From positions 124,001 to 188,000 of the forward strand of contig NZ_CANLQB010000005.1 of assembly GCF_947493125.1 (NCBI RefSeq): a DNA stretch of 64,000 nucleotides, written 5' to 3'. Of the stretch, positions 1 to 64,000 are shown one piece after another. This stretch comes from an uncultured Roseobacter sp. (lineage in GTDB: Bacteria > Pseudomonadota > Alphaproteobacteria > Rhodobacterales > Rhodobacteraceae). Both the position numbers and the translations under genes were made by a program. Each line of letters starts with the position of its first letter. Position 1 is the stretch's first letter. Below the pieces are notes generated by a model. The model saw only the letters and a program-made list of their open reading frames with translations, had not been told where the DNA came from and did no database searches.

Positions 1-436
1 GGAGGCCCGCAGGGCCGAACGCCACACGGGACCAGTCCACATGCGCGCGGGCCTGCTCCAGCGGCGCGCCCGTGGCCAGAGCCTGCCAGAGCACCTGCAC
101 CGTGGGATCGAAGAGGCCGCCGGTTGCCGCATGGACCGCGTCGCTCGCCGCGAAGAGCGCCAGCATATCCGGGGGCGGGGCGGCGAGATGTCCCGTGCGG
201 TTCAGCGTGACGAGCCGGCTCTCGGGATCGTAGAGGCTGAACAGCGCCTCGATGCGGGCGATCAGCCGCCGCGCCTCGGCGAGCGCCGGTTCGGCCATCT
301 CGGCGGGGCCACGGATCACGACGCTGACATCTGCGCCCAACGCCCGCCCGTGCCAGCGGGTTGTGAAACCCGCGGCACGGGCGGGCGCCCCCAGAGCGGC
401 GCAGCTGATCGCGAGGAAGCGGCGGCGAGAGATCAT
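1..436 (-). CDS. ApbE-family FAD:protein FMN transferase (NosX/NirX-like), partial
   Basis: N-terminal part of an ApbE-type flavin transferase; the gene runs off the left edge. ApbE enzymes attach FMN covalently to a Thr of periplasmic flavoproteins such as NosR. Translation starts MISRRRFLAISCA, with an Arg-rich twin-arginine-like leader, and continues with ARIEALFSLYDPESRLVTLN, close to the conserved early ApbE segment, then a GGLFDPTVQVLW block. The ATG overlaps the stop of the upstream NosR/NirI gene by 4 bp (ATGA), so the two are co-translated and this enzyme probably flavinylates that partner. nosX and nirX are both ApbE homologues, and which one this is cannot be decided from the fragment. 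Confidence 0.85.
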   Translation of the reverse strand, partial: MISRRRFLAISCAALGAPARAAGFTTRWHGRALGADVSVVIRGPAEMAEPALAEARRLIARIEALFSLYDPESRLVTLNRTGHLAAPPPDMLALFAASDAVHAATGGLFDPTVQVLWQALATGAPLEQARAHVDWSRVAFGPAGL

Positions 437-2529
437 TCGGCGGCCACCCTGCGCCGCGTCCCGGCCCGGTCCGCGAGGATCAGCGGCACGCATTGCGCCC
501 GGTCGTCGTGGATCGTCACGCAATCGAGGCAGTGGAAGCATTCATCATAGCGGATCTCGCCGGTCTGCTTGATCGCGCCATAGCGGCATTTGACCTTGCA
601 GAGCTGGCAGGGGCTGCCGCAGGCCTCGCGCCGGGGGATCCACGCCCGACCTCGGACCAGCCCGCCGATAGCCAGAAACGCGCCCAAGGGGCAGACGTAG
701 CGGCAGAAGCCCTTGAAGAGCACCATCGACAGGAGCAGCCAGAAGACCGCGTAGGCGACATAGTACCATTCGCGCACGAAAAAGGTGGTGATGGCGGTCT
801 TGAAGGGTTCGACCTCTGCCGCCTTGTCGGTGTAGCCGGGGGCCACGACGACCACCGCGACGAGGGCCCCGAGCACGGCGTATTTGAGCCAGCTCAGGCG
901 TGCGTCCCATGTCGCGTTGGGTTCGATCTGGGGGATGCGAAGGGCGCGGCCGATGTGGCTCGCGAATTCCTGCAGCGCGCCGAAGGGGCAGAGCCAGCCG
1001 CAGAAGAGGCCACGGCCCCAGAGCACGAGACCGAGCAGCGCAAAGCCCCAGATCACCAGCGAGAAGGCGTCGTAGATCAGGAAGGCGTAGGAGCCGCCCT
1101 CGAGGGCCGCGCGCAGCGTGGCGAGCGGCGTGACGATGGAGAGCTGGCCCTGGCCCCACCAGCCGATGAAGCCCGTGACAGCGGCGAGGATACCGAGGCG
1201 TATGGGGGTGTAGTGGCGCAGTGCTGCCAATTCGGACTGCCGCAGCAGCAGGACGGCGCAGAGCGTGGTGAGGGCCACGGCGGCAATGGCGATATCCACG
1301 GCGCGCCCGCGCAGCGCCTCCAGCCAGGGCGGATTGGGCGCCTGCACCACGGGGCGGGAGAAGAACCGTGCGTCGGTCTGATGCGTCAGGTCGAGCGAGA
1401 CGGAGCCGATCTCGGGCTGGAACATGCCATGTTCGCGCACGGCCTTCACCTTGAACGTCCAGTCCGAGGCGGGGTCGAACCCCAGCCGCCGGTCGGTGCG
1501 CAGGATCAGCCCCGCGCCGAAATCCGCGGCGTCGTGCAGCGCGTCGGGCACATCGTCGTTGAGCTCGATGATCAGGTCGGCGTCGCGCAGGGCGATGGGG
1601 AAGCCGCCCTGTTCCGCGCTCAGCCAGTCGGGCGCGGTGTTGCGCACGAAGTCCTCGGAAACGAGGCCATGGCGGCCCGCTTCGATCACCAGCAGGGGCT
1701 CGTCGCTGGTGGAGATGGACATGAAGTCTTGCAGCGCTGCGAAGCCGTCCTCGGAGAGCACGGCGCGGGCAATCGACGGCGGGCCGAGGTCCACGAGCCA
1801 GAGGTCGAGGTAGATGCCTTCGGGGTCGTCCAGCGCGTCGGGGTCGTCATCCTCCCAGACAGTTCCGTCAAAGAGCGCCTGGATCTCGGCGTTGGTGACG
1901 GTCTTGCGGGCGACGAGACCCTGGGCGACCAGATCGTCCCAGGTGAGGTCTTCGGTGTGGTCGCGGTTGGGGTAGGCGGGCGGGCCGGCGGAGACGCCGC
2001 CCATCTTCTCGCGCGCGATCTGGAGGGCTGCGGCGAGGATGCTTTCATGGGCGATACGCACGCTGGCGGTGCCCTTGGTCACCCCGTCGAGGTAGACCAG
2101 TGCGGAGCTGTCGTCTCCTGCGCCATAGGGCGAGCCGACCACGAGGCTGTCGGAGATCGAGTGGCCGCGGTACTGCGTGAAGAAGTCGAAGAAGAGCTTT
2201 TCGGGCAGGCCGGACACGAAGATGGGTTCGTTGTGGGTGAGCAGTTGCACATCAAGAAAGCGCCCGTCGAGGTCGAGCACCACCAGCGCATTGATCGGCG
2301 CGCCGGAGAAGCCGGGCAGGGGCGCCATGGGTTCGGTCTCGAAGACATAGCCCGCATGCGCGCCGCCCGAGTTCAGGAGTTCATAGACGCCCTGGTCGTT
2401 GATCACCTCGCCCAGCGACATGGGAGGTACGATCAGCGGGGCAAGCACGTCGCGCGGGGAGGGTTCCGCCGACGCGGAGGACGGTCCCAGGACCGCGAGG
2501 ATCCAGAGCAGAAGGGCGCGCACCAACAT
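433..2529 (-). CDS. NosR/NirI-family membrane flavoprotein with polyferredoxin tail
   Basis: 698-residue membrane protein of the NosR/NirI family, which supports nitrous oxide or nitrite reductase expression and electron supply. The chosen ATG gives a good signal peptide (MLVRALLLWILAVLG...SASA); an upstream in-frame extension has low-complexity composition and was rejected. A periplasmic FMN-binding domain occupies roughly residues 70-200, followed by several membrane helices. Two CxxxCP motifs lie at about 510-515 (CGWLCP) and 609-614 (CRYVCP). Two cytoplasmic [4Fe-4S] Cys clusters lie at about 637-648 and 664-680. It overlaps the ApbE-like gene by 4 bp. No nosZ or nirS lies upstream, where such operons often have one; genes beyond the left edge are unseen. 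NosR and NirI are too similar to separate here. Confidence 0.85.
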   Translation of the reverse strand: MLVRALLLWILAVLGPSSASAEPSPRDVLAPLIVPPMSLGEVINDQGVYELLNSGGAHAGYVFETEPMAPLPGFSGAPINALVVLDLDGRFLDVQLLTHNEPIFVSGLPEKLFFDFFTQYRGHSISDSLVVGSPYGAGDDSSALVYLDGVTKGTASVRIAHESILAAALQIAREKMGGVSAGPPAYPNRDHTEDLTWDDLVAQGLVARKTVTNAEIQALFDGTVWEDDDPDALDDPEGIYLDLWLVDLGPPSIARAVLSEDGFAALQDFMSISTSDEPLLVIEAGRHGLVSEDFVRNTAPDWLSAEQGGFPIALRDADLIIELNDDVPDALHDAADFGAGLILRTDRRLGFDPASDWTFKVKAVREHGMFQPEIGSVSLDLTHQTDARFFSRPVVQAPNPPWLEALRGRAVDIAIAAVALTTLCAVLLLRQSELAALRHYTPIRLGILAAVTGFIGWWGQGQLSIVTPLATLRAALEGGSYAFLIYDAFSLVIWGFALLGLVLWGRGLFCGWLCPFGALQEFASHIGRALRIPQIEPNATWDARLSWLKYAVLGALVAVVVVAPGYTDKAAEVEPFKTAITTFFVREWYYVAYAVFWLLLSMVLFKGFCRYVCPLGAFLAIGGLVRGRAWIPRREACGSPCQLCKVKCRYGAIKQTGEIRYDECFHCLDCVTIHDDRAQCVPLILADRAGTRRRVAAE

Positions 2530-3224
2530 GCGCGCATGATTGCACGGGAGCGCCGGGGCGACGAAATGCGACTTTGGTCGGGGGCGCTCCAGTGCGGAGG
2601 TGGCGACGCGTCCTGGGCCCGTGCGAAGCGCGAGGCCGCCGGTTCGAAGAGATCTTATGGTCGCTGCTGCTGTTGTACAGCGACACGGGCCCGCCGCCCG
2701 TCGCCGTTGCACGCGCCGCCCGTGTTCTGGCCGATGGGATCGCCGGGATCAGGGCGGCGATCCCCCGCGTCGCGGGCGTAGAATAGCATGGCTGGACTTG
2801 CGGGATGACGGAGGGCACCGGCTTCTCGAGTGATGCAGCTCGCTCGGCTTTTGCCGGACTTTGACGCGACCGATCGGATGGTGACGGACGAAACCGGGAT
2901 GTCTGCTGCCGGGGGTGGCGGATGTCACCGGCGCCTTGCGCTTCGGCACGGCTCTGTGGCAGTTGCGCGGGTGCCCGAAGCGGCGGTGGACGTCGAGGGC
3001 AAGGCCGCGCTCTGAGAGGCGGGCATGCGGCCAAGTGCGGGGGCCCGCTATTGGCCCCTCGCGCGCGGAATTTTGTCGCGGGCTCTTGCCAAAGTCGCCG
3101 CGGGGCGGTGAACTCCGCCCAGAGCGTGTGGTGGCCCCGGGGGATGTCATCCGGTGCAGCAGGTTGAAGGATGTGCCATGCGCGAGGCGGGCTGGATAGA
3201 CGTGTTGAGAGTGACCGCCGCGTG
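2530..3224. other. 695-bp gap between divergent genes, nothing firm recognised
   Basis: GC-rich stretch between the divergent NosR/NirI gene and the endonuclease-fold gene. Short open frames exist on both strands. One on the plus strand at 2574-2786 (TTG start, 70 residues) has protein-like composition near its end but no recognisable family, no good ribosome site and no partner. I looked for an FNR/NNR-type dyad (TTGAN6TCAA or variants) that would drive nosR and did not find a convincing one. This may be a decayed gene plus both promoters. Confidence 0.4.
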
Positions 3225-3908
3225 ATGCGGATCGCCAGCTATAATATCCGCAAGGCGGTCGGCCTCGACTGGCGGCGTGACCCGGACCGGATTGCCGATG
3301 TGCTGGCGGAGATCGATGCGGATGTGGTGGTGCTGCAGGAGGCCGACAAGCGCACCGGGCCGCGCGAGGGTGTGCTGCCGCTTGAGCGTCTGGAGCGCGA
3401 GCAGGGCTATGTGCTGGCCGATGTCTCGGCCCGCCCGCTGAGCCATGGCTGGCACGGCAATGCGATCCTGATGCGGGACCGATTTGCGGTGCGGGAGACC
3501 TGCCGGATCGACATCCCCTCGCTGGAGCCGCGGGGCGCTGTTGCGGTACGGGTCGGTCCGCCAGATCTGGAGGTGGTGGGCGCGCATCTTGGCCTCACCC
3601 GCGCGATCCGGCGCAAGCAGATGACGGCGCTGCAGGCCTACCTCGACGGGTGCGATCATCCGGTCATCATCGCCGGTGATTTCAACGAGTGGAACGGAGA
3701 CAAGATGGGGTTTGATGCGGGTGCGCGCGTGGTCTCGCCCGGGCCGAGCTTTCATGCCGCGCGCCCGGTCACGGCGCTCGACCGCTTCGTGCTGGCGGGC
3801 GCGGTGCGGCCCGTCTCCGCGCATGTGCATCGCTCGGAACTGGCGCGGCGGGCCTCGGACCATCTTCCCATCGTGATGGATGTGGCCTTCGCGGAGGCTG
3901 CGCGATGA
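3225..3908 (+). CDS. Endonuclease/exonuclease/phosphatase-fold protein
   Basis: 227-residue protein of the EEP metal-dependent phosphodiesterase fold (DNase I/ExoIII-like). Visible motifs are MRIASYNIRK at the start (active-site Asn), LQEAD at about 40-45 (catalytic Glu), GDFNEWNGDK near 150 (Asp/Asn pair) and SDHLPI near the end (catalytic Asp-His). The ATG at 3225 was chosen because the family begins at this motif; 18 upstream in-frame residues are unsupported. The stop overlaps the next gene, a cardiolipin-synthase-like phospholipase D, by ATGA. EEP proteins often sit beside Cls-like genes, so a lipid phosphodiester role is possible. The substrate is not visible from sequence. Confidence 0.85.
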   Translation: MRIASYNIRKAVGLDWRRDPDRIADVLAEIDADVVVLQEADKRTGPREGVLPLERLEREQGYVLADVSARPLSHGWHGNAILMRDRFAVRETCRIDIPSLEPRGAVAVRVGPPDLEVVGAHLGLTRAIRRKQMTALQAYLDGCDHPVIIAGDFNEWNGDKMGFDAGARVVSPGPSFHAARPVTALDRFVLAGAVRPVSAHVHRSELARRASDHLPIVMDVAFAEAAR

Positions 3909-5338
3909 TCTGGCTGGCGGTGGCGGCGCATGTCTTCGTGGTGATCGGCTTCACCACGCGGATCCTGCTGCGCGATGACCTGTCGCCGCCCGCGCGCATG
4001 GCCTGGTTCGTGGTGCTGAACCTGCTGCCCTATTTCGGCAGCGCGGTTTACTTCCTCTTCGGCGAGGTCGATCTGGGGCACCGGGCGAACAGGCGGCATC
4101 AGGCGGTCTTTGATGCGCTGCGCGCCAAGATGGCGGATTTCATGGGCGCGCCCGGATCGGCCGATGACCTGATTGCGCCGCTGTACCGCCCGGCGTTTCA
4201 CTATGCAGCCTCGATCAATGGGTTTCACCCGGTGCCGGGCAACCGGGCGGAGCTGCTGGCAGACGAGGCGGCCACCACGGCGCGGCTGGTGCAGGACATT
4301 GAGGCCGCGACCGAGCGGGTGAGCGTGCTCTACTACATCTGGCTGACCGACGAGACAGGCACGGCGATCGCCGAGGCCCTTATTCGCGCGGCGCAGCGCG
4401 GCGTGATCTGCCGGGCGCTGGCGGATGGTCTGGGCTCGCGGCGGCTGGTGCGCTCGCCGCTCTGGCGGCGCATGGGCGAGGCGGGCGTGCAATGCGCAGT
4501 GACGCTGCCGCTGAAAAAGCCGGTGCGCACGGTGCTGACCAGTCGGCTGGATCTGCGCAACCACCGCAAGATCACCGTGATCGACGGCAGGATCACCTAT
4601 TGCGGCAGCCAGAATGCGGCGGACCCGGCGTTTCTGATCAAGGCGCAATACGGGCCCTGGGTGGATGTGATGCTGCGCTTCGAAGGGCCGGTGGTGGCGC
4701 AGAACGAGATCTTGTTCCTGAGCGACTGGCTGCAGGCGACGGGGGAGCATCTGGAGGCCTTCGACCTCTATGAGGAGCCGCAGGCGGGCGGGTTTCCGGC
4801 GCAGGTGATGGGCGACGGGCCGACCGAGCGGCGGGGTGCGACGCCGCAGCTCTTCTCGGGGCTTTTTGCCTCGGCGCAGGAGGAGCTGATCCTGTCGACA
4901 CCCTATTTCGTGCCGGATGCCACCGTTCTGGAGGCGCTCTGTGCGGCAGCGCACCGCGGGGTGGCGGTGCAGTTGATCTTCCCCAAGCGCAATGACAGCT
5001 GGGTGGTGGCGGCGGCGAGCCGGAGCTACTATCGCAAGCTGTTGTCCGCAGGCTGTCAGATCCACGAGTACCGGGACGGGCTGCTGCATGCCAAGACGCT
5101 GACCGTGGATGGCTGTGTGAGCGTGATCGGGTCGTCGAACCTCGACCAGCGCAGCTTTGACCTGAATTACGAGAACAACATCCTGCTGCAGGATCCAGGC
5201 GTGACATGCGATCTGCGGGCGCGCCAGCAGAGCTATGTCGCGCAGTCGGATGTGGTGCATCATGCCGAGGTGCTGGCCTGGCCGCGGCACGAGCGGATCT
5301 GGCACAATGTCATCGCCACCATCGGGCCGGTGCTCTAG
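3905..5338 (+). CDS. Cardiolipin synthase-like phospholipase D
   Basis: 477-residue membrane-anchored PLD-superfamily enzyme, probably joining phosphatidylglycerol molecules into cardiolipin. Two N-terminal hydrophobic segments (about residues 1-20 and 30-50) match the Cls membrane anchor. The two HKD catalytic motifs are present: HRKITVIDG at about 220 and HAKTLTVDG at about 395, the latter followed by the family stretch SVIGSSNLDQRS. Length is normal for bacterial Cls (about 480). It overlaps the upstream EEP-fold gene by 4 bp. Its 3' end converges on the EamA gene 12 bp away. Confidence 0.88.
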   Translation: MIWLAVAAHVFVVIGFTTRILLRDDLSPPARMAWFVVLNLLPYFGSAVYFLFGEVDLGHRANRRHQAVFDALRAKMADFMGAPGSADDLIAPLYRPAFHYAASINGFHPVPGNRAELLADEAATTARLVQDIEAATERVSVLYYIWLTDETGTAIAEALIRAAQRGVICRALADGLGSRRLVRSPLWRRMGEAGVQCAVTLPLKKPVRTVLTSRLDLRNHRKITVIDGRITYCGSQNAADPAFLIKAQYGPWVDVMLRFEGPVVAQNEILFLSDWLQATGEHLEAFDLYEEPQAGGFPAQVMGDGPTERRGATPQLFSGLFASAQEELILSTPYFVPDATVLEALCAAAHRGVAVQLIFPKRNDSWVVAAASRSYYRKLLSAGCQIHEYRDGLLHAKTLTVDGCVSVIGSSNLDQRSFDLNYENNILLQDPGVTCDLRARQQSYVAQSDVVHHAEVLAWPRHERIWHNVIATIGPVL

Positions 5339-5350
5339 CCGGCGCGCGGG

Positions 5351-6229
5351 TCAGCGCCGCCGGGGCAGGGCGAGCAGGCCCGCTGCGAAGATCAGGCCGA
5401 TGCCGAGGAGCGCCACGGGGCCCGGACGCTCGCCGAAGAAGAGGTGGCCCCAGAGCAGGCTGAACAGAAGATAGCTGTAATCGAAGACGGCCACGGTGAC
5501 CGGGGGGCCGCTCTGATAGGCGAAGGCCGCGCCCACGCTGCCGATGAGGATGATCACCGCGAGTGCCGCGATGGTCCCGATCAGCCGCGCGTCGAGCGGC
5601 TGCCAGGGGCCGCGCAGCACCCCGCCGTCTGCGCGTGAGAGGAGCCCCAGTGCCAGCCCTGCGACGATGAAGCCGATGTTGAGCGCCAGGGCCAGGACCA
5701 GCGGGCTCTCCTCGCGGCACCGGGCGGCGGTCAGCATCATGGCGCAGGCGTAGAGCCCGGCGGCGAGCAGCGGCAGCAGGGTGGCGGGTTGGAGGGCATC
5801 TGCATCCGGGCGCAGGATCAGCAGGACGCCCAGAAAGCCGCCCGTGATCGCGGCCCATGCGCGGGGGGTCGGCCAGCGGCGGGCCTGTGCCGCCGCGAGG
5901 GCGAGGATGAAGAGCGGACCGGTGTAATAGGCGGCTGCGGCGAGCGAGAGCGGCATCTGCGGCAGGGCGAGGTAGTAGCTGAGCCACATCACGACCAGAA
6001 GCGCGCTGCGCAGCGCCACCCAGAAGGGGGCTGCGGGCCAGAGCGGACCTTGCCGGCGCGCCAGGACCCAAAGCATCGGCAGGGCCAGGGCCGAGCGCAG
6101 GATATACATCTGCCACAGCGGCAGCGACAGGCCCGTACCCTTGATCAGCGCATCCCCGAGCGAGAGCGCAAAGACCGAGAGGATGATCGCCAGGATGGCG
6201 GCGGACCTGCCGTGCGGTGGCGCTGTCAT
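5351..6229 (-). CDS. EamA/DMT-family transporter
   Basis: 292-residue, ten-helix drug/metabolite transporter (two EamA repeats), probably an inner-membrane exporter of an amino acid or small metabolite. Hydrophobic segments run from about residue 15 to the C-terminus, and the protein ends in a basic ALPRRR tail. The start MTAPPHGRSAAI gives the normal family length; an upstream extension to 6313 would put hydrophobic residues across the promoter region and was rejected. It is divergent from a LysR regulator 95 bp away, the usual arrangement for an exporter under its own regulator. Substrate unknown. Confidence 0.85.
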   Translation of the reverse strand: MTAPPHGRSAAILAIILSVFALSLGDALIKGTGLSLPLWQMYILRSALALPMLWVLARRQGPLWPAAPFWVALRSALLVVMWLSYYLALPQMPLSLAAAAYYTGPLFILALAAAQARRWPTPRAWAAITGGFLGVLLILRPDADALQPATLLPLLAAGLYACAMMLTAARCREESPLVLALALNIGFIVAGLALGLLSRADGGVLRGPWQPLDARLIGTIAALAVIILIGSVGAAFAYQSGPPVTVAVFDYSYLLFSLLWGHLFFGERPGPVALLGIGLIFAAGLLALPRRR

Positions 6230-6288
6230 GGGGTGGGCCTTCGAAAGGGTCTCATGCAGCAGAAAAATCATGTAAAAGAGGAGGTATA

Positions 6289-6309
6289 AAATGAGTTCCT
6301 CTCTCATTT
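6289..6309. promoter_or_regulatory. Inverted repeat in LysR/EamA divergent region
   Basis: A perfect 7-bp inverted repeat, AAATGAG then 7 bases then CTCATTT, lies between the EamA exporter gene and the LysR gene, ending 16 bp before the LysR start. Size and position suit a LysR-type operator that would autoregulate and control the exporter. Inferred from position and symmetry only. Confidence 0.45.
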
Positions 6310-6324
6310 GCATGAGGTAAAGTT

Positions 6325-7236
6325 ATGGAGCAGCGAAGATTGGCACTGCCGCCGCTGTCACGGTTGCGGCCGTTCGAGGCGGCAGCGCGGTTGGAGAGCT
6401 TTTCGCGTGCGGCGGAGGAGCTGGGCATGACCCAGACGGCGGTGAGCAAGCAGATCGCGCAGCTGGAGCGGGAGCTGGACACACCGCTCTTTGAGCGGCG
6501 GAACCGGGCGGTGTTTCTCACCGACGCGGGGCGCAGGCTGGGCCGCGTGGTGAGTGCGGCCCTGTCGGACATCGCGACGGAGATGAACGCGCTGCGCGGG
6601 GCGCGGCTGTCCGGGGAGCTGATCCTTCAATGCCAGCTGTGCGAGGCGTTCTATTGGCTGATGCCGCGGCTGGCCCGGTTTCACGAGCGTCATCCCGGTG
6701 TCGAATTGCGGGTGGTCACCACTCTGCGACCGATCACAGAGGCGACGGAGGCTTTCGACGTGGCCATGCAGACGACGGGGCGGCCCTCGGGCAGTCACCG
6801 GCTGGCCTTCACGGCGGCGGACGAGATCTTTCCGGTCTGTGCACCGGAGCTGGTCGCAGGCCGGCCGCTGCCCTTGGACCCGGATGCGCTGGGCGCCTTT
6901 GCGCTGCTGTCGCACCGGGTGGTTCCGCAGGACTGGATGGACTGGGCGGCCTGGTTCGAGGCGGTGGGTGTGCCACCGCTGCGGGAGGCGCGGGTCTTGC
7001 CGTTTGACAGCTACCCCATGGCGCTGCAGGCCGCGGCGATGGGGCAGGGGGTGGCGCTTGGATGGTCACGGACCACGCAGGCGCTGATCGCCGATGGCAA
7101 GCTTGTGCGACCTTGCGCGGAGGCGGTGCGGCGCCCCGAGGAGATCTCGGTATTTCGCGGGGGCGGGCGGCACCTGCATCCCGACACGGACAAGCTGGTG
7201 CGGTGGCTCGCAGATGAGCTGTTGGGCGAGGGCTAG
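6325..7236 (+). CDS. LysR-family transcriptional regulator (GcvA-like)
   Basis: 303-residue LysR-type regulator. The N-terminal helix-turn-helix (about 15-75) is clear: RPFEAAARLESFSRAAEELG, then MTQTAVSKQIAQLE and LFERRNRAVFLTDAGR. The remainder is a periplasmic-binding-like effector domain. The opening LPPLSRLRPFEAAAR resembles the GcvA subgroup. It is divergent from the EamA exporter, which it probably regulates through the inverted repeat in the shared 95-bp region. The inducer is unknown. Confidence 0.9.
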   Translation: MEQRRLALPPLSRLRPFEAAARLESFSRAAEELGMTQTAVSKQIAQLERELDTPLFERRNRAVFLTDAGRRLGRVVSAALSDIATEMNALRGARLSGELILQCQLCEAFYWLMPRLARFHERHPGVELRVVTTLRPITEATEAFDVAMQTTGRPSGSHRLAFTAADEIFPVCAPELVAGRPLPLDPDALGAFALLSHRVVPQDWMDWAAWFEAVGVPPLREARVLPFDSYPMALQAAAMGQGVALGWSRTTQALIADGKLVRPCAEAVRRPEEISVFRGGGRHLHPDTDKLVRWLADELLGEG

Positions 7237-7312
7237 GCCATGTGCGCACTGGACGGGCGGCGGGGTCCTTGGCACACATCCCTTGCCCGGAGACTTATGT
7301 GGAGCGGTGCCG

Positions 7313-7782
7313 ATGCCGGAGACCCCGATTGAACTCTATCAGCCGCGCGGTGTGAGCGACCTGGGCAGGCGCAGACCGGCCGCCTGCGGGTCAAGCTCTA
7401 TGGTCTGGTGGCCGCCGGTCGGGAGGTGACCCCCGAGATGCGGGCGGTGGCAGAGCGGATCCTGACCGACGAGGTCCCTGCGAAGGTGGCCGCCATGGGT
7501 GAGAGCAACGATCTGGGCTTCGTGATCATTCATCCGGGAGACGGGGGCGTGTCGATCCTGGTGCAATGGTGGGTGCAGGGCTCGGTCCTCTGCCAGCATT
7601 TTCACCGCCAGCTCTATGGCGCCGCGGCGCCGCTGGAGACGGCCACGCGCCCGGCCATCGGCTGTGTCTGGGAACTGGCCATCATCGATGCGGAGCGGGA
7701 GGCCTGGTGCCGGACCATGATGCAGGCGGACCCCGAGCCGGAGCGCTATCTCGCGATGCGGCTGGTTGAGGGGGCGGTCTGA
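7313..7782 (+). pseudogene. Conserved-looking hypothetical gene with a one-base frameshift
   Basis: An ATG at 7313 has a good ribosome site (GGAG at 7301-7304) and opens MPETPIELYQPRGVSDLGR, but this frame then runs into unlikely sequence. Around 7371 the sense sequence continues in the -1 frame (QTGRLRVKLYGLVAAGREV) to a stop at 7780-7782. Restoring one G at about 7371 (AGG CGG CAG ACC) joins both parts into one protein of about 156 residues. The downstream part has a DLGFVIIHPG / VSILVQWWVQGS beta-strand pattern. No family recognised. This is either a real inactivating deletion or a base-calling error; if read as intact, the short frame would start at a GTG at 7408. Confidence 0.6.
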
Positions 7783-7942
7783 GGTCGCTTCTTGCCCGCG
7801 TAACCCCTTGATGATGCGGCGATACCGCTGAATCAACAAAGAGTCATCGGACGGGCCCCCAGCCCCGGCGATAGGCTTCCTCCATGCGCTGGCTGACCGG
7901 CTATGCGCTGCTTTTTCAGAAAGTGATTTGGAGGGTAGAGCC

Positions 7943-8632
7943 TTGTGCAGCCATCTGGGGAAGTCCTCCTTTGACCGGCGCCCTGCGGGCGGTGGGGCAC
8001 CCGTTGCGGGGCAGTGGCGGCGGGTCCGCTCACCGGGGCCGGGCGTGCTTTACAACATCGGCAACGTGCTGGCGCTCTGTGCGGGCGTGATCATGCAGTG
8101 GGTGCAGATGCGCGGCGAGGCCGGGGTCGGCGCGGCGGTTGTCGCCTATTTTGCCGGCAGCCCCGGCGCGCTGTGGCTGACGGGGTCCATGGTGCTTTTT
8201 ATTCTGGCGGGTGGTCTCTACCACCGGGGCTGGTCTGAGCCGTCGGGAACGCAGCCGCGGCTGGTGCAGCTGGGAGACCTGATTTCGGGCCTTGCGGCGA
8301 TCCTGCTGACGGTTGCGCTGGTGTGGATGGGGGATACGGCGCTGGCGCTGCTGGCGGGTGTGCTGCTGGCGGGCGGCAAGCTCGGCACGGCTGTCCTGCC
8401 CACGATGCCGGTTCCGGGCAGGGGTCTGCTGGATGGGGCCTGTCGCATGGCGGTGATCGTGAGCCGGGGGCCGTCCATCGCGGCGCTGGCGGTGGCGCTG
8501 CTCGACACCAGCGGGTCCCTGGCCGACGTGGCGCTGCCCGCGACGATGATCGTCTGCTTCCTGCTGTGGTTCTGGGCCGATCTGCTGTTGCTGCGGGCGG
8601 GGCCGGTGCAGCTGATCGAGGGGAACCGCTAG
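7943..8632 (+). CDS. Hypothetical multi-pass membrane protein
   Basis: About 229 residues with a soluble, basic N-terminus of about 35 residues and then five or six hydrophobic helices (for example the segments around NIGNVLALCAGVIM and LWLTGSMVLFILAGG). No family recognised and no catalytic motif seen. The start is uncertain: TTG at 7943 sits 7 bp after GGAGGG (7930-7935) and is preferred; TTG at 7928 or a later GTG are alternatives. It converges on the winged-helix regulator with a 3-bp gap. Confidence 0.6.
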   Translation: MCSHLGKSSFDRRPAGGGAPVAGQWRRVRSPGPGVLYNIGNVLALCAGVIMQWVQMRGEAGVGAAVVAYFAGSPGALWLTGSMVLFILAGGLYHRGWSEPSGTQPRLVQLGDLISGLAAILLTVALVWMGDTALALLAGVLLAGGKLGTAVLPTMPVPGRGLLDGACRMAVIVSRGPSIAALAVALLDTSGSLADVALPATMIVCFLLWFWADLLLLRAGPVQLIEGNR

Positions 8633-8635
8633 ACG

Positions 8636-10141
8636 CTAGTCGACGCCCAGCCGGGCGACGGCGTCGTTGTAGGTTGCAAGCGTGGCCTCGGCCACCATGC
8701 CCATGTTCTTGGGATATTTATCAAACCTGAAATGGGGGTATTTTGCGCGCAACACCTGCAGTGTTTCGCGGGCGGCCTCGGATTTGTTCTGCAGGGCTTG
8801 CGACAGCACACGGATCACATAGGTCGATTCGTAGTCAGGCCCGGTGGCGGCGACCTCTTCGGCCTCCGCGTAGCGGCCCGAGAACAGCAGGTTGCGGCCT
8901 TTGGCAAAGGCGTAGAAGGCCGGCGGCAGCGGGCACAGCGAAAACGCCGTGTCGAGCATGTGATCCGCCAGGTCGAATTCGCCCGCAACAAGCGTCAACG
9001 AGGAGGCTGTGTTGAGGGCGGCATGCGCGTCGTTTTCGGCGTAATCGGCGGCCCGCACGGCCGCGTCGCGGCCCTGGGCTGCGCGCCCGGTGTTGGCAAA
9101 GGCGCGGGCGCATTCGGAGAGGATCAGCGGATCGCGCCCGTCGATCTTCAGCGCACTTTCGGCAGAGAGCGCGGTTTCCGCCACCCATTCCGCCTGGCTG
9201 CGGCTGGTCGAGACCGCCTCGCCCCGGTCGCAGAACATGGCGCGCATCAGGTGGCCACGCGCGAACTCCGGGTCCATCTCGATAACCGTCTCGGCGTGCT
9301 TGAGCCCGGTTTGCATCGAGACCTGATCGTAGTGTTCCTCCAGATGGCAGGCCATGACGTAGTGTTCGTAGGCGGTGAGCTCGGAGAGCGGGCGGCGGAC
9401 GGCAAAGCGTTGCTCGGCGCGCATGATGGCCCCCGCCGTGCCGCCGATGTGGTTGGCTACGCTGAGAGCGATGTCGCCGGAGAGCTTGGGCATGGAGGTG
9501 ATCGGGCGCTCGATGCTCTCGGCCCAGACGTGCAGCCCGTTGCGCCCGTCGATCAGCTGGAACTGTGCCTTCAGGTGATCGGACCAGGCCGAGAGGCTGC
9601 TCTCAACCACGTAATCGGCATCGAGCTGGTCGACCACATCGAGGATGGAGTTCGACTTGTCGGCGGCGAATGAGGAGATGCGCGCGATCACGGCGAGATC
9701 GCTGAAGCGCGCCAGATCGGTGATCAGCTCGTCGGCCATGCCATCGGCAAAGCGCTGCCAGCGCGGGCCACCTTCAAGGCAGTCGGGCCGCAGCACGGCG
9801 ATGCGCGGGCGGCGGATGCCCGGTGCGTCGCCGGTCCGGTTGCGGTGCACTTCCACACCGCCGAGCAGCCGGAAGCCTTTGCCGCGGATGGTCTCGATAT
9901 AGCGCGGGTTGCTTGCGTCATCGCCGAGCGCCTGGCGGATGTCGAAGATGTACTCACGCACCAGATCGGGGGTGACATGCACGTCCTGCCAGATCGCCTT
10001 GTGGATTTCGTCGCGCGAGACCACCGCGCCCTGGTTCTGCAGCAGATAGCGCAGCACGGCGCTGGCCTTGCCCGTCAGATGGGCGATTTCTTCCTCCGTC
10101 TCAAGGCGGTTTTCCGAAGGAATGAACGACCATGTCCGCAT
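8636..10141 (-). CDS. Winged-helix regulator with TolB-like/TPR sensor region
   Basis: 501 residues. The N-terminal 90 or so form an OmpR/CadC-type winged helix (LTGKASAVLRYLLQNQGAVV, ending IETIRGKGFRLLG). A central region contains FADGMADELITDLARFSDLA and DADYVVESSLSA, the pattern seen in CadC/adenylate-cyclase-like TolB-N domains. The C-terminal half is alpha-helical TPR-like. No membrane helix or phosphoacceptor domain is visible, so it is a cytoplasmic one-component regulator. ATG at 10141 is preferred over TTG at 10162. It is divergent from the haloperoxidase gene and probably controls it. Signal unknown. Confidence 0.8.
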   Translation of the reverse strand: MRTWSFIPSENRLETEEEIAHLTGKASAVLRYLLQNQGAVVSRDEIHKAIWQDVHVTPDLVREYIFDIRQALGDDASNPRYIETIRGKGFRLLGGVEVHRNRTGDAPGIRRPRIAVLRPDCLEGGPRWQRFADGMADELITDLARFSDLAVIARISSFAADKSNSILDVVDQLDADYVVESSLSAWSDHLKAQFQLIDGRNGLHVWAESIERPITSMPKLSGDIALSVANHIGGTAGAIMRAEQRFAVRRPLSELTAYEHYVMACHLEEHYDQVSMQTGLKHAETVIEMDPEFARGHLMRAMFCDRGEAVSTSRSQAEWVAETALSAESALKIDGRDPLILSECARAFANTGRAAQGRDAAVRAADYAENDAHAALNTASSLTLVAGEFDLADHMLDTAFSLCPLPPAFYAFAKGRNLLFSGRYAEAEEVAATGPDYESTYVIRVLSQALQNKSEAARETLQVLRAKYPHFRFDKYPKNMGMVAEATLATYNDAVARLGVD

Positions 10142-10483
10142 TCGGCGTGCCCCCGCGCGCAATCTGCAACCGATGGAATCAACGTTTAATCAACACAGAG
10201 CCTAATGCGGATCGCGTTATCCTCAAAGCCAGGTCTGAGAGGGGCCAGAGCCTGTCGGTGCGGTTGAGGGATATAAGGCGTGAGATATGCGCAAGAGCGG
10301 GGCGTAGTTGCGGCCTCTGGCAGTGCAGCGTCATGGTGCACCATATGCCCAGATTATGGGTGCTACTTCTATCTGGAGTTGAGTTAAGATGCTGAATTAA
10401 AACAAAACTCTTTGGATCTGCTCGGCTCTGCCATAGGGTTCAGGCACATTTGAAAACAAGGCTATTCTATTGGAGTTGTTATT
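10142..10483. promoter_or_regulatory. 342-bp divergent control region with palindromes
   Basis: AT-richer intergenic region between the winged-helix regulator and the RTX haloperoxidase. It holds a perfect 12-bp palindrome ATGGTGCACCAT (10333-10344), closely followed by a second dyad, CCCA...TGGG, near 10346-10362. These are candidate regulator sites for the flanking winged-helix gene. No open reading frame of note is seen. The haloperoxidase ribosome site (TTGGAG) lies about 10 bp before its ATG. Confidence 0.45.
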
Positions 10484-12739
10484 ATGACTGTTCAGCAGCA
10501 ATCTCTTGTCGCGCAGTGGAACGAGGTGATGCTTGAGGCCATTCGCGAAGGCGGCGCTAAGCCCACCGCGACGACCTATCAGCTGCATCTGGTGAGTTCT
10601 GCCGTCTACGACGCCTGGGCCGCCTTCGATCCGGAGGCCTATGGTTACTACTCGGAGATCGACACCGGGCTGGCCGCGACGGAGGCCAACAAGGCCGAAG
10701 CGGTGAGCTTTGCGGCCTATGTCGCCTTGAGCGCGCTCTTTCCGGATGAGAGCGACAGGTTCGACGACTTCATGGCGGATCTGGGCTATGACCCGGCGGA
10801 CGCGGTGCCGGGGACCGGCAGGGCCGCCGGGCTGGGCGCGCTGGCGGCGCAGAATGTCTTTGCCGCGCGGGCCGAGGATGGGGCCAATGCGAATAATGAC
10901 TTCGCCGATACCAGCGGCTATGTGCCGATCAACTCCGCCGACCCCGCAAGCGGGCGCGCGCCCGGAGGGGATGACTTTGACCCCAACCACTGGCAGCCCT
11001 TGCGGGTGCCGACGGGCACGGTGACGGATGCCAATGGTGTCCCGATTGTCGATAATGACGATCCGGCCAGTTACGTGGATCAGGTCGCGCTGACGCCGCA
11101 CTGGGGATCGGTGGACAGTTTCGCGCTGAGCTCAGGCGATCAGTTCCGCCCGGATGCGCCGCCGCAGCTTGGTGATTTCTCACCCTATGTGGACGGCACC
11201 GGCACCGTCACCACCAACGATCAGGCCTACCGCGACCAGATCGCGGAGGTGATCGCGGTCTCGGCCAATCTGACCGATGCGCAGAAGGTCATTGCCGAGC
11301 TGTGGGCCGATGGTCCGCGCACCGAGTCGCCTCCCGGTCACTGGAACCAGATCGCCCAGGACATCGCGCTGCGTGACGGGCATGGCATCGACGAGGATGC
11401 CAAGCTGTTCTTTGCATTGAATGCAGCCGTCTTTGACGCGGGCATCGCGACCTGGGAGGCGAAATACACCTATGATTACGTGCGCCCGCAGTCTGCGATC
11501 CGCGATCTCTTTTATGATCAGCAGATCGAGGCCTGGGGCGGGGTCAACCAGGGCAGGCAGACCATTCTGGGTCAGGACTGGCAACCCTATCAGAACGTCA
11601 CCTTCGTCACACCGCCCTTCCCGGAGTATGTCTCGGGGCACTCGACGTTTTCGATGGCGGCGGCGCGGACGATTGCGAGTTTTGTCGGTTCGGACGCCTA
11701 CTATGATGGCGCCTCGCTCAGCAATTACGACCTCGACGGCGTGCCCGGCATTGATCTTTTGGGCCGCTATGAAACCAGCGAGCTGGTCTTTGAGGAGTTC
11801 GGCGCCGGGCCGCCCGTCGTGCTGCAATGGGAGACCCTGACCGAGGCGGCGGAGGAGGCGGGGATCTCGCGGCTCTATGGGGGCATCCACATTCAGGATG
11901 GCAATCTCAATGGTCTGGAGGTCGGCAAGCAGGTGGCAGCGCAGGCCGAGGTCCGATGGGAGGCGCTGTTCACGCGCGGTGGTGATGATGGGATCGCCGC
12001 CGAGGCGCAGGGTGGCTTGATCATAGCGGGCGCCGGTGACGACCGCGTGGCCGGGCGTTTGGGTTCGGATCATGTCGAAGGCGGATCGGGTGACGACCGG
12101 CTGGGTGGGCGCAACGGGCGTGACCTGCTGGAGGGGGGCCTCGGCGATGACAGTCTCATTGGCAATCGCGGTGAAGACACGCTGCGGGGCGGTGAGGGCG
12201 ACGATCTGCTGCGCGGCGGGCGCGACAACGATGTGCTCGACGGAGGGGAGGGCGCGGATACGCTCTTCGGCGGTGGCGACGACGACACGCTCAGCGGTGG
12301 CGCTGGCGATGACATGGTCCGTGGTGGCAGCGGCGATGACCTGGCTGCCGGAGGGATCGGCGATGACGAGATGGTCGGAGGCCATGGCCATGACACCATG
12401 CAAGGCGAACACGGGTCCGATACGCTTCACGGCGGGCAGGGGGATGACATCCTGTCGGGCGGTGACGGTCCGGATGTGCTCGAGGGTGGGCTAGGCGCTG
12501 ACACCTTCGTCTTTGGTTTCGCCGAGACCGGTGTCGATCTGGTCAGGGATTTCGACAGCAGCACGGATCAACTGCATCTGATCGGCTTCGGAGCCGGGGC
12601 GCAGGTGGGCCTTGCAGCGGGTGCGGTGGGCGTGATGCTTTCGGTCGATGGCGAGGAGATTGCCATCCTGCGGGGCGCCGATGTGGCGGATGTGGTGCTG
12701 GGCGAGACCTTTTTCTTTGTCGATGAGCTTTGGGCTTAG
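10484..12739 (+). CDS. Secreted vanadium-dependent haloperoxidase with RTX C-terminus
   Basis: 751-residue two-part protein. Residues about 1-500 are a PAP2-fold vanadium haloperoxidase, which oxidises halide with hydrogen peroxide to hypohalous acid. All vanadate-binding elements are visible: K327-x6-R334-P335 (KYTYDYVRP), S384-G385-H386 (VSGHS) and R463...H469 (RLYGGIHIQDG). Residues about 505-680 contain at least ten glycine/aspartate nonapeptides of the GGxGxDxLx type that bind calcium, followed by an uncharged C-terminal region typical of type I secretion substrates. There is no N-terminal signal peptide, in line with type I secretion; no ABC/HlyD export genes are in this window. Halide specificity cannot be read from sequence. 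Confidence 0.92.
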   Translation: MTVQQQSLVAQWNEVMLEAIREGGAKPTATTYQLHLVSSAVYDAWAAFDPEAYGYYSEIDTGLAATEANKAEAVSFAAYVALSALFPDESDRFDDFMADLGYDPADAVPGTGRAAGLGALAAQNVFAARAEDGANANNDFADTSGYVPINSADPASGRAPGGDDFDPNHWQPLRVPTGTVTDANGVPIVDNDDPASYVDQVALTPHWGSVDSFALSSGDQFRPDAPPQLGDFSPYVDGTGTVTTNDQAYRDQIAEVIAVSANLTDAQKVIAELWADGPRTESPPGHWNQIAQDIALRDGHGIDEDAKLFFALNAAVFDAGIATWEAKYTYDYVRPQSAIRDLFYDQQIEAWGGVNQGRQTILGQDWQPYQNVTFVTPPFPEYVSGHSTFSMAAARTIASFVGSDAYYDGASLSNYDLDGVPGIDLLGRYETSELVFEEFGAGPPVVLQWETLTEAAEEAGISRLYGGIHIQDGNLNGLEVGKQVAAQAEVRWEALFTRGGDDGIAAEAQGGLIIAGAGDDRVAGRLGSDHVEGGSGDDRLGGRNGRDLLEGGLGDDSLIGNRGEDTLRGGEGDDLLRGGRDNDVLDGGEGADTLFGGGDDDTLSGGAGDDMVRGGSGDDLAAGGIGDDEMVGGHGHDTMQGEHGSDTLHGGQGDDILSGGDGPDVLEGGLGADTFVFGFAETGVDLVRDFDSSTDQLHLIGFGAGAQVGLAAGAVGVMLSVDGEEIAILRGADVADVVLGETFFFVDELWA

Positions 12740-12742
12740 CAT

Positions 12743-12786
12743 CCGCGGGCGGGCCGGCGGGGCTTGACCCGCCGGCCCGCCCGCGG
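12743..12786 (+). terminator. Large perfect GC hairpin after haloperoxidase
   Basis: Perfect 19-bp stem (12743-12761 with 12768-12786) and a 6-base loop, beginning 3 bp after the haloperoxidase stop. It lacks a T-tract and is followed by a C run, so it could be a strong hairpin terminator, an mRNA 3'-end stabiliser, or both. Confidence 0.7.
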
Positions 12787-12789
12787 CCC

Positions 12790-12810
12790 CCGCCCGGATG
12801 ACCCGGGCGG
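12790..12810 (+). terminator. Second GC hairpin, tandem to the first
   Basis: Perfect 8-bp stem with 5-base loop, 3 bp after the larger hairpin. Together they form a tandem terminator-like element isolating the haloperoxidase transcript. Confidence 0.5.
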
Positions 12811-13176
12811 CTCCCGAAGCGCGGTGGCGCCCCGATCAGCACTGCGCGCCTCTGACGACGGAAGGCAGGCATCGACGAGTGGGGCGTGGTACCGATTTTG
12901 GTGTCGGCGCCAACTGTCTTGACCATCGGCTATGATCGCGGGCCGGGGCTGCAGTGGTCGTGCCGCGGCATCGGCGTCTGGGACGTGGCGGCGTTGCGCG
13001 GGGTGAATGCTCCCTCCAATCCCCCTCTGTGTATGGTGGTCGCAGGGGGAAGTGCCGGCCCCACCTGAAAAATCTGTCCTGACCGATCCAGACGGACGCC
13101 TTGGCGTGCGGGACCGGGCATGTGGGCCCTCGGGCGCTGTGCCCGTTTCCACCTGCATTTACCAAGGACCTAACTC

Positions 13177-15051
13177 ATGTCTTTTTTCGACCCTTCTGCC
13201 CTGCAAGCGGCCCCCCGTGCCGTGATCGATGCCTTCATGGGCGGCACACCCGCGCCCGCCGTTCTCATGGAGATCTTCCGCGACGGTCTCTCTGTCACCG
13301 AGGCCCGCGGGGTCAGTGATATCGCCACCGGCAGGCCGGTGCAGACGGACAGCCAGTTCCAGATCGGATCGCAGACCAAGATGATGACCGGTGTGATTGT
13401 CCTGGATCTGGCGGCGGAGGGGGCGCTGGACCTCGATCTGCCGCTGAGCGCCCAGATGGACATCTCCGATCTCGCCGGTATCGCGAATGTCGAGACGGTG
13501 ACGGTGCGGGAGCTTCTGGCGAACCGGTCGGGCATCCCTGATTTCGACACCATCCCTGGCGCCGGTGGCGCGCCCGCCTTCCTCGAAGCCCTGATCGCGG
13601 ATCCGACGCAGCCCATGGGCCCCGATGCGCTGCTGGAGTTCGCGCGGGGCGCGCCTGCGTCCTTTGCGCCGGGGACGGAGTATGCCTATTCGAACACCAA
13701 CTTCCTGCTGCTGCAGACGCTGGTGGAAACGCTGAGCGGGCAGACCTTCAGCCAGCTGCTGGACGACAGGATCTTCGCGCCCAGCGGTATGGCGGCCACG
13801 CGCCTTGCGCCGCACAGCGGATCGGCGGAGATGCTGAGCTCCTACGCGGAACTTGTGCCGGGCCAGGTGATCGACGTGACGCAGGCGCCGCTCGATTTCG
13901 GCGCGGCGGGCGGTGTGGTCTCGACCACCGGCGATATGGTGCGCTTTCTCGATGCGCTGCTGATCTCGAAGACCCTGTTGCCGCCGGAGCAGTTGGCGCA
14001 GATGCTGGATTTTCGCGCGCCGGACGGCACAGCGTCCCTCAATGGCGAAAGCCTCGGCCTGTCGTCTGGCATTGTGTTTGGTCAGCAGCTGATCGGGTTC
14101 CAGGGCGGGACACTGGGCACCAAATCGGCGACCTTCGTGCATGTGCAGAGCGGCACCATCGTCTCGGTCGCGGCCTCGCACTCCGGCGCGGAGCCGATCG
14201 ATCTGCTGCTGGAGGCCTTCGCCGCGGTCTTCGATGATGCGCATTGGGCGAGCTTCGACCCCGGTGACGACAGCTTCGAGATTGCCGGGACGGCGGCGGA
14301 GGTCACGCTGGGCGAAGAGGTCGATGTGGCGGGTGAGCCGCAAACGACGCTGGCGCTGGACGGCGCGCAGCTGAGCTTTGATGGCGCGCTCGAAGACCTC
14401 GACACGGCGCGGTTCAGGTTCGCGGATGGCTCGACCCTGTGGGTCGGTGGGGACGGGCGCGATGCAGTCGACATCCTGCGATCCGCCCCCGATGCGGCCT
14501 GGGCTGACAACCAGATGCTGGGGCTGGGCGGCAACGACCACCTGCGCGGTGGCTTCGGCGACGACAGGATGCTGGGCGGCGACGGGCGGGATGTGCTTCT
14601 GGGCCGGGCCGGGGATGACCGGTTGGATGGCGGCGCGGAGGCGGATTTCCTGAGGGGCGGACGCGGTCAGGACACGCTCGACGGTGGCGCGGGGCGCGAT
14701 TACCTGTCGGGCGGTCGTGGCGATGACCTGCTCACAGGCGGTGCGGGCGACGACCGGCTCTCCGCCGGGGGCGGGGATGACACGCTGGACGGCGGGCAGG
14801 GTGCCGACCGGATGTCGGGCGGGCAGGGCGCGGATGTGTTCGTCTTTCGGAGCGACGCCGGGCATGACCGGATTTACGACTTCGATCCGCAGGCCGACAG
14901 TCTGGACTTCTCGGCCACCGGTTTGAGGTATGACGATCTGGAGATCACCGGCACGGGGCGCTGCGGCGTGCAGATCGTCTATGGCGAGAATGAGATTGAT
15001 CTGATCGGCGTATCGCTTACAGAGCTGACGGAGGACGCCTTCCTGTTCTGA
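13177..15051 (+). CDS. Secreted serine beta-lactamase-fold hydrolase with RTX C-terminus
   Basis: 624 residues. The N-terminal 350 or so match the class C beta-lactamase / D-Ala-D-Ala carboxypeptidase / esterase fold: S65-x-x-K68 (IGSQTKMM) with catalytic Ser, and Y171-S-N173 (YAYSNTN). The third motif, usually H-x-G or K-T-G, appears as GFQGGTLG with Gln in the usual basic position. A short beta region follows, then about nine RTX calcium repeats at about 450-560 and a C-terminal secretion-signal-like tail. No signal peptide, consistent with type I export. Ribosome site AAGGA, 8 bp before the ATG. Likely an extracellular esterase or peptidase; substrate unknown. Confidence 0.87.
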   Translation: MSFFDPSALQAAPRAVIDAFMGGTPAPAVLMEIFRDGLSVTEARGVSDIATGRPVQTDSQFQIGSQTKMMTGVIVLDLAAEGALDLDLPLSAQMDISDLAGIANVETVTVRELLANRSGIPDFDTIPGAGGAPAFLEALIADPTQPMGPDALLEFARGAPASFAPGTEYAYSNTNFLLLQTLVETLSGQTFSQLLDDRIFAPSGMAATRLAPHSGSAEMLSSYAELVPGQVIDVTQAPLDFGAAGGVVSTTGDMVRFLDALLISKTLLPPEQLAQMLDFRAPDGTASLNGESLGLSSGIVFGQQLIGFQGGTLGTKSATFVHVQSGTIVSVAASHSGAEPIDLLLEAFAAVFDDAHWASFDPGDDSFEIAGTAAEVTLGEEVDVAGEPQTTLALDGAQLSFDGALEDLDTARFRFADGSTLWVGGDGRDAVDILRSAPDAAWADNQMLGLGGNDHLRGGFGDDRMLGGDGRDVLLGRAGDDRLDGGAEADFLRGGRGQDTLDGGAGRDYLSGGRGDDLLTGGAGDDRLSAGGGDDTLDGGQGADRMSGGQGADVFVFRSDAGHDRIYDFDPQADSLDFSATGLRYDDLEITGTGRCGVQIVYGENEIDLIGVSLTELTEDAFLF

Positions 15052-15074
15052 CCGGAAGCGTCCGACGTCTGTAT

Positions 15075-15107
15075 GCCCGCAGGGGGTGCCGCGCGCATCC
15101 TGCGGGC
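15075..15107 (+). terminator. Hairpin after RTX hydrolase
   Basis: Stem GCCCGCAGG (15075-15083) pairs with CCTGCGGGC (15099-15107) around a 15-base loop, 23 bp after the stop codon. No T-tract follows. Confidence 0.5.
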
Positions 15108-15133
15108 CCTTCGGGGTTGGTTTGAGATTGGAT

Positions 15134-16360
15134 ATGACAGCGGCACCCACCGACCTTGAGACCTGGCGGCTGGCGCTGGCGGTGGGGCTGTTGATGGTGT
15201 CGGCCTTCTGTACGCATCTGCTGCTGTTGCCGGGGCCCAACCGGGCGGTGCGCCTGCCGTTGGGGCTGTTCTTTCTGTCCAACACCCTGCGGCTGACCGC
15301 GCTGCCGGTGGAGCATCTGTTGCTGGCCGCGCCAATGCCGCTGCTCGGCCTCAGCCTCGATCTGGCCGAAGTGCCGCTGAGCATGGTGCAACCGTTTCTG
15401 TTGTGGCTTTACGTGCGCCGGCTCACGGCGGATCCGACGCGGGCGGACGCGCCAATCCGGCGCTGGTGGCATCTGGCGCCGGTGATCTTCGGTTGCCTCG
15501 TTTATGGCGCGGTGCTGGCGCAGCAGGCGGCCTCGCTCAGTCTTGGCGAAGGATCCCGCGCCGCGGCGTTGCTGCCCGCCACCGTGGGGCTGTTGTGGGG
15601 CGCGACCGGGGTGTTCTATGCGCTGGTGCCGTTCTATGCGGTGCTGACCATCCGCCGGCTGCTGTCTTACCGGACCCAGTTGAAGGCGCTTTATGCCAGT
15701 ACGGAGGGCCGGGAGCTGCGCTGGATCTGGTGTCTGACAGCGGTGGTCGCCGTCTTCTGGAGCGTCAACCTCTTTGCCATCCTGTTGGAGGGGGCCGGTG
15801 TGGCGGTCGGGGCGCTGACCCCTGAGGTGTCCTTTTACGCGGAGGCGACGGCACAGATGGCGCTGTTGTGGACCATCGCCATCTGGGGGGTGCGCCAACG
15901 GCCCGGCATGGTGCCGCCGCGGCCACGGCGGGAGGAGGAGAGCGAACCGGCGCCGGACGGGCGGAAATACGGCCACTCGGGGTTGGACGAGCGGCACCTG
16001 GCGCGGATCGCGGCGAAGATCGAGGCCGTGATGCGCGCCGATACGCTCTACCGCGACCCGGATCTGTCACTCTGGGATCTGGCGGAGAAGGTCGGGGCGA
16101 AGCGGCATTATGTCTCGCAGGCGCTGAACGATCATCTGGGGCAGAACTTCTTTGACTATGTGAACGGGTTTCGGATCGAGGATGCAAAAGGGCAGCTGGT
16201 CGGGACATCGGCTCCGATCCTGACGATCACCTTCGACGTGGGGTTCAACTCGCGGTCCGTGTTCTACCGCGCGTTCAAGCAGAACGTCGGCATGACGCCG
16301 TCTCAGTTCCGGCACCGCGGGCAGCTGGTCGCGGGTGAGGGGCTGCAGACGCTGTCCTGA
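15134..16360 (+). CDS. AraC-family regulator with N-terminal membrane sensor domain
   Basis: 408 residues. The first 260 or so carry six or seven hydrophobic helices, for example around LALAVGLLMVSAFCTHLLLL and LWTIAIWGV. A charged linker follows, then a C-terminal AraC double helix-turn-helix (about 310-395) with LWDLAEKVGAKRHYVSQALN and the conserved ending ITFDVGFNSRSVFYRAFKQN, VGMTPSQFR. This layout is a membrane-embedded one-component sensor. ATG at 15134 was chosen because upstream in-frame residues overlap the terminator hairpin of the RTX hydrolase. Its target may be the RTX genes, by position only. Confidence 0.85.
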   Translation: MTAAPTDLETWRLALAVGLLMVSAFCTHLLLLPGPNRAVRLPLGLFFLSNTLRLTALPVEHLLLAAPMPLLGLSLDLAEVPLSMVQPFLLWLYVRRLTADPTRADAPIRRWWHLAPVIFGCLVYGAVLAQQAASLSLGEGSRAAALLPATVGLLWGATGVFYALVPFYAVLTIRRLLSYRTQLKALYASTEGRELRWIWCLTAVVAVFWSVNLFAILLEGAGVAVGALTPEVSFYAEATAQMALLWTIAIWGVRQRPGMVPPRPRREEESEPAPDGRKYGHSGLDERHLARIAAKIEAVMRADTLYRDPDLSLWDLAEKVGAKRHYVSQALNDHLGQNFFDYVNGFRIEDAKGQLVGTSAPILTITFDVGFNSRSVFYRAFKQNVGMTPSQFRHRGQLVAGEGLQTLS

Positions 16361-16438
16361 CGGGTGCGCCCCCTTGGCGGCCCGACCTTCCGGATGGGAA
16401 TTCTTTACAGCCTGCGCGAATTTTCACAGAGAAGTTAC

Positions 16439-16449
16439 CGCGCGTAAAA
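16439..16449. promoter_or_regulatory. Candidate LacI-type operator upstream of the LacI gene
   Basis: The 11-mer CGCGCGTAAAA ends 9 bp before a TTGACA -35-like hexamer (16458-16463) ahead of the LacI-family gene. The same 11-mer sits at the same place in front of the polyol transporter operon (17541-17551). It lies inside an imperfect dyad (TTACCGCGCGTAA). Confidence 0.55.
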
Positions 16450-16509
16450 GTTACGGATTGACACATCGCGGCCTGTCATGACTGTTTGGTAACATGTCAA
16501 GGAAGCGAA

Positions 16510-17529
16510 ATGGTCAGAATACGGAACATGGAGGAATTTGCGACGCTGAGCGGTGTGTCGCGTCCGACGGTGTCGAAATATTTTCACGACCCGAGCAGTG
16601 TGCGGCCGAAGATCCGCGCCCAGATCGAGCGGGCGTTGGAGCAGTACGACTATCAGCCGAATATCTTTGCGATCAACCAGAACCGCAAACTGACCAAGAA
16701 CATCGGGATCGTGGTGCCCTATCTGGCCGATCCGTTCTTTGCGGAGATCGCGCGGAACCTGGAGCAGCGCTGCCTCGCCGCCGGGTTTCAGCCGACGTTG
16801 TATTCGTCTCATGGGCAGCCGGATCTGGAGGTCGGCATTCTGAGCAACCTGCGCCGGCTGAAGCCCGCGGGGGTGTTGCTGGCCCCGCTGGGGCGGGTGT
16901 CGAACCGTGCCGAGATCGAGAAGTTCTGCAAGGATGTGCCAACGGTGCTGTTTGACAGTGCTTTGGACGATGTGGGGCTGGCCTTCATCGGCTCGGACAA
17001 TCCGAACCTGGCGCTGCAGATCGTGGACTATCTGTGCCGCAGTGGCGAACCGCCGTGCTTCATGGAGATGAAGACCCCGGCGAACCCCAATGCCAACAAG
17101 CGGCGCGAGGCCTATCTGCAGGCGATGGCGCATTTCGGGCAGACACCCCAGATCGTGAAGATCGAGGGGATCGGCTGGGCGTTCGAAGAGATCGGCTACA
17201 CCTACGGGGGTGCGGCCCTGGCCTCCAACGCCTTCGCCACCAACACCATTCTGTGCAGCAATGACCGTCTGGCGATCGGGCTGCTGTCGGCCTGTTATGA
17301 GCAGCAGATCCGCGTCGGCATGACACCGGGCTGCGCGATCCGCGTTGCCGGACAGGACGATCACCCCTTCTCGCGCTTTACCTGTCCGCCGCTCACGACC
17401 GTGGCGCAGGACTACGAGTCGATCTCGGCGAAATCGCTGGAAATTCTGATGCAGGTGATCGACGGAGGCGCCGTCGATGCGGCCAAAACCCTGTTCGAGG
17501 GCCGGTTGGTGATGCGGCAGTCGGCCTGA
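16510..17529 (+). CDS. LacI-family transcriptional regulator of the polyol operon
   Basis: 339 residues. N-terminal LacI helix-turn-helix (MEEFATLSGVSRPTVSKYFH at about 6-25) and hinge, then a periplasmic-binding-like ligand domain (NIGIVVPYLADPFFAEIARN onward). Starting at ATG 16510 places AAGGAAG just upstream; eight upstream residues from 16486 were rejected. It is transcribed in the same direction as, and 92 bp before, the sugar-alcohol ABC operon, and shares an 11-bp promoter-proximal motif with it, so it probably controls both itself and the operon in response to a polyol. Confidence 0.88.
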   Translation: MVRIRNMEEFATLSGVSRPTVSKYFHDPSSVRPKIRAQIERALEQYDYQPNIFAINQNRKLTKNIGIVVPYLADPFFAEIARNLEQRCLAAGFQPTLYSSHGQPDLEVGILSNLRRLKPAGVLLAPLGRVSNRAEIEKFCKDVPTVLFDSALDDVGLAFIGSDNPNLALQIVDYLCRSGEPPCFMEMKTPANPNANKRREAYLQAMAHFGQTPQIVKIEGIGWAFEEIGYTYGGAALASNAFATNTILCSNDRLAIGLLSACYEQQIRVGMTPGCAIRVAGQDDHPFSRFTCPPLTTVAQDYESISAKSLEILMQVIDGGAVDAAKTLFEGRLVMRQSA

Positions 17530-17540
17530 CTTAATTTTGT

Positions 17541-17588
17541 CGCGCGTAAAATTTTTTGTTGACGCCCGAATTTTTAATCGGCTAGTCT
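17541..17588 (+). promoter_or_regulatory. Promoter and candidate operator of polyol ABC operon
   Basis: The CGCGCGTAAAA motif (17541-17551), embedded in an imperfect dyad TTTTGTCGCGCGTAAAA, is followed 8 bp later by TTGACG (-35, 17559-17564), an 18-bp spacer and TAGTCT (-10-like, 17583-17588). The arrangement mirrors the one in front of the LacI gene. Confidence 0.55.
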
Positions 17589-17621
17589 GGCTTGCATAAC
17601 ATCCAGCTAGGGAGGATTCGG

Positions 17622-18926
17622 ATGTCTATAAGAACCGCACTTGGTGCGGCGAGCGCCCTTGCCGTGCTCGCAGGCACAGCAGCTTTCGCCGACACCACGA
17701 TCACCATCGCCACCGTGAACAACGGCGACATGATCCGCATGCAGGGCTACACCGACAATTTCACCGAGCAGACCGGGATCGGCGTGGAGTGGGTCACGCT
17801 GGAAGAGAACGTCCTGCGTCAGCGCGTGACCACCGATATCACCACCAAGGGCGGTCAGTTCGATATCATGACCATCGGTATGTATGAGACGCCGATCTGG
17901 GGTGCCAACGGCTGGCTTGTGCCGCTGGACGATCTGTCCGCCGAGTACGACGTGGACGATCTTCTGCCCGCGATGGCCGGTGGCCTGAGCCATGAGGGCA
18001 CGCTTTATGCCGCGCCTTTCTACGGCGAAAGCTCCATGATCATGTACCGCACTGACCTGATGGAGAAGGCCGGGCTGGAAATGCCGGACGCGCCCACCTG
18101 GGAGTTCGTGCGGGAAGCCGCCGCGGCGATGACCGACCGCGACAATGAGATCAACGGCATCTGCCTGCGCGGCAAGGCGGGCTGGGGTGAAGGCGGGGCC
18201 TTCATCACGGCGATGTCAAACTCCTTCGGTGCACGCTGGTTCGATGAAAACTGGACGCCCCAGTTCGACACGCAGCCGTGGAAAGACACGCTGGAGTTCT
18301 TTGTCGGCATGATGAACGAGAGCGGCCCGACAGGCTATGCCACCAACGGGTTCAACGAGAACCTCAACCTGTTCCAGCAGGGCAAATGCGGCATGTGGAT
18401 CGACGCGACGGTTGCGGCCTCCTTTGTGACGAACCCGGACGACAGCACGGTGGCCGACAGCGTCGGATTTGCGCTGGCGCCTGACACCGGCTTGGGCAAA
18501 CGCTCGAACTGGCTCTGGGCCTGGGCTCTGGCCGTGCCGGCCGGCACGCAGAAAGAGGCTGAAGCCAAGCAGTTCATCGAATGGGCCACCTCGAAAGACT
18601 ACATCGAGCTGGTGGCGGCCAACGAAGGCTGGGCCAATGTGCCTCCGGGCGCGCGGAAGTCGCTGTACGAGAACCCCGAGTACCAGAAGGTGCCCTTCGC
18701 GCAGAAGACGCTGGATTCGATCCTGTCGGCAGACCCGAACGACTCCACGGTCGAGCCGACCCCCTATGTGGGCATCCAGTTCGCGGCCATTCCTGAATTT
18801 GCGGGCATTGCCACGCAGGTGAGCCAGGAATTCTCGGCGGTTTATGCTGGTCAGCAGACGGTCGATGAAGCGCTGGCCAAAGCGCAGGCGATCACGACCG
18901 AGGAAATGGAAGCGGCAGGCTACTAA
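17622..18926 (+). CDS. smoE: Polyol (sorbitol/mannitol) ABC transporter substrate-binding protein
   Basis: 434-residue extracellular solute-binding protein, family 1. Clear signal peptide (MSIRTALGAASALAVLAG...AFA), then a mature domain starting DTTITIATVNNGDMIRMQGY, as in SmoE-type polyol binding proteins. Typical segments include QFDIMTIGMYETPIWGANGW and GLSHEGTLYAAPFYGESSM. Excellent ribosome site GGGAGG ahead of ATG 17622. It is first in the operon with two permeases, an ATPase and polyol dehydrogenases, which supports a sugar-alcohol ligand. The smoE name rests on synteny and resemblance to the Rhodobacter operon. Confidence 0.87.
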   Translation: MSIRTALGAASALAVLAGTAAFADTTITIATVNNGDMIRMQGYTDNFTEQTGIGVEWVTLEENVLRQRVTTDITTKGGQFDIMTIGMYETPIWGANGWLVPLDDLSAEYDVDDLLPAMAGGLSHEGTLYAAPFYGESSMIMYRTDLMEKAGLEMPDAPTWEFVREAAAAMTDRDNEINGICLRGKAGWGEGGAFITAMSNSFGARWFDENWTPQFDTQPWKDTLEFFVGMMNESGPTGYATNGFNENLNLFQQGKCGMWIDATVAASFVTNPDDSTVADSVGFALAPDTGLGKRSNWLWAWALAVPAGTQKEAEAKQFIEWATSKDYIELVAANEGWANVPPGARKSLYENPEYQKVPFAQKTLDSILSADPNDSTVEPTPYVGIQFAAIPEFAGIATQVSQEFSAVYAGQQTVDEALAKAQAITTEEMEAAGY

Positions 18927-18939
18927 GCTTCTATTTCAC

Positions 18940-18967
18940 GCGGGCGGGCGGCCCGGCTGCCCCCCGC
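18940..18967 (+). terminator. Intra-operon GC hairpin after the binding-protein gene
   Basis: GCGGGCGGGC (18940-18949) pairs imperfectly with GCCCCCCGC (18959-18967). It sits in the 113-bp gap between binding protein and first permease. Such hairpins commonly protect the upstream mRNA or reduce read-through, giving more binding protein than permease. Confidence 0.45.
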
Positions 18968-19039
18968 AACACCCCTCTCTTCCATACGTCCCCGTCTTTT
19001 CCGACGGCTGCAACGACCTGACCAGAGGAGGCATGCCCG

Positions 19040-19906
19040 ATGGCGACCCAACACTCCCGATCCGCTGCACGCGTGATGATGGCCCCCGCGGTGATCCTGC
19101 TCCTCGGTTGGATGCTCGTGCCGCTGACGATGACGCTCTACTTCTCGTTCAAACGCTATCTGCCCCTGCGGGGCGGCGACCAGGGCTGGGTCGGGTTCGA
19201 GAACTACGTCCGTTTCGTGTCCTCCAGTGCGTTCTGGCCTGCGGTGCAAACCACGCTGCTGATTGTCGGCGGAGTCCTGTTGATCACGGTGGCGCTGGGG
19301 ATCTGCCTGGCGATGTTGCTGGATCAGCCGATGTGGGGGCAGGGGGTCGTGCGCATCCTGGTCATCGCCCCGTTCTTCGTGATGCCGACGGTGTCGGCGC
19401 TGGTGTGGAAGAACATGTTCATGGACCCGGTGAACGGTCTCTTTGCCCATCTGTGGCGGTTTTTCGGGGCTGAGCCGGTGTCCTGGCTGTCCGAGGCCTC
19501 GATGTCCTCGATTGTGATGATTGTCTCCTGGCAGTGGCTGCCCTTTGCGACGCTGATCCTTCTGACCGCGATCCAGTCGCTGGACAGTGAACAGCTGGAG
19601 GCCGCGGAGATGGATGGCGCGCCGGCGCACAAGCGTTTCTGGTTCATCATCCTGCCGCATTTGAGCCGCGCGATCACCATCGTGATCCTGATCCAGACGA
19701 TCTTTCTGCTGTCGATCTTCGCCGAGATCTTCGTGACGACCGGTGGCGCCTTCGGCACCCGCACGCTGACCTATCTGATCTTCCAGCGCGTGCTGGAAAG
19801 CCAGAACGTGGGGCTGGGCTCCGCCGGTGGGGTCTATGCGATCATTCTGGCCAATATCGTTGCCATCTTCCTGATGCGCATCGTCGGCAAAAACCTAGAC
19901 CGGTAG
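19040..19906 (+). CDS. smoF: Polyol ABC transporter permease (SmoF-like)
   Basis: 288-residue inner-membrane permease of the MalF/UgpA class with six predicted helices. The cytoplasmic EAA loop, which contacts the ATPase, reads EAAEMDGAPAHKRFWFIILP at about 190-210. Strong ribosome site AGAGGAGG 8 bp before ATG 19040. It is followed after 12 bp by the second permease, with which it should form the heterodimeric channel for the solute delivered by the binding protein. Confidence 0.88.
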   Translation: MATQHSRSAARVMMAPAVILLLGWMLVPLTMTLYFSFKRYLPLRGGDQGWVGFENYVRFVSSSAFWPAVQTTLLIVGGVLLITVALGICLAMLLDQPMWGQGVVRILVIAPFFVMPTVSALVWKNMFMDPVNGLFAHLWRFFGAEPVSWLSEASMSSIVMIVSWQWLPFATLILLTAIQSLDSEQLEAAEMDGAPAHKRFWFIILPHLSRAITIVILIQTIFLLSIFAEIFVTTGGAFGTRTLTYLIFQRVLESQNVGLGSAGGVYAIILANIVAIFLMRIVGKNLDR

Positions 19907-19918
19907 GGAGGAGCTGTC

Positions 19919-20749
19919 ATGGCACGCGCTGTCACCACACCCCGCAAAGTGATCAACACCACCGTGACCTGGGGGATTGGCCTGCTGATCTTCTTTCCGA
20001 TCCTCTGGACCATCCTGACCAGTTTCAAGACCGAGGCGCAGGCCATCGCAAGCCCGCCGATCTTTCTCGCCTTTGACTGGACGCTGGAAAACTACGCCGT
20101 CGTGCAGGAGCGCTCCAACTATATGCGGTTCCTGTGGAATTCGGTGATCATCGCCGGCGGGTCGACCATTCTGGGGATCATCATCGCGATCCCCGCCGCC
20201 TGGTCCATGGCCTTTGTGCCGTCCAAGCGCACCAAGGACATCCTGCTGTGGATGCTGTCCACCAAGATGCTGCCTGCGGTGGGCGTGCTCTACCCGATCT
20301 ACCTGCTGTGCATTCAGCTGGGATTGCTCGACAACCGGGCCGCGCTGGTGGTGATCCTGATGCTGATCAACCTGCCGATCATCGTCTGGATGCTCTATAC
20401 CTATTTCCGCGAGATCCCGGGGGAGATCCTCGAAGCGGCGCGGATGGATGGTGCCGGCCTGAAGGAAGAGCTGCTCTATATCCTGACGCCGATGGCGGTG
20501 CCGGGCATTGCCTCGACCCTGCTGCTCAACTTCATCCTGGCGTGGAACGAGGCCTTCTGGACGCTGAACCTCACGGCGGTGGATGCCGCACCGCTGACGG
20601 CCTTCATCGCCAGCTATTCGAGCCCCGAGGGTCTCTTCTTTGCCAAGCTGAGCGCCGCCTCGACGATGGCCATCGCGCCGATCCTGATCCTTGGCTGGTT
20701 CAGCCAGAAACAACTCGTCCGAGGTCTGACCTTTGGCGCCGTCAAGTAA
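19919..20749 (+). CDS. smoG: Polyol ABC transporter permease (SmoG-like)
   Basis: 276-residue inner-membrane permease of the MalG/UgpE class with six helices and the EAA loop EAARMDGAGLKEELLYILTP at about 177-196. Ribosome site GGGAGG upstream of the ATG. Twelve bp after smoF and 24 bp before the ATPase gene, in a tight transporter operon. Confidence 0.88.
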   Translation: MARAVTTPRKVINTTVTWGIGLLIFFPILWTILTSFKTEAQAIASPPIFLAFDWTLENYAVVQERSNYMRFLWNSVIIAGGSTILGIIIAIPAAWSMAFVPSKRTKDILLWMLSTKMLPAVGVLYPIYLLCIQLGLLDNRAALVVILMLINLPIIVWMLYTYFREIPGEILEAARMDGAGLKEELLYILTPMAVPGIASTLLLNFILAWNEAFWTLNLTAVDAAPLTAFIASYSSPEGLFFAKLSAASTMAIAPILILGWFSQKQLVRGLTFGAVK

Positions 20750-20773
20750 TCCAGTGAATGAGGGAGCCTGATC

Positions 20774-21774
<1,001 letters not shown>

Positions 21775-21778
<4 letters not shown>

Positions 21779-21966
21779 CGCGGCTGGCCGGACAGTCGGC
21801 TCTGATCACGGGTGGGGCGCGCGGGATCGGATTGGCCTTTTCCAAGGCCTATCTTGCCGAGGGCGCGCAGGTCGCGATTGGAGATATCGACCTAGGTCGC
21901 GCCGAGGCGGCAGAGTATATCGTCGCGCAGACCGACAATGTGGATGGCGGAAACTGGATGAGCTGA
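21775..21966 (+). pseudogene. smoS: Sorbitol dehydrogenase (SmoS-like), large in-frame internal deletion
   Basis: Only 63 residues remain. The first 45 or so are a perfect short-chain dehydrogenase start, with the NAD-binding glycine motif GGARGIG. The last 15 (YIVAQTDNVDGGNWMS) are the family's C-terminal end. About 190 middle residues, including the catalytic Ser-Tyr-Lys, are missing, yet the reading frame, the ATGA overlap with smoK and the one-base overlap with mtlK are kept. A normal SmoS is about 256 residues. The product cannot be an active dehydrogenase. An assembly collapse is possible but would have to be exactly in frame. Confidence 0.85.
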
Positions 21967-23450
21967 TGAACGAGATGTCTGAGACCGACCAACTGATCCC
22001 GCTTTCCAACGCGACGCTGAATGACTTGCCTGCCGCGATCCAGCGTCCGACCTACGACCGGTCTGCGCTGCGCGCCGGGATCGTTCACATCGGGCTCGGA
22101 AACTTCCACCGCGCGCATCAGGCGTGGTACCTGCATCGGCTGATGCAACAGGGCCTTGCGCAGGACTGGGCGATTGTCGGCGCAGGCGTGCGGTCGGGTG
22201 ACGCGCAGATGCGCGCGCGGCTCGAGGCGCAGGACCATCTGACCACCCTCATCGAGCTCGACCCGGAGGGTACACGTATCGAAGTCACGGGGGCGATGAT
22301 CGATTTCCTGCCCGTGGCGGAGGACAATGCCCCGCTGATCGCCTGCCTGTCGGACCCGGCCATCCGGATCGTTTCGCTGACCGTCACCGAAGGCGGCTAC
22401 TTCATTGCGCAGGACACAGGCGGCCCGGATCTGGACCATCCGGAGCTGTTGCATGACATTGCCCATCCGGCGACGCCTCGCACGGCATTCGGGGCGATCA
22501 TCGCCGGTCTGCGGGCGCGGCGCTTGGCGGGGCATGGGCCCTTCACCGTGCAGAGCTGTGACAATCTGCAGGGCAACGGCGATATCACGCGGGACCTGGT
22601 TGTCTCGCTGGCGCGGGTAATGGATCCGGCACTGGCCGACTGGATCGAGGCGGAGTGCGCCTTTCCGAACTCCATGGTCGACTGCATCGTTCCGGCGACG
22701 GGCCCGGATGAGCTGGCCCGGGTACGGGCCTCCGGGATCGACGACGCTGCCCCCGTCACCCATGAGAACTTTCGCCAATGGGTAATCGAGGATCACTTCT
22801 GTGCCGGGCGCCCGGACTGGGACCAGGTGGGCGCGGTGTTCACCGATGACGTGGTCCCCTACGAATCCATGAAGATCCGCATGTTGAACGCAGGTCATCA
22901 GCTGTTGGCCAATGCGGGGGAGCTTCTGTCGATTGCGACGATTGCGGATTGCATGGCGGATGCCGATATCGCGGCGTTCTTTGCTCAGGTCCAGCGGGCG
23001 GAAATCGCGCCGCATGTGACCGCGGTGGCCGGGATGACGGCGGAAGAGTACGTGACGCTGATCACGCGCCGTTTCGCAAATCCGCAAATCCGCGACACCA
23101 CCCGACGCGTGGCGTTCGACGGCCTGTCCCGTCACCGCGGGTTTCTGCATCCCATCATTCGCGATGCTCTGACGGCCGGGCATCGGGTGGAGGGTCTCGC
23201 CTTGGCAGAGGCGCTTTGGGCGCGGATGTGCGCCGGCCTCCGGGAGGACGGCAGTGAGATTGCGCCAAACGATCCCGAATGGGACGTTTTGCATGCGGCG
23301 GCGACAGAGGCCCGCACGGACCCCAGGGCGTGGCTCGCGCTCTACGCTGATCTGGCGGAGGATCCGCGCTTTTGCGCGCCCTTCGAGCAGGCGCTGCGCC
23401 GGGTCTGGCAGGATGGGACGCGGTCTGTCTTGCGCTCCTATGTGAGCTGA
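21966..23450 (+). CDS. mtlK: Mannitol 2-dehydrogenase
   Basis: 494-residue long-chain polyol dehydrogenase that oxidises D-mannitol to fructose (and related polyols) with NAD. Visible are the nucleotide-binding start IVHIGLGNFHRAHQAWYL, CDNLQGNG at about 190, the N-S-M-V-D segment before IVPATGP, and the active-site Lys in VPYESMKIRMLNAGHQL. It starts at ATG 21966, sharing one base with the stop of the deleted smoS. Last gene of the operon: the sugar kinase genes (xylB, mtlZ) found after mtlK in the Rhodobacter smo operon are absent. With smoS broken, this is the only intact dehydrogenase here. Confidence 0.9.
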   Translation: MNEMSETDQLIPLSNATLNDLPAAIQRPTYDRSALRAGIVHIGLGNFHRAHQAWYLHRLMQQGLAQDWAIVGAGVRSGDAQMRARLEAQDHLTTLIELDPEGTRIEVTGAMIDFLPVAEDNAPLIACLSDPAIRIVSLTVTEGGYFIAQDTGGPDLDHPELLHDIAHPATPRTAFGAIIAGLRARRLAGHGPFTVQSCDNLQGNGDITRDLVVSLARVMDPALADWIEAECAFPNSMVDCIVPATGPDELARVRASGIDDAAPVTHENFRQWVIEDHFCAGRPDWDQVGAVFTDDVVPYESMKIRMLNAGHQLLANAGELLSIATIADCMADADIAAFFAQVQRAEIAPHVTAVAGMTAEEYVTLITRRFANPQIRDTTRRVAFDGLSRHRGFLHPIIRDALTAGHRVEGLALAEALWARMCAGLREDGSEIAPNDPEWDVLHAAATEARTDPRAWLALYADLAEDPRFCAPFEQALRRVWQDGTRSVLRSYVS

Positions 23451-23479
23451 GCGGCCAGCCCGCACCGGCGTCAGGCCGC
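23451..23479 (+). terminator. Possible hairpin after mtlK
   Basis: GCGGCC immediately after the mtlK stop pairs with GGCCGC at 23474-23479 around a 17-base loop. Weak by itself, but placed at the end of the polyol operon and before the CHAT block. Confidence 0.3.
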
Positions 23480-23610
23480 GGTCATCGGCGGCCTCTCCAT
23501 CGGACGTGCGGCTTGACACAGCTGGAGCGCGGATGGCTCACTGCAATATGGGGGGGTGGGGACGTCTCGCGTCGGTCCGCCCTTCATTTGCAACCAAGGA
23601 TCATTGCTTC

Positions 23611-24348
23611 ATGTCGATTAATCTGCACTACACCCGAGAGATTCTGGAGGAGCTGAACTACGTCGCGACCTGGTTTCCGACGACCACGCTGGCCCCCGGA
23701 GAGGTCTGCGACATGCGCGGCGGGCAGCTCAAGCCTGTTGGATCTCTGGAGGACTTCGACATCACGTTCGAGACCGAGCCGGGCTCGGCCGAGAGCACCA
23801 TCGAGTACAAGTCGGCGGGCGCCGTTTCGATCAAGACCAAAGCGGCAGGCAGCGCCGAACTGCCCGGTTCGGCGTTGAAGGAGGCCGAGGCGGGGCTGCA
23901 TATCACCTTTGCGCGTGAAAACGCGATCTTGCTGACGCTGACAGGCTGTGAGGCGCGCCGGATCGCGCGTCTGCATCAGGTCGGACAGCAGGTGTTGGCG
24001 AAGCACAATGAAGGAGCGTGGCCCAAAGGATATGTTGTGGTCACCGAGGCCTTGACCTGTGGCGCCTCGACCATTCTGGTGGCCTCCAGCGACAATGCGG
24101 CGATTGATCTGTCGGCGAAAGGGGCCTTCGGGGCCATGGCGCTCACGCTCGCCAATGCCAATGCGGGTCTGGAGATGCGCACCGAAAGCAACATCGGGTT
24201 CCGCACCATTTCCAGCCCCGGGCTCACTCCATTGCTGCGCACCTCCGGTATTGTCCCGAGGTTCCTGAGGCCCGATGAGTTCCGCGGCGGTGCCGAGGAG
24301 GCGGATGTGGATTTTGCCGCCGTGAGCTATGACGATCTGGAAGAATGA
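23611..24348 (+). CDS. Unknown 245-aa beta-rich protein coupled to CHAT peptidase
   Basis: No family recognised with certainty. The 245-residue protein has no signal peptide. It contains repeated alternating hydrophobic strands, for example AILLTLTGCEARRIA, KGYVVVTEALTCGASTILVA and AIDLSAKGAFGAMALTLANA, then a Pro/Gly-rich and an acidic tail (ADVDFAAVSYDDLEE). Ribosome site AAGGA 10 bp before ATG 23611. Its stop overlaps the start of the 1397-residue TPR-CHAT gene by ATGA, so the two are translationally coupled. Size, beta-rich character and pairing with a caspase-fold peptidase fit a protease-controlled effector such as a pore former, but it lacks the N-terminal Cys typical of bacterial gasdermins. 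That role is inference. Confidence 0.75.
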   Translation: MSINLHYTREILEELNYVATWFPTTTLAPGEVCDMRGGQLKPVGSLEDFDITFETEPGSAESTIEYKSAGAVSIKTKAAGSAELPGSALKEAEAGLHITFARENAILLTLTGCEARRIARLHQVGQQVLAKHNEGAWPKGYVVVTEALTCGASTILVASSDNAAIDLSAKGAFGAMALTLANANAGLEMRTESNIGFRTISSPGLTPLLRTSGIVPRFLRPDEFRGGAEEADVDFAAVSYDDLEE

Positions 24349-27300
24349 GCCCGGGCGCGTCGGTCAAAGACGCGCTGGCGGCGGTTGGAGCGCTCCTCGG
24401 TCGGGGCAAGTTTGACGCGGCTGCGGAGCGGCTGACGTCCATTGATCCGGGAGATGATGCCGCAGCGCAGGCGCTGAAGCTGCGGCTGGAAGGCGCGATT
24501 GCCTATCGCAGGAACGACCTTGCGGTGGCCATAGACCTCCTCGCGCGCGGGATCGAGGGTGAACCGGACGGGAGCACGGAGGAGCTGGCCACCGCGCTCC
24601 GGGATTTGGCCAACGCGCATCAGGAGATGGGGCACGCGGACGCCGCCGCCGAGCACAGGCGCGCGGCGGTGGACAACCTTGTGGGGCGCCTGTCCATTTC
24701 GCCCGGCTGGGCCATCGAACTGGCAGCCGCGCTGTCGGGCGATTTGCGCCACAGCGGGGCGGAGGACCCGGAGGCCCCTTTGCTGCGCGTCGCCGAGGCG
24801 GCGCAGGGGCTGAGCGGGCAAGCGGCCGTGTCCGTGTTTGTCCGGCTGGCGTCCGGCTTTCTCGGTGCCGGGGCCGCCCCGCAGGTGGTGGCTGTGTTGA
24901 CGGACGCGTTGGAAAGAGTGCGGGCGATGGATCCACCGGGCCGCCGGGCTGCCGTGCCCGCGCTGCTGGAAGCCGTGGCCACCGTACAGCAGTTGGGACC
25001 AACCGATCTGGCGGATGCGCTTCTCAGCCTCGTGGAAGGCATGACCGACGATCTGTCGCCGGAGCAGCGACACGCGGCTCTGCAGTATCGGGCGGCGCAT
25101 CTGGCCATGATGGGCGATGCGGAGGCGCGTGTCGCTTTGGACCGTGTGATCACCCACGCGGAAGACGGCCTTCGCAGCGCAGAGGCGGCACGTGCGGCCC
25201 GCGCGACACTGGGGGAGTATCTGGCCAAGACGGGGGATGCCGAAGGAGCGGAGGAGGTCCTGCGGACCGCTCTCGAGGACGCGGACACGGCCGACCCGGT
25301 GACCATTGGCCGGATCGCGGCGGAGCTTGGCCTGCTCGCCGACAAGGCCTGGCGGTGGCGCGACGCCGCGGACCTGCACGGGCTGGCCTTGACCAAGCGC
25401 CGCGACGCTTTGGGGCACTGGCACCGGGCGACGAACAGCAGCCGCTATGAACTGGCCGAGATGAGCCGTCTTCTGGGGCGCAACGCCGAAGCCGAGCTGC
25501 ACTATCGCGATGCCATCCGGGTCGATGACCGGATTGGCGACGACGGTGGAGAATTCGGATCGAAGCTGCGCAACAATCTGGCCGAATTGCTGATCCAGAT
25601 GGGGCAGGGTGCGGCAGCGGATGTCTTGCTCGAGGAGGCGTTGGAGCGTCGCGTGGCGGCCTTTGGGTCTGACAGCGAAAGCGCCTGGCGCAGCCGGTCC
25701 AGCCGCGCCAACTGGCATTTGATGTTCGGTGATCCGCAGGCGGCGGCAGATCTTGCCGAGCAAGCCCTGGCCTTGCCGCAGTTCGAGGGGAGCGTTGCGT
25801 GGCACCTGCTGCAGGCCTCCGCGCTGCGGCGCCTGGGCCGGTTTGCCGAGGCCGAGCCGATACTCACACAGGTTTTCGACCAGATCCCCGTCGATGATCT
25901 GGAGCGGTATATCAACTGGGAAACATATCTCGATTTGACGATGGATCTGGCCTTGAGCCGCGCCGGCCTCGCCGACTGGCCGGGTGTGGTGGCGGTGCTG
26001 GCAAAGGCGTCGGAGGCGTTGATCCGCCGCGAGATCACCTTGCTGCAACATTCGTCAGCGGGTCAGGTGCTGCATTATGCGCGGCGGTGCCATGAGATCC
26101 TGTCGATCTGGATGGGAGCGGCGGTGAAGCTCGACCCGGAGATGCGCCGCACTGAGGCCTTTCTGGACCGTGCCACCAACCTGACCGAAACCGTGAAAGG
26201 TCTGCGGACACGGTACATGCGCCTGCGCCAGCCTGGGACCGGATATGTCGAAGACCTCGCACCACCGGATCGGCGCAGGCGCGATCAGGACCGGCGGGCG
26301 CACCTGGCAAAGCTTGATGCCGAACTGGCCGAGCTGGAGTTGGCTGGTGTGCCCCGGACGGATCGGGCCCATCTTGCGGTTCGGGCGATGATCGAGGAGG
26401 CTGAACGCAGTCTGGCCAGCACGATTCCATCCTGGAAGACCGCCTACAACTGGACGCATCTGGGCGCGGACACCCTCGGCTTGGAGATCCTGCGCATCGA
26501 AGGGATCGAGCCGGCGGGACAGCACGCGCCGCCGCTTTCGCAAGACCGTTATGTCGCGCTTCTGGTCGAGGGTGACGGTGATGCGACCCGGGTCGATCTG
26601 ATTGATTTCGGACTGGCGGATCCGATCGACACCGCCGTCACCGATCTAAGGGCGTCGCTGGTGAACGAGGCCTGGGGGGCGGGGCGCAAGCCCAGCTGGT
26701 GGCGGCTGTCCCGATTCCTCGGGCGCAAGCTCCTGGACCCTATTGCCGAGGCGCTGGCAAAGGCGGACCGACTCTTCGTGGCGCCCGATGGTCCGCTGGG
26801 TGCGCTGCCGTTCGAGATCCTGCGCCTGTCCGAGGGTGCCTATTTGGACGATGTCCTGAAGGTCTGCTATCTGCCGCGGCTTGCCGAAAGCGGGGGCTTC
26901 CGCCGACCGCTTCTGGCCGCGCAGCCGCCTCTGGTTCTGGGAGGCCCGGATTATGACCTCGAGGGTGCTTTTCGGGGGGCTCGTGGACTTATGGGCACCT
27001 TGGAACGGGAGCTGTCCGATGGTCTGAGCGAACAGCGGTTCGCCTCGCTGCCGCAGGCGGAGGCGGAGGGTCGCGCGGTGGCTGCGACCCTGGATGCGAC
27101 AGCGTTTTGCGGGCGTCTGGCGCTGGCCACCGTGCTGCAGGACACGCCTGCGCCCGAGATCCTGCATATCGCGACACATGGGTTCTGTTTGCCGCGCGCG
27201 GCGGCGGAGCGAGGCTTTGCGGCGACGCTCGGCAATGCGGTGGACCGGCGGATGATACTCTCGGACCCGATGCAGCGCAGTGGTCTGGCGCTTGCGGGCG

Positions 27301-28538
27301 CGAATGCGGTGCTGGATCAGCGGGCCCTGCCTGAGGAGGTCGGCACCGGTTTTCTCTACGCGGCGCAGATCCAGAGCCTCGATCTGCAGCGCACCGATCT
27401 GGTTTTTCTGGCGGCCTGCCGGTCGGGCCTCGGCGAATTTGAGGTCGGCGATGGAGCGCAGGGGTTGGGACGGGCGTTTCTGGCAGCGGGGTGCCGGTCG
27501 GTGGTGACCGCGCTCTGGGACATTCCGGACACGGCCTCTCGCAAGCTGGTGGAGCGGTTTTATCAGGAGGTCATCGCGGGTGTTCCGCGCCTCGATGCGT
27601 TGCGCGCGGCCCGTCAGGCTGTCCGAGCGGAGCATCCCAATGATCCGATCTACTGGGCCGGGCTGGTCTTGATCGGCAATCCGGGGCCGCTGGGACGGTG
27701 TTCAGCTACGGCAGGGCTGCATGTCGCCTCGGTTTCGATGTCGGAGTGGGACTTGCGCGGGACCGGTGACGGCCCTGACCTGGAGGCATTTGCAGAGCGT
27801 GTGGTGGCGGGCGAAAAGGTCAACTGGGCCGAACGCCCGGGAGGGCGTGTGATGCTGCTCGAACGGGCGTCGGCGAAGCCGGATCTGAAAGAGCGGGATC
27901 GGGTTTGGATCACCTCGAAGCGCGCGGATCTCTTGAACCGGCTCGGGGATCATGACGCGGCGATTGCCCTGTATAGCGAATTGAGTGAAGACCCGGAGGT
28001 TGCGGAGGATGCAGGCCTTTTCTACGCCTACAATGCGGCCAAGATCGCCCAGCAGAAAGGCGATTTTGCTCAGGCCCTTTCCGGCTACACCGCTGTTCTT
28101 GAACGCTGTGCCAAGCGGCCCGATCCGCGGGCAAGCCCGTTTCACCATGCGATGGTCAATCGGGGCACAGTCTTCATGGCAACAGGCCGGACCACGGAGG
28201 CCATGGCGGACTTTAGGGTCGTGATCGAGGACACTGCGGCACCTGTTGATCAGCGGTTCATGGCATATGGCAATCGCGCCGATGTGTTGACACGGACCGA
28301 TCCCGCTGCGGCCTTGGCCGATGTCGAGGCGGCGCTGGATCTGGATGTGGCGACGCCGGGGGAGCGGCGGCTGTGGCAGGCCAAGCGGATTTCACTTCTG
28401 ATCGCTGTGGCGGATGCGGCGGGGGGGCGGGCAGCGCTGCAGGCGCTGGAGGCCGAACTCGACGGTCTGCCGGACGATCCCGAAACACGCCGTGTGCGTG
28501 GCTTCCTTCAGGCGTTTCGGCGCGATTTGGACATGTAG
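24345..28538 (+). CDS. Giant TPR-CHAT-TPR cysteine peptidase
   Basis: 1397 residues. About 1-640 are TPR-like helical repeats, with alternating A/L-rich helix pairs such as AAADLAEQALALPQFEG. The CHAT (caspase HetF-associated) peptidase region spans about 770-1110 and keeps its catalytic pair: H945 in LHIATHGF and C1025 in VFLAACRSGLG, followed by SVVTALWDIPDTASRKLVER. A further TPR block closes the protein (about 1160-1397), unusual because CHAT is often C-terminal. It overlaps the unknown 245-aa gene by 4 bp. CHAT peptidases activate partner proteins by cleavage; the coupled upstream product is the obvious candidate substrate. The repeats probably bind a trigger or partner. Confidence 0.87.
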   Translation: MSPGASVKDALAAVGALLGRGKFDAAAERLTSIDPGDDAAAQALKLRLEGAIAYRRNDLAVAIDLLARGIEGEPDGSTEELATALRDLANAHQEMGHADAAAEHRRAAVDNLVGRLSISPGWAIELAAALSGDLRHSGAEDPEAPLLRVAEAAQGLSGQAAVSVFVRLASGFLGAGAAPQVVAVLTDALERVRAMDPPGRRAAVPALLEAVATVQQLGPTDLADALLSLVEGMTDDLSPEQRHAALQYRAAHLAMMGDAEARVALDRVITHAEDGLRSAEAARAARATLGEYLAKTGDAEGAEEVLRTALEDADTADPVTIGRIAAELGLLADKAWRWRDAADLHGLALTKRRDALGHWHRATNSSRYELAEMSRLLGRNAEAELHYRDAIRVDDRIGDDGGEFGSKLRNNLAELLIQMGQGAAADVLLEEALERRVAAFGSDSESAWRSRSSRANWHLMFGDPQAAADLAEQALALPQFEGSVAWHLLQASALRRLGRFAEAEPILTQVFDQIPVDDLERYINWETYLDLTMDLALSRAGLADWPGVVAVLAKASEALIRREITLLQHSSAGQVLHYARRCHEILSIWMGAAVKLDPEMRRTEAFLDRATNLTETVKGLRTRYMRLRQPGTGYVEDLAPPDRRRRDQDRRAHLAKLDAELAELELAGVPRTDRAHLAVRAMIEEAERSLASTIPSWKTAYNWTHLGADTLGLEILRIEGIEPAGQHAPPLSQDRYVALLVEGDGDATRVDLIDFGLADPIDTAVTDLRASLVNEAWGAGRKPSWWRLSRFLGRKLLDPIAEALAKADRLFVAPDGPLGALPFEILRLSEGAYLDDVLKVCYLPRLAESGGFRRPLLAAQPPLVLGGPDYDLEGAFRGARGLMGTLERELSDGLSEQRFASLPQAEAEGRAVAATLDATAFCGRLALATVLQDTPAPEILHIATHGFCLPRAAAERGFAATLGNAVDRRMILSDPMQRSGLALAGANAVLDQRALPEEVGTGFLYAAQIQSLDLQRTDLVFLAACRSGLGEFEVGDGAQGLGRAFLAAGCRSVVTALWDIPDTASRKLVERFYQEVIAGVPRLDALRAARQAVRAEHPNDPIYWAGLVLIGNPGPLGRCSATAGLHVASVSMSEWDLRGTGDGPDLEAFAERVVAGEKVNWAERPGGRVMLLERASAKPDLKERDRVWITSKRADLLNRLGDHDAAIALYSELSEDPEVAEDAGLFYAYNAAKIAQQKGDFAQALSGYTAVLERCAKRPDPRASPFHHAMVNRGTVFMATGRTTEAMADFRVVIEDTAAPVDQRFMAYGNRADVLTRTDPAAALADVEAALDLDVATPGERRLWQAKRISLLIAVADAAGGRAALQALEAELDGLPDDPETRRVRGFLQAFRRDLDM

Positions 28539-28542
28539 CGCG

Positions 28543-28569
28543 CGCTCCGGCGGCTCGTTGACCGGAGCG
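28543..28569 (+). terminator. Hairpin after CHAT gene
   Basis: CGCTCCGG-type stem (28543-28550) pairs with CCGGAGCG (28562-28569) around an 11-base loop, 4 bp after the CHAT stop codon. No T-tract. It probably ends or protects the two-gene transcript. Confidence 0.5.
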
Positions 28570-28972
28570 GGGTGAACACGATTCGTTATGGAGCGGCGTC
28601 GATGCGCTTGAAGGGCGGTCTTGCGATCTGCCATCCGCCGGACCTGACGCGTCGCACATCCACCTCAGTCGGTGGATCGACGGGAGGCGATGGTGCAGTG
28701 CGTGTCGACCTTTGGGGTTGGGGGACCGATGCCCGGTTTGCAACCTGAGAAAATCGCGTAACGCGCTGGCAAGAAGTTACATAATCCATGCTTCGGCTGA
28801 TCTTGTCGCAGCGATTTTCCATGCAAGACCCTGGCCTCACATAGCGTTCTCTTGGCGCAAATGTCGACGGCCAGCGCTGTCCCGAACTCCTTGGCATCGA
28901 CCTCCGCTCGGACCGCTGGCTTGAAAAAAGCGGGTTTTTGGGCTACAACCATGCCGCGTGTATTGGCGCGGT

Positions 28973-28998
28973 GGGCGTTTTTCCGCCCTCCCTTTTTG
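28973..28998 (+). terminator. Terminator-like hairpin with T run in leader of repeat-protein gene
   Basis: Stem GGGCG (28973-28977) with CGCCC (28984-28988), a 6-base loop of mostly T, then TCCCTTTTT. It is one of few hairpins in this window followed by a T run. It lies upstream of, and in the same direction as, the repeat-protein gene. Confidence 0.45.
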
Positions 28999-29054
28999 AG
29001 GCCCATTTTTATTTCAGCGCGATCCTGAGCGCATTTTTCAAGGGATGACATTTC

Positions 29055-30125
29055 ATGGCAATCAAGATTGATTCCGACACCGGCAATATCTCAGCGGGCG
29101 GTGACAACACCGATGGCGATCTGCTTCTCAACTCCAACAGTGGTCAGCGCCGGATCCATCTCGATGCGGGATCGGGCAATGCCTATCTCGGGGGCAATGG
29201 CGCCGATGGCGACCTGTTGCTGATGCCGTCGGGGGCCTCCAGCCAGTCGGGCTCCTCCGGGACCATTCATATGAGCGGTGACAGTGGCAACTACCGCGCC
29301 GGCGGCAACGGTGCCGACGGAGATGTGACGCTGCAATCCACCGAAGGCCAGAACCGCATCCGGCTCGATGGCGGAGGCGGCAATGCCTGGCTGGGCGGCA
29401 ATGGGGCGGACGGGGACCTTGTGCTCTTTGCGTCGGATGGCGACAACGCCACGCTGGCAGCATCAACGATCCACATGAACGGCGAGGAGGCCAATTACCG
29501 CGCCGGAGGCAACGGTGCGGATGGAGACATCACTCTGCAATCCACGGAAGGCGAGAACCGCATCCGCCTGGATGCCGGCGGCGGCAACATGTGGATCGGC
29601 GGAAATGGCGCGGATGGTGATATCGTTGTCTTTGCATCGACCGGCGACAATTCGACCTTGGCGAATGCGACCATCCATATCAATGGGGATGCGGGTGATA
29701 TCGTCATGCAGAACGCCGACTTCGCCGAGGAGTTTGATATCTGCGAAGCGTCACCGGCGGTAGAGCCGGGCGATGTGATGGTGATGGGCCGAAGCGGAGC
29801 GCTGGAGCCGTGTCGGTCGGCGTATGACGCCCGGGCTGTCGGTATCGTCTCCGGCGCGGGCGATTACCGGCCCGGTATCGTGCTGGACCGACAGGTCAGC
29901 GCGGGGATGCGCCTGCCCGTGGCGCTGGTGGGCAAGGTCTTCGTCAAGGCCGATGCCAGCCATGGCGCGATTGCGGTCGGCGACATGCTCACGACCTCGC
30001 CGACGTTCGGTCACGCGATGCGGGCCAGTGATCGCGCGCGGGCCTTTGGGGCGACGTTGGGCAAGGCGATGGCGCCGCTGGATGACGGAACGGGGATGAT
30101 CCCCGTTCTGGTCAACCTGCAGTAG
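29055..30125 (+). CDS. Tandem-repeat protein with tail-fibre-like C-terminal domain
   Basis: 356 residues without a signal peptide. Residues 1-215 are Gly/Asn/Asp-rich repeats built on AGGNGADGD-LLL, likely a beta-solenoid; two of the units are 68 residues apart and nearly identical in protein and DNA. Residues about 225-356 form the compact domain seen at the end of many bacterial surface and phage-tail-like proteins: EPGDVMVM, AVGIVSGAG, LVGKVFVKADASHG, VGDMLTTSPTFGHAM, LGKAMAPLDDGTGMIPVLV. It is first in a tight three-gene unit with a zinc protease and a HEAT protein. Role unknown; possibly structural or a display scaffold. Confidence 0.75.
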   Translation: MAIKIDSDTGNISAGGDNTDGDLLLNSNSGQRRIHLDAGSGNAYLGGNGADGDLLLMPSGASSQSGSSGTIHMSGDSGNYRAGGNGADGDVTLQSTEGQNRIRLDGGGGNAWLGGNGADGDLVLFASDGDNATLAASTIHMNGEEANYRAGGNGADGDITLQSTEGENRIRLDAGGGNMWIGGNGADGDIVVFASTGDNSTLANATIHINGDAGDIVMQNADFAEEFDICEASPAVEPGDVMVMGRSGALEPCRSAYDARAVGIVSGAGDYRPGIVLDRQVSAGMRLPVALVGKVFVKADASHGAIAVGDMLTTSPTFGHAMRASDRARAFGATLGKAMAPLDDGTGMIPVLVNLQ

Positions 30126-30134
30126 GGCCCGGCC

Positions 30135-30806
30135 ATGACTGCGAGCATTCGTAACGTGGCGAGCAGCTGTCTGGACAAGACCGGGCGCCTGTCGCTGCGC
30201 GAGGACATCCTTGGTGTCTACGCCAACGACAATCCTCAGAACCGATCCGTTCTGGCTCAGATGAACCGGATACAGACCGTACCTTTTGTCAAAATCGCTC
30301 TGGTGACCATCCAGGGCGCGAGCCCGCAGATCCAGCGTGATCTGGACAACGCCAATGCGGTCTGGGTCGGGAACTGCAATGTCTGGGTTTACCCCACCGA
30401 CAGCATTACGGTGAACGCGCCTGCGCTGGTGGCGCTGGCGCAGGATGACTGCAATGGCAGCGGACATTCGGTGAGTTCAGAGGAGGATCAGCTTTTCGAT
30501 CTGGGCCGCAATCTGGGGGCCAATATCGTCGCTTACTATATCCAGTCGGGCAGCGGTGCGGGATGTGCGGCGCATCCACCCGGGCGCCGGGGCTTCTGGG
30601 CCGATGACGGCGCCTCACCCTGGACTTTCATTCACGAGTTGACCCATGTGGTCGGGGACAATCCTCACATCGACTCCAATGACAGCTGCAATCTGGGCAA
30701 TCTCATGACCACCTGCGGGACGGCCAATATCAACGTGGCACTGCCCAATCTGACGAATAACCAGTGTGACCGCATCAATGGCGATGCCGACATCGAAAGC
30801 TGCTGA
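30135..30806 (+). CDS. Metzincin-like zinc metalloprotease
   Basis: 223 residues with no signal peptide. The zinc site reads HELTHVVGDNPH: H167, E168 (base), H171, G174 and H178. Classical metzincins have HExxHxxGxxH; here one extra residue separates Gly and the third His. A Met at 191 (GNLMTTCG) could be the Met-turn. Preceding text WADDGASPWTFIHE is rich in aromatics. Six or more Cys suggest disulfides or additional metal. It starts 9 bp after the repeat-protein gene and is followed after 11 bp by the HEAT gene. Likely an endopeptidase; target unknown. Confidence 0.75.
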   Translation: MTASIRNVASSCLDKTGRLSLREDILGVYANDNPQNRSVLAQMNRIQTVPFVKIALVTIQGASPQIQRDLDNANAVWVGNCNVWVYPTDSITVNAPALVALAQDDCNGSGHSVSSEEDQLFDLGRNLGANIVAYYIQSGSGAGCAAHPPGRRGFWADDGASPWTFIHELTHVVGDNPHIDSNDSCNLGNLMTTCGTANINVALPNLTNNQCDRINGDADIESC

Positions 30807-30817
30807 AGGAGGCGAGA

Positions 30818-31282
30818 ATGGCAGAGATTTCAGACCGCACGGAACGCCTGCTCGTCACCGATTGCGGGCGCGCGATATCGGAACTGGCGCAGGGTATGAC
30901 CCGAGAGGATCTGGCGCATCTTGCGGAGGTCGTCGCGGACCCGCAGGAGACGCCCGAGCGCGTCGGACGGGCGAGCATGATCCTGGGACGGTCGGGGTAC
31001 AAACCGGCACTGGAGCCGATCCTCGCCTCTCTCAAACGCTTGAGTGGCAAGCCGCGCCTTCAGGCTGCGGAAGCGTTGGGTCGGCTGGGCGGGGCGAAGG
31101 CGCGGGATGCCCTGGCGCAGCTGGCCCGGGACGAGGACGCCCAGGTGCGGAAATTCGCGACGCTGGGGTTGGCACAGATTGCGGATAAGAAGACGCAGAC
31201 CCTGTTGCAGTCGATTGCCGAGCGTGACAGCGAAGCGTTTATTCGCGAAATCGCAGGTCGGCATCTGGCGCCCGACCGGTAG
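30818..31282 (+). CDS. HEAT-repeat protein
   Basis: 154 residues, entirely alpha-helical in appearance. At least three HEAT-like units are visible: KPALEPILASLKRLSGKPRL, QAAEALGRLGGAKARDALAQ and LARDEDAQVRKFATLGLAQI. Such proteins are scaffolds or adaptors. Strong ribosome site AGGAGG before the ATG, 11 bp after the metzincin-like gene. Last gene of the block; a structured hairpin follows. It might bind or regulate the adjacent protease. Confidence 0.8.
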   Translation: MAEISDRTERLLVTDCGRAISELAQGMTREDLAHLAEVVADPQETPERVGRASMILGRSGYKPALEPILASLKRLSGKPRLQAAEALGRLGGAKARDALAQLARDEDAQVRKFATLGLAQIADKKTQTLLQSIAERDSEAFIREIAGRHLAPDR

Positions 31283-31288
31283 CGGCAC

Positions 31289-31348
31289 GATCCGGCTTAG
31301 TCACTCTGATCCTGCAGTGAACCCTTTGGATTTGAAGGGTGCCGGATC
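31289..31348 (+). terminator. Two-part hairpin ending the CHAT block
   Basis: Outer stem GATCCGGC (31289-31296) with GCCGGATC (31341-31348), inner stem ACCCTT (31321-31326) with AAGGGT (31335-31340). The right arms are contiguous and the left arms are separated by a 24-base bulge. It lies between the HEAT gene and the convergent aldo/keto reductase gene, so it may serve both. Confidence 0.5.
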
Positions 31349-31394
31349 AGCTTCTTCGCCGTCGGCCGTGGTCACCGCAAGGTGGCCTTGAGGA

Positions 31395-32339
31395 TCAGCC
31401 GGTCTCTTGTTCTTCGATGCGGTCCGTCGCCGGTGGTGGGGTCGGGCTCAGGGCTGCGAGGCGGGCGTAGAGGTCGGGGCTCATCTCGTAGTCGAGAGCG
31501 TCGAGCGATGGCACCAGCTGTTCGGCAGAGCGCGCGGAGATGATCGGCGTGGGGCCCATCGGGTGGGCGGCGGCCCAGGCGACGGCGAGCGTGGCGGCAT
31601 CGGTGCCGACCTCTTGCGCCACGGCGCTGAGCCCGGTGGCCGCGGCGTGCATCCAGTCGAGCCCATAGCGCGCGGCATAGCGGTCATCCTCGGTGAGCCG
31701 GCCCCCGCCGCCGGTGCCGTATTTGCCGGTGAGTAGCCCACCGCCCAAGGGTGAGTAGGGCGCGCAGGCCACACCCTGATCGGCGCACATGGGCAGGATC
31801 TCCACCTCGGCCTGGCGTTTCACGAGGTTGTACATGGGCTGCAGGATGTCGATGGTGATGTCGAATTTCGCGGCGATGTTGAGGGCCTTGACCACCTGCC
31901 AGGCGGCAAAGTTCGACACGCCGACATAGCGGATGAGGCCTTTCGCTTTCAGCTCGGCCAGCGCCTCCATGCTCTCATGCAGGTCGGTGTCGGGGTCGAA
32001 GCGGTGCATGTAGAGGACGTCGACCATATCCATGTTCAGCCGCTTGCGCGAAATGGCAAAGCTGTCCTGGATGTTCTTCTTCGAGCCACCGCCGGTGTAG
32101 GCGGCCTTGGTGGCGATGATCAGGCGGTCGCGGTGCGGCCCAAGCATGGCACCCAGCAGCTCTTCCGAGGCGCCATGGTTATAGACATGCGCGGTGTCGA
32201 AATGGGTGATGCCCGCGGCGATACAGGCGTCGAACATGGCGCGCGAGGCTGTGGCATCGGCGCGGCCTCCGAACTGCATTGTGCCAAAGGCGAGGCGGCT
32301 TGCGGGGGTCCCGTCGGGACTTGTTAAGAGTTTGGTCAT
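31395..32339 (-). CDS. Aldo/keto reductase
   Basis: 314-residue NADPH-dependent (alpha/beta)8 oxidoreductase. Catalytic tetrad elements are visible: Asp/Tyr in FDTAHVYNHG, Lys in IIATKAAY, and His in LYMHRFDPD. The cofactor-binding C-terminal part contains PIISARSAEQLVPSLDAL. Start MTKLLTSPDGTPASRLAFG agrees with the family; a TTG 36 bp upstream was rejected. Acts on an unknown carbonyl substrate. Its 3' end faces the HEAT gene. Confidence 0.87.
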   Translation of the reverse strand: MTKLLTSPDGTPASRLAFGTMQFGGRADATASRAMFDACIAAGITHFDTAHVYNHGASEELLGAMLGPHRDRLIIATKAAYTGGGSKKNIQDSFAISRKRLNMDMVDVLYMHRFDPDTDLHESMEALAELKAKGLIRYVGVSNFAAWQVVKALNIAAKFDITIDILQPMYNLVKRQAEVEILPMCADQGVACAPYSPLGGGLLTGKYGTGGGGRLTEDDRYAARYGLDWMHAAATGLSAVAQEVGTDAATLAVAWAAAHPMGPTPIISARSAEQLVPSLDALDYEMSPDLYARLAALSPTPPPATDRIEEQETG

Positions 32340-32411
32340 ACGCTCAGAAGTGGCACGCGGCGCAGAGGCGTGCAACAGTCAATCCCGACCGATGAGCAGA
32401 AGGAGCAGAGC

Positions 32412-32798
32412 ATGATCGTCACACGGAAATCCGAGCTGGAAGGCACCGCGCGGGATGCGTCGGGGCCGGGATGGACCAGCCTGCGCTTGTTGGTGAAAAG
32501 CGACGGGATGGGGTTTTCGATGACCGATACGCAGGTGATGCCGAGCGAGGTGCTGAGCCTGCAGTACAAGCATCATATCGAGGCCTGTTATTGCATCGGT
32601 GGCACGGGCCGGGTGACGGAGCTCGACACGGGCGCCGTGCATGAGATCGGGCCGGGGGTGCTCTATGCGCCGAATGAGCATGAACGCCACCAGGTCGAGG
32701 CCCTTGGGCCCGAGCCTTTGCATTTCATCTGTGTGTTCTCGCCTGCCTTGCAGGGGGACGAGGTGCATGGGCCTGACGGCAGCTATGCGTCGTCCTGA
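32412..32798 (+). CDS. ectC: L-ectoine synthase-like cupin (solitary EctC)
   Basis: 128 residues, exactly the EctC size. The family-defining stretches are present: MIVTRKSELEGTARD at the start, LRLLVKSDGMGFSMTDT, QYKHHIEACYCIGGTGRV, LYAPNEHERHQV and CVFSPALQGDEVHG. EctC is an iron-dependent cupin that cyclises N-gamma-acetyl-diaminobutyrate to ectoine, an osmoprotectant. No ectA, ectB or ectD lies within the window, so it is solitary here and would need precursor from elsewhere or uptake. ATG 32412 was chosen over an upstream start at 32370. The 3' end overlaps the convergent small gene by 16 bp. Confidence 0.85.
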   Translation: MIVTRKSELEGTARDASGPGWTSLRLLVKSDGMGFSMTDTQVMPSEVLSLQYKHHIEACYCIGGTGRVTELDTGAVHEIGPGVLYAPNEHERHQVEALGPEPLHFICVFSPALQGDEVHGPDGSYASS

Positions 32799-33079
32799 CC
32801 GGCCACGCGCAGGGACTGCAGGAAGGCGATGACCTTGGCGCGGGGCATTTCGCAGGGAAAGAGGCGCGGGCCGCTGCGTAGCTGGTAGAAGTTGAGGCTG
32901 ATGTAGTTGACGCCGCCCATCTCCTCGGCGACGAGTTTCACCGCGCGCCCGCCACTGAAGAGCGTCTTGGTGAGCAGGTAGCGGCGGTCGGCTGCGGTGC
33001 CCGTGAAACTGCCGCGGGGCAGGGCGTTCAGGATCGCGGTGACCTCTGTGAGGTCGGTCGGGTCAGGATTTACCGCCAA
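32783..33079 (-). CDS. Hypothetical protein, about 98 aa
   Basis: Small coding frame downstream of and overlapping plsY. The protein-like part reads VTAILNALPRGSFTGTAADR, LLTKTLFSGGRAVKLVAEE and PRAKVIAFLQSLRV. No family recognised. No ATG lies in the plausible region; TTG at 33079 is the best start (17 bp inside plsY), but the ribosome site is weak. It is probably translated from the pyrB-plsY transcript. Confidence 0.6.
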   Translation of the reverse strand: MAVNPDPTDLTEVTAILNALPRGSFTGTAADRRYLLTKTLFSGGRAVKLVAEEMGGVNYISLNFYQLRSGPRLFPCEMPRAKVIAFLQSLRVAGQDDA

Positions 33080-33671
33080 TGGTCGGCTCGGTGCCCGCGC
33101 GCAGGCGGGCGATGTTGGCGCGGTGGCGCCAAAACACCACAAGGGTGAGGGCGATGCTGAGGAAGAGGCCCTCCGGATGGCCGGTGAAGACCATCAGCGG
33201 GCTGCTCGCCGCGGCGGCAAAGAGCGCGCCCATGGACGAGATGCGCGAGGTGAGCGCCCCCGCCAGCCAGGCGAGGCAGCAGCCGATGCCGACAGGCCAG
33301 GCCAGCGCCAGCACGATGCCGAGGAAGGTCGCCACGCCCTTGCCGCCCTTGAAGCGCAGCCAGACCGGGTAGCAATGGCCCAGCATGGCCATCAGCCCGG
33401 CGATCTGGGCGGTGTCCTCGCCGCCGAAGGCGCGGGCGAGCAGCACCGCGACCACACCCTTGCCGCCGTCGAGCAACAGGGTCAGGGCGGCGGCGGTCTT
33501 GCTGCCGGTGCGCAGCACGTTGGTGGCCCCGATGTTGCCCGAGCCGATGTCGCGCAGGTTGCCGAGCCCCATAACCCGCGCCAGCACCATGCCGAAGGGG
33601 ATGGAGCCCAGCAGGTAGCCGAGGACGGCCCAGAGGGCGAGGAGGGGGGCGGCGTGCTCGAGGGTGGGCAT
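33063..33671 (-). CDS. plsY: Acyl-phosphate glycerol-3-phosphate acyltransferase
   Basis: 202-residue inner-membrane PlsY with about five to seven helices. It transfers the acyl group from acyl-phosphate to glycerol-3-phosphate, the first step of phospholipid synthesis. Conserved motifs: GSIPFGMVLAR, DIGSGNIGATNVLR, LDGGKGVVAVLLAR and WLRFKGGKGVATFLG. Its ATG shares one base with the stop of the upstream dihydroorotase-like gene, in the pyrimidine operon. Confidence 0.93.
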   Translation of the reverse strand: MPTLEHAAPLLALWAVLGYLLGSIPFGMVLARVMGLGNLRDIGSGNIGATNVLRTGSKTAAALTLLLDGGKGVVAVLLARAFGGEDTAQIAGLMAMLGHCYPVWLRFKGGKGVATFLGIVLALAWPVGIGCCLAWLAGALTSRISSMGALFAAAASSPLMVFTGHPEGLFLSIALTLVVFWRHRANIARLRAGTEPTIGGKS

Positions 33672-34954
33672 CAGGATTTCTCGTAGACGCTGGTGCCGCC
33701 GACGAAGGTGGAGAGCACCTTGCCCTGCATCCGGGCGCCGTCGAAGGGGGTGTTTTGTGATTTCGAGCGCAGGGTGGTGCGGTCCATCAGGAAAGGCGCG
33801 TCGGGGTCGAAGAGCACCAGATCGGCAGGAGCGCCGACGGCGAGCCGCCCGCAGGTCAGCCCTAGGCGCTGGGCGGGGTTGAAGGACATCGCGCGCCAGA
33901 GCGTCGGCAGGTCGATGAGCCCCGCGTGATACAGGCGCATGGCGGCAGGCAGCAGGGTTTCCAGCGCCACGGCGCCCGAGGCGGCCTCCTCGAAAGGCAG
34001 GCGCTTGCTTTCTTCATCCTGTGGCGTGTGCATTGAGGAGATCACATCGATCAGGCCGGACTTCACGGCTTCGGCGACGGCGAGCCGGTCCTGCTCGTCC
34101 CGCAAGGGGGGCTTGAGCTTGAAGAAGGTGCGATAGTCGGCGACGTCGAGCGCGTTCAACGTCAGGTGATGGATCGACGTGCCCGCGGTGAGGTCGAGCC
34201 CGTTTGCCTTGGCGCGCGTGAGCGCGGGCAAGGCACGGGCGCAGGTGATCTGGTCGGCGTGATAGCGCGCGCCGGTCATCTCCACGAGCGCGATGTCGCG
34301 GTCGAGCCCCATGCGCTCGGCCATCGGCGAGACGGCGGGCAGGCCGCGCAAGCTCGCGAATTTGCCGGAGGTCGCCGCGGCACCGTGGCTCAGCCCCGGC
34401 TCCTGCGGGTGGGCGATGATCAAGGCACCGAGGCCCGCCGCGTAGTGGAAGGCCCGCGCGGCCACCTTGGTGTCGGTGATCACGCGGTCGCAATCGGTGA
34501 AGGCGACGGCGCCCGCGTCCATCAGAAAGCCGATCTCGGTCATCTCGCGGCCCTGCCGCCCCTTGGTGAGTGCTGCCATGGGCAGCACGTTGACCGGCGT
34601 CGCCTCGCTCGCGCGCCGCGCGACGAATTCGAGCGTCTCGGGGCTGTCGATGGCGGGGTCGGTGTCGGGGCGGGTGATCATCGTGGTGACCCCGCCCGCC
34701 GCCGCCGCGAGGCCCGCGGACCGGTAGCTTTCCTTGTGCCGGTCACCGGGCTCGCAGACCTTCACGCCGAGATCGACGATGCCGGGGGCGAGGTATTTCA
34801 GTCCGCAATCGATCACACGCCCAGAGGTGAGGCGCGGCGCGTCCTTGGGCAGATGCTTGGTGATGCGCCCATCCTCGACCACCAGGCCGCCGATCACGAT
34901 CTCGTCTTTTTCGGGGTCGACCAGGCGGGCATTCAGAAAGGTGATCTTGCTCAT
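33671..34954 (-). CDS. pyrX: Non-catalytic dihydroorotase homologue (PyrC'/PyrX)
   Basis: 427-residue amidohydrolase-fold protein, full length, with the dihydroorotase scaffold (LAPGIVDLGVKVCEPGDRHK, AAAAGGVTTMITRPDTDPAI, IHHLTLNALD). The metal-binding HxH expected after the conserved D reads D-L-G-V-K, and the catalytic Asp segment (usually DHAPH-like) reads SSMHTPQDEES, so the zinc site is lost. Such inactive PyrC proteins pair with aspartate transcarbamoylase as a structural partner; pyrB lies two genes upstream in the same operon. A catalytic pyrC should exist elsewhere. It overlaps a 33-aa gene by ATGA. Confidence 0.85.
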   Translation of the reverse strand: MSKITFLNARLVDPEKDEIVIGGLVVEDGRITKHLPKDAPRLTSGRVIDCGLKYLAPGIVDLGVKVCEPGDRHKESYRSAGLAAAAGGVTTMITRPDTDPAIDSPETLEFVARRASEATPVNVLPMAALTKGRQGREMTEIGFLMDAGAVAFTDCDRVITDTKVAARAFHYAAGLGALIIAHPQEPGLSHGAAATSGKFASLRGLPAVSPMAERMGLDRDIALVEMTGARYHADQITCARALPALTRAKANGLDLTAGTSIHHLTLNALDVADYRTFFKLKPPLRDEQDRLAVAEAVKSGLIDVISSMHTPQDEESKRLPFEEAASGAVALETLLPAAMRLYHAGLIDLPTLWRAMSFNPAQRLGLTCGRLAVGAPADLVLFDPDAPFLMDRTTLRSKSQNTPFDGARMQGKVLSTFVGGTSVYEKS

Positions 34955-35052
34955 CCGCCCACCCAGATCATCAGGCCGACCACGCCAAAGGCGACGAGCA
35001 GCGCGATCATCGCGATGCGGCCCGACATCTTGGGATCTTTCGGTTCTTTCAT
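34951..35052 (-). CDS. 33-aa single-pass membrane protein
   Basis: A short gene, MKEPKDPKMSGRIAMIALLV then AFGVVGLMIWVGG, with one hydrophobic helix (about 13-31) and a charged N-terminus. It starts 19 bp after the upstream tail-anchored protein gene and overlaps the pyrX start by ATGA, so it fits exactly into the pyrB-pyrX translational chain. No homologous family can be named. Confidence 0.7.
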   Translation of the reverse strand: MKEPKDPKMSGRIAMIALLVAFGVVGLMIWVGG

Positions 35053-35071
35053 CGCGGGGGTGCCTTTGTTG

Positions 35072-35617
35072 TCATGAGAGCATCCACCAGAGCGCCAGCC
35101 CGCTGAGCACCACGAGCGCGAGCGCCACGAGGGCGCTGCCTGCGGGGCCGCGCGCCGGGGTGGGCGGCGTCATCTGGGCCGCGCCGCTGTAGGGTTTGGC
35201 GCTGTCGGTGTCGATCGGCGGTCCGCTGTCCGCGGGCTGGGCCTCGGCATAGGTGCCGATGAGCGTGAGCGTGGCGGTGGGCGTGAGCGTGGCCGCACCC
35301 CCTTTGAAGCTTTCCGAAAAGAGCAGCAGCACGTAGCCGTCGAGCGCGTCGAGCTTGGTGCGGTCCGCGTTGAGTGTGCTGTCTGCGACCGCGTAGCCTT
35401 CGGCCAGGTAGCCCGCGAGCCCCATGCCGGTGAGGTCGCTCACGGGGAAGAGCTCGACGCTGGTGGTGTCGAGATGCGGGCTGTTCAGCAACTGGCGTGC
35501 GAGGTCGGCCTTGGGCAGCGTTTTGAGCTGCTGAGCGATCTCGTCCGCGGCGGCATTGATCGCGAAGACGCGGATCACGCCGCGCTCGTTTGCGGGGATG
35601 TCGATGGGGGTGCTCAT
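35072..35617 (-). CDS. Hypothetical tail-anchored membrane protein
   Basis: 181 residues. A soluble domain (about 1-125) contains [20 protein letters not shown] and [20 protein letters not shown], then a proline-rich linker and one C-terminal helix ([20 protein letters not shown]). This is the layout of a C-tail-anchored protein. No family recognised. Its ATG overlaps the pyrB stop by 4 bp, so it is co-translated with aspartate transcarbamoylase; a membrane tether for the complex is a possible but unsupported role. Confidence 0.75.
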
Positions 35618-36561
35618 GTGGGTTCGGCCCGGGTCAGCTTGAGGTTCTGGGCGAGCAGGTCCATCGCGGCCATGCGCACGGCGACGCCCATCTCGACTTG
35701 GTCCTGAATGACGCTGCGGTTGATGTCATCGGCGAGCGTGCCGTCGATTTCCACGCCGCGGTTCATAGGCCCGGGGTGCATCACGATGGCGTCGGGCTTG
35801 GCATGGGATAACTTCTCGGCATCCAGGCCAAACCGGTGGTAATACTCGCGTTCGCTGGGGATAAACCCGCCGTCCATGCGCTCTTTTTGCAAGCGGAGCA
35901 TCATGACGACGTCCACGTCTTTCAGGCCCTCGGCCATGTCGTGGAAGACCTCGACGCCGAATTCGGCGATGCCGGAGGGCAGCAGCGTGGGCGGACCGAT
36001 AAGGCGGAGGCGGTTTTCCATCTTGCCCAGCAGCAGGATGTTCGAGCGGGCCACGCGGCTGTGCGAAATGTCGCCGCAGATCGCAATCGAGAGCCGGTGC
36101 AGCCGCCCCTTGGCGCGCCGGATGGTGAGCGCGTCGAGCAGCGCTTGCGTGGGGTGTTCGTGCCGCCCGTCACCGGCGTTCAAGACGGCGCAGTTGACCT
36201 TCTGGGCCAGCAGATCGACGGCACCCGACTGCGGGTGGCGCACGACCAGCAGGTCGGGGTGCATGGCGTTGAGCGTGAGGGCGGTGTCGATCAGAGTTTC
36301 GCCCTTTTTCACCGAGCTCGCCTGCATCGCCATGTTCATCACATCGGCGCCAAGGCGCTTGCCCGCGATCTCGAAGCTCGCCTGCGTGCGGGTCGAGTTT
36401 TCGAAGAACATGTTGATCTGGGTGAGCCCGGCGAGCGCGTCGGCGTGCTTGTCGGGCTTGCGGTTGAGGGCGGCGTAGCGATCCGCCAGATCCAGCACCG
36501 TGGTGATCTCCTCCGGGCGCAGGGCCTCGATCCCAAGCAGGTGGCGGTGCGGAAAACTCAT
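35614..36561 (-). CDS. pyrB: Aspartate carbamoyltransferase catalytic subunit
   Basis: 315-residue ATCase, first committed step of pyrimidine synthesis (carbamoyl phosphate + aspartate). The carbamoyl-phosphate site [20 protein letters not shown] lies at about 53-72, [12 protein letters not shown] at about 137-148, and the aspartate-side loop around MLRLQKERM. First gene of an operon running through a tail-anchored protein, a 33-aa membrane protein, inactive pyrX and plsY. No pyrI regulatory gene is nearby, as expected when PyrX is the partner. Confidence 0.94.
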
Positions 36562-36668
36562 GGGCTGCAGCTCTTCGTGATTTCCTGCGTTATAGGCAGC
36601 ACATGGCGGACGGGCAAGCGGGTCGGATAGCGGTTCATCTCAGGCAGGCAACGTCGTAGGCTGCGGCC

Positions 36669-37448
36669 ATGGAATCATCCGAGTTTCATCACGCGCTGGC
36701 GCTTTTGGAGTGGCAGGTCGAACTGGGCGCGACCGAGGCGATCGGTGACGCGCCGGTCAATTGCTACGAGCTGCCGGAGACGGTGGCGAAGCCGAAGGCC
36801 AAGGCGCCCGCTGCGGCACCCCTCGCCACGCCTGCAGTGGCGGCGGCTGCGGATCCCGTGGTGGAGGCGGAGCGCCTGGCGGCGGCGGCGCCGGATCTGG
36901 AGAGCTTGCGTGCCGCCCTTGCCGGGTTTGAGCATTGCGCGTTGAAGCGGGGCGCGCGAAACCTGGTGTTTTCGGACGGGATCGCAGGCGCGCCGGTGAT
37001 GATCGTGGGCGAAGCGCCGGGCCGCGACGAGGACCGCGAGGGCAAGCCTTTCGTGGGGCGCGCGGGGCAGCTGCTGGACCGGATGCTCGCGGCCATCGAC
37101 ATGGGGCGTGCGGAGGCGGAAGCGCCCGTCTACATCACGAATGTGCTGCCTTGGCGCCCGCCGCAGAACCGCGACCCGCAGCCCGAAGAGATTGCGATGA
37201 TGCGCCCCTTCCTGCAGCGGCACATCGTACTGGCGCAGCCCAAGCTCTTGGTGATCATGGGAAATATCTCGGCTCAGACGCTGCTGGGCAAGCGCGGAAT
37301 CACCCGGCTGCGCGGGACCTGGACGGAGGCCTGCGGGCTGCCTGCGTTGCCGATGTTCCACCCCGCCTATCTGCTGCGCCAACCGGCGGCCAAGCGGGAG
37401 GCCTGGGCCGATCTGTTGAGCCTGAAGGCACGGCTGGCCGATGGTTGA
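36669..37448 (+). CDS. Uracil-DNA glycosylase, family 4/5-like
   Basis: 259 residues; removes uracil from DNA. The motif A-like GEAPGRDEDREGKPFVGRAG lies at about 116-135, TNVLPWRPPQNRDP follows, and motif B HPAYLLRQPAAKREAW is near the end. An Ala/Pro-rich N-terminal extension (about 40-70) precedes the domain. Family 4 enzymes hold a [4Fe-4S] cluster on four Cys; here the first pair reads EHCALKRGA with one Cys, so the cluster may be absent. It overlaps the LysE gene by 8 bp and is divergent from pyrB. Confidence 0.85.
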   Translation: MESSEFHHALALLEWQVELGATEAIGDAPVNCYELPETVAKPKAKAPAAAPLATPAVAAAADPVVEAERLAAAAPDLESLRAALAGFEHCALKRGARNLVFSDGIAGAPVMIVGEAPGRDEDREGKPFVGRAGQLLDRMLAAIDMGRAEAEAPVYITNVLPWRPPQNRDPQPEEIAMMRPFLQRHIVLAQPKLLVIMGNISAQTLLGKRGITRLRGTWTEACGLPALPMFHPAYLLRQPAAKREAWADLLSLKARLADG

Positions 37449-38052
37449 TCCGATTGTCCTGCTGGCCTTCATCCCGGCGGCGCTGGCGCTGAACCTGACG
37501 CCGGGGGCGGACATGATGTTCTGCCTCGGGCAGGGCGTGCGCGCGGGGCCGAAAGCGGCCTGGCTCGCGAGCGCGGGCATTGCGACGGGCGGCATGATCC
37601 ACGTGCTGATGGCGGGGCTGGGGCTGAGCGCGGTCGTGGCCTCGGTGCCCTGGGCCTTCGATTTGATCCGCTGGATCGGGGTGGGGTACCTCCTGTGGCT
37701 GGCATGGCGTGCGCTGCGCCCGACCCCGCAGAGCGAGACCGGGCCTGTGCCCCCGGCGCGGCAGGCGTTCCGCGCGGGGCTGCTGGTCAATCTGACCAAC
37801 CCCAAGGTGATCCTCTTTGTGCTGGCTTTTGTGCCACAGTTCGTGGTGCCGGCGGCGGGGTCGGTCCTGCTGCAATTCGCGATTTTCGGGGCGGTGATCG
37901 GGGTGGGCGGCTTCGTGATCAATGGGCTGGTCGGTGTCTTTGCAGGGTCGCTGGGCCAGCGGCTGGCCAAGGGCAGCCGGGTGCTTGACTGGATCACTGC
38001 GGGCATCTTCACCGCACTGGCCGCGCGCCTCGCCCTTTTGGAGAAGGCCTGA
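37441..38052 (+). CDS. LysE-family amino acid exporter
   Basis: 203-residue, six-helix LysE/RhtB-type exporter. Visible are LNLTPGADMMFCLGQGVRAG near the start, RWIGVGYLLWLAWRAL, and NLTNPKVILFVLAFVPQFV, the most conserved block of the family. It begins inside the end of the uracil-DNA glycosylase gene (8-bp overlap) and ends 1 bp before moaB, so the three are co-transcribed. Substrate unknown. Confidence 0.88.
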   Translation: MVDPIVLLAFIPAALALNLTPGADMMFCLGQGVRAGPKAAWLASAGIATGGMIHVLMAGLGLSAVVASVPWAFDLIRWIGVGYLLWLAWRALRPTPQSETGPVPPARQAFRAGLLVNLTNPKVILFVLAFVPQFVVPAAGSVLLQFAIFGAVIGVGGFVINGLVGVFAGSLGQRLAKGSRVLDWITAGIFTALAARLALLEKA

Positions 38053-38053
38053 C

Positions 38054-38596
38054 ATGAGCCGCATCGACGAGAGCATCGAGTTCATTCCCGTCCGGATCGC
38101 CGTTCTGACGGTGTCGGACAGCCGCAGCCTCGCCGAGGACCGCTCGGGCGATGTGCTGGTGCAGCGGCTGCTTGACGCCGGGCATGAACTGGCTGACCGG
38201 CGCATTCTGCCCGACGAGCGCGACCAGATCGCGACGCAGCTGCGCGCGTGGTGCAAGGATTCCGGGATAGATGTGGTGATCTCGACCGGGGGCACGGGGT
38301 TGACGGGGCGCGATGTGACGGTCGAGGCGCACCGCGATGTCTATGAGAAGGAAATCGATGCCTTCGGCACGGTCTTCACCATAGTCTCGATGCAGAAGAT
38401 CGGCACCAGCGCGGTGCAGAGTCGGGCGACGGGTGGCGTCGCGCAGGGCACATACCTCTTTGCGCTGCCCGGAAGCCCCGGTGCCTGTAAGGACGCCTGG
38501 GACGAGATCCTGGCCCGGCAGCTCGACTATCGGCATCGCCCCTGCAACTTTGTGGAGATTTTTCCGCGCCTTGATGAGCATCGGCGACGGAAATAG
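38054..38596 (+). CDS. moaB: Molybdenum cofactor biosynthesis protein MoaB
   Basis: 180-residue MogA/MoaB-fold protein that acts in molybdopterin adenylylation or a related step. The core motifs are DVVISTGGTGLTGRDVTVEA at about 75-95 and LFALPGSPGACKDAWDEIL near 140. ATG 38054 gives SRIDESIEFIPVRIAVLTVS, the normal family start. Co-directional with, and 1 bp after, the LysE gene. Other molybdenum-cofactor genes are at 51752-55801. Confidence 0.9.
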   Translation: MSRIDESIEFIPVRIAVLTVSDSRSLAEDRSGDVLVQRLLDAGHELADRRILPDERDQIATQLRAWCKDSGIDVVISTGGTGLTGRDVTVEAHRDVYEKEIDAFGTVFTIVSMQKIGTSAVQSRATGGVAQGTYLFALPGSPGACKDAWDEILARQLDYRHRPCNFVEIFPRLDEHRRRK

Positions 38597-38689
38597 CCGG
38601 TTGCGGCGTAACATTGCTGTAGATTGGTATATTTGCGCGCTATCTTGAGGTATAAGCGTCCGGGGGTAAGGTATTAGGAACACGGCGGA

Positions 38690-40144
38690 ATGCGGTTTTT
38701 GCGCCAGAGCATGATCGGGGTCTTCCTCGCGGCGGTCAGCCTGGGGCTGCTCGCCTATGCGGGTTATGCGGTGCAAAGCGCTGTGCAGGCCCGTTTGAAC
38801 GCCGAAGCCGTCGTCCCGCCCGCGCGCGAGCGTGTTTTTACCGTGACCCTGCAACGGGCCGAAAGTCGCACCATCACGCCGGTGATGGAAACCTTTGGCG
38901 AAGTCTCCTCGCGGCGGACCTTGGAGCTGCGCGCGGCTGTGGCCGGGCGGGTGACCGCGCTGCATGAAAATTTCGAGGATGCCGGTCACGTGAACGCGGG
39001 CGATGTGCTGGTCCGCATTGATCCGGCGGATATGCAGTCTGCGGTGGATCGGCTTTCTGCCGATCTGGCGGATGCGGAGGCCGAGGTGCGTGATGCAGAA
39101 CGCGCGCTGGATCTGGCGCATGCGGAACAGGACGCGGCGGAGGATCAGGTCACCCTGCTGCAGAGGGCTTACGACCGGCAGGTGGATCTCGCTGGACGCG
39201 GCGTGGGGACGGCTGCAGCGGTCGAGAGCGCGGAGCTCAGTGCGGCCTCGGCGCGCTCGACCGTGCTCGCCCGGCGTCAGGACGTGGCCCGGGCCGAAGC
39301 ACGCATCGATTTGGCCGCGACCCGGCTGGCGCGCGAGCGGATCGCGCTGGCCGAAGCGGAGCGCAAACTGGCCGACACCGCGATTGCCGCGCCGTTCAGC
39401 GGTACGTTGAGCGATACGACCGTGGTCGAGGGGCGCCTGGTAGCCGCCAACGAACGGCTGGCCGACCTGATAGATCCAAGCGATCTGGAGGTGTCGTTCC
39501 AGATTTCGACGGCCCAGTATGCCAGGCTGCTCGGGCCCGATGGCGGGTTGATCGACACCCGTGTTCTTGCGTCGCTCGATGTCACGGGCGTTGATCTGCA
39601 GGCGACGGGCGTGCTGTCACGGGTCAGCGCGGGGGCGGGTGACGGGCAGACCGGGCGGCGGGTCTTCGCGCGCCTGATCCATGCGCCGGGCTTTCGTCCG
39701 GGAGATTTTGTGACGATCCAGATCGAGGAGCCACCGCTGGCCAATGTGGTAAGTCTGCCAGCTGCCGCGTTGGGCCCGGATCGGACCGTCCTGGTGCGGA
39801 CCGACGATGATCGTCTGGAGGCGCTGCCGGTCACTCTGGTCCGACGTCAACGCGACCAGGTCTTGCTGCGGGGCGAGGGCCTGGAGGGACGGGACGTCGT
39901 CACACGGCGAACCCCCCTGCTCGGGCCGGGCGTGGCGATCCGGCCTGTTCAGCAGAATGCCGATCTGTCTGCGCTGCCGGATATGCTGGAGCTTACGGAT
40001 GAGCGGCGCGCGCGGTTGGTGGCCTTTGTGCAGAGCAACGACCGTATGCCGCCCGACGCCAAAGAGCGCGTTCTGGCCCAACTGGCCGAGCAGGAAGTGC
40101 CCGCGGGCATCGTTGCTCGAATCGAAAGCCGCATGGGCGGATAG
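38690..40144 (+). CDS. RND efflux periplasmic adaptor (membrane fusion protein)
   Basis: 484 residues. N-terminal membrane anchor (about 8-30), a biotinyl-lipoyl-like half-motif (TLELRAAVAGRVTALHENFE), a long alpha-helical hairpin (about 115-225, heptad-rich Ala/Glu/Arg) and beta-barrel domains (ADTAIAAPFSGTLSD-like). Adaptors of this class link an inner-membrane RND pump to an outer-membrane channel. Three bp separate it from the RND pump gene. No outer-membrane TolC-type gene is adjacent. Its C-terminus carries an extra helical tail of about 60 residues after the usual end. Confidence 0.87.
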   Translation: MRFLRQSMIGVFLAAVSLGLLAYAGYAVQSAVQARLNAEAVVPPARERVFTVTLQRAESRTITPVMETFGEVSSRRTLELRAAVAGRVTALHENFEDAGHVNAGDVLVRIDPADMQSAVDRLSADLADAEAEVRDAERALDLAHAEQDAAEDQVTLLQRAYDRQVDLAGRGVGTAAAVESAELSAASARSTVLARRQDVARAEARIDLAATRLARERIALAEAERKLADTAIAAPFSGTLSDTTVVEGRLVAANERLADLIDPSDLEVSFQISTAQYARLLGPDGGLIDTRVLASLDVTGVDLQATGVLSRVSAGAGDGQTGRRVFARLIHAPGFRPGDFVTIQIEEPPLANVVSLPAAALGPDRTVLVRTDDDRLEALPVTLVRRQRDQVLLRGEGLEGRDVVTRRTPLLGPGVAIRPVQQNADLSALPDMLELTDERRARLVAFVQSNDRMPPDAKERVLAQLAEQEVPAGIVARIESRMGG

Positions 40145-40147
40145 GGC

Positions 40148-43100
40148 ATGTCTCGGCATATTCCTCCGGCCGCTGGCGGCATCCTGTCGTATTTCACCCG
40201 CCACCGGACGCTGGCCAACCTCGTTTTCGCGGCGATGCTTCTGGCGGGTCTCTTTGCGATGCCCAACCTGCGGGCGCAATTCTTCCCGGATGCCAGTTTT
40301 GACCGGGTGACGGTCACGACGACCTGGGAACAGGCCAGCTCCGATGATGTGGACAGTGCCATTATTCAGGTGCTGGAACCCTCCCTGATGCGGGTCGAAG
40401 GGGTGACGAAAAGCACCGCCGTCGCACAGCCCGGGAGTGGAACGATCTCCCTCGAGTTCGAGCCGAACTGGGACATGACCCGCGCGGCCAATGAGGTCCA
40501 GGATGCGGTGGATGCGGTCACCGAGCTGCCCGAGGATGTCGAGGATCCCGAAGTCCGCCGGGCCGTGCGGCGGGACCGGGTGACGGATGTGATCATAACC
40601 GGACCGGTGTCACCGGAGCAGTTGGGCCTATACGGCGATGAATTCGTCAAACGGCTGTTTGCCGCCGGGGTGACGCGCACCACCTTCCGCGGTTTTGCCG
40701 CGCCGCAGATCACCGTCGAGGTGCCCTCGGTTCAACTGGTGGCCAACGATGTGACCATGGCGCAGATTGCCGAGGCCATTGCGGCGGAGGTTGATACGGA
40801 TCCTGCCGGAAACGTGACGGGCGGAACTGCGCGGGTTCGCACCGGCACCGAAAAACGCGTGCCGGAGCAGATCGCCCGGATCGTGTTGCGCTCCAATCCG
40901 GATGGTTCAAAACTGCGGGTGGGTGACATCGCCCAGGTCCTGCAGGAAGGGCCTGATCGCGAGCGCGCCTATTTCGTCGAGGGTGATCCTGCGATCTCGA
41001 TCCGTGTGGATCGCGCCGATGGCGGCGACTCCATTGCGGTGCAGCGGACCGTCGAGGATGTGGCGGAAGAGATGCGTGCGACGATGCAGACCGGTGTGTC
41101 GATCACGCTGATCAGGACACGCGCCGAGGCCATTACCTCGCGGCTGAACACGTTGGTTGACAATGGGTTGGTTGGTTTGGGGCTGGTGGTTTGCCTGCTG
41201 TTTCTTTTCCTGAACGCCCGCACCGCTTTTTGGGTTGCGGCGGGCATTCCGGCCGCGATGATGGCGGCGATCGGTTTGATGTATGCCGCCGGTCTGACAC
41301 TGAACATGATCTCGCTCTTCGGCCTGATCATTACTCTCGGGATCGTAGTGGACGATGCCATCGTGGTGGCGGAGCATGCCGACCATCGGGTCCGGCATTT
41401 AGGTGAACCTCCCTTCATTGCCGCGGAACGGGCGGCAGGGCGCATGGCGTTGCCGGTCTTCGCGGCAACCATGACGACGGTCATTGCCTTTATGGGACTG
41501 CTGGTGGTGGGAGGCTGGTTTGGCACCATCGTCAAGGACATTCCCTATACGGTGATCGCTGTCTTGCTGGCGTCGCTGATCGAGTGTTTCCTGGTGTTGC
41601 CCAACCATATGGCCCATGCGCTGGTCGCCCAGACCAAGGAGCGCTGGTACGATTGGCCGAGCCGGCAGGTGAACCGGGGCTTTGTCTGGGTGCGGCACAC
41701 CCTTTTCAAACCGATGATCGCCGGGGTGATTGCCGCGCGCTATGCGGTGCTGTCCGGCCTCGTTCTGATCCTGGCACTGCAGGTCTCCGCCTTTATCAGC
41801 GGCGAGGCGCAGTGGCGGTTCTGGAACGCGCCGGAGCGCAGCACGGTAACGGGTAATTTCGCCATGGTCGAAGGGGCCGACCGTGCCGACACCAAGGCGA
41901 TGATGGATGAGCTACAGCGCGCCACGGATGCGCTGGCCGAGGCGTATGAGGCCCGCTATGGGGTGAACCCGGTGCTCTATTCCATTGCGGAGATCGGTGG
42001 CAACGCCGGTCGCGGGCTTTCGGCGAACGGATCAAAGGACGAGGATCTGCTCGGCGCCATTTCGATCACGCTCATTGATCCGGATGACCGGCCTTACTCC
42101 AGCTTCGCCTTCGCCGCCGACCTGCGCGAGAACGTCACCGAAAACCCGCTGATCGAGGTTCTGTCATTCCGGGGGCAGCGCAGCGGACAAGGCGGCGATG
42201 CGCTGAGTGTCGAGTTCTCCGGGGGGGACACCGATACGCTGAAAGCGGCCAGCCTCGATCTTCAGGCCGCTCTGCTGCGGTATCCCGAGGTCCTGTCGGT
42301 TGAGGACGATCTCACCTATGACAAGGAGGAGTTGATCCTCGATCTGACCCCGCGCGGTCAGGCTCTGGGCTTCACCATCGACGGGCTGGGGCGTGTCCTG
42401 CGAAACCGCTTGGGCGGGGTCGAGGCGGCGACCTTCCCGGACGGCCCGCGCAGCGCCACGATCGAGGTGCAGCTGCCGAAGGGAGAACTCACCGCCGACT
42501 TCCTTGATCGCACGCAGATGCGCACGCCCGACGGCGTGTATGTTCCGCTGTCGGACATCGTGACAGTGCAGAGCCGCATCGGGTTCAGAACCATCAACCG
42601 CGTCAACGGCGTTCGGGTCATCTCCGTCACTGGTGACATCTCCGAAGACAACCCGCAGCGGGCTGCCGAGATCCAGCAGGCGCTGCAACAGGAGATCCTG
42701 CCGCGTATCGCCGGCACGCATCAGGTGGATTGGCAGGTGTCGGGCCTTGCCGAGGAGGAGGATCGCTTCCTGAGCGAGGCGCTCAACGGGTTGGTGCTCT
42801 GTCTGGTCGGCATCTACCTGGTTCTGGCGTGGGTCTTTGGCAGTTGGACGCGGCCGCTCCTTGTGATGTCGGTTGTGCCTTTCGGCCTTGTCGGGGTGAT
42901 CTACGGCCACATGGTCTGGGATATGCCACTGAATATCTTTACCGTGGTGGGCCTCTTGGGGATGACGGGGATCATCATCAACGACTCCATCGTCCTGATC
43001 ACCACCATTGACGACTATGCCGAGGACCGCGGCCTGATCCCCTCCATCATCGACGGCGCGGCGGACCGGTTGCGCCCGGTCATGCTCACCACGCTGACGA

Positions 43101-43552
43101 CGGTTCTGGGGATGATGCCCATGCTGCACGAGTCGAGCCGTCAGGCCGAATTTCTCAAGCCCACCGTGATCACGCTGGTCTACGGCCTCGGGTTCGGAAT
43201 GGTCATCGTGCTGTTGCTGGTCCCCGCGCTGGTGGCGGTTCAGCATGATCTCTCACGGCAGATCAAAGCCATGCGGCGCGGTTTGGTTGCACCCGTCGCC
43301 ACTGTCCGCATGGGGTTTGTGGCGCTCTGGGCAGCGATTGCGCTCTGGGCAGGTGCCACACTGGGCTGGACCATGGTGGGCTCGGGCCTGTCGCCTGTAC
43401 TCGCGCAGTCCTGGCCGTCGCTTGTGACCTGGCCGCCCATGACGGCGGCCCTACTGGCCTTCATCTTGGGCGCGGCGATACTGGTTGCTGCGGCCTATGT
43501 GGTCGCTGCGGGTCTCCTGCGGATGAGCCGCCACAAGGGAGACGCGGTCTAG
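40148..43552 (+). CDS. RND-family efflux pump (AcrB-like)
   Basis: 1134-residue inner-membrane proton-driven RND exporter. The first helix follows a short N-tail (YFTRHRTLANLVFAAMLLAG). The TM4 proton relay Asp pair is in TLGIVVDDAIVVAEHADHRV, and the late transmembrane set includes VVGLLGMTGIIINDSIVLIT and DRLRPVMLTTLTTVLGMMPM. Two large periplasmic loops are in place. About two further hydrophobic segments follow the usual twelfth helix, making it longer than AcrB (about 1050). Likely exports a hydrophobic compound or metabolite. Confidence 0.9.
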   Translation: MSRHIPPAAGGILSYFTRHRTLANLVFAAMLLAGLFAMPNLRAQFFPDASFDRVTVTTTWEQASSDDVDSAIIQVLEPSLMRVEGVTKSTAVAQPGSGTISLEFEPNWDMTRAANEVQDAVDAVTELPEDVEDPEVRRAVRRDRVTDVIITGPVSPEQLGLYGDEFVKRLFAAGVTRTTFRGFAAPQITVEVPSVQLVANDVTMAQIAEAIAAEVDTDPAGNVTGGTARVRTGTEKRVPEQIARIVLRSNPDGSKLRVGDIAQVLQEGPDRERAYFVEGDPAISIRVDRADGGDSIAVQRTVEDVAEEMRATMQTGVSITLIRTRAEAITSRLNTLVDNGLVGLGLVVCLLFLFLNARTAFWVAAGIPAAMMAAIGLMYAAGLTLNMISLFGLIITLGIVVDDAIVVAEHADHRVRHLGEPPFIAAERAAGRMALPVFAATMTTVIAFMGLLVVGGWFGTIVKDIPYTVIAVLLASLIECFLVLPNHMAHALVAQTKERWYDWPSRQVNRGFVWVRHTLFKPMIAGVIAARYAVLSGLVLILALQVSAFISGEAQWRFWNAPERSTVTGNFAMVEGADRADTKAMMDELQRATDALAEAYEARYGVNPVLYSIAEIGGNAGRGLSANGSKDEDLLGAISITLIDPDDRPYSSFAFAADLRENVTENPLIEVLSFRGQRSGQGGDALSVEFSGGDTDTLKAASLDLQAALLRYPEVLSVEDDLTYDKEELILDLTPRGQALGFTIDGLGRVLRNRLGGVEAATFPDGPRSATIEVQLPKGELTADFLDRTQMRTPDGVYVPLSDIVTVQSRIGFRTINRVNGVRVISVTGDISEDNPQRAAEIQQALQQEILPRIAGTHQVDWQVSGLAEEEDRFLSEALNGLVLCLVGIYLVLAWVFGSWTRPLLVMSVVPFGLVGVIYGHMVWDMPLNIFTVVGLLGMTGIIINDSIVLITTIDDYAEDRGLIPSIIDGAADRLRPVMLTTLTTVLGMMPMLHESSRQAEFLKPTVITLVYGLGFGMVIVLLLVPALVAVQHDLSRQIKAMRRGLVAPVATVRMGFVALWAAIALWAGATLGWTMVGSGLSPVLAQSWPSLVTWPPMTAALLAFILGAAILVAAAYVVAAGLLRMSRHKGDAV

Positions 43553-44355
43553 CCCGGCGTACAGCCTCGGACATCAACGGCGTGGTTGCTGCCCAAGACG
43601 GTGAGACGAATGGCGGACCGATCAATCGCGATTGTGCCGCCGTTTACGTGGATCATTTCCGACGTGGCAATCACGTCACCGCCCTTGCGGTGTGTGTGGG
43701 ACTCGCTGACCCAGACTTCGGGCAAACCCGGTTCGATCACCATCACCTCCGTGCCGCCCGTATGGGGGACACCCACACGCGCCTCGATCCGCAACCCATC
43801 CGATGTCGGTTCGATGCGGCATCGTGATGACGTGACACCCGCTTCTCGTGCGGAATAGGGGCTTTGCGCCAAGGCTGCTGCAATGGCCGGGGTCGGGCGG
43901 GTCCGGTCGGTGTCGATCATCTGGTCAAATTCGAGCCGGTGGGGGATACAGATGTCCGCACAGACGCCAATGTCCATGGTCAGGCGCACCCGCACCGGCT
44001 CGCCCGGTTGTTTCGGCGTCAGCGATAGGGGAATGACCAAAGTGTCGGAGTACCCAATCGAACGCATGCCATTGTCGTCGAATACCTTGGGTTTGGGCCA
44101 GGATATAGCAACAGAGTGCAGATTGCGCGAGCCGGACCAATCGAAACTGGGGGGGATGCCGGCGTCTCCCGGCGCCCGCCAGTAGGTCTTCCAGCCTGGT
44201 TGGAGATCCATGTGCACGGCGGACATCCGGGTGCCGTCCCTTTGGACCCAGCCTTGCAGAACCTCTGCAGTGACCGGCACCGCAAAGCGATCCTGAGCCC
44301 AGGCGGGTAAGGCAGCCAGACCGCCGAGCATCAGCACAAAAAGTAAGTGTTTCAT
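43549..44355 (-). CDS. DsbD N-terminal-domain-like periplasmic protein
   Basis: 268 residues. Signal peptide MKHLLFVLMLGGLAALPAWA, then the DsbD/ScsB alpha-domain fold with GWKTYWRAPGDAGIPPSFDW and MDIGVCADICIPHRLEFDQ, a Cys-x3-Cys pair likely to exchange disulfides. No membrane helices of the DsbD beta domain follow, so this is a free-standing periplasmic thiol-redox domain. Its stop overlaps the convergent RND gene by 3 bp. Confidence 0.8.
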   Translation of the reverse strand: MKHLLFVLMLGGLAALPAWAQDRFAVPVTAEVLQGWVQRDGTRMSAVHMDLQPGWKTYWRAPGDAGIPPSFDWSGSRNLHSVAISWPKPKVFDDNGMRSIGYSDTLVIPLSLTPKQPGEPVRVRLTMDIGVCADICIPHRLEFDQMIDTDRTRPTPAIAAALAQSPYSAREAGVTSSRCRIEPTSDGLRIEARVGVPHTGGTEVMVIEPGLPEVWVSESHTHRKGGDVIATSEMIHVNGGTIAIDRSAIRLTVLGSNHAVDVRGCTPG

Positions 44356-44438
44356 CGCTCCGATATGCGGCAGACTCGATGAAATGCCAAGTCACGATCC
44401 GGTTAGCCATGTTTCGCCGCTGTCCGGTCTATTGCCCT

Positions 44439-44457
44439 TGCACCCTCTGCGGGTGCA
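44439..44457. promoter_or_regulatory. Inverted repeat between divergent genes
   Basis: TGCACCC, 5 bases, GGGTGCA, located between the DsbD-like and AlgH genes, 15 bp before the AlgH start. Possible operator or hairpin at the 5' end of the AlgH mRNA. No regulator is nearby. Confidence 0.3.
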
Positions 44458-44472
44458 GGTCATTCTGAAATC

Positions 44473-45057
44473 ATGGGCGGACCAGTTCACGACACGGACA
44501 CACTCGATCTGACGGGCGCGCTTCTGGTTGCGATGCCGTCCATGGGAGACCCGCGGTTTGAGCGTGCGGTGATCCTGATGTGCGCCTATTCCGACAAGGG
44601 GGCGATGGGGCTGATCCTGAACAAGCCCAGCAGCGATGTGCGCATGAGTGATGTGCTTGACCAACTCGAGATTGCTCCCTCGGACAAGGCCGCGCGGATG
44701 CCTGTCCATTTCGGCGGCCCGGTCGAGACGGGGCGGGGGTTCGTGCTGCATTCGGATGACTATGAGTCCAGCTTGCATACCCTGCGAGTTCAGGGAGGGT
44801 TCGGGATGACCGCCACGCTGGACATTCTGGAAGAGATCGCCCGCGACCGGGGGCCGGACAAGGCGCTGATGATGCTCGGTTACGCAGGCTGGGGGCCGGG
44901 CCAGCTGGAGGGCGAGATCGCTCGGAATGGCTGGCTGACGGCGGATGCCTCGCCAGAGCTGGTCTTTGACGTAGGGGCGGAAGACAAGTGGTCCGAGGCG
45001 CTTGTGAGCCTTGGGATTGATCCGCTCGGTCTGTCGTCGGCGGCCGGGCGGGCGTGA
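44473..45057 (+). CDS. YqgE/AlgH-family protein
   Basis: 194-residue UPF0301 protein. Conserved blocks are [54 protein letters not shown] and [20 protein letters not shown]. The biochemical function is not firmly known; AlgH was first linked to alginate regulation. Divergent from the DsbD-like gene. Confidence 0.88.
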
Positions 45058-45305
45058 TGGGCCATTCGGCATTCATCGCGCCACTGTTCGCGGTAAACAG
45101 CTGGGGTCATCGTCCGACCTGGAGGGCGTTTGAAACGCGGCCGTGACGCGTGACATCGCCAAGCAGCCAAACGCAGAGTGGTTTGCGACGTTTAAGTCGC
45201 CCTCCGGGGCGGAGGTTGGGCGATGCCTTGCGGTACATCTGAACGGTTTGTCGAGGGGCCGAAGCTTTTGTCACGCTCTGACTGTCGTTTGAGCGGAGTA
45301 CCCGC

Positions 45306-45343
45306 GGCGGCGCCCCGAGACGTCTCAGTCTCGGGGCGCCGCC
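45306..45343 (-). terminator. 15-bp hairpin at end of sua5 gene
   Basis: GGCGGCGCCCCGAGA (45306-45320) pairs perfectly with its complement at 45329-45343, with an 8-base loop. The sua5 stop codon lies inside the loop region, so the stem begins within the final codons. No T-tract. Confidence 0.5.
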
Positions 45344-46272
45344 GCCCGGGCGAGCCGATCGTTGATCGCGCGGCCCAGGCCGTGATCGGGGATTGGTGCC
45401 ACGGCGATGGCTTGGCCCATGGCGTCGAGCCGGTGCAGCATCTCGAAGAGATTGGCCGCCGCCTCATGCAGGTCACCCCGCTCGGAGAGGTTGAGGTCGG
45501 CCTGGATCTGGCCAAAGCCGAGCAGGAGTTCGCCGGGCTCTGCGGTGGTCACATTCATGCGGAGAGGCGCGCGAGGCGCATAATGCGAGGCGAGTTGGCC
45601 CGGTGCGGTGATCGCCACCGGTGTCGTCGATTGGTCCAACGGGCCGCCGAGCGCAGCTTCTATGGCCTCAAGCGGCAGGCCACCCGCGCGCAGGAGCGTC
45701 GGTGCGCCGTCGAGCCCGATGATCGTGCTTTCCAGCCCCACCGTGCAGGGGCCGTCATCGAGCACCGCAACAAGTTTGTCGCCCAGACCCGCCACCACAT
45801 GCGCCGCGGTTGTGGCGCTGATCCGGCCCGAGGGGTTGGCGGAGGGCGCGGCCACCGGCCCGCCGAAGGCCCGCAGCAGGGTCTGGGCCGAGGGTTGCGC
45901 GGGCACGCGCAACGCCACTGTGGGCAGCCCCGCCGTCACCAGCCCGGAGAGGCCGTGATCCGCCCGCAGCGGCAGCACCAGGGTGAGCGGCCCGGGCCAG
46001 AAAGCCTGCGCCAGCCGGTCGGCGGTGTCGCTCCAGTGCACCAGATCACGCGCGGCGTCTGTCGAGGGCAGGTGCACAATCAGCGGGTTGAAGCTGGGCC
46101 TGCCCTTGGCCGCATAGATCGCCGCCACCGCCTCACCATTACGCGCGTCAGCACCAAGGCCATAGACCGTCTCGGTCGGGAAGGCGACGAGCGCGCCGCT
46201 GGCCAGCAGGCTGGCCGCTTGATCAATGCCCGCCGCATCGGGGCGCAGGGCGAGAGGGCGGGTGGGGGTCAT
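45325..46272 (-). CDS. Threonylcarbamoyl-AMP synthase, Sua5 type
   Basis: 315 residues. N-terminal YrdC domain (ASGALVAFPTETVYGLGADA, AAKGRPSFNPLIVH, GPVAAPSANPSGRISATTA) that makes threonylcarbamoyl-AMP for the t6A modification of ANN-decoding tRNAs. A C-terminal Sua5 domain follows (SHYAPRAPLRMNV onward), so it is the long Sua5 form rather than short YrdC. ATG 46272 was chosen over an upstream in-frame start. Divergent from the acyl-CoA dehydrogenase gene. Confidence 0.92.
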   Translation of the reverse strand: MTPTRPLALRPDAAGIDQAASLLASGALVAFPTETVYGLGADARNGEAVAAIYAAKGRPSFNPLIVHLPSTDAARDLVHWSDTADRLAQAFWPGPLTLVLPLRADHGLSGLVTAGLPTVALRVPAQPSAQTLLRAFGGPVAAPSANPSGRISATTAAHVVAGLGDKLVAVLDDGPCTVGLESTIIGLDGAPTLLRAGGLPLEAIEAALGGPLDQSTTPVAITAPGQLASHYAPRAPLRMNVTTAEPGELLLGFGQIQADLNLSERGDLHEAAANLFEMLHRLDAMGQAIAVAPIPDHGLGRAINDRLARAAAPRD

Positions 46273-46400
46273 CAGGCTCCGTGACGCCGCGTTTCGGTTG
46301 CCGGGAGCGGCGATGCGGCTCATGTTTGGGTGCGCAAACCCTTAATGGGTCCCGTGCCTGTTGCCAAGACAGCCCGCCTGCCCGGACCGGAGACAACGAC

Positions 46401-48107
46401 ATGCCGTATCACGCCCCTGTGGATGACTTTGCCTTTCTTTTCGAACATGTGGTGGGCTTTGGCGCGGTGCAGGCGACCGAGCGCTTTGCCGAGGCGGGCC
46501 CGGATGTGACGCAGGCGATCCTGACCGAAGCGGCCAAGCTCTGTGACGAGGTGCTGGCCCCGTTGCAGCGTCCCGGCGATCTGCACCCCGCGCGGCTGGA
46601 GAACGGCGTGGTGCGCACGTCACCCGGCTTTTCCGAAGGCTACCGGGCGATTGCCGAGGGCGGCTGGGTCGGTATGGCGGCGGATCCGGAATATGGCGGC
46701 ATGGGTTTGCCGATGACGGTGACCACGGCGGTGAACGAGATGATGAGCGCGGCCTGCCTCTCGCTGCAGCTGGCGCCGCTGATGACCCAGGGACAGATCG
46801 AGGCGCTGGAGCACCATGCCTCTGACGAGATCAAGGCGCTTTATCTGCCCAAGCTGATTTCCGGCGAATGGACCGGCACGATGAACCTGACCGAGCCGCA
46901 GGCAGGCTCGGACGTGGGCGCACTCAGCTCCAAGGCCGAGGACAATGGCGACGGCACCTACAGCATCACCGGGCAGAAGATCTACATCTCCTGGGGGGAC
47001 AATGATTTCACCGAGAATGTCTGCCACCTGGTGCTGGCGCGACTGCCGGGCGCACCTGCGGGCACGAAGGGCATTTCGCTCTTCCTCGTGCCGCGCAACC
47101 TGCCGGATGAGAGCGGAAATGCGGGCGTGGCCAACAGCCTCAAGGTCGTGAGCCTGGAGCACAAGATGGGCCTGCACGGCTCGCCCACCTGCGTGATGCA
47201 GTATGATGGGGCGACCGGCTGGCTCGTGGGCCCCGAGGGCGGCGGCATGGCGGCGATGTTCACGATGATGAACAACGCGCGGCTTGGCGTCGGCGGGCAG
47301 GGCGTGGGGGCGGCGGAAGGCGCCTATCAGCACGCGCTGGCCTATGCGCTCGACCGCAAGCAGGGGCGCACCGAAGGCGAGACCGGGGCGATCATCGACC
47401 ATGCGGATGTGCGGCGCATGCTGATGACCATGCGCGCCGACACCTACGCCGCGCGGGGGATTGCGCTAACGTGCGCGGTGGCGATTGACATGTCCACCGC
47501 GACCGAGGACGACCGCTGGACCTCGCGCGCAGCACTCCTCACCCCCATCGCCAAAGCCTTCGGCACGGATATCGGCAACGAGGTCGCGGCCATGGGCATT
47601 CAGGTGCACGGCGGCATGGGCTTTGTCGAAGAGACAGGGGCCGCGCAATACGCCCGCGATGTGCGCGTGACGACCATTTACGAAGGCACCAACGGCATCC
47701 AGGCGATGGATTTGGTGGCGCGCAAGATGATGGACGGCGGCGAGGCGGCCTATCAGCTTATGGATGAGATCGAGGCAGCGGCGGAGGCGGCGCGCGACGT
47801 GCTGCCGGAGCTGGCCGAGCCGGTCTGGCAGGCGAGCGAATCTCTGCGCGAGACCACCGAGTGGATGATCAGCCAGAACCACCGCGTGCGTTTCGCAGGT
47901 GCGGTGCCGTATCTGCGCGCCTTCGCGCGGGTGCTGGGCGGGCATATCCATCTGGCCTCGGCCCTGCAGGATCCGGAGGGTCCCCGCGCCAAGGTCGCGA
48001 AGTTCTACATCCAGCGACTTCTGCCCGATCACAACAGTCTGCTTGCGCAGGCGCAAGCGGGCGACTACGACGTCTATGCATTGACCCCGGAGGAGTTTGC
48101 CGCCTGA
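46401..48107 (+). CDS. Acyl-CoA dehydrogenase (DmdC-like)
   Basis: 568-residue FAD-dependent acyl-CoA dehydrogenase with the long C-terminal domain of the DmdC group. Key parts: MNLTEPQAGSDVGALSSKAE, QKIYISWGDNDFTENVCHLV, NNARLGVGGQGVGAAEGAYQ, and VTTIYEGTNGIQAMDLVARK with the catalytic Glu. DmdC oxidises methylmercaptopropionyl-CoA in DMSP demethylation; paralogues act on other acyl-CoAs and cannot be excluded. It overlaps the MBL hydrolase gene by one base. Start MPYHAPVDDFAFLFEHVVGF is typical. Confidence 0.85.
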   Translation: MPYHAPVDDFAFLFEHVVGFGAVQATERFAEAGPDVTQAILTEAAKLCDEVLAPLQRPGDLHPARLENGVVRTSPGFSEGYRAIAEGGWVGMAADPEYGGMGLPMTVTTAVNEMMSAACLSLQLAPLMTQGQIEALEHHASDEIKALYLPKLISGEWTGTMNLTEPQAGSDVGALSSKAEDNGDGTYSITGQKIYISWGDNDFTENVCHLVLARLPGAPAGTKGISLFLVPRNLPDESGNAGVANSLKVVSLEHKMGLHGSPTCVMQYDGATGWLVGPEGGGMAAMFTMMNNARLGVGGQGVGAAEGAYQHALAYALDRKQGRTEGETGAIIDHADVRRMLMTMRADTYAARGIALTCAVAIDMSTATEDDRWTSRAALLTPIAKAFGTDIGNEVAAMGIQVHGGMGFVEETGAAQYARDVRVTTIYEGTNGIQAMDLVARKMMDGGEAAYQLMDEIEAAAEAARDVLPELAEPVWQASESLRETTEWMISQNHRVRFAGAVPYLRAFARVLGGHIHLASALQDPEGPRAKVAKFYIQRLLPDHNSLLAQAQAGDYDVYALTPEEFAA

Positions 48108-49153
48108 TGAAAGATCAGCCCCCCGAAGGACTGCGCTACCCTTGGGAGGCGCCGCCCGCCGAGGGGGAGGCGATTGAGGTGGCCGACGGTGTGCTGTGGA
48201 TGCGGCTGCCGCTGCCGATGAAACTCGACCATGTGAATGTCTATGCGCTGGAAGACGGCGACGGCTGGACGATCATCGACACCGGGTTTTCTTCGAGACG
48301 CGGCAAGGCTCTGTGGCAAAACCTGCTCGACGGCCCGCTGGCGGGCAAGCCGGTCACCCGCGTCGTGGTCACCCACCATCATCCGGATCATGTGGGCCTT
48401 GCCGGGTGGTTTCAGACCGCGCATGGCGCCGAGCTGATCACGACGCGCACCGCGTGGCTGACTGCGCGGATGCTGACGCTGGACGAACAATCGTTGCCCG
48501 CGCCCGAGACGCTGGCCTTTTACCGCAGCGCGGGAATGGACCCGGAGATCTATGTGCAGCGGGCGCAGGAGCGCCCGTTCAACTTCGCGGATATCGTGGA
48601 GCCTCTGCCGCTGGGCTATACCCGGATCAAGCAGGGCGATTGCATCGAGATGGGCGGGCGCGCATGGGAAGTCCACATCGGCAATGGCCATGCGCCGGAA
48701 CATGCGACCTTCTGGAGCCGGGACGACGATCTGGTCCTGGCGGGCGATCAGATCCTGCCGTCGATCAGCCCCAACATCGGCGTTTATGCCACCGAGCCCA
48801 TGGCCGACCCGATCGCGGAGTGGCTGGAAGCCTGTGAACGGCTCGCAACGCTGGCGCGTGCGGATCACGTGGTGCTGGGCGGGCACAAGCTGCCCTTCAC
48901 CGGGCTGCCTATGCGGATGCGGCAGTTGATCGACAATCACCACGGGGCGCTGAAGCGGCTGCTGGCGTTCATCGAGACCCCGAAGACCGCCGCCGAATGC
49001 TTTGCCCCGCTCTTCAAGCGCACCATCGGGGCTGGCGAATACGGGCTTGCCCTGGTCGAATCCGTCGCACACCTCAGCCACCTCTATCAGGATGGGCTTG
49101 CCACGCGGCACCGCCGCGAAGATGATGCCTGGGAGTATCAACGGAAAGGGTGA
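48107..49153 (+). CDS. MBL-fold metallo-hydrolase
   Basis: 348 residues. The zinc-site motif HxHxDH is clear (VVVTHHHPDHVGLAGW at about 84-99), followed by an aspartate ligand (LVLAGDQILPSISPNIG) and a late His (VVLGGHKLPFTGL). A C-terminal helical region resembles LACTB2-type hydrolases. It shares one base with the end of the acyl-CoA dehydrogenase gene, so thioester or metabolite hydrolysis in the same pathway is likely. Substrate unproven. Confidence 0.88.
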   Translation: MKDQPPEGLRYPWEAPPAEGEAIEVADGVLWMRLPLPMKLDHVNVYALEDGDGWTIIDTGFSSRRGKALWQNLLDGPLAGKPVTRVVVTHHHPDHVGLAGWFQTAHGAELITTRTAWLTARMLTLDEQSLPAPETLAFYRSAGMDPEIYVQRAQERPFNFADIVEPLPLGYTRIKQGDCIEMGGRAWEVHIGNGHAPEHATFWSRDDDLVLAGDQILPSISPNIGVYATEPMADPIAEWLEACERLATLARADHVVLGGHKLPFTGLPMRMRQLIDNHHGALKRLLAFIETPKTAAECFAPLFKRTIGAGEYGLALVESVAHLSHLYQDGLATRHRREDDAWEYQRKG

Positions 49154-49156
49154 GCC

Positions 49157-49660
49157 ATGGGCGAGAAGATCGAGACCTCGGCGGAGGCGGTGGAAGCCGA
49201 TGCCTTGCCACGCCGGCACGAGGTGCACTGCGACCCAGAGACCCCAGCGCCCGCGCAGACGCATGTTCCCAAGGATATGGCCCGCACGCCTACGGGTCAG
49301 AAATCGCCCGCACAATGGGCCTATGAACGCATCATCCTCTACCTTAAGAACTTCGAGGAGCAGCTTGATAATACGCAGGAAGTCGCCATGGGCTTCACTG
49401 CTGGCGGTGCGGGCGTGCTCCGGATCGAGGGCATGGGGTACTTCGACCCCGATATCGTGACCTTCTATGGCTCGGACGGCGTGGGCGGGCGCACCCAGCT
49501 GGTGCAGCATGTGAGCCAATTGAACGTGATGCTGCGCGCGCTGCCGAAACCGGAGGAGAAGAGCGAGGCACGGCGCATCGGCTTTCGGCTGGCGCAGGAT
49601 ATCGAGGACAACGCCGAAAGCATTTCGTCGCAACCCGGGGGTGAAGAGGTGACATCTTAG
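49157..49660 (+). CDS. DUF6173-family protein
   Basis: 167 residues. A charged, Pro-rich N-terminus precedes SPAQWAYERIILYLKNFEEQ, AMGFTAGGAGVLRIEGMGYF and IVTFYGSDGVGGRTQLVQHV, then AEARRIGFRLAQ-like helices. I recall this as the alphaproteobacterial DUF6173 family; function unknown. It begins 3 bp after the MBL hydrolase gene. Confidence 0.75.
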   Translation: MGEKIETSAEAVEADALPRRHEVHCDPETPAPAQTHVPKDMARTPTGQKSPAQWAYERIILYLKNFEEQLDNTQEVAMGFTAGGAGVLRIEGMGYFDPDIVTFYGSDGVGGRTQLVQHVSQLNVMLRALPKPEEKSEARRIGFRLAQDIEDNAESISSQPGGEEVTS

Positions 49661-49708
49661 TCCGAATCCAGTAGGGCTTGGCGCAAAGACAACGGAAGGG
49701 CTGCGGCA

Positions 49709-49843
49709 ATGGCAGAACACAAGCACGGTGACATGGATATCGAAACGCAGGAGAAGACCTTTGACGGCTTCATGCAGTTCACCACCCGGACCGTTATCGT
49801 CATCCTGGCGATCATCATCCTGATGGCCATTTTTATCACCTGA
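49709..49843 (+). CDS. aa3-type cytochrome c oxidase subunit IV
   Basis: 44-residue membrane protein: MAEHKHGDMDIETQEKTFDG, FMQFTTRTVIVILAII, then one helix to the C-terminus. Size and the conserved TFxGFMxFT-type segment match the small subunit IV of alphaproteobacterial aa3 oxidases. It has a GGAAGGG-like ribosome site and stands alone, away from the ctaDCE genes, as is common in this group. Confidence 0.85.
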   Translation: MAEHKHGDMDIETQEKTFDGFMQFTTRTVIVILAIIILMAIFIT

Positions 49844-49870
49844 TCCCAAGACCTCGCGGAGCGCCCTCGG

Positions 49871-50467
49871 ATGCGGATAGTTGCAACGCTGGCCCTTGTG
49901 GCTGTGCTGTCGGGCTGTGCGGTGTCCTCGCCGTTCGAGGCGACGCCGGAGGAGGCGGCGGCGAAGGCCTATGTGCCGGAGGGGCCGCCAAAGCTGACCC
50001 TCTTCACCATGGTCAACAACACCACCGGCGCGGGGGGGCACACGGCGCTGATGGTGTCCGGCTCGCAGCAGGTGATCTTTGACCCCGCAGGCTCGTTCCA
50101 GCACCAGCTAGTGGCCGAGCGCGGCGATGTGCTCTATGGCATATCGCCCGCGTGGGTGCAGGCCTACAAGAGCGCCCACGCGCGAAACTCGCATCACGTG
50201 GTCACGCAAGAGATCGTCGTGACGCCGGAGCAGGCGGAGATTGCGCTGCAGCTTGTGCAGCAGAATGGAGCGGTGGCGGGCGCCTTCTGCACGCGCTCTA
50301 CAACCGCAATTCTCAGGCAGGTACCGGGGTTCGAGAGCATCGAACCCACGTTCTATCCCGTTCAGCTGATGGAGCAAATCGCTGCGCGTCCCGACGTGGT
50401 GATGGATCGCTACTACGAGGACGACGAAGGCAATGTGCGCGACGGGATCGTGCCGGCCGAGGGGTAG
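49871..50467 (+). CDS. Lipoprotein, possibly permuted papain-like
   Basis: 198 residues. The lipoprotein signal ends in the lipobox LSGC (Cys16). The mature part has GAGGHTALMVSG (His57) and much later GAFCTRSTTAILRQ (Cys140). This His-before-Cys order is that of permuted papain-like enzymes (LRAT/YiiX group), suggesting amide or ester hydrolysis in the periplasm. An acidic tail follows. No name can be given. It is 27 bp after the cytochrome oxidase subunit IV gene. Confidence 0.7.
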   Translation: MRIVATLALVAVLSGCAVSSPFEATPEEAAAKAYVPEGPPKLTLFTMVNNTTGAGGHTALMVSGSQQVIFDPAGSFQHQLVAERGDVLYGISPAWVQAYKSAHARNSHHVVTQEIVVTPEQAEIALQLVQQNGAVAGAFCTRSTTAILRQVPGFESIEPTFYPVQLMEQIAARPDVVMDRYYEDDEGNVRDGIVPAEG

Positions 50468-50646
50468 CGCTCCGGGCTGAAAGGCCGACCTAAGCCTTAG
50501 AGTTCATCCAACTGATGGCCACCATCGCGCAAGGCGTTGTACCGCAGGTTCTGGCACGGGGGGGCGCCCCAAACTCAAGCAAGCCAGAAAGACAGGACGA
50601 GGCGCGTCAGCTCACGCTTGCGATTCCGTGGTCTGAAGCGCCGGTT

Positions 50647-50976
50647 CTAGAGGGCAACCAGCCATAACAGACCGAAGAGCGTTCCCGCCCCGGACATGAT
50701 CGCCGCGAGCACATTCTTCGTGATCAGCCCCACCACCAGCGTGACGGCCGCTGCCGACATGCGCGGCAGATCGGCTTCGCCTCCGGTGGCGGCGGGCCAG
50801 ACCACCTGCGGGGCCACCAGCGCGGGCAGGATCGCCACCGCCGTATACCGCAGATGGCGCAGCAACCAGGGGGGCATGGGCCGGTCGCCGACGATCCCGA
50901 GGAAGGTGAAGCGCAGCGCGTAGCTGCCGATGCCTAACCCGACGATCACGATCCAGAGGGTTGTCTGATCAATCAT
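50647..50976 (-). CDS. azlD: AzlD-family branched-chain amino acid exporter subunit
   Basis: 109 residues with about four helices, matching AzlD (WIVIVGLGIGSYALRFTFLG, MPPWLLRHLRYTAVAILPAL). It partners with AzlC in export of branched-chain amino acids or analogues. Its start overlaps the end of the azlC gene by 8 bp. Confidence 0.87.
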   Translation of the reverse strand: MIDQTTLWIVIVGLGIGSYALRFTFLGIVGDRPMPPWLLRHLRYTAVAILPALVAPQVVWPAATGGEADLPRMSAAAVTLVVGLITKNVLAAIMSGAGTLFGLLWLVAL

Positions 50977-51706
50977 GGGCCAGCCTCCTGCGCGCCAGCC
51001 AGACCTCGGCCTGGGCGCCCGCCATCATGCCCAGTGTGCCTGCGATGATGAGCCCGAGGGAATAGGGCACTGTGGCGGTCAGCAGGCTCACCGTGATGCC
51101 CACGAGCGCCGCAATCACATGCGCCGCTGTGCGCAGCATCGGAGCGACCAGCGCAAGGAAGGTGATGGGCAGCGCAAAGTCGAGTGCCCACGCCTCCGGG
51201 ATCTGAGTGCCCACCAGCGCGCCGATCACGGTGCTGATGTACCAGAGCGGGACGATGGGGGTGAGAACGCCGGAGAAATAGGCCATGCGCTGCGGCACAC
51301 TCATCTGCGGCTCTTTCTCGAACTGCGCGACCGAGCAGGCATAGGACTGGTCGACCGTGAAATAAGCTGCGATCGCACGCTGCCAGAGCGGCGCGGCTCC
51401 GATCCATGGCGTAAGCGAAGCGGAATACATCGCGACCCGTAGATTGACCGCCAGAGCCGAGGCCAGCACGACAGCGGTGGGCGCGTGTTCCTGCATCAGC
51501 TGCAGAGCCGTGAACTGCGCTGCCCCCGCAAAGACCACTGCCGAAAAGGCCAGCGTTTCCAACACGTTCAAACCGGATTCGGTCGCCAGTACCCCAAACA
51601 GCATCGCGAATGGCACGACCACCAGAATGAAGGGCGCGCCATCTGCAGCACCCTTCCAATAGGCTCCCGCCGTCGTGCGTGTTTTCGATGTGGTGGAGGG
51701 CATCAT
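50969..51706 (-). CDS. azlC: AzlC-family branched-chain amino acid exporter
   Basis: 245 residues with six or seven helices. Conserved AzlC parts: KGAADGAPFILVVVPFAMLF, AFSAVVFAGAAQFTALQLM and FTVDQSYACSVAQFE. It is paired with azlD (8-bp overlap) and divergent from fdhD with 45 bp between starts. Confidence 0.88.
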   Translation of the reverse strand: MMPSTTSKTRTTAGAYWKGAADGAPFILVVVPFAMLFGVLATESGLNVLETLAFSAVVFAGAAQFTALQLMQEHAPTAVVLASALAVNLRVAMYSASLTPWIGAAPLWQRAIAAYFTVDQSYACSVAQFEKEPQMSVPQRMAYFSGVLTPIVPLWYISTVIGALVGTQIPEAWALDFALPITFLALVAPMLRTAAHVIAALVGITVSLLTATVPYSLGLIIAGTLGMMAGAQAEVWLARRRLAHD

Positions 51707-51751
51707 ATGCTTCTACAGTGTCGCCCAAGGCGTAGCCCAGCCCGAGGGAGG

Positions 51752-52639
51752 ATGCAATTGGCCAGACTGGCGGACACCGGCGACTATCTGATCGCACCGG
51801 ACCCGCGTGCAGCGCGCCTCACGCGGTCGGTGACCGGCTCAGATCAGACCGGCGCTGTGGTCGAGACCAATGTGGTCGAGGAGCGTCCACTCACGATCTT
51901 TCTGAATGGTCAGGAGATTGTGACGGCAATGACCATCGGGGACTATCCCGATTATCTCGCGCTGGGGTTTCTGCGCAATCAGGGCATGTTGCGCGCGGAT
52001 GATGAGATTACCGGTGTAGACTTCGATGAGGAGCTGGAGACGGTGGTCGTGCGCACCGCGCGGCAGACCGATTTCGAGGAGAAGCTGCGCAAGAAGACCC
52101 GCACGAGTGGCTGCGCCGTCGGGACTGTGTTCGGGGACATGATGGCGGGTCTTGAGGGTGTCGAGTTGCCCCAGACGGAACTGCGGACGTCCTGGCTCTA
52201 TGCTCTGAGCGGCAAGATCAACCGCACACCATCGCTCTATCTCGAAGCCGGCGCGATTCACGGCACGGTGCTCTGCCACGAGGATCGTCCGCTGGTCTAT
52301 ATGGAAGACGTCGGCCGTCACAATGCGGTGGATAAGATCGCGGGCTGGATGCTGACCGAAGGCGTGGAGGCAGCGGACAAGATCCTCTACACTACCGGGC
52401 GGCTGACATCCGAGATGGTGATCAAGACGGCGATGATGGGCATCCCGGTGCTGGCCTCGCGTTCGGGCTTTACGGCCTGGGGCGTCGAGATTGCCCAGCA
52501 AGTGGGGCTGACGCTGATCGGGCGCATGAAGGGGCAGCGCTTTGTCTGCCTGTCGGGGGAGGCGCGGCTCATGCGCGATGCGGACCCGGCGCAGGTGCCG
52601 GACGAGCCGCGCCGGGCGGGGCGGAAGGCAGCGGAATGA
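51752..52639 (+). CDS. fdhD: Formate dehydrogenase accessory sulfurtransferase FdhD
   Basis: 295 residues; passes sulfur to the molybdenum cofactor of formate dehydrogenase. Family segments: VVEERPLTIFLNGQEIVTAM, LALGFLRNQGMLRADDEI, HEDRPLVYMEDVGRHNAVDK and ILYTTGRLTSEMVIKTAMMG. The sulfurtransfer Cys motif, usually CxxC, reads TSGCAVGT with a single Cys. ATG 51752 nearly abuts AGGGAGG; a TTG at 51758 has better spacing and is an alternative start. It overlaps mobA by ATGA. Confidence 0.88.
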   Translation: MQLARLADTGDYLIAPDPRAARLTRSVTGSDQTGAVVETNVVEERPLTIFLNGQEIVTAMTIGDYPDYLALGFLRNQGMLRADDEITGVDFDEELETVVVRTARQTDFEEKLRKKTRTSGCAVGTVFGDMMAGLEGVELPQTELRTSWLYALSGKINRTPSLYLEAGAIHGTVLCHEDRPLVYMEDVGRHNAVDKIAGWMLTEGVEAADKILYTTGRLTSEMVIKTAMMGIPVLASRSGFTAWGVEIAQQVGLTLIGRMKGQRFVCLSGEARLMRDADPAQVPDEPRRAGRKAAE

Positions 52640-53244
52640 AACAACCGCTTGGGGTGATCCTCGCGGGCGGGCAGGCCACGCGCATGGGCGGGGGTGACAA
52701 GGGTCTGTTGCCGCTGGGCGGACAGACTTTGCTGGATCGTGTCATTGATCGCTTGGCGCCGCAGGTCGCCGGGCTTGCGCTGAATGCCAATGGCGATCCT
52801 TCGCGGTTTGATCGCTTTCGTCTTCCAGTGCTGGCCGACAGCGTGGCAGGCTTTGCCGGGCCGCTGGCGGGCGTGCTCGCCGGGTTCGACTGGGCCGCTG
52901 AACAAGGGGCCGAGGCGATCGTGACCGCCGCCGCCGACACGCCGTTTTTTCCCGGTGATCTGGTGCCGCAGCTGCTGCTCGCCGGCGAGGGCATGGACCA
53001 TCCGCTGGTGCTGGCGGCCACGCCAGATCCGGAGCGCGGCACCCTGCGGCATCCGACCTTCGGCCTCTGGCCCGTGGCCTTGCGCGATGATCTGCGCATG
53101 GCCCTTGAGGGCGGGCTACGCAAGGTCGTGCTCTGGACCGACCAGCATGACGGGCGCATCGCGCGCTTCCCGGTGGCTACCTTTGATCCGTTTTTCAACG
53201 TCAACACACCAGGTGATCTGGCCCGCGCCGAGGCTTTGCTATGA
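52636..53244 (+). CDS. mobA: Molybdenum cofactor guanylyltransferase
   Basis: 202 residues. Nucleotide-binding start GVILAGGQATRMGGGDKGLL, then DSVAGFAGPLAGVLAGFDWA and ADTPFFPGDLVPQLL. It attaches GMP to molybdopterin to make MGD. Overlaps fdhD by 4 bp and mobB by 4 bp in a molybdenum-cofactor operon. Confidence 0.92.
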   Translation: MKQPLGVILAGGQATRMGGGDKGLLPLGGQTLLDRVIDRLAPQVAGLALNANGDPSRFDRFRLPVLADSVAGFAGPLAGVLAGFDWAAEQGAEAIVTAAADTPFFPGDLVPQLLLAGEGMDHPLVLAATPDPERGTLRHPTFGLWPVALRDDLRMALEGGLRKVVLWTDQHDGRIARFPVATFDPFFNVNTPGDLARAEALL

Positions 53245-53732
53245 AGCTTTATGGCGTTGTCGGCTGGAAGAATGCAGGCAAGACCGGGCTGATGGAGCGG
53301 CTGGTGACCGAGATCACCGGGCGGGGGCTGTCGGTCTCGACCGTGAAGCATGCGCACCACGTCTTCGACGTCGACCAGCCGGGCAAGGACAGCTATCGGC
53401 ACCGGGAAGCGGGGGCGACTGAGGTGCTTCTCGCCTCCCGTAAGCGCTTTGCGCTGATGCACGAGCTGCGCGCGGCGGAGGAGCCCACGCTGGACATGTT
53501 GCTCGCCAAACTGAGCCCGGTCGATCTGGTGCTGGTCGAAGGCTACAAGCGCGACGTGCACCCCAAGATCGAGGCGTTTCGGGCCGTGACGAAAAACCCT
53601 CTGATCGCTTCGGAAGACCCGACGGTAAAGGCCGTCGCGAGCGACAGCCCCATCGAGATTGACCGGCCTGTGTTCGAGCTCGATGACACTGTGGCGATTG
53701 CGGATTTCATCCTAGCCGAGGTCGGGATGTGA
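53241..53732 (+). CDS. mobB: Molybdopterin-guanine dinucleotide biosynthesis adaptor MobB
   Basis: 163 residues. P-loop GWKNAGKTGLMERLVTEI at the start, then VKHAHHVFDVDQPGKDSYRH and LVEGYKRDVHPKIEAFR, as in GTP-binding MobB. It assists MobA. Overlaps mobA by 4 bp and the moeA fusion gene by GTGA. Confidence 0.92.
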   Translation: MKLYGVVGWKNAGKTGLMERLVTEITGRGLSVSTVKHAHHVFDVDQPGKDSYRHREAGATEVLLASRKRFALMHELRAAEEPTLDMLLAKLSPVDLVLVEGYKRDVHPKIEAFRAVTKNPLIASEDPTVKAVASDSPIEIDRPVFELDDTVAIADFILAEVGM

Positions 53733-55801
53733 GGACGTTCGAGACGGTTGTGATGGTGGATTGGTCCGGTGGGAATGACACCGGGCCCGCGCCGCGCGCC
53801 GATGCGATCTGGGCCTGTGTGGCCCGAGATGGCCGCGCCGACGAACCCGTCTATCTGCGCAATCGCCGCGTGGCGGAAGACTGGCTCGCGGCTCTTTTCG
53901 AGGCAGAACGGGAGGCGGGCCGCCGGGTGCTGGCGGGGTTTGATTTTCCCTTCGGATATCCTTCTGGCTTCGCCGAAGCAATCACCGGTCAGCCGAACCC
54001 CTTCGCGCTCTGGAACTGGCTTCAGGAGCGCATCGAAGACAGCCCCAAGACCAATAACCGGTTTGACCTCGCTGGTGAGATCAACCGGCGCTTTGGCGGG
54101 CAGGGCCCCTTTTGGTTCAACGGGTTGAAGCGCGACATTGACGGGTTGCCGCGCCGCAAGACCGACTACAAGAACCCATTCCCGGAGCGGCGGGAGGCCG
54201 AGACGCGGGCCAAGGGTGCCTTCTCCTGCTGGCAGCTGGGAGGCACCGGCGCTGTTGGCTCGCAGGTGCTGATGGGGCTGCCGGTGCTGGCGCGGCTACG
54301 TGCGCGGTACGACGCGGCGGTCTGGCCGTTTGAGCCTCTGGATAAGTTGGTTGCATTTGTTGAGATCTGGCCGTCCTTGACACTTGGAGCGGCACCAGAA
54401 GGACGGATCAAAGACGCATGGCAAGTGGCGGAAATTGCGCGCGCAGTATCCTCCCTTGATCCAAAAAAGCTGGATGGCATCCTGGCTGTGGATCAGCCCG
54501 AAGAAGGTTGGATTTTCGGACTCGGATTCGAGGACGATTTGCGCGCGGCGGCAGCGCAACCGCCTCGCCTGTCGAACAGCTGTTTCGCGCTGCCACCGGG
54601 CGTGCATTGGACTCCGGTGCGTGAGGCGCTCGATCTGTTGAACGCGCGGATTTCTCCAGTCACCCGGACCACCCGGTGTCCGGTCGCCGACGCGACAGGC
54701 CACGTGGTGGCGGAGGATGTTGTGGCACCTCGTTCCAATCCACCGCTGCCGAATACGGCTGTGGATGGCTACGGTTTCGCGGGGGGAAGAGGTGAGGGCG
54801 TGCACTGCCTGCCGCTGGCCGAGGGGCGTGCGGCAGCAGGCGACCGGCCTGGCGCTTTGCACAGGGGGACAGCGGTGCGTGTTCTGACCGGTGCAGCCTT
54901 GCCCGAAGGCGTTGACACGGTTGTGCTGCAAGAGGATGTCACGCTCCAGGACGGCCAGATCGCTTTTCGTGGGCCCATCAAACCGGGCGCCAACACCCGC
55001 GCGGCGGGAGAAGATGTGGCAGCCGGTGACATCGCTCTCCAACAGGGGACACGGGTTGGGGCGGCGGAGGCAGCCCTGTTGGCTGCGGTGGGTGTCCGCG
55101 AGGTTGAGGTGCGGGAGCGCTTGCGGGTCGCCGTCATATCCACCGGAGCCGAATTGATCGAGCCCGGTGAGGCCGCGGCGCCGGGGCAGATTTTCGATGC
55201 CAACCGCCCGATGTTGCTGGAGGTCATCCGACGGTTGGGCCATGTGCCGGTCGATCTGGGCATCGTGCCCGACGACCGGATGGCGCTGTCGGATCGGCTC
55301 GATCAGGCGGCGACCGAGGCTGATTTGATCCTGACCAGCGGCGGGGCCTCGTCGGGCGACGAAGATCATGTCTCGGCTCTGCTCAAACAAGCGGGAGCCA
55401 TGGCGCTCTGGCGGATTGCGATCAAGCCGGGGCGCCCGTTGGCCCTGGGTGTTTGGTCCGGTGTCCCGGTCTTCGGCCTGCCGGGCAATCCCGTTGCCGC
55501 GATGACCTGTACCCTGGTATTCGCGCGCCCCGCGATGGCGCGGCTGGCAGGGGAGCCGTGGCGAGAGCCGCAAGGGTTCGAGGTGCCTGCAGGGTTCGCC
55601 AAAAACAAGAAGCCCGGCCGCTCGGAATTTCTGCGTGCGCGCCTCCGGGACGGGCGGGCGGAGGTCTTTGCCTCGGAAGGCTCGGGTCGGATTTCCGGCC
55701 TGAGCTGGGCGGAGGGCTTCGTCGAACTGCCCCATGAGGCGATGGAAATCCGGCCGGGCACGCTGGTGCGCTATATCCCCTTCGGCAGCTTCGGGCTGTG
55801 A
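53729..55801 (+). CDS. moeA: MoeA molybdotransferase with extra N-terminal RNase H-like domain
   Basis: 690 residues; ordinary MoeA is about 400. Residues about 295-690 are MoeA, which inserts molybdate into molybdopterin-AMP: LPNTAVDGYGFA, LTGAALPEGVDTVVLQED, DANRPMLLEVIRRLGH, LTSGGASSGDEDHV and VFGLPGNPVAAMTC. The first 290 form a separate domain with MVDWSGGN (Asp11) and GFDFPFGYPSGF (Asp72), two acidic strands like an RNase H/DUF429 fold; its function is unknown. The GTG start at 53729 overlaps mobB by 4 bp. No stop or frameshift separates the parts, so the fusion looks genuine. Confidence 0.88.
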   Translation: MRTFETVVMVDWSGGNDTGPAPRADAIWACVARDGRADEPVYLRNRRVAEDWLAALFEAEREAGRRVLAGFDFPFGYPSGFAEAITGQPNPFALWNWLQERIEDSPKTNNRFDLAGEINRRFGGQGPFWFNGLKRDIDGLPRRKTDYKNPFPERREAETRAKGAFSCWQLGGTGAVGSQVLMGLPVLARLRARYDAAVWPFEPLDKLVAFVEIWPSLTLGAAPEGRIKDAWQVAEIARAVSSLDPKKLDGILAVDQPEEGWIFGLGFEDDLRAAAAQPPRLSNSCFALPPGVHWTPVREALDLLNARISPVTRTTRCPVADATGHVVAEDVVAPRSNPPLPNTAVDGYGFAGGRGEGVHCLPLAEGRAAAGDRPGALHRGTAVRVLTGAALPEGVDTVVLQEDVTLQDGQIAFRGPIKPGANTRAAGEDVAAGDIALQQGTRVGAAEAALLAAVGVREVEVRERLRVAVISTGAELIEPGEAAAPGQIFDANRPMLLEVIRRLGHVPVDLGIVPDDRMALSDRLDQAATEADLILTSGGASSGDEDHVSALLKQAGAMALWRIAIKPGRPLALGVWSGVPVFGLPGNPVAAMTCTLVFARPAMARLAGEPWREPQGFEVPAGFAKNKKPGRSEFLRARLRDGRAEVFASEGSGRISGLSWAEGFVELPHEAMEIRPGTLVRYIPFGSFGL

Positions 55802-55872
55802 TCGGCTGGGCTTTTCGGGCACCTGCTGCGCCCTATGTGACTGCAAAAGACAGACGACCGAGGAGATATGCG

Positions 55873-56376
55873 ATGATGCCGGTCAAAATACTTTGTGCGG
55901 GAGTGATTGCGCTGCTTGCCGGACAAGCACATGCGGACTGCATGCAGGCCTTGACCGTGAAGTTTGTCGAGGGTGCGCCGCGCGACCGGTTCGAGATTAT
56001 CCATACTGCAACGGGGGTCTTTGTGACCGATATCCGCATTGATCTGGCCAGCTCGTCCGGTGGGCTGATTTTTGACACGGAGCCGGGCGGGGCGGGCGTC
56101 GAGGTGTTCCAGCCCTTCACAGCAGGTGAGGGTATTGACGCAGCTGAAATCGCTGATGGTGCAGACCAGATCAACATGCGCCTCGATGCGCTTTCCGCCG
56201 GGCAGCGGACGGGCTTCACCATAGATGTGGATGACCGGAATGCGCAGTCGGATCTGGGCCAGATCCGCGTGACCGGCTCCGAGATTACAGGCGCGCGGGT
56301 GATCTTCACGCTGGCGGATGGCGACCAGCTCGAGGCCGAATTCGACGCAGAGAGCCGCGCCAAAGTCTGCATCTGA
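55873..56376 (+). CDS. Secreted hypothetical protein
   Basis: 167 residues with a signal peptide (MMPVKILCAGVIALLAGQAHA) and a beta-rich mature domain (RFEIIHTATGVFVTDIRIDL, ITGARVIFTLADGDQLEAEF). AGGAG at 55861-55865 is 7 bp before ATG 55873; an earlier GTG at 55798 was rejected. Two Cys remain in the mature protein. It follows the moeA fusion gene. No family recognised. Confidence 0.7.
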   Translation: MMPVKILCAGVIALLAGQAHADCMQALTVKFVEGAPRDRFEIIHTATGVFVTDIRIDLASSSGGLIFDTEPGGAGVEVFQPFTAGEGIDAAEIADGADQINMRLDALSAGQRTGFTIDVDDRNAQSDLGQIRVTGSEITGARVIFTLADGDQLEAEFDAESRAKVCI

Positions 56377-56380
56377 GGCG

Positions 56381-57415
56381 CTAGTCGAAGGTACCTGCCA
56401 CACGGCCCAGCAGCATGAAGGCGCGGGCGGTGCGGGTTTCCGCCAGTGCGGAGATGTCGCCGTCGGAGGCCGCGGGTTCGAACTCGGCGAAGGTCTGGTC
56501 GAACCGGCGCAGGAAGTGGTGCGCTGCGTCGCGGAAGATCGGGTCCTGCTTCATCCGTCCGGAGGTGAGCGCCAGCGAGGAGCGGTCACGCACACCGCCA
56601 AGAGACGCGATGGGGCGTCCCCGCGCGCCCTGTCCAAACTGGCGCCAAACCTCGGGGCGTGCGCGGTCGGGGCGCAGATCGTCCATGTAGATGCCGTCCT
56701 GGCTCAGCAGGGTAAGCACATCCTGCGCGGCCTGAATGAGCTGTGCGGTGGAGCGATCCTTCAGGGCACGTCGCAGCGCGGCAAAACCCTGCTGGTCTTC
56801 GGCGTTTTCCGGGAAGTTCAGCGCGCGGATGAAATCGTCTACCGCAAGCGGCGGTGCCATGTCTGCCGCTTGGGTGCCGAGGGCGAGCGTCGGCTGATCC
56901 TCGGTTGCAGGGTCCGGTGCGATAGCCTGCGCTGGGGCTGCACTCTCCTGTTCCCGGCGCGAGGCGAAGGTGGCCAAGGCGCTTTCGGTCTTGCGCGCGG
57001 CGGCTGCGATCTCATCAAGCTTGCGGGCGACCGATGCCGGCTCCGGCCCGAGGACGCCGCTTTGGTTCTGTGCAATGTAAGCGTGGCGTATGGTGTCGAT
57101 GGCGGCCCGCAGGCGCTCGCTCTCTTCGCGCATGACGCGGCTCGATCGGGCAACAACGGCTGCCACCCAGATCATGCCAACGGGCATGAAAATCGCCAGG
57201 ATGATCATGACGGCCCGCAGTCCGCCAATGCCGTCCGTGCCAGCGGGCATAACCAAAAAGAAGATCGCAGACGCAAGCAGCCACAGACCCGACACCGCGA
57301 GCGCGATGATTTCCACGCTGGTGATGCCTTCCGCACCGACCCGATCATAAATGCCCAGCGGCGTTGGGCGTGGGCTCGGCTCCGCGGGGTCTGTTGTCTC
57401 TGTCGTATCCGTCAT
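56381..57415 (-). CDS. Hypothetical two-helix membrane protein
   Basis: 344 residues. Two membrane helices (about 35-60 and 70-90), then a coiled-coil-like segment (VMREESERLRAAIDTIRHAY, VARKLDEIAAAARKTESAL) and a mostly helical C-terminal domain (FGQGARGRPIASLGGVRDRS). ATG 57415 chosen. Thirteen bp after greA on the same strand. No family recognised. Confidence 0.75.
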   Translation of the reverse strand: MTDTTETTDPAEPSPRPTPLGIYDRVGAEGITSVEIIALAVSGLWLLASAIFFLVMPAGTDGIGGLRAVMIILAIFMPVGMIWVAAVVARSSRVMREESERLRAAIDTIRHAYIAQNQSGVLGPEPASVARKLDEIAAAARKTESALATFASRREQESAAPAQAIAPDPATEDQPTLALGTQAADMAPPLAVDDFIRALNFPENAEDQQGFAALRRALKDRSTAQLIQAAQDVLTLLSQDGIYMDDLRPDRARPEVWRQFGQGARGRPIASLGGVRDRSSLALTSGRMKQDPIFRDAAHHFLRRFDQTFAEFEPAASDGDISALAETRTARAFMLLGRVAGTFD

Positions 57416-57428
57416 CGCACCGTTCCCG

Positions 57429-57899
57429 TCAGGCGTAGACGATTTTGAGCACCTCGTAGGATTTCTCACCGCCCGGCGTGCGCACTTCTACGCTGTCGCC
57501 TTCGTCCTTGCCAATCAACGCGCGCGCAATCGGCGATTTTATGTTCAGCAGGCCTGCTTCGATATTGGCCTCGTGTTCGCCCACGATCTGCCAGGTCTTT
57601 TCCTCGTCGGTGTCCTCGTCGACCAGCGTGACGGTGGCGCCGAACTTGATCGTGCCGGACATTTTCGACGGGTCAATCACCTCAGCCAGTCCCAAAACAC
57701 CTTCCAGCTCTTTGATACGGCCCTCGATGAAGGACTGTTTCTCGCGGGCCGAGTGATACTCGGCGTTCTCCGACAGATCACCGTGCTCGCGCGCTTCGGC
57801 AATGGCCTTGATGATCGCGGGGCGCTCGACGGATTTCAGCTGTTTCAGCTCCGCTTCCAGATCGGCGTGGCCCTTGCGGGTCATGGGTATCTTGTCCAT
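57429..57899 (-). CDS. greA: Transcription elongation factor GreA
   Basis: 156 residues. N-terminal coiled coil with [20 protein letters not shown], whose acidic tip stimulates transcript cleavage by stalled RNA polymerase, and a C-terminal FKBP-like domain (ISPSKMSGT-like region; [20 protein letters not shown]). Full length. Confidence 0.95.
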
Positions 57900-58024
57900 C
57901 TGTCTCGTCCACGAAATGACGCGGCCCGCCGGGGATGCCCGGGGGCCGCAAGGGAAGGTTGACAGTTAGCTGACCCAAATACGGAGGAAAATGCAAGAGG
58001 ATCCTGTGGCTGTGCCAGCCTCCT

Positions 58025-58405
58025 TCAATCGTATTGCACCACCTCGTATTCAATGTTGTCGTGATCATGGAAGTAGAACCGGCGCCCGGGCTCATAGTCG
58101 CCGTGGTTGCCGGGGGTGAAGCCCGCGGCGGTCACCGCGTCTTCCATCGCGTCGATGTCATCGACCACCACCGCGATATGGTTGAGCCCGCCACGGGTGA
58201 GGTAGCTGTTGGGCTGTTGCGTTGTATCTGCGCCGGGCGTGTAGAGCGCCAGGTATTGCGTGTCTGTGCCCACATGAATGGAGTGCCCGCCGTCCTTGGC
58301 GGCCCCCTGCCAGCGGATGTGCCAGCCGAAGAGATCCTGCATCCAGGCGGCGGTCGCAGCCCCATCGGAGACGGTGTAATTGGCGTGTTCAAGCTGTGCG
58401 GTCAT
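58025..58405 (-). CDS. VOC-family protein (glyoxalase fold)
   Basis: 126 residues. Paired beta-alpha-beta modules with a likely metal His in EHANYTVSDG, a second in LNHIAVVVDDIDAME, and a late Glu in DNIEYEVVQYD. Roles range from glyoxalase to antibiotic resistance. It is divergent from a SoxR-type regulator and has a promoter of the MerR type, so it is probably induced under redox or xenobiotic stress. Confidence 0.85.
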   Translation of the reverse strand: MTAQLEHANYTVSDGAATAAWMQDLFGWHIRWQGAAKDGGHSIHVGTDTQYLALYTPGADTTQQPNSYLTRGGLNHIAVVVDDIDAMEDAVTAAGFTPGNHGDYEPGRRFYFHDHDNIEYEVVQYD

Positions 58406-58441
58406 CGGGTGTCTCCTCTTGAAATTCTCTCGATGACCTGT

Positions 58442-58472
58442 ATCGTAATTTCTAAACCTAACTTTAGGTCAA
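58442..58472 (-). promoter_or_regulatory. MerR/SoxR-type promoter of VOC gene
   Basis: On the minus strand: TTGACC (-35, 58467-58472), a 19-bp spacer, TACGAT (-10, 58442-58447). The long spacer is the hallmark of MerR-family activated promoters. A dyad ACCTAA-N2-TTAGGT (58456-58469) lies across the spacer and the inner end of the -35. A plus-strand pair TTGAAA (58419-58424), 16 bp, TATCGT (58441-58446) could transcribe the regulator. Confidence 0.65.
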
Positions 58473-58483
58473 GGGCTTTTTGC

Positions 58484-58939
58484 ATGGCGTTGAATGACGG
58501 CCTGTCGATCGGGGCGCTTGCCACCCGCACGGGGCTCGCCGTCTCGGCGATCCGCTACTATGAGGCGCAGGGGTTGATCAAACCCTGGCGCAATGCGGGG
58601 GGGCAGCGGCGGTTTGAACGATCCGACCTGCGGCGGCTCAGCTTCGTCATGATCGCCCAGCAGTTCGGCTTCACCCTGCCGGAGATTCGCGCGGAGCTTG
58701 ACCGGCTGCCAGGGGGCCGCACGCCGACCAAGGCCGATTGGGCGCGGATCAGCACGGGGTTTCGGGCCCGGTTGGATGAGAAAATCGAGACTCTGACCCG
58801 GCTGCGCGACAATCTGGACGGTTGCATCGGCTGCGGATGCCTGTCGTTGCCCACCTGCGCGCTCTACAATCCGACAGACCGGGCGGCGGAAAAAGGCGCC
58901 GGGCCGCGCTACCTGATGGGCGACCGCCCAGAGACGTGA
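58484..58939 (+). CDS. soxR: SoxR-type MerR-family redox regulator
   Basis: 151 residues. MerR winged helix (SIGALATRTGLAVSAIRYYE), dimerisation helix, and the SoxR [2Fe-2S] motif C-x2-C-x-C-x5-C (CIGCGCLSLPTC at about 118-129). Oxidation of the cluster by redox-cycling compounds should activate transcription of the divergent VOC gene. ATG 58484 gives the standard start. Target assignment rests on the promoter between them. Confidence 0.9.
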   Translation: MALNDGLSIGALATRTGLAVSAIRYYEAQGLIKPWRNAGGQRRFERSDLRRLSFVMIAQQFGFTLPEIRAELDRLPGGRTPTKADWARISTGFRARLDEKIETLTRLRDNLDGCIGCGCLSLPTCALYNPTDRAAEKGAGPRYLMGDRPET

Positions 58940-59089
58940 CAAAACGCGTGAATTTTTGTTGCCTTTTTTCACGAAGCGCCGTTATGACGTCTCGTTGCGA
59001 TTGCATTGGCCAGGCACGTGGTTTAGCCAATCGCGAACGATTGTTGCGCGGGTGGGGCCGCGCCCCGATGGAGTGTGAGGGAGCCGGAC

Positions 59090-60739
59090 ATGTCCGAGAC
59101 AGAACGCGAAGCAATGGAATACGATGTGGTCATCGTTGGCGCGGGGCCTGCGGGTCTGTCGGCGGCGATCCGCCTGAAGCAGCTCGACGCAGATTGTAAC
59201 GTGGTCGTGCTGGAGAAGGGCTCGGAGGTGGGCGCGCATATCCTCTCTGGTGCGGTGCTCGACCCGGTTGGCCTCGACAGGCTGATCCCGGATTGGAAGA
59301 AGAAGGGCGCGCCGCTGAATGTGCCTGTGGTGGAAGACAAATTCTACATGCTCGGCGAGGCGGGCCAGGTCCGCATCCCCAACTTCCCGATGCCGCCGCT
59401 GATGAACAACCACGGCAACTATATCGTCTCCATGGGCAACGTCTGTCGCTGGATGGCGGAACAGGCGGAAGAACTGGGTGTGGAGATCTTTCCCGGCATG
59501 TCCTGTTCCGAACTGGTGTTCGACGAACAGGGCGGCATCAAGGGCGTCGTTGCGGGCGAATTCGGCAAGAACCCCGATGGCAGCAAGGGCGATGGATACG
59601 AGCCTGGCATGGAGCTGCACGGCAAATATGTCTTCCTGAGCGAAGGCGTGCGCGGCTCGCTCTCCAAGCAGGTGATCGCGAAATACAACCTTTCCGACGG
59701 GTACGAGCCGCAGAAGTACGGTCTCGGCATGAAGGAGATTTGGGAGATCGACCCCACGAAGCACCGCGAAGGCTCGGTCACTCACACCATGGGCTGGCCG
59801 TTGGAAAAGAATGCAGGCGGCGGTTCCTTCATCTACCACCTTGAGAACAATCAGGTTTACGTGGGCTTTGTGGTTCACCTCAACTACAAGAACCCGCATC
59901 TTTTTCCGTATATGGAATTCCAGCGGTTCAAGCACCACCCGATGGTCGCGGAGTTGCTGAAAGGTGGCAAGCGCGTGGCCTATGGCGCGCGCGCAATCTC
60001 GGAAGGCGGCTTCCAGTCAATGCCGAAGATGGTCGCGCCCGGCGTGGCGCTGCTCGGCTGTTCGGTGGGCATGGTCAACGTGCCGCGGATCAAGGGCAAC
60101 CACAACGCCATGCTCTCAGGGGTCGCGGCAGCAGAGGCTGCCATCGCCGCCATCGCCGAAGGCCGCAGCGGTGACGAGCTCACCGCTTACGAGACCGAAG
60201 TGCGGACTGGTGCGATTGGGAAAGACCTGAAGAAAGTCCGCAACGTCAAGCCCTTGTGGTCGAAGTATGGCCTCACCGCCAGCCTCACCCTGGGCGGTCT
60301 CGACATGTGGACCAACACCCTGGGTTTCTCGTTCTTCGGCACCATCGGTCACGGCAAATCCGACGCCGAGGCGACGGAAGAGGCGTCCAAGCATTCCGTC
60401 ATCGACTACCCCAAACCCGACGGGAAACTGTCCTTTGATCGTCTGACAAACGTGGCCTTCTCCTTCACCAACCATGAAGAAAGCCAGCCCGCGCACCTGA
60501 CGCTGAAAGACGCGGACGTGCCGGTGAAAGTCAATCTGCCGACATACGCGGGCCCTTCCGCGCGGTATTGCCCGGCGGGCGTCTATGAGTTCGTGGAAGA
60601 GCCCGACAAGGACGCGCGCTTTGTGATCAACTTCCAGAACTGCGTGCACTGCAAGACCTGCGATATCAAGGACCCGGCGCAAAACATCGTCTGGACCACC
60701 CCGCAAGGTGGAGACGGGCCCAACTATCCCAATATGTGA
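59090..60739 (+). CDS. Electron transfer flavoprotein-ubiquinone oxidoreductase
   Basis: 549 residues. FAD-binding start DVVIVGAGPAGLSAAIRLKQ, ETF-QO segments VGAHILSGAVLDPVGLDRL and GSFIYHLENNQVYVGFVVHL, and the C-terminal [4Fe-4S] motif INFQNCVHCKTCDIKDPAQN. It passes electrons from acyl-CoA dehydrogenases via ETF to ubiquinone at the inner membrane. Ribosome site GAGGGAG before ATG 59090. The acyl-CoA dehydrogenase at 46401 could be one of its electron sources. Confidence 0.94.
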   Translation: MSETEREAMEYDVVIVGAGPAGLSAAIRLKQLDADCNVVVLEKGSEVGAHILSGAVLDPVGLDRLIPDWKKKGAPLNVPVVEDKFYMLGEAGQVRIPNFPMPPLMNNHGNYIVSMGNVCRWMAEQAEELGVEIFPGMSCSELVFDEQGGIKGVVAGEFGKNPDGSKGDGYEPGMELHGKYVFLSEGVRGSLSKQVIAKYNLSDGYEPQKYGLGMKEIWEIDPTKHREGSVTHTMGWPLEKNAGGGSFIYHLENNQVYVGFVVHLNYKNPHLFPYMEFQRFKHHPMVAELLKGGKRVAYGARAISEGGFQSMPKMVAPGVALLGCSVGMVNVPRIKGNHNAMLSGVAAAEAAIAAIAEGRSGDELTAYETEVRTGAIGKDLKKVRNVKPLWSKYGLTASLTLGGLDMWTNTLGFSFFGTIGHGKSDAEATEEASKHSVIDYPKPDGKLSFDRLTNVAFSFTNHEESQPAHLTLKDADVPVKVNLPTYAGPSARYCPAGVYEFVEEPDKDARFVINFQNCVHCKTCDIKDPAQNIVWTTPQGGDGPNYPNM

Positions 60740-60893
60740 TGGTCCCGAACGGGTGCGCGGAAAACGCTAAGCGGTGATTAATGATCGCGCGCTATCAGTG
60801 GATTATGGCCGCGGCGTGTTGCGCAGGATTGCGCTTGGTCCCGAACCTGATAGCCTGTCGCAAAAGAGAAATCTCGCGAGGGAGCAGCCCCCT

Positions 60894-62603
60894 GTGTTTC
60901 GACTGATGACCACCTCCGCCGCGGCAATTGCGCTGTCTTTGACCGTCGCGATGCCGTTGGCCGCGCAATCCAACGCGGGACCGTATCTCGCAGCCCGCGC
61001 GGCCGCGATGAAAAGCGATTTCGAACAGGCATCGACCTACTTCATCCAGGCGCTGGCGCGCGATCCGCGCAATCCGGCGCTGATGGAAAGTGTCGTGGCG
61101 TCGCAACTCGCCCTGGGGCGGGTTGAACAGGCGGTCCCTGTGGCCGAAGCGCTGGTGGCGCTCAACCAGGACAGCCAGATCGCCGATCTGGTGCTGACCG
61201 CCGACAGGATCCTGAACGCGGAATATGATGCGCTTCTGGAAAGTGCGCCGGAGGGGCAGGGCGTCGGCCCGCTCGTGGATGGCCTGATCAAGGCTTGGGC
61301 GACGCTCGGCGCAGGGCGGGCCAATGATGCCCTGACGGCGTTTGATGAGGTGGCAGATCAGCCCGGCCTGCAGGGGTTCGCGCTTTATCACAAGGCGATG
61401 GCCCTGGCCTCCGTGGGAGACTTTGAAGGCGCCGAGGAGATTTTCAGCGCCGATACGACCGGCGCCATCATCCAGACGCGCCGGGGTGTGCTCGCGCGCG
61501 CCGAGATCCTGTCGCAGCTTGAGCGGGACGACGAGGCGCTGGCCTTGTTGGAGCGCATGTTCAGCGGTGCGACCGACCCTGAAATCGAACAGGTGATCGA
61601 GGCCCTGAACGGGGACACGCCGATGCCGTTTCGGCATATCACCTCGGTGCGCGACGGTTTGGCTGAGGTGTTCTATTCGGTGGCGGCCGCCTTGCGCAAC
61701 GAAGCGGGCCCGGAATTCACGATCCTCTATGCACAGGTCGCCCTCGCGCTGCGGCCTGATCATGTGGATGGCCTTTTGCTGACCGCCGATCTCTTTGAAA
61801 CGCTGGAGCAATACGCGCAGGCCATCGCCGTCTATCGGCAAGTGCCACAGAACGATCCGGCCTATCACGCCGCTGAGCTTGGCCGCGCCGAGGCGCTGCG
61901 GCGCTGGGGCAAGCCGGATGCCTCCATTGAAGTCCTCGAACAGCTCACACGCAGTCATGGCCATCTGGCGACGGTGCACTCGTCCCTCGGGGACGCGTTG
62001 CGGCAAGAAGATCGCTTTGCCGAAGCCGTCGTGGCCTATAACCGGGCCGCTGCGCTGGTCGAAGATCATGGCGGGCCGAGCTGGTTCCTCTACTACGCCC
62101 GCGCCATTTCGCACGAACGGCAGGGCAACTGGGAGGAGGCCGAGGCCGATTTCCGCGCGGCACTCGAGATCAATCCGGGCCAGCCGCAAGTGCTGAACTA
62201 CCTCGGCTATTCGCTGGTCGAGAAACAGATCAAGCTGGAAGAAGCGCTGGAGATGATCGAACGCGCCGTGGCTGCGAGCCCTGACAGCGGCTACATCATC
62301 GATTCCCTTGGCTGGGCGCTCTACCGGCTGGGCCGCTACGAAGAGGCGGTGCCGCATATGGAGCGCGCGGTGGAACTGATGGCGGTCGATCCGGTGGTCA
62401 ACGACCATCTTGGTGACGTCTACTGGGCGGTGGGCCGCAAGCGCGAGGCGGAGTTTCAATGGGCACGTGCCTTGTCCTTCGTCGACGAAGACGACCCGAT
62501 GAGCGAGGCCAAACCCGAACGGATCCGGCGCAAGCTGGAGGTCGGGCTCGACGCGGTTCTGGCAGAGGAAGGCGCGGAGCCGCTGCAAGTTGCCACAGAC
62601 TGA
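60894..62603 (+). CDS. Periplasmic TPR protein
   Basis: 569 residues. Signal peptide (FRLMTTSAAAIALSLTVAMP...AQS) and many tetratricopeptide repeats across the whole mature protein, for example FEQASTYFIQALARDPRNPA, WEEAEADFRAALEINPGQPQ, VLNYLGYSLVEKQIKLEEAL and RYEEAVPHMERAVELMAVDP. GTG 60894, 9 bp after GGAG, is preferred to an ATG at 60906. Probably an envelope scaffold or biogenesis factor. It overlaps ispE by 14 bp. Confidence 0.85.
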   Translation: MFRLMTTSAAAIALSLTVAMPLAAQSNAGPYLAARAAAMKSDFEQASTYFIQALARDPRNPALMESVVASQLALGRVEQAVPVAEALVALNQDSQIADLVLTADRILNAEYDALLESAPEGQGVGPLVDGLIKAWATLGAGRANDALTAFDEVADQPGLQGFALYHKAMALASVGDFEGAEEIFSADTTGAIIQTRRGVLARAEILSQLERDDEALALLERMFSGATDPEIEQVIEALNGDTPMPFRHITSVRDGLAEVFYSVAAALRNEAGPEFTILYAQVALALRPDHVDGLLLTADLFETLEQYAQAIAVYRQVPQNDPAYHAAELGRAEALRRWGKPDASIEVLEQLTRSHGHLATVHSSLGDALRQEDRFAEAVVAYNRAAALVEDHGGPSWFLYYARAISHERQGNWEEAEADFRAALEINPGQPQVLNYLGYSLVEKQIKLEEALEMIERAVAASPDSGYIIDSLGWALYRLGRYEEAVPHMERAVELMAVDPVVNDHLGDVYWAVGRKREAEFQWARALSFVDEDDPMSEAKPERIRRKLEVGLDAVLAEEGAEPLQVATD

Positions 62604-63414
62604 CGCCGCCGTTCGCGCCGCATTCGCCCCGGCCAAGATCAACCTCGCCCTGCACGTCACCTGTCAAAGGGCGGACGGCTATCACGCGCTCGACAGCCTG
62701 GTGGTCTTCGCGGATATCGGCGATCACCTGCAGCTGACCCCCGGCGATGCGTTGACCTTGGCGGTGTCCGGCCCTTTCGCCACCGGGGTGCCGACGGATG
62801 CACGCAACCTCGCCTTGCAGGCGGCGCACCTGGCGGAGTGGCGCGGTCATATCACCCTCGACAAACATCTTCCACATGGCGGCGGCATAGGTGGCGGTTC
62901 GTCAGATGCGGGAGCGATACTGCGCGCGCTTGGGTTCACCGGCGATGCGCTGCCGCTTGGTGCGGATGTGCCGGTGTGCCAGTTCGGCCGGGCTGCCTGG
63001 ATGTCCGGCGTGGGCGATGACATCAGGCCGGCGCCCCAGGTGCCGAATTTTGCTGCGGTCCTCGTCAATCCGCGTGTACATGTGTCGACGCCGCAGGTGT
63101 TCCGGCGCCTTGCGCATAAGGATAACCCGCCTCTGCAGCCACCGCCCGCGCCGGGATCGGAGGCGGTGGCTTGGCTCGAATGGCTCGCCGCTCAACGCAA
63201 CGACCTCGAGGATGCGGCACAGCGCATCGCACCGGCGATCACCGATGTTCTGGGAGCCATCCGGCAAACCGCAGATGTGCGCCTGTCCCGGATGTCAGGA
63301 TCGGGTGCAACCTGTTTCGGGCTCTACCCATCGGCGTCGGCGGCACAGGCTGCGGCAGAGGCGCTGACCGCGCGTCGGCCCGATTGGTGGGTCAGGGCGA
63401 CCGAGCTCAGTTGA
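62590..63414 (+). CDS. ispE: 4-diphosphocytidyl-2-C-methyl-D-erythritol kinase
   Basis: 274-residue GHMP kinase of the MEP isoprenoid pathway. Motifs: FAPAKINLALHVTCQRADGY, ATP-loop LPHGGGIGGGSSDAGAILRA and late MSGSGATCFGLY. The TTG start overlaps the TPR gene by 14 bp. It converges on the polyprenyl synthase gene (8-bp overlap), another isoprenoid enzyme. Confidence 0.92.
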   Translation: MPQTDAAVRAAFAPAKINLALHVTCQRADGYHALDSLVVFADIGDHLQLTPGDALTLAVSGPFATGVPTDARNLALQAAHLAEWRGHITLDKHLPHGGGIGGGSSDAGAILRALGFTGDALPLGADVPVCQFGRAAWMSGVGDDIRPAPQVPNFAAVLVNPRVHVSTPQVFRRLAHKDNPPLQPPPAPGSEAVAWLEWLAAQRNDLEDAAQRIAPAITDVLGAIRQTADVRLSRMSGSGATCFGLYPSASAAQAAAEALTARRPDWWVRATELS

Positions 63415-64000
63415 TCCGTTCGACCACGTAGTCCGCAAGCTCACTGAGCATGTCCTTGATGTCATGGGCCGGCAGCGGGGCGAGGGAGGCCTTCGCCTTC
63501 GCGGCCCAGTCGCGGGCGGCGCTGGCCGTGTCAACGAGCGCGTTGTGCTTGCGCAACAAGGCCTGTGCCGTGTCGAGGTCATCCTCCGTCTGCTTGCCTT
63601 TTTCGATGGTCCGCACCCAGAAAGCGCGCTCTTCCGCATCTGCCTGCGCCACTGCCTTGAGAAGCGGCAGGGTGAGCTTGCGTTCGCGAAAATCATCACC
63701 AAGGTTCTTCCCGATCGCGCCCGCATCCCCTTGAAAATCCAGAAGATCGTCAACAATCTGGAACGCGATGCCCAATGCGTCCCCATAGTCGAAAAGCGCG
63801 GTCACCTGGTCGTCCGGCGCATCGGCGATCACACCACCGACCTTGGTTGCCGCCGAAAACAGGGCTGCGGTCTTGCCGCGGATCACCTGCATGTAGATCT
63901 CTTCGGTGGTGCCCAGGTCCTGGCTCGCGGTGAGTTGCAACACCTCGCCTTCCGCAATCGTCGCCGAGGCATTCGAGAGGATGTCCAACACGCGCAGCGA
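63407..64000 (-). CDS. Polyprenyl diphosphate synthase, partial
   Basis: C-terminal 197 or so residues of a trans-isoprenyl diphosphate synthase; the beginning lies beyond the right edge. Second aspartate-rich motif DDLLDFQGD, with GKTAALFSAATKVGG before it and KLTLPLLKAVAQ after it, as in octaprenyl/nonaprenyl synthases that make the ubiquinone side chain. Chain length cannot be judged without the first Asp-rich motif. Confidence 0.88.
   Translation of the reverse strand, partial: SLRVLDILSNASATIAEGEVLQLTASQDLGTTEEIYMQVIRGKTAALFSAATKVGGVIADAPDDQVTALFDYGDALGIAFQIVDDLLDFQGDAGAIGKNLGDDFRERKLTLPLLKAVAQADAEERAFWVRTIEKGKQTEDDLDTAQALLRKHNALVDTASAARDWAAKAKASLAPLPAHDIKDMLSELADYVVERIN

What the first reader, a model, noticed from the sequence alone, without database searches (positions are those of the whole stretch)
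23611..31282. CHAT peptidase block that I cannot match to a named system
Five adjacent same-strand genes: unknown 245-aa beta-rich protein, 1397-aa TPR-CHAT-TPR peptidase, tandem-repeat protein with tail-fibre-like C-terminus, metzincin-like protease and HEAT protein. Seen: intact CHAT His945/Cys1025, intact zinc motif, ATGA coupling of the first two, hairpins at 28543 and 31289. Inferred: a protease-gated response system with a second protease module; whether the two sub-blocks act together is open because a 516-bp gap divides them.
Basis: partly seen in the sequence, partly recalled or inferred. Interest (0 to 1): 0.8.

Follow-up and report, generated by a model that had tools for sequence, protein, structure and literature searches.

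The report
Bacterial gasdermin with CHAT protease
The first two genes look like a bacterial version of the pyroptosis pair, a gasdermin pore protein and the caspase-like protease that would unlock it to kill the cell, while the three genes after them appear to be a separate, still unexplained cassette.

Summary
The five genes are real, but they are two modules. Module A is 23611-28538. The "unknown beta-rich" 245-aa protein is most likely a divergent bacterial gasdermin (bGSDM). A profile of it and 11 homologues has one hit up to E=10 among 177,635 PDB sequences, bacterial gasdermin 7n50 (E=1.4e-4). Of 23 distinct homologue loci, 20 have a CHAT gene within 4 kb. For the 18 Streptomyces loci, 16 are observed, 0.06 expected. 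All 20 CHAT domains keep the catalytic His and Cys. Inferred mechanism: TPR-CHAT cuts off the gasdermin's short C-terminal peptide, and pores then kill the cell, probably to abort phage infection. bGSDM-CHAT operons are known, so this is a new, divergent member. Module B is 29055-31282 (solenoid/G2-like protein, metzincin-like protein, HEAT). It recurs in the same order in Rhodobacteraceae SC52 and rearranged in Streptomyces avidinii, and not near module A in the other loci examined. Weak points: AlphaFold models are poor (pLDDT 40 and 37), 20 of 22 family members have no PADLOC bGSDM hit, a remote Streptomyces subgroup shows no gasdermin hit, and the metzincin's third zinc ligand is displaced.

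The parts
23611..24348 (+). Gasdermin-like pore protein (bGSDM, divergent), 245 aa, with a variable linker and a C-terminal peptide (...DFAAVSYDDLEE) similar to that of some homologues
   Evidence: Profile hits to PDB 7n50; PADLOC bGSDM E=0.0072; CHAT neighbours; alignments A2, A7
24345..28538 (+). TPR-CHAT-TPR caspase-like protease, 1397 aa, His945/Cys1025; ATGA overlap with gene 1
   Evidence: Pfam CHAT 185 bits at 789-1112, TPR; catalytic residues; only CHAT match in the 4.83-Mb genome
28952..28988 (+). T-tailed hairpins in the 516-bp gap, possible terminator between the modules; number not above chance
29055..30125 (+). Module B: repeat (probable beta-solenoid, by eye) protein with a C-terminal domain weakly like Peptidase_G2 / tail-fibre domains
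   Evidence: Repeats visible; C-terminal domain in 11 plasmid records; weak PF11962 hit on homologue P0017, E=0.0096, below cut-off
30135..30806 (+). Module B: metzincin-like metallopeptidase relative, HExxH at residue 167, third ligand displaced
   Evidence: no Pfam hit of its own; counterpart P0021 Reprolysin_3 E=2.9e-4, just below cut-off
30818..31282 (+). Module B: small HEAT-repeat protein
   Evidence: PF13646 E=1.5e-11; HEAT gene follows the metzincin in Streptomyces avidinii, Spirosoma and Rhodobacteraceae SC52

Best explanation
Genes 1-2 form a bacterial gasdermin system. The gasdermin is held inactive by its short C-terminal peptide. On a trigger, presumably phage infection sensed through the TPR arms of the CHAT protein, the CHAT protease (His945/Cys1025) cuts the variable linker before the C-terminal peptide. 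The freed gasdermin assembles into pores in the cell's own membrane and the cell dies before the invader spreads. Genes 3-5 are an independent cassette that happens to lie next to it. Shown here: gene structure, catalytic residues, homologue-CHAT linkage, profile match to a bacterial gasdermin, separate occurrence of the two modules in the other loci examined. Inferred: gasdermin fold, cleavage, pore, trigger, phage defence.
For: (a) The four profiles that contain P0001 (overlapping sets, so not independent) hit PDB bacterial gasdermin 7n50 first, over about 150 collinear residues: A2 E=0.0078, A5 1.9e-4 (62), A7 0.0036 and sole hit (78), A11 1.4e-4 and sole hit of 177,635 (144). (b) PADLOC's only family for P0001 is bGSDM, residues 11-119 against 9-120 of the model, E=0.0072. 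(c) Linkage: 16 of 18 Streptomyces-genus matches have a CHAT domain within 4 kb, expected 0.06; with the window and four plasmid loci, 20 of 23 have a CHAT gene within 4 kb. G000 and three of the four plasmids hold one CHAT each, and it is this neighbour. (d) His and Cys intact in 20 of 20 of these CHAT domains. (e) Mesorhizobium's homologue has, 1 kb away on the other strand, a Peptidase_C14-FGE fusion; PMC9612521 (passages) lists caspase-like C14/CHAT and FGS genes in bGSDM operons. (f) The last residues are alike in the window, Embleya, NRRL S-244 and L032 (VSYDDLEE, VDYEDFS, VDYDHFA, LTYEDLGV) after a linker of variable length; other members differ. (g) Foldseek with the weak model of P0001 ranks four gasdermins 1-4 of 96.
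Against: No single-sequence match of P0001 to a gasdermin in Pfam or PDB. The PADLOC hit is weak: only 2 of 22 family members have it, best E=0.0032; searched over the genome it is E=0.197, and that search rang in 3 of 14 control genomes at E<=1. AlphaFold models had pLDDT 40 and 37, built on two rows only. Best Foldseek E is 0.026 with TM below 0.2 for ranks 1-4, and the model of homologue P0016 gave no gasdermin among the 50 of 195 hits listed. The profile of nine remote Streptomyces members (A12) found no gasdermin. No cysteine in the first 12 residues in 22 of 22 rows. Gemmatirosa's homologue has no CHAT near it (the plasmid's CHAT matches lie over 270 kb away), and two of 18 Streptomyces matches, the two weakest, have none within 4 kb. 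The window's other genes were not searched for defence or mobile-element families, so a defence-island setting is untested.
Confidence: 0.82

Rival explanations
1. The 245-aa protein is a CHAT substrate or effector of another beta-rich fold (another pore-former or a signalling protein), and the gasdermin likeness is remote or convergent.
For: All gasdermin matches are weak one by one; no confident fold; second model matches no gasdermin in the list shown; 20 of 22 members without a PADLOC bGSDM hit; no lipidation cysteine.
Against: The first or only PDB hit of four overlapping profiles is a gasdermin in collinear register; C14-FGE and CHAT neighbours are of the kinds reported for bGSDM operons.
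Confidence: 0.13
2. All five genes act as one system: gasdermin-CHAT plus a second, metzincin-based arm with its own scaffold.
For: Same strand, adjacent; Streptomyces avidinii carries both modules, although on two different plasmids.
Against: No module B protein found at the 22 distinct other module A places, and no module A protein at the 10 distinct module B places, within the flanks fetched; 516-bp gap with terminator-like hairpins.
Confidence: 0.06
3. The TPR-CHAT protein belongs to a type III-E CRISPR Craspase-like system and the 245-aa protein is its substrate.
For: TPR-CHAT architecture is shared in name with Craspase (PMC9935389, search listing only).
Against: None of the five proteins has a Cas domain in Pfam; I did not search the genome for Cas7-11.
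Confidence: 0.02

Closest known systems
Bacterial gasdermin (bGSDM)-protease systems (Johnson et al. 2022, cited in PMC9612521; not read)
   Same: About 250-aa protein with no large C-terminal domain, next to a caspase-like protease gene; CHAT and C14 named among the bGSDM partners (PMC9612521 figure legend, passages).
   Different: No Pfam match and weak in PADLOC; no cysteine in the first 12 residues in 22 of 22 family rows, whereas the majority of bGSDMs are lipidated at an N-terminal cysteine.
Fungal gasdermin with TPR-bearing CHAT protease, Podospora anserina (PMC12881547, passages)
   Same: Two-gene cluster of a gasdermin and a TPR-CHAT protease; [quoted passage not shown]
   Different: Eukaryotic allorecognition; here a bacterial gene pair with overlapping ends and TPR on both sides of CHAT.
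Type III-E CRISPR Craspase TPR-CHAT (PMC9935389, PMC9729208, search listing only)
   Same: TPR and CHAT in one protein.
   Different: Partner is a Cas7-11 nuclease; here the partner is gasdermin-like.
Peptidase_G2 / phage neck-appendage type C-terminal domains (gene 3; the neck-appendage link is recalled)
   Same: Weak PF11962 hit of a gene-3 homologue, E=0.0096, below cut-off.
   Different: No hit for P0003 itself. Its C-terminal domain is in 11 plasmid records; the nine read show varied neighbouring genes.

Membership tests
Bacterial gasdermin (bGSDM) | Sequence homology to known bGSDMs | tested here: met
   Profile A11 hits 7n50 only, E=1.4e-4; A5 1.9e-4 (62); A7 0.0036 (78); A2 0.0078 (50); PADLOC 0.0072 for P0001 (12) but only 2 of 22 members (79). 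Remote subgroup A12 negative (145).
Bacterial gasdermin (bGSDM) | Gasdermin N-domain fold | tested here: inconclusive
   pLDDT 40 and 37; gasdermins ranks 1-4 for one model, best E 0.026; none in the 50 of 195 listed for the other.
Bacterial gasdermin (bGSDM) | About 250 aa, no large inhibitory C-terminal domain | tested here: met
   245 aa; 22 family rows 244-276 aa, some starts uncertain.
Bacterial gasdermin (bGSDM) | Short inhibitory C-terminal peptide removed by the protease | not testable with these tools
   Anatomy fits: variable linker, similar last residues in P0001, P0006, P0016, L032; other members differ.
Bacterial gasdermin (bGSDM) | Gene next to an activating protease gene | tested here: met
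   CHAT gene within 4 kb in 20 of 23 distinct loci.
Bacterial gasdermin (bGSDM) | N-terminal lipidated cysteine (majority of bGSDMs, not all) | tested here: not met
   0 of 22 rows have Cys in the first 12 residues; L042 has one at 13, and start codons of several Streptomyces rows are guesses. Not a defining feature, since only a majority have it.
Bacterial gasdermin (bGSDM) | Pore formation, cell death, phage defence | not testable with these tools
   Needs the bench.
CHAT peptidase | CHAT domain with catalytic His and Cys | tested here: met
   PF12770 185 bits; His945, Cys1025 (120); 20 of 20 domains intact, the window's included (139).
Metzincin peptidase (gene 4) | HExxHxxGxxH/D and Met-turn (recalled) | tested here: inconclusive
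   HExxHxxG present, third His one residue late; LMT follows as a possible Met-turn; no Pfam hit for P0004 (11), counterpart P0021 Reprolysin_3 2.9e-4, just below cut-off (123).
Type III-E Craspase | Cas7-11 (gRAMP) partner | not tested
   No Cas domain among the five proteins; genome not searched.

The most novel reading that the evidence does not exclude
The 245-aa protein founds a separate, lipidation-free lineage of bacterial gasdermins, spread over at least Alphaproteobacteria (Mesorhizobium), Actinomycetota and Gemmatimonadota and mostly wired to CHAT proteases, that current defence-finding models overlook. Beside it lies an undescribed cross-phylum cassette in which a solenoid/G2-like protein travels with exchangeable enzymes, here a metzincin and a HEAT protein.
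Probability: 0.4. Interest if true: 0.68.

Novelty: new member of a known kind. Interest (0 to 1): 0.52.

Why it matters
A 2024 review counts at least 50 bacterial gasdermins (PMC10989679, passages). A divergent group with 18 matches in 16 of 295 Streptomyces-genus genomes (the two weakest are a broken fragment and an E=3e-4 match) suggests that the bacterial repertoire is under-counted. It would also offer natural TPR-CHAT/gasdermin pairs, the bacterial counterpart of a fungal pair, in which to ask how CHAT proteases are triggered and whether lipidation is needed for pores. Module B gives a defined, recurring three-gene set, for which I found no known role, to test.

Tried and rejected
Single-sequence searches of P0001 in Pfam, NCBIfam, PHROGs and PDB found nothing usable. 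The first genome-contig scan with P0001 found no relative, and the second, with A3, found one. Phage records and five viral-contig scans found none. PADLOC bGSDM over 398 genomes of the window's phylum gave nothing at E<=0.001, nor did its controls, so that answer is uninformative. A fragment of 7n50 found no plasmid relative. Two weak P0001 matches in the order sample (G182, G129; E about 0.006, fragments, one with stops) were not counted as homologues. The profile searches scored only the best 7 or 9 candidates of a genome, so their counts are lower bounds. The Streptomyces fragment G891 (L047) was left out of alignment A7 because it is broken, but is kept in the 18-locus denominator. One-system reading of all five genes: rejected. 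Empty-site test: in 13 of the 18 same-genus relatives found with the aldo/keto reductase, about 11-12 kb beyond it holds neither the block nor the upstream transport genes, apart from one 34% ABC-ATPase match in L085, so the insertion boundary could not be drawn. One search read the minus-strand loci on the wrong strand; one search replaced it. Of the 11 records with gene 3's C-terminal domain I read nine, not the two Leptospira ones. Literature: listings (24 of 24 papers shown; 12 of 38; 15 of 39; 20 of 23), plus passages of three reviews, showed nothing that describes this group; one search was too loose to tell (no listed paper held bGSDM). For module B, one search listed nothing that describes it (10 of 63 shown). 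Only open-licence papers are held; Wein 2025 was not held, and my look-up of Johnson 2022 failed on a search-term error and was not repeated, so neither was read.
Full report
What is there. The five ORFs exist at the coordinates given. Genes 1 and 2 overlap by ATGA. Gene 2 has a strong CHAT domain (E=2.4e-54) at residues 789-1112 with TPR before and after it, His945 and Cys1025, and is the only CHAT match in the 4.83-Mb genome. Gene 5 is a HEAT protein. Gene 4 carries HExxH, but its third histidine is one residue later than in the canonical metzincin motif, so 'intact' is too strong. Of the two hairpins, only the one near 31289 beats shuffles clearly.

What gene 1 is. Alone it matches nothing in Pfam, NCBIfam or PHROGs, and in PADLOC only bGSDM, weakly, E=0.0072. 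Plasmid searches gave homologues in Embleya (33%, E=5e-30) and Mesorhizobium (E=1e-6; two partial hits at E=0.5 and 2 were left aside), then, with the Embleya protein as query, Gemmatirosa and Streptomyces avidinii. A contig scan gave Streptomyces NRRL S-244. A profile search gave 18 matches in 16 of 295 genomes of that genus. The four profiles that contain P0001 hit bacterial gasdermin 7n50 first each time: E=0.0078 (5 rows), 1.9e-4 (6 rows), 0.0036 (22 rows) and 1.4e-4 (12 rows). In the last two it is the only hit up to E=10. The sets overlap, so these are not independent. The nine-row remote subgroup A12 gave no gasdermin, and only 2 of 22 members have a PADLOC bGSDM hit.

Structure. I could build only two-row alignments for AlphaFold, and both models are poor (pLDDT 40.0, pTM 0.39; 37.3, 0.36). 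Foldseek on the first ranks the GSDMD pore, two bacterial gasdermins and GSDMA3 at 1-4 of 96, best E=0.026 and TM below 0.2. Foldseek on the second lists no gasdermin among the 50 shown of 195. I count structure as inconclusive.

Neighbours. Sixteen of the 18 Streptomyces-genus matches have a CHAT domain 42-2,746 bp away. From CHAT numbers and rounded genome sizes, 0.06 of 18 would be expected by chance. The two exceptions are the weakest matches, a broken fragment (G891) and an E=3e-4 match (G702). Embleya, S. avidinii and Mesorhizobium have CHAT genes 0.2, 0.2 and 2.5 kb away, each with the only CHAT match on its plasmid; in Mesorhizobium the CHAT domain itself lies at the far end of its gene, on the other strand. 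Together with the window that is 20 of 23 distinct loci. Gemmatirosa is the third exception: its plasmid's CHAT matches are over 270 kb away, and the ORF just upstream looked to me like a TIR domain plus a transglutaminase-like domain, but Pfam found nothing in it. NRRL S-244 has an overlapping three-gene set gasdermin-TPR-CHAT. In all 20 CHAT domains the His and Cys columns are intact. Mesorhizobium has in addition a Peptidase_C14-FGE fusion about 1 kb away; C14/CHAT caspases and FGS genes are listed for bGSDM operons in PMC9612521 (passages).

How it probably works. In bGSDMs a peptide of about 20 residues keeps the pore domain off, and the neighbouring protease removes it (PMC9612521, PMC10989679, passages). 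Here the last residues are alike in the window, Embleya, NRRL S-244 and L032, while the stretch before them varies in length; other members end differently. I infer cleavage of this stretch by CHAT, pore formation in the host's own membrane and cell death, most likely as abortive infection. A TPR-bearing CHAT protease is reported to activate a gasdermin in Podospora anserina (PMC12881547, passages). The trigger is unknown; the TPR arms are the natural place for sensing.

What is unusual. None of 22 family rows has a cysteine in its first 12 residues (L042 has one at 13), whereas the majority of bGSDMs are lipidated at an N-terminal cysteine. The start codons of several Streptomyces rows are uncertain, so this needs checking. 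The family is rare near the window: in 292 order genomes only the genome itself, apart from two E~0.006 fragments, and in 385 class genomes only the genome itself, with at most seven candidates scored per genome in the rows shown.

Genes 3-5. The C-terminal domain of gene 3 is found in 11 plasmid records of several phyla, of which I read nine. In Rhodobacteraceae SC52 the order solenoid/G2-like, metzincin-like, HEAT is the same as here; its metzincin was recognised by eye and by a Reprolysin_3 match just below cut-off, not by a P0004 hit. In S. avidinii the order is metzincin, HEAT, solenoid. Spirosoma has metzincin and HEAT, with no solenoid protein found in the locus. Paraburkholderia has the solenoid protein and, by motif only, an HExxHxxG protein. 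In the other six records read, no metzincin or HEAT relative was found beside gene 3's homologue. No module B protein was found in 23 module A loci (22 distinct places), and no module A protein in 11 module B loci (10 distinct), at E<=1e-3 within the flanks fetched. P0004 itself has no match in the other 272 order genomes at E<=1e-4. So genes 3-5 look like a cassette of their own. Its role is open; a scaffold that carries exchangeable enzymes is my guess.

Setting. In 13 same-genus relatives, of 18 found, the DNA beyond the conserved aldo/keto reductase lacks the block, so it lies in a variable place. ARAGORN found no tRNA in the window, and G+C is unremarkable (0.62-0.67 over the block). I did not search the window's other genes for defence or mobile families.

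Verdict. The finding is real and nameable: most likely a divergent bacterial gasdermin-CHAT pair, a new member of a known kind, beside a separate cassette of unknown function.

Noticed in passing
29055-31282; L076:2981-6225; L007:7794-9613: Three-gene cassette (solenoid/G2-like, metzincin-like, HEAT) shared with Rhodobacteraceae SC52 and Streptomyces avidinii, with partial sets in Spirosoma and, by motif only, Paraburkholderia.
   Followed up: partly
L007:8957-9613: S. avidinii plasmid: the gene-3 homologue is not in the gene table used here; a hypothetical gene is called on the other strand over it.
   Followed up: no
L069, L071-L074, L077: Homologues of gene 3's C-terminal domain in Hymenobacter, Streptomyces, Rhodococcus, Acaryochloris and Runella plasmids have other genes downstream, no metzincin or HEAT relative, as if cargo were exchanged.
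   Followed up: partly
L006:9394-10965: Peptidase_C14-FGE fusion near the Mesorhizobium gasdermin homologue, giving that locus two candidate proteases.
   Followed up: partly
L010:8411-9949: Gemmatirosa: ORF ending 30 bp upstream of the gasdermin homologue looks like TIR plus transglutaminase-like domain by eye; no Pfam hit.
   Followed up: partly
29319-29456 (P0003 residues 89-134): Weak PADLOC match to the candidate defence family PDC-S05 (E=4.5e-4), possibly only because of the repeats.
   Followed up: no
16486-23450: Upstream same-strand genes read by eye as a sugar/polyol ABC transporter and a mannitol-dehydrogenase-like enzyme; in the 13 same-genus relatives read they are not beside the aldo/keto reductase.
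   Followed up: partly
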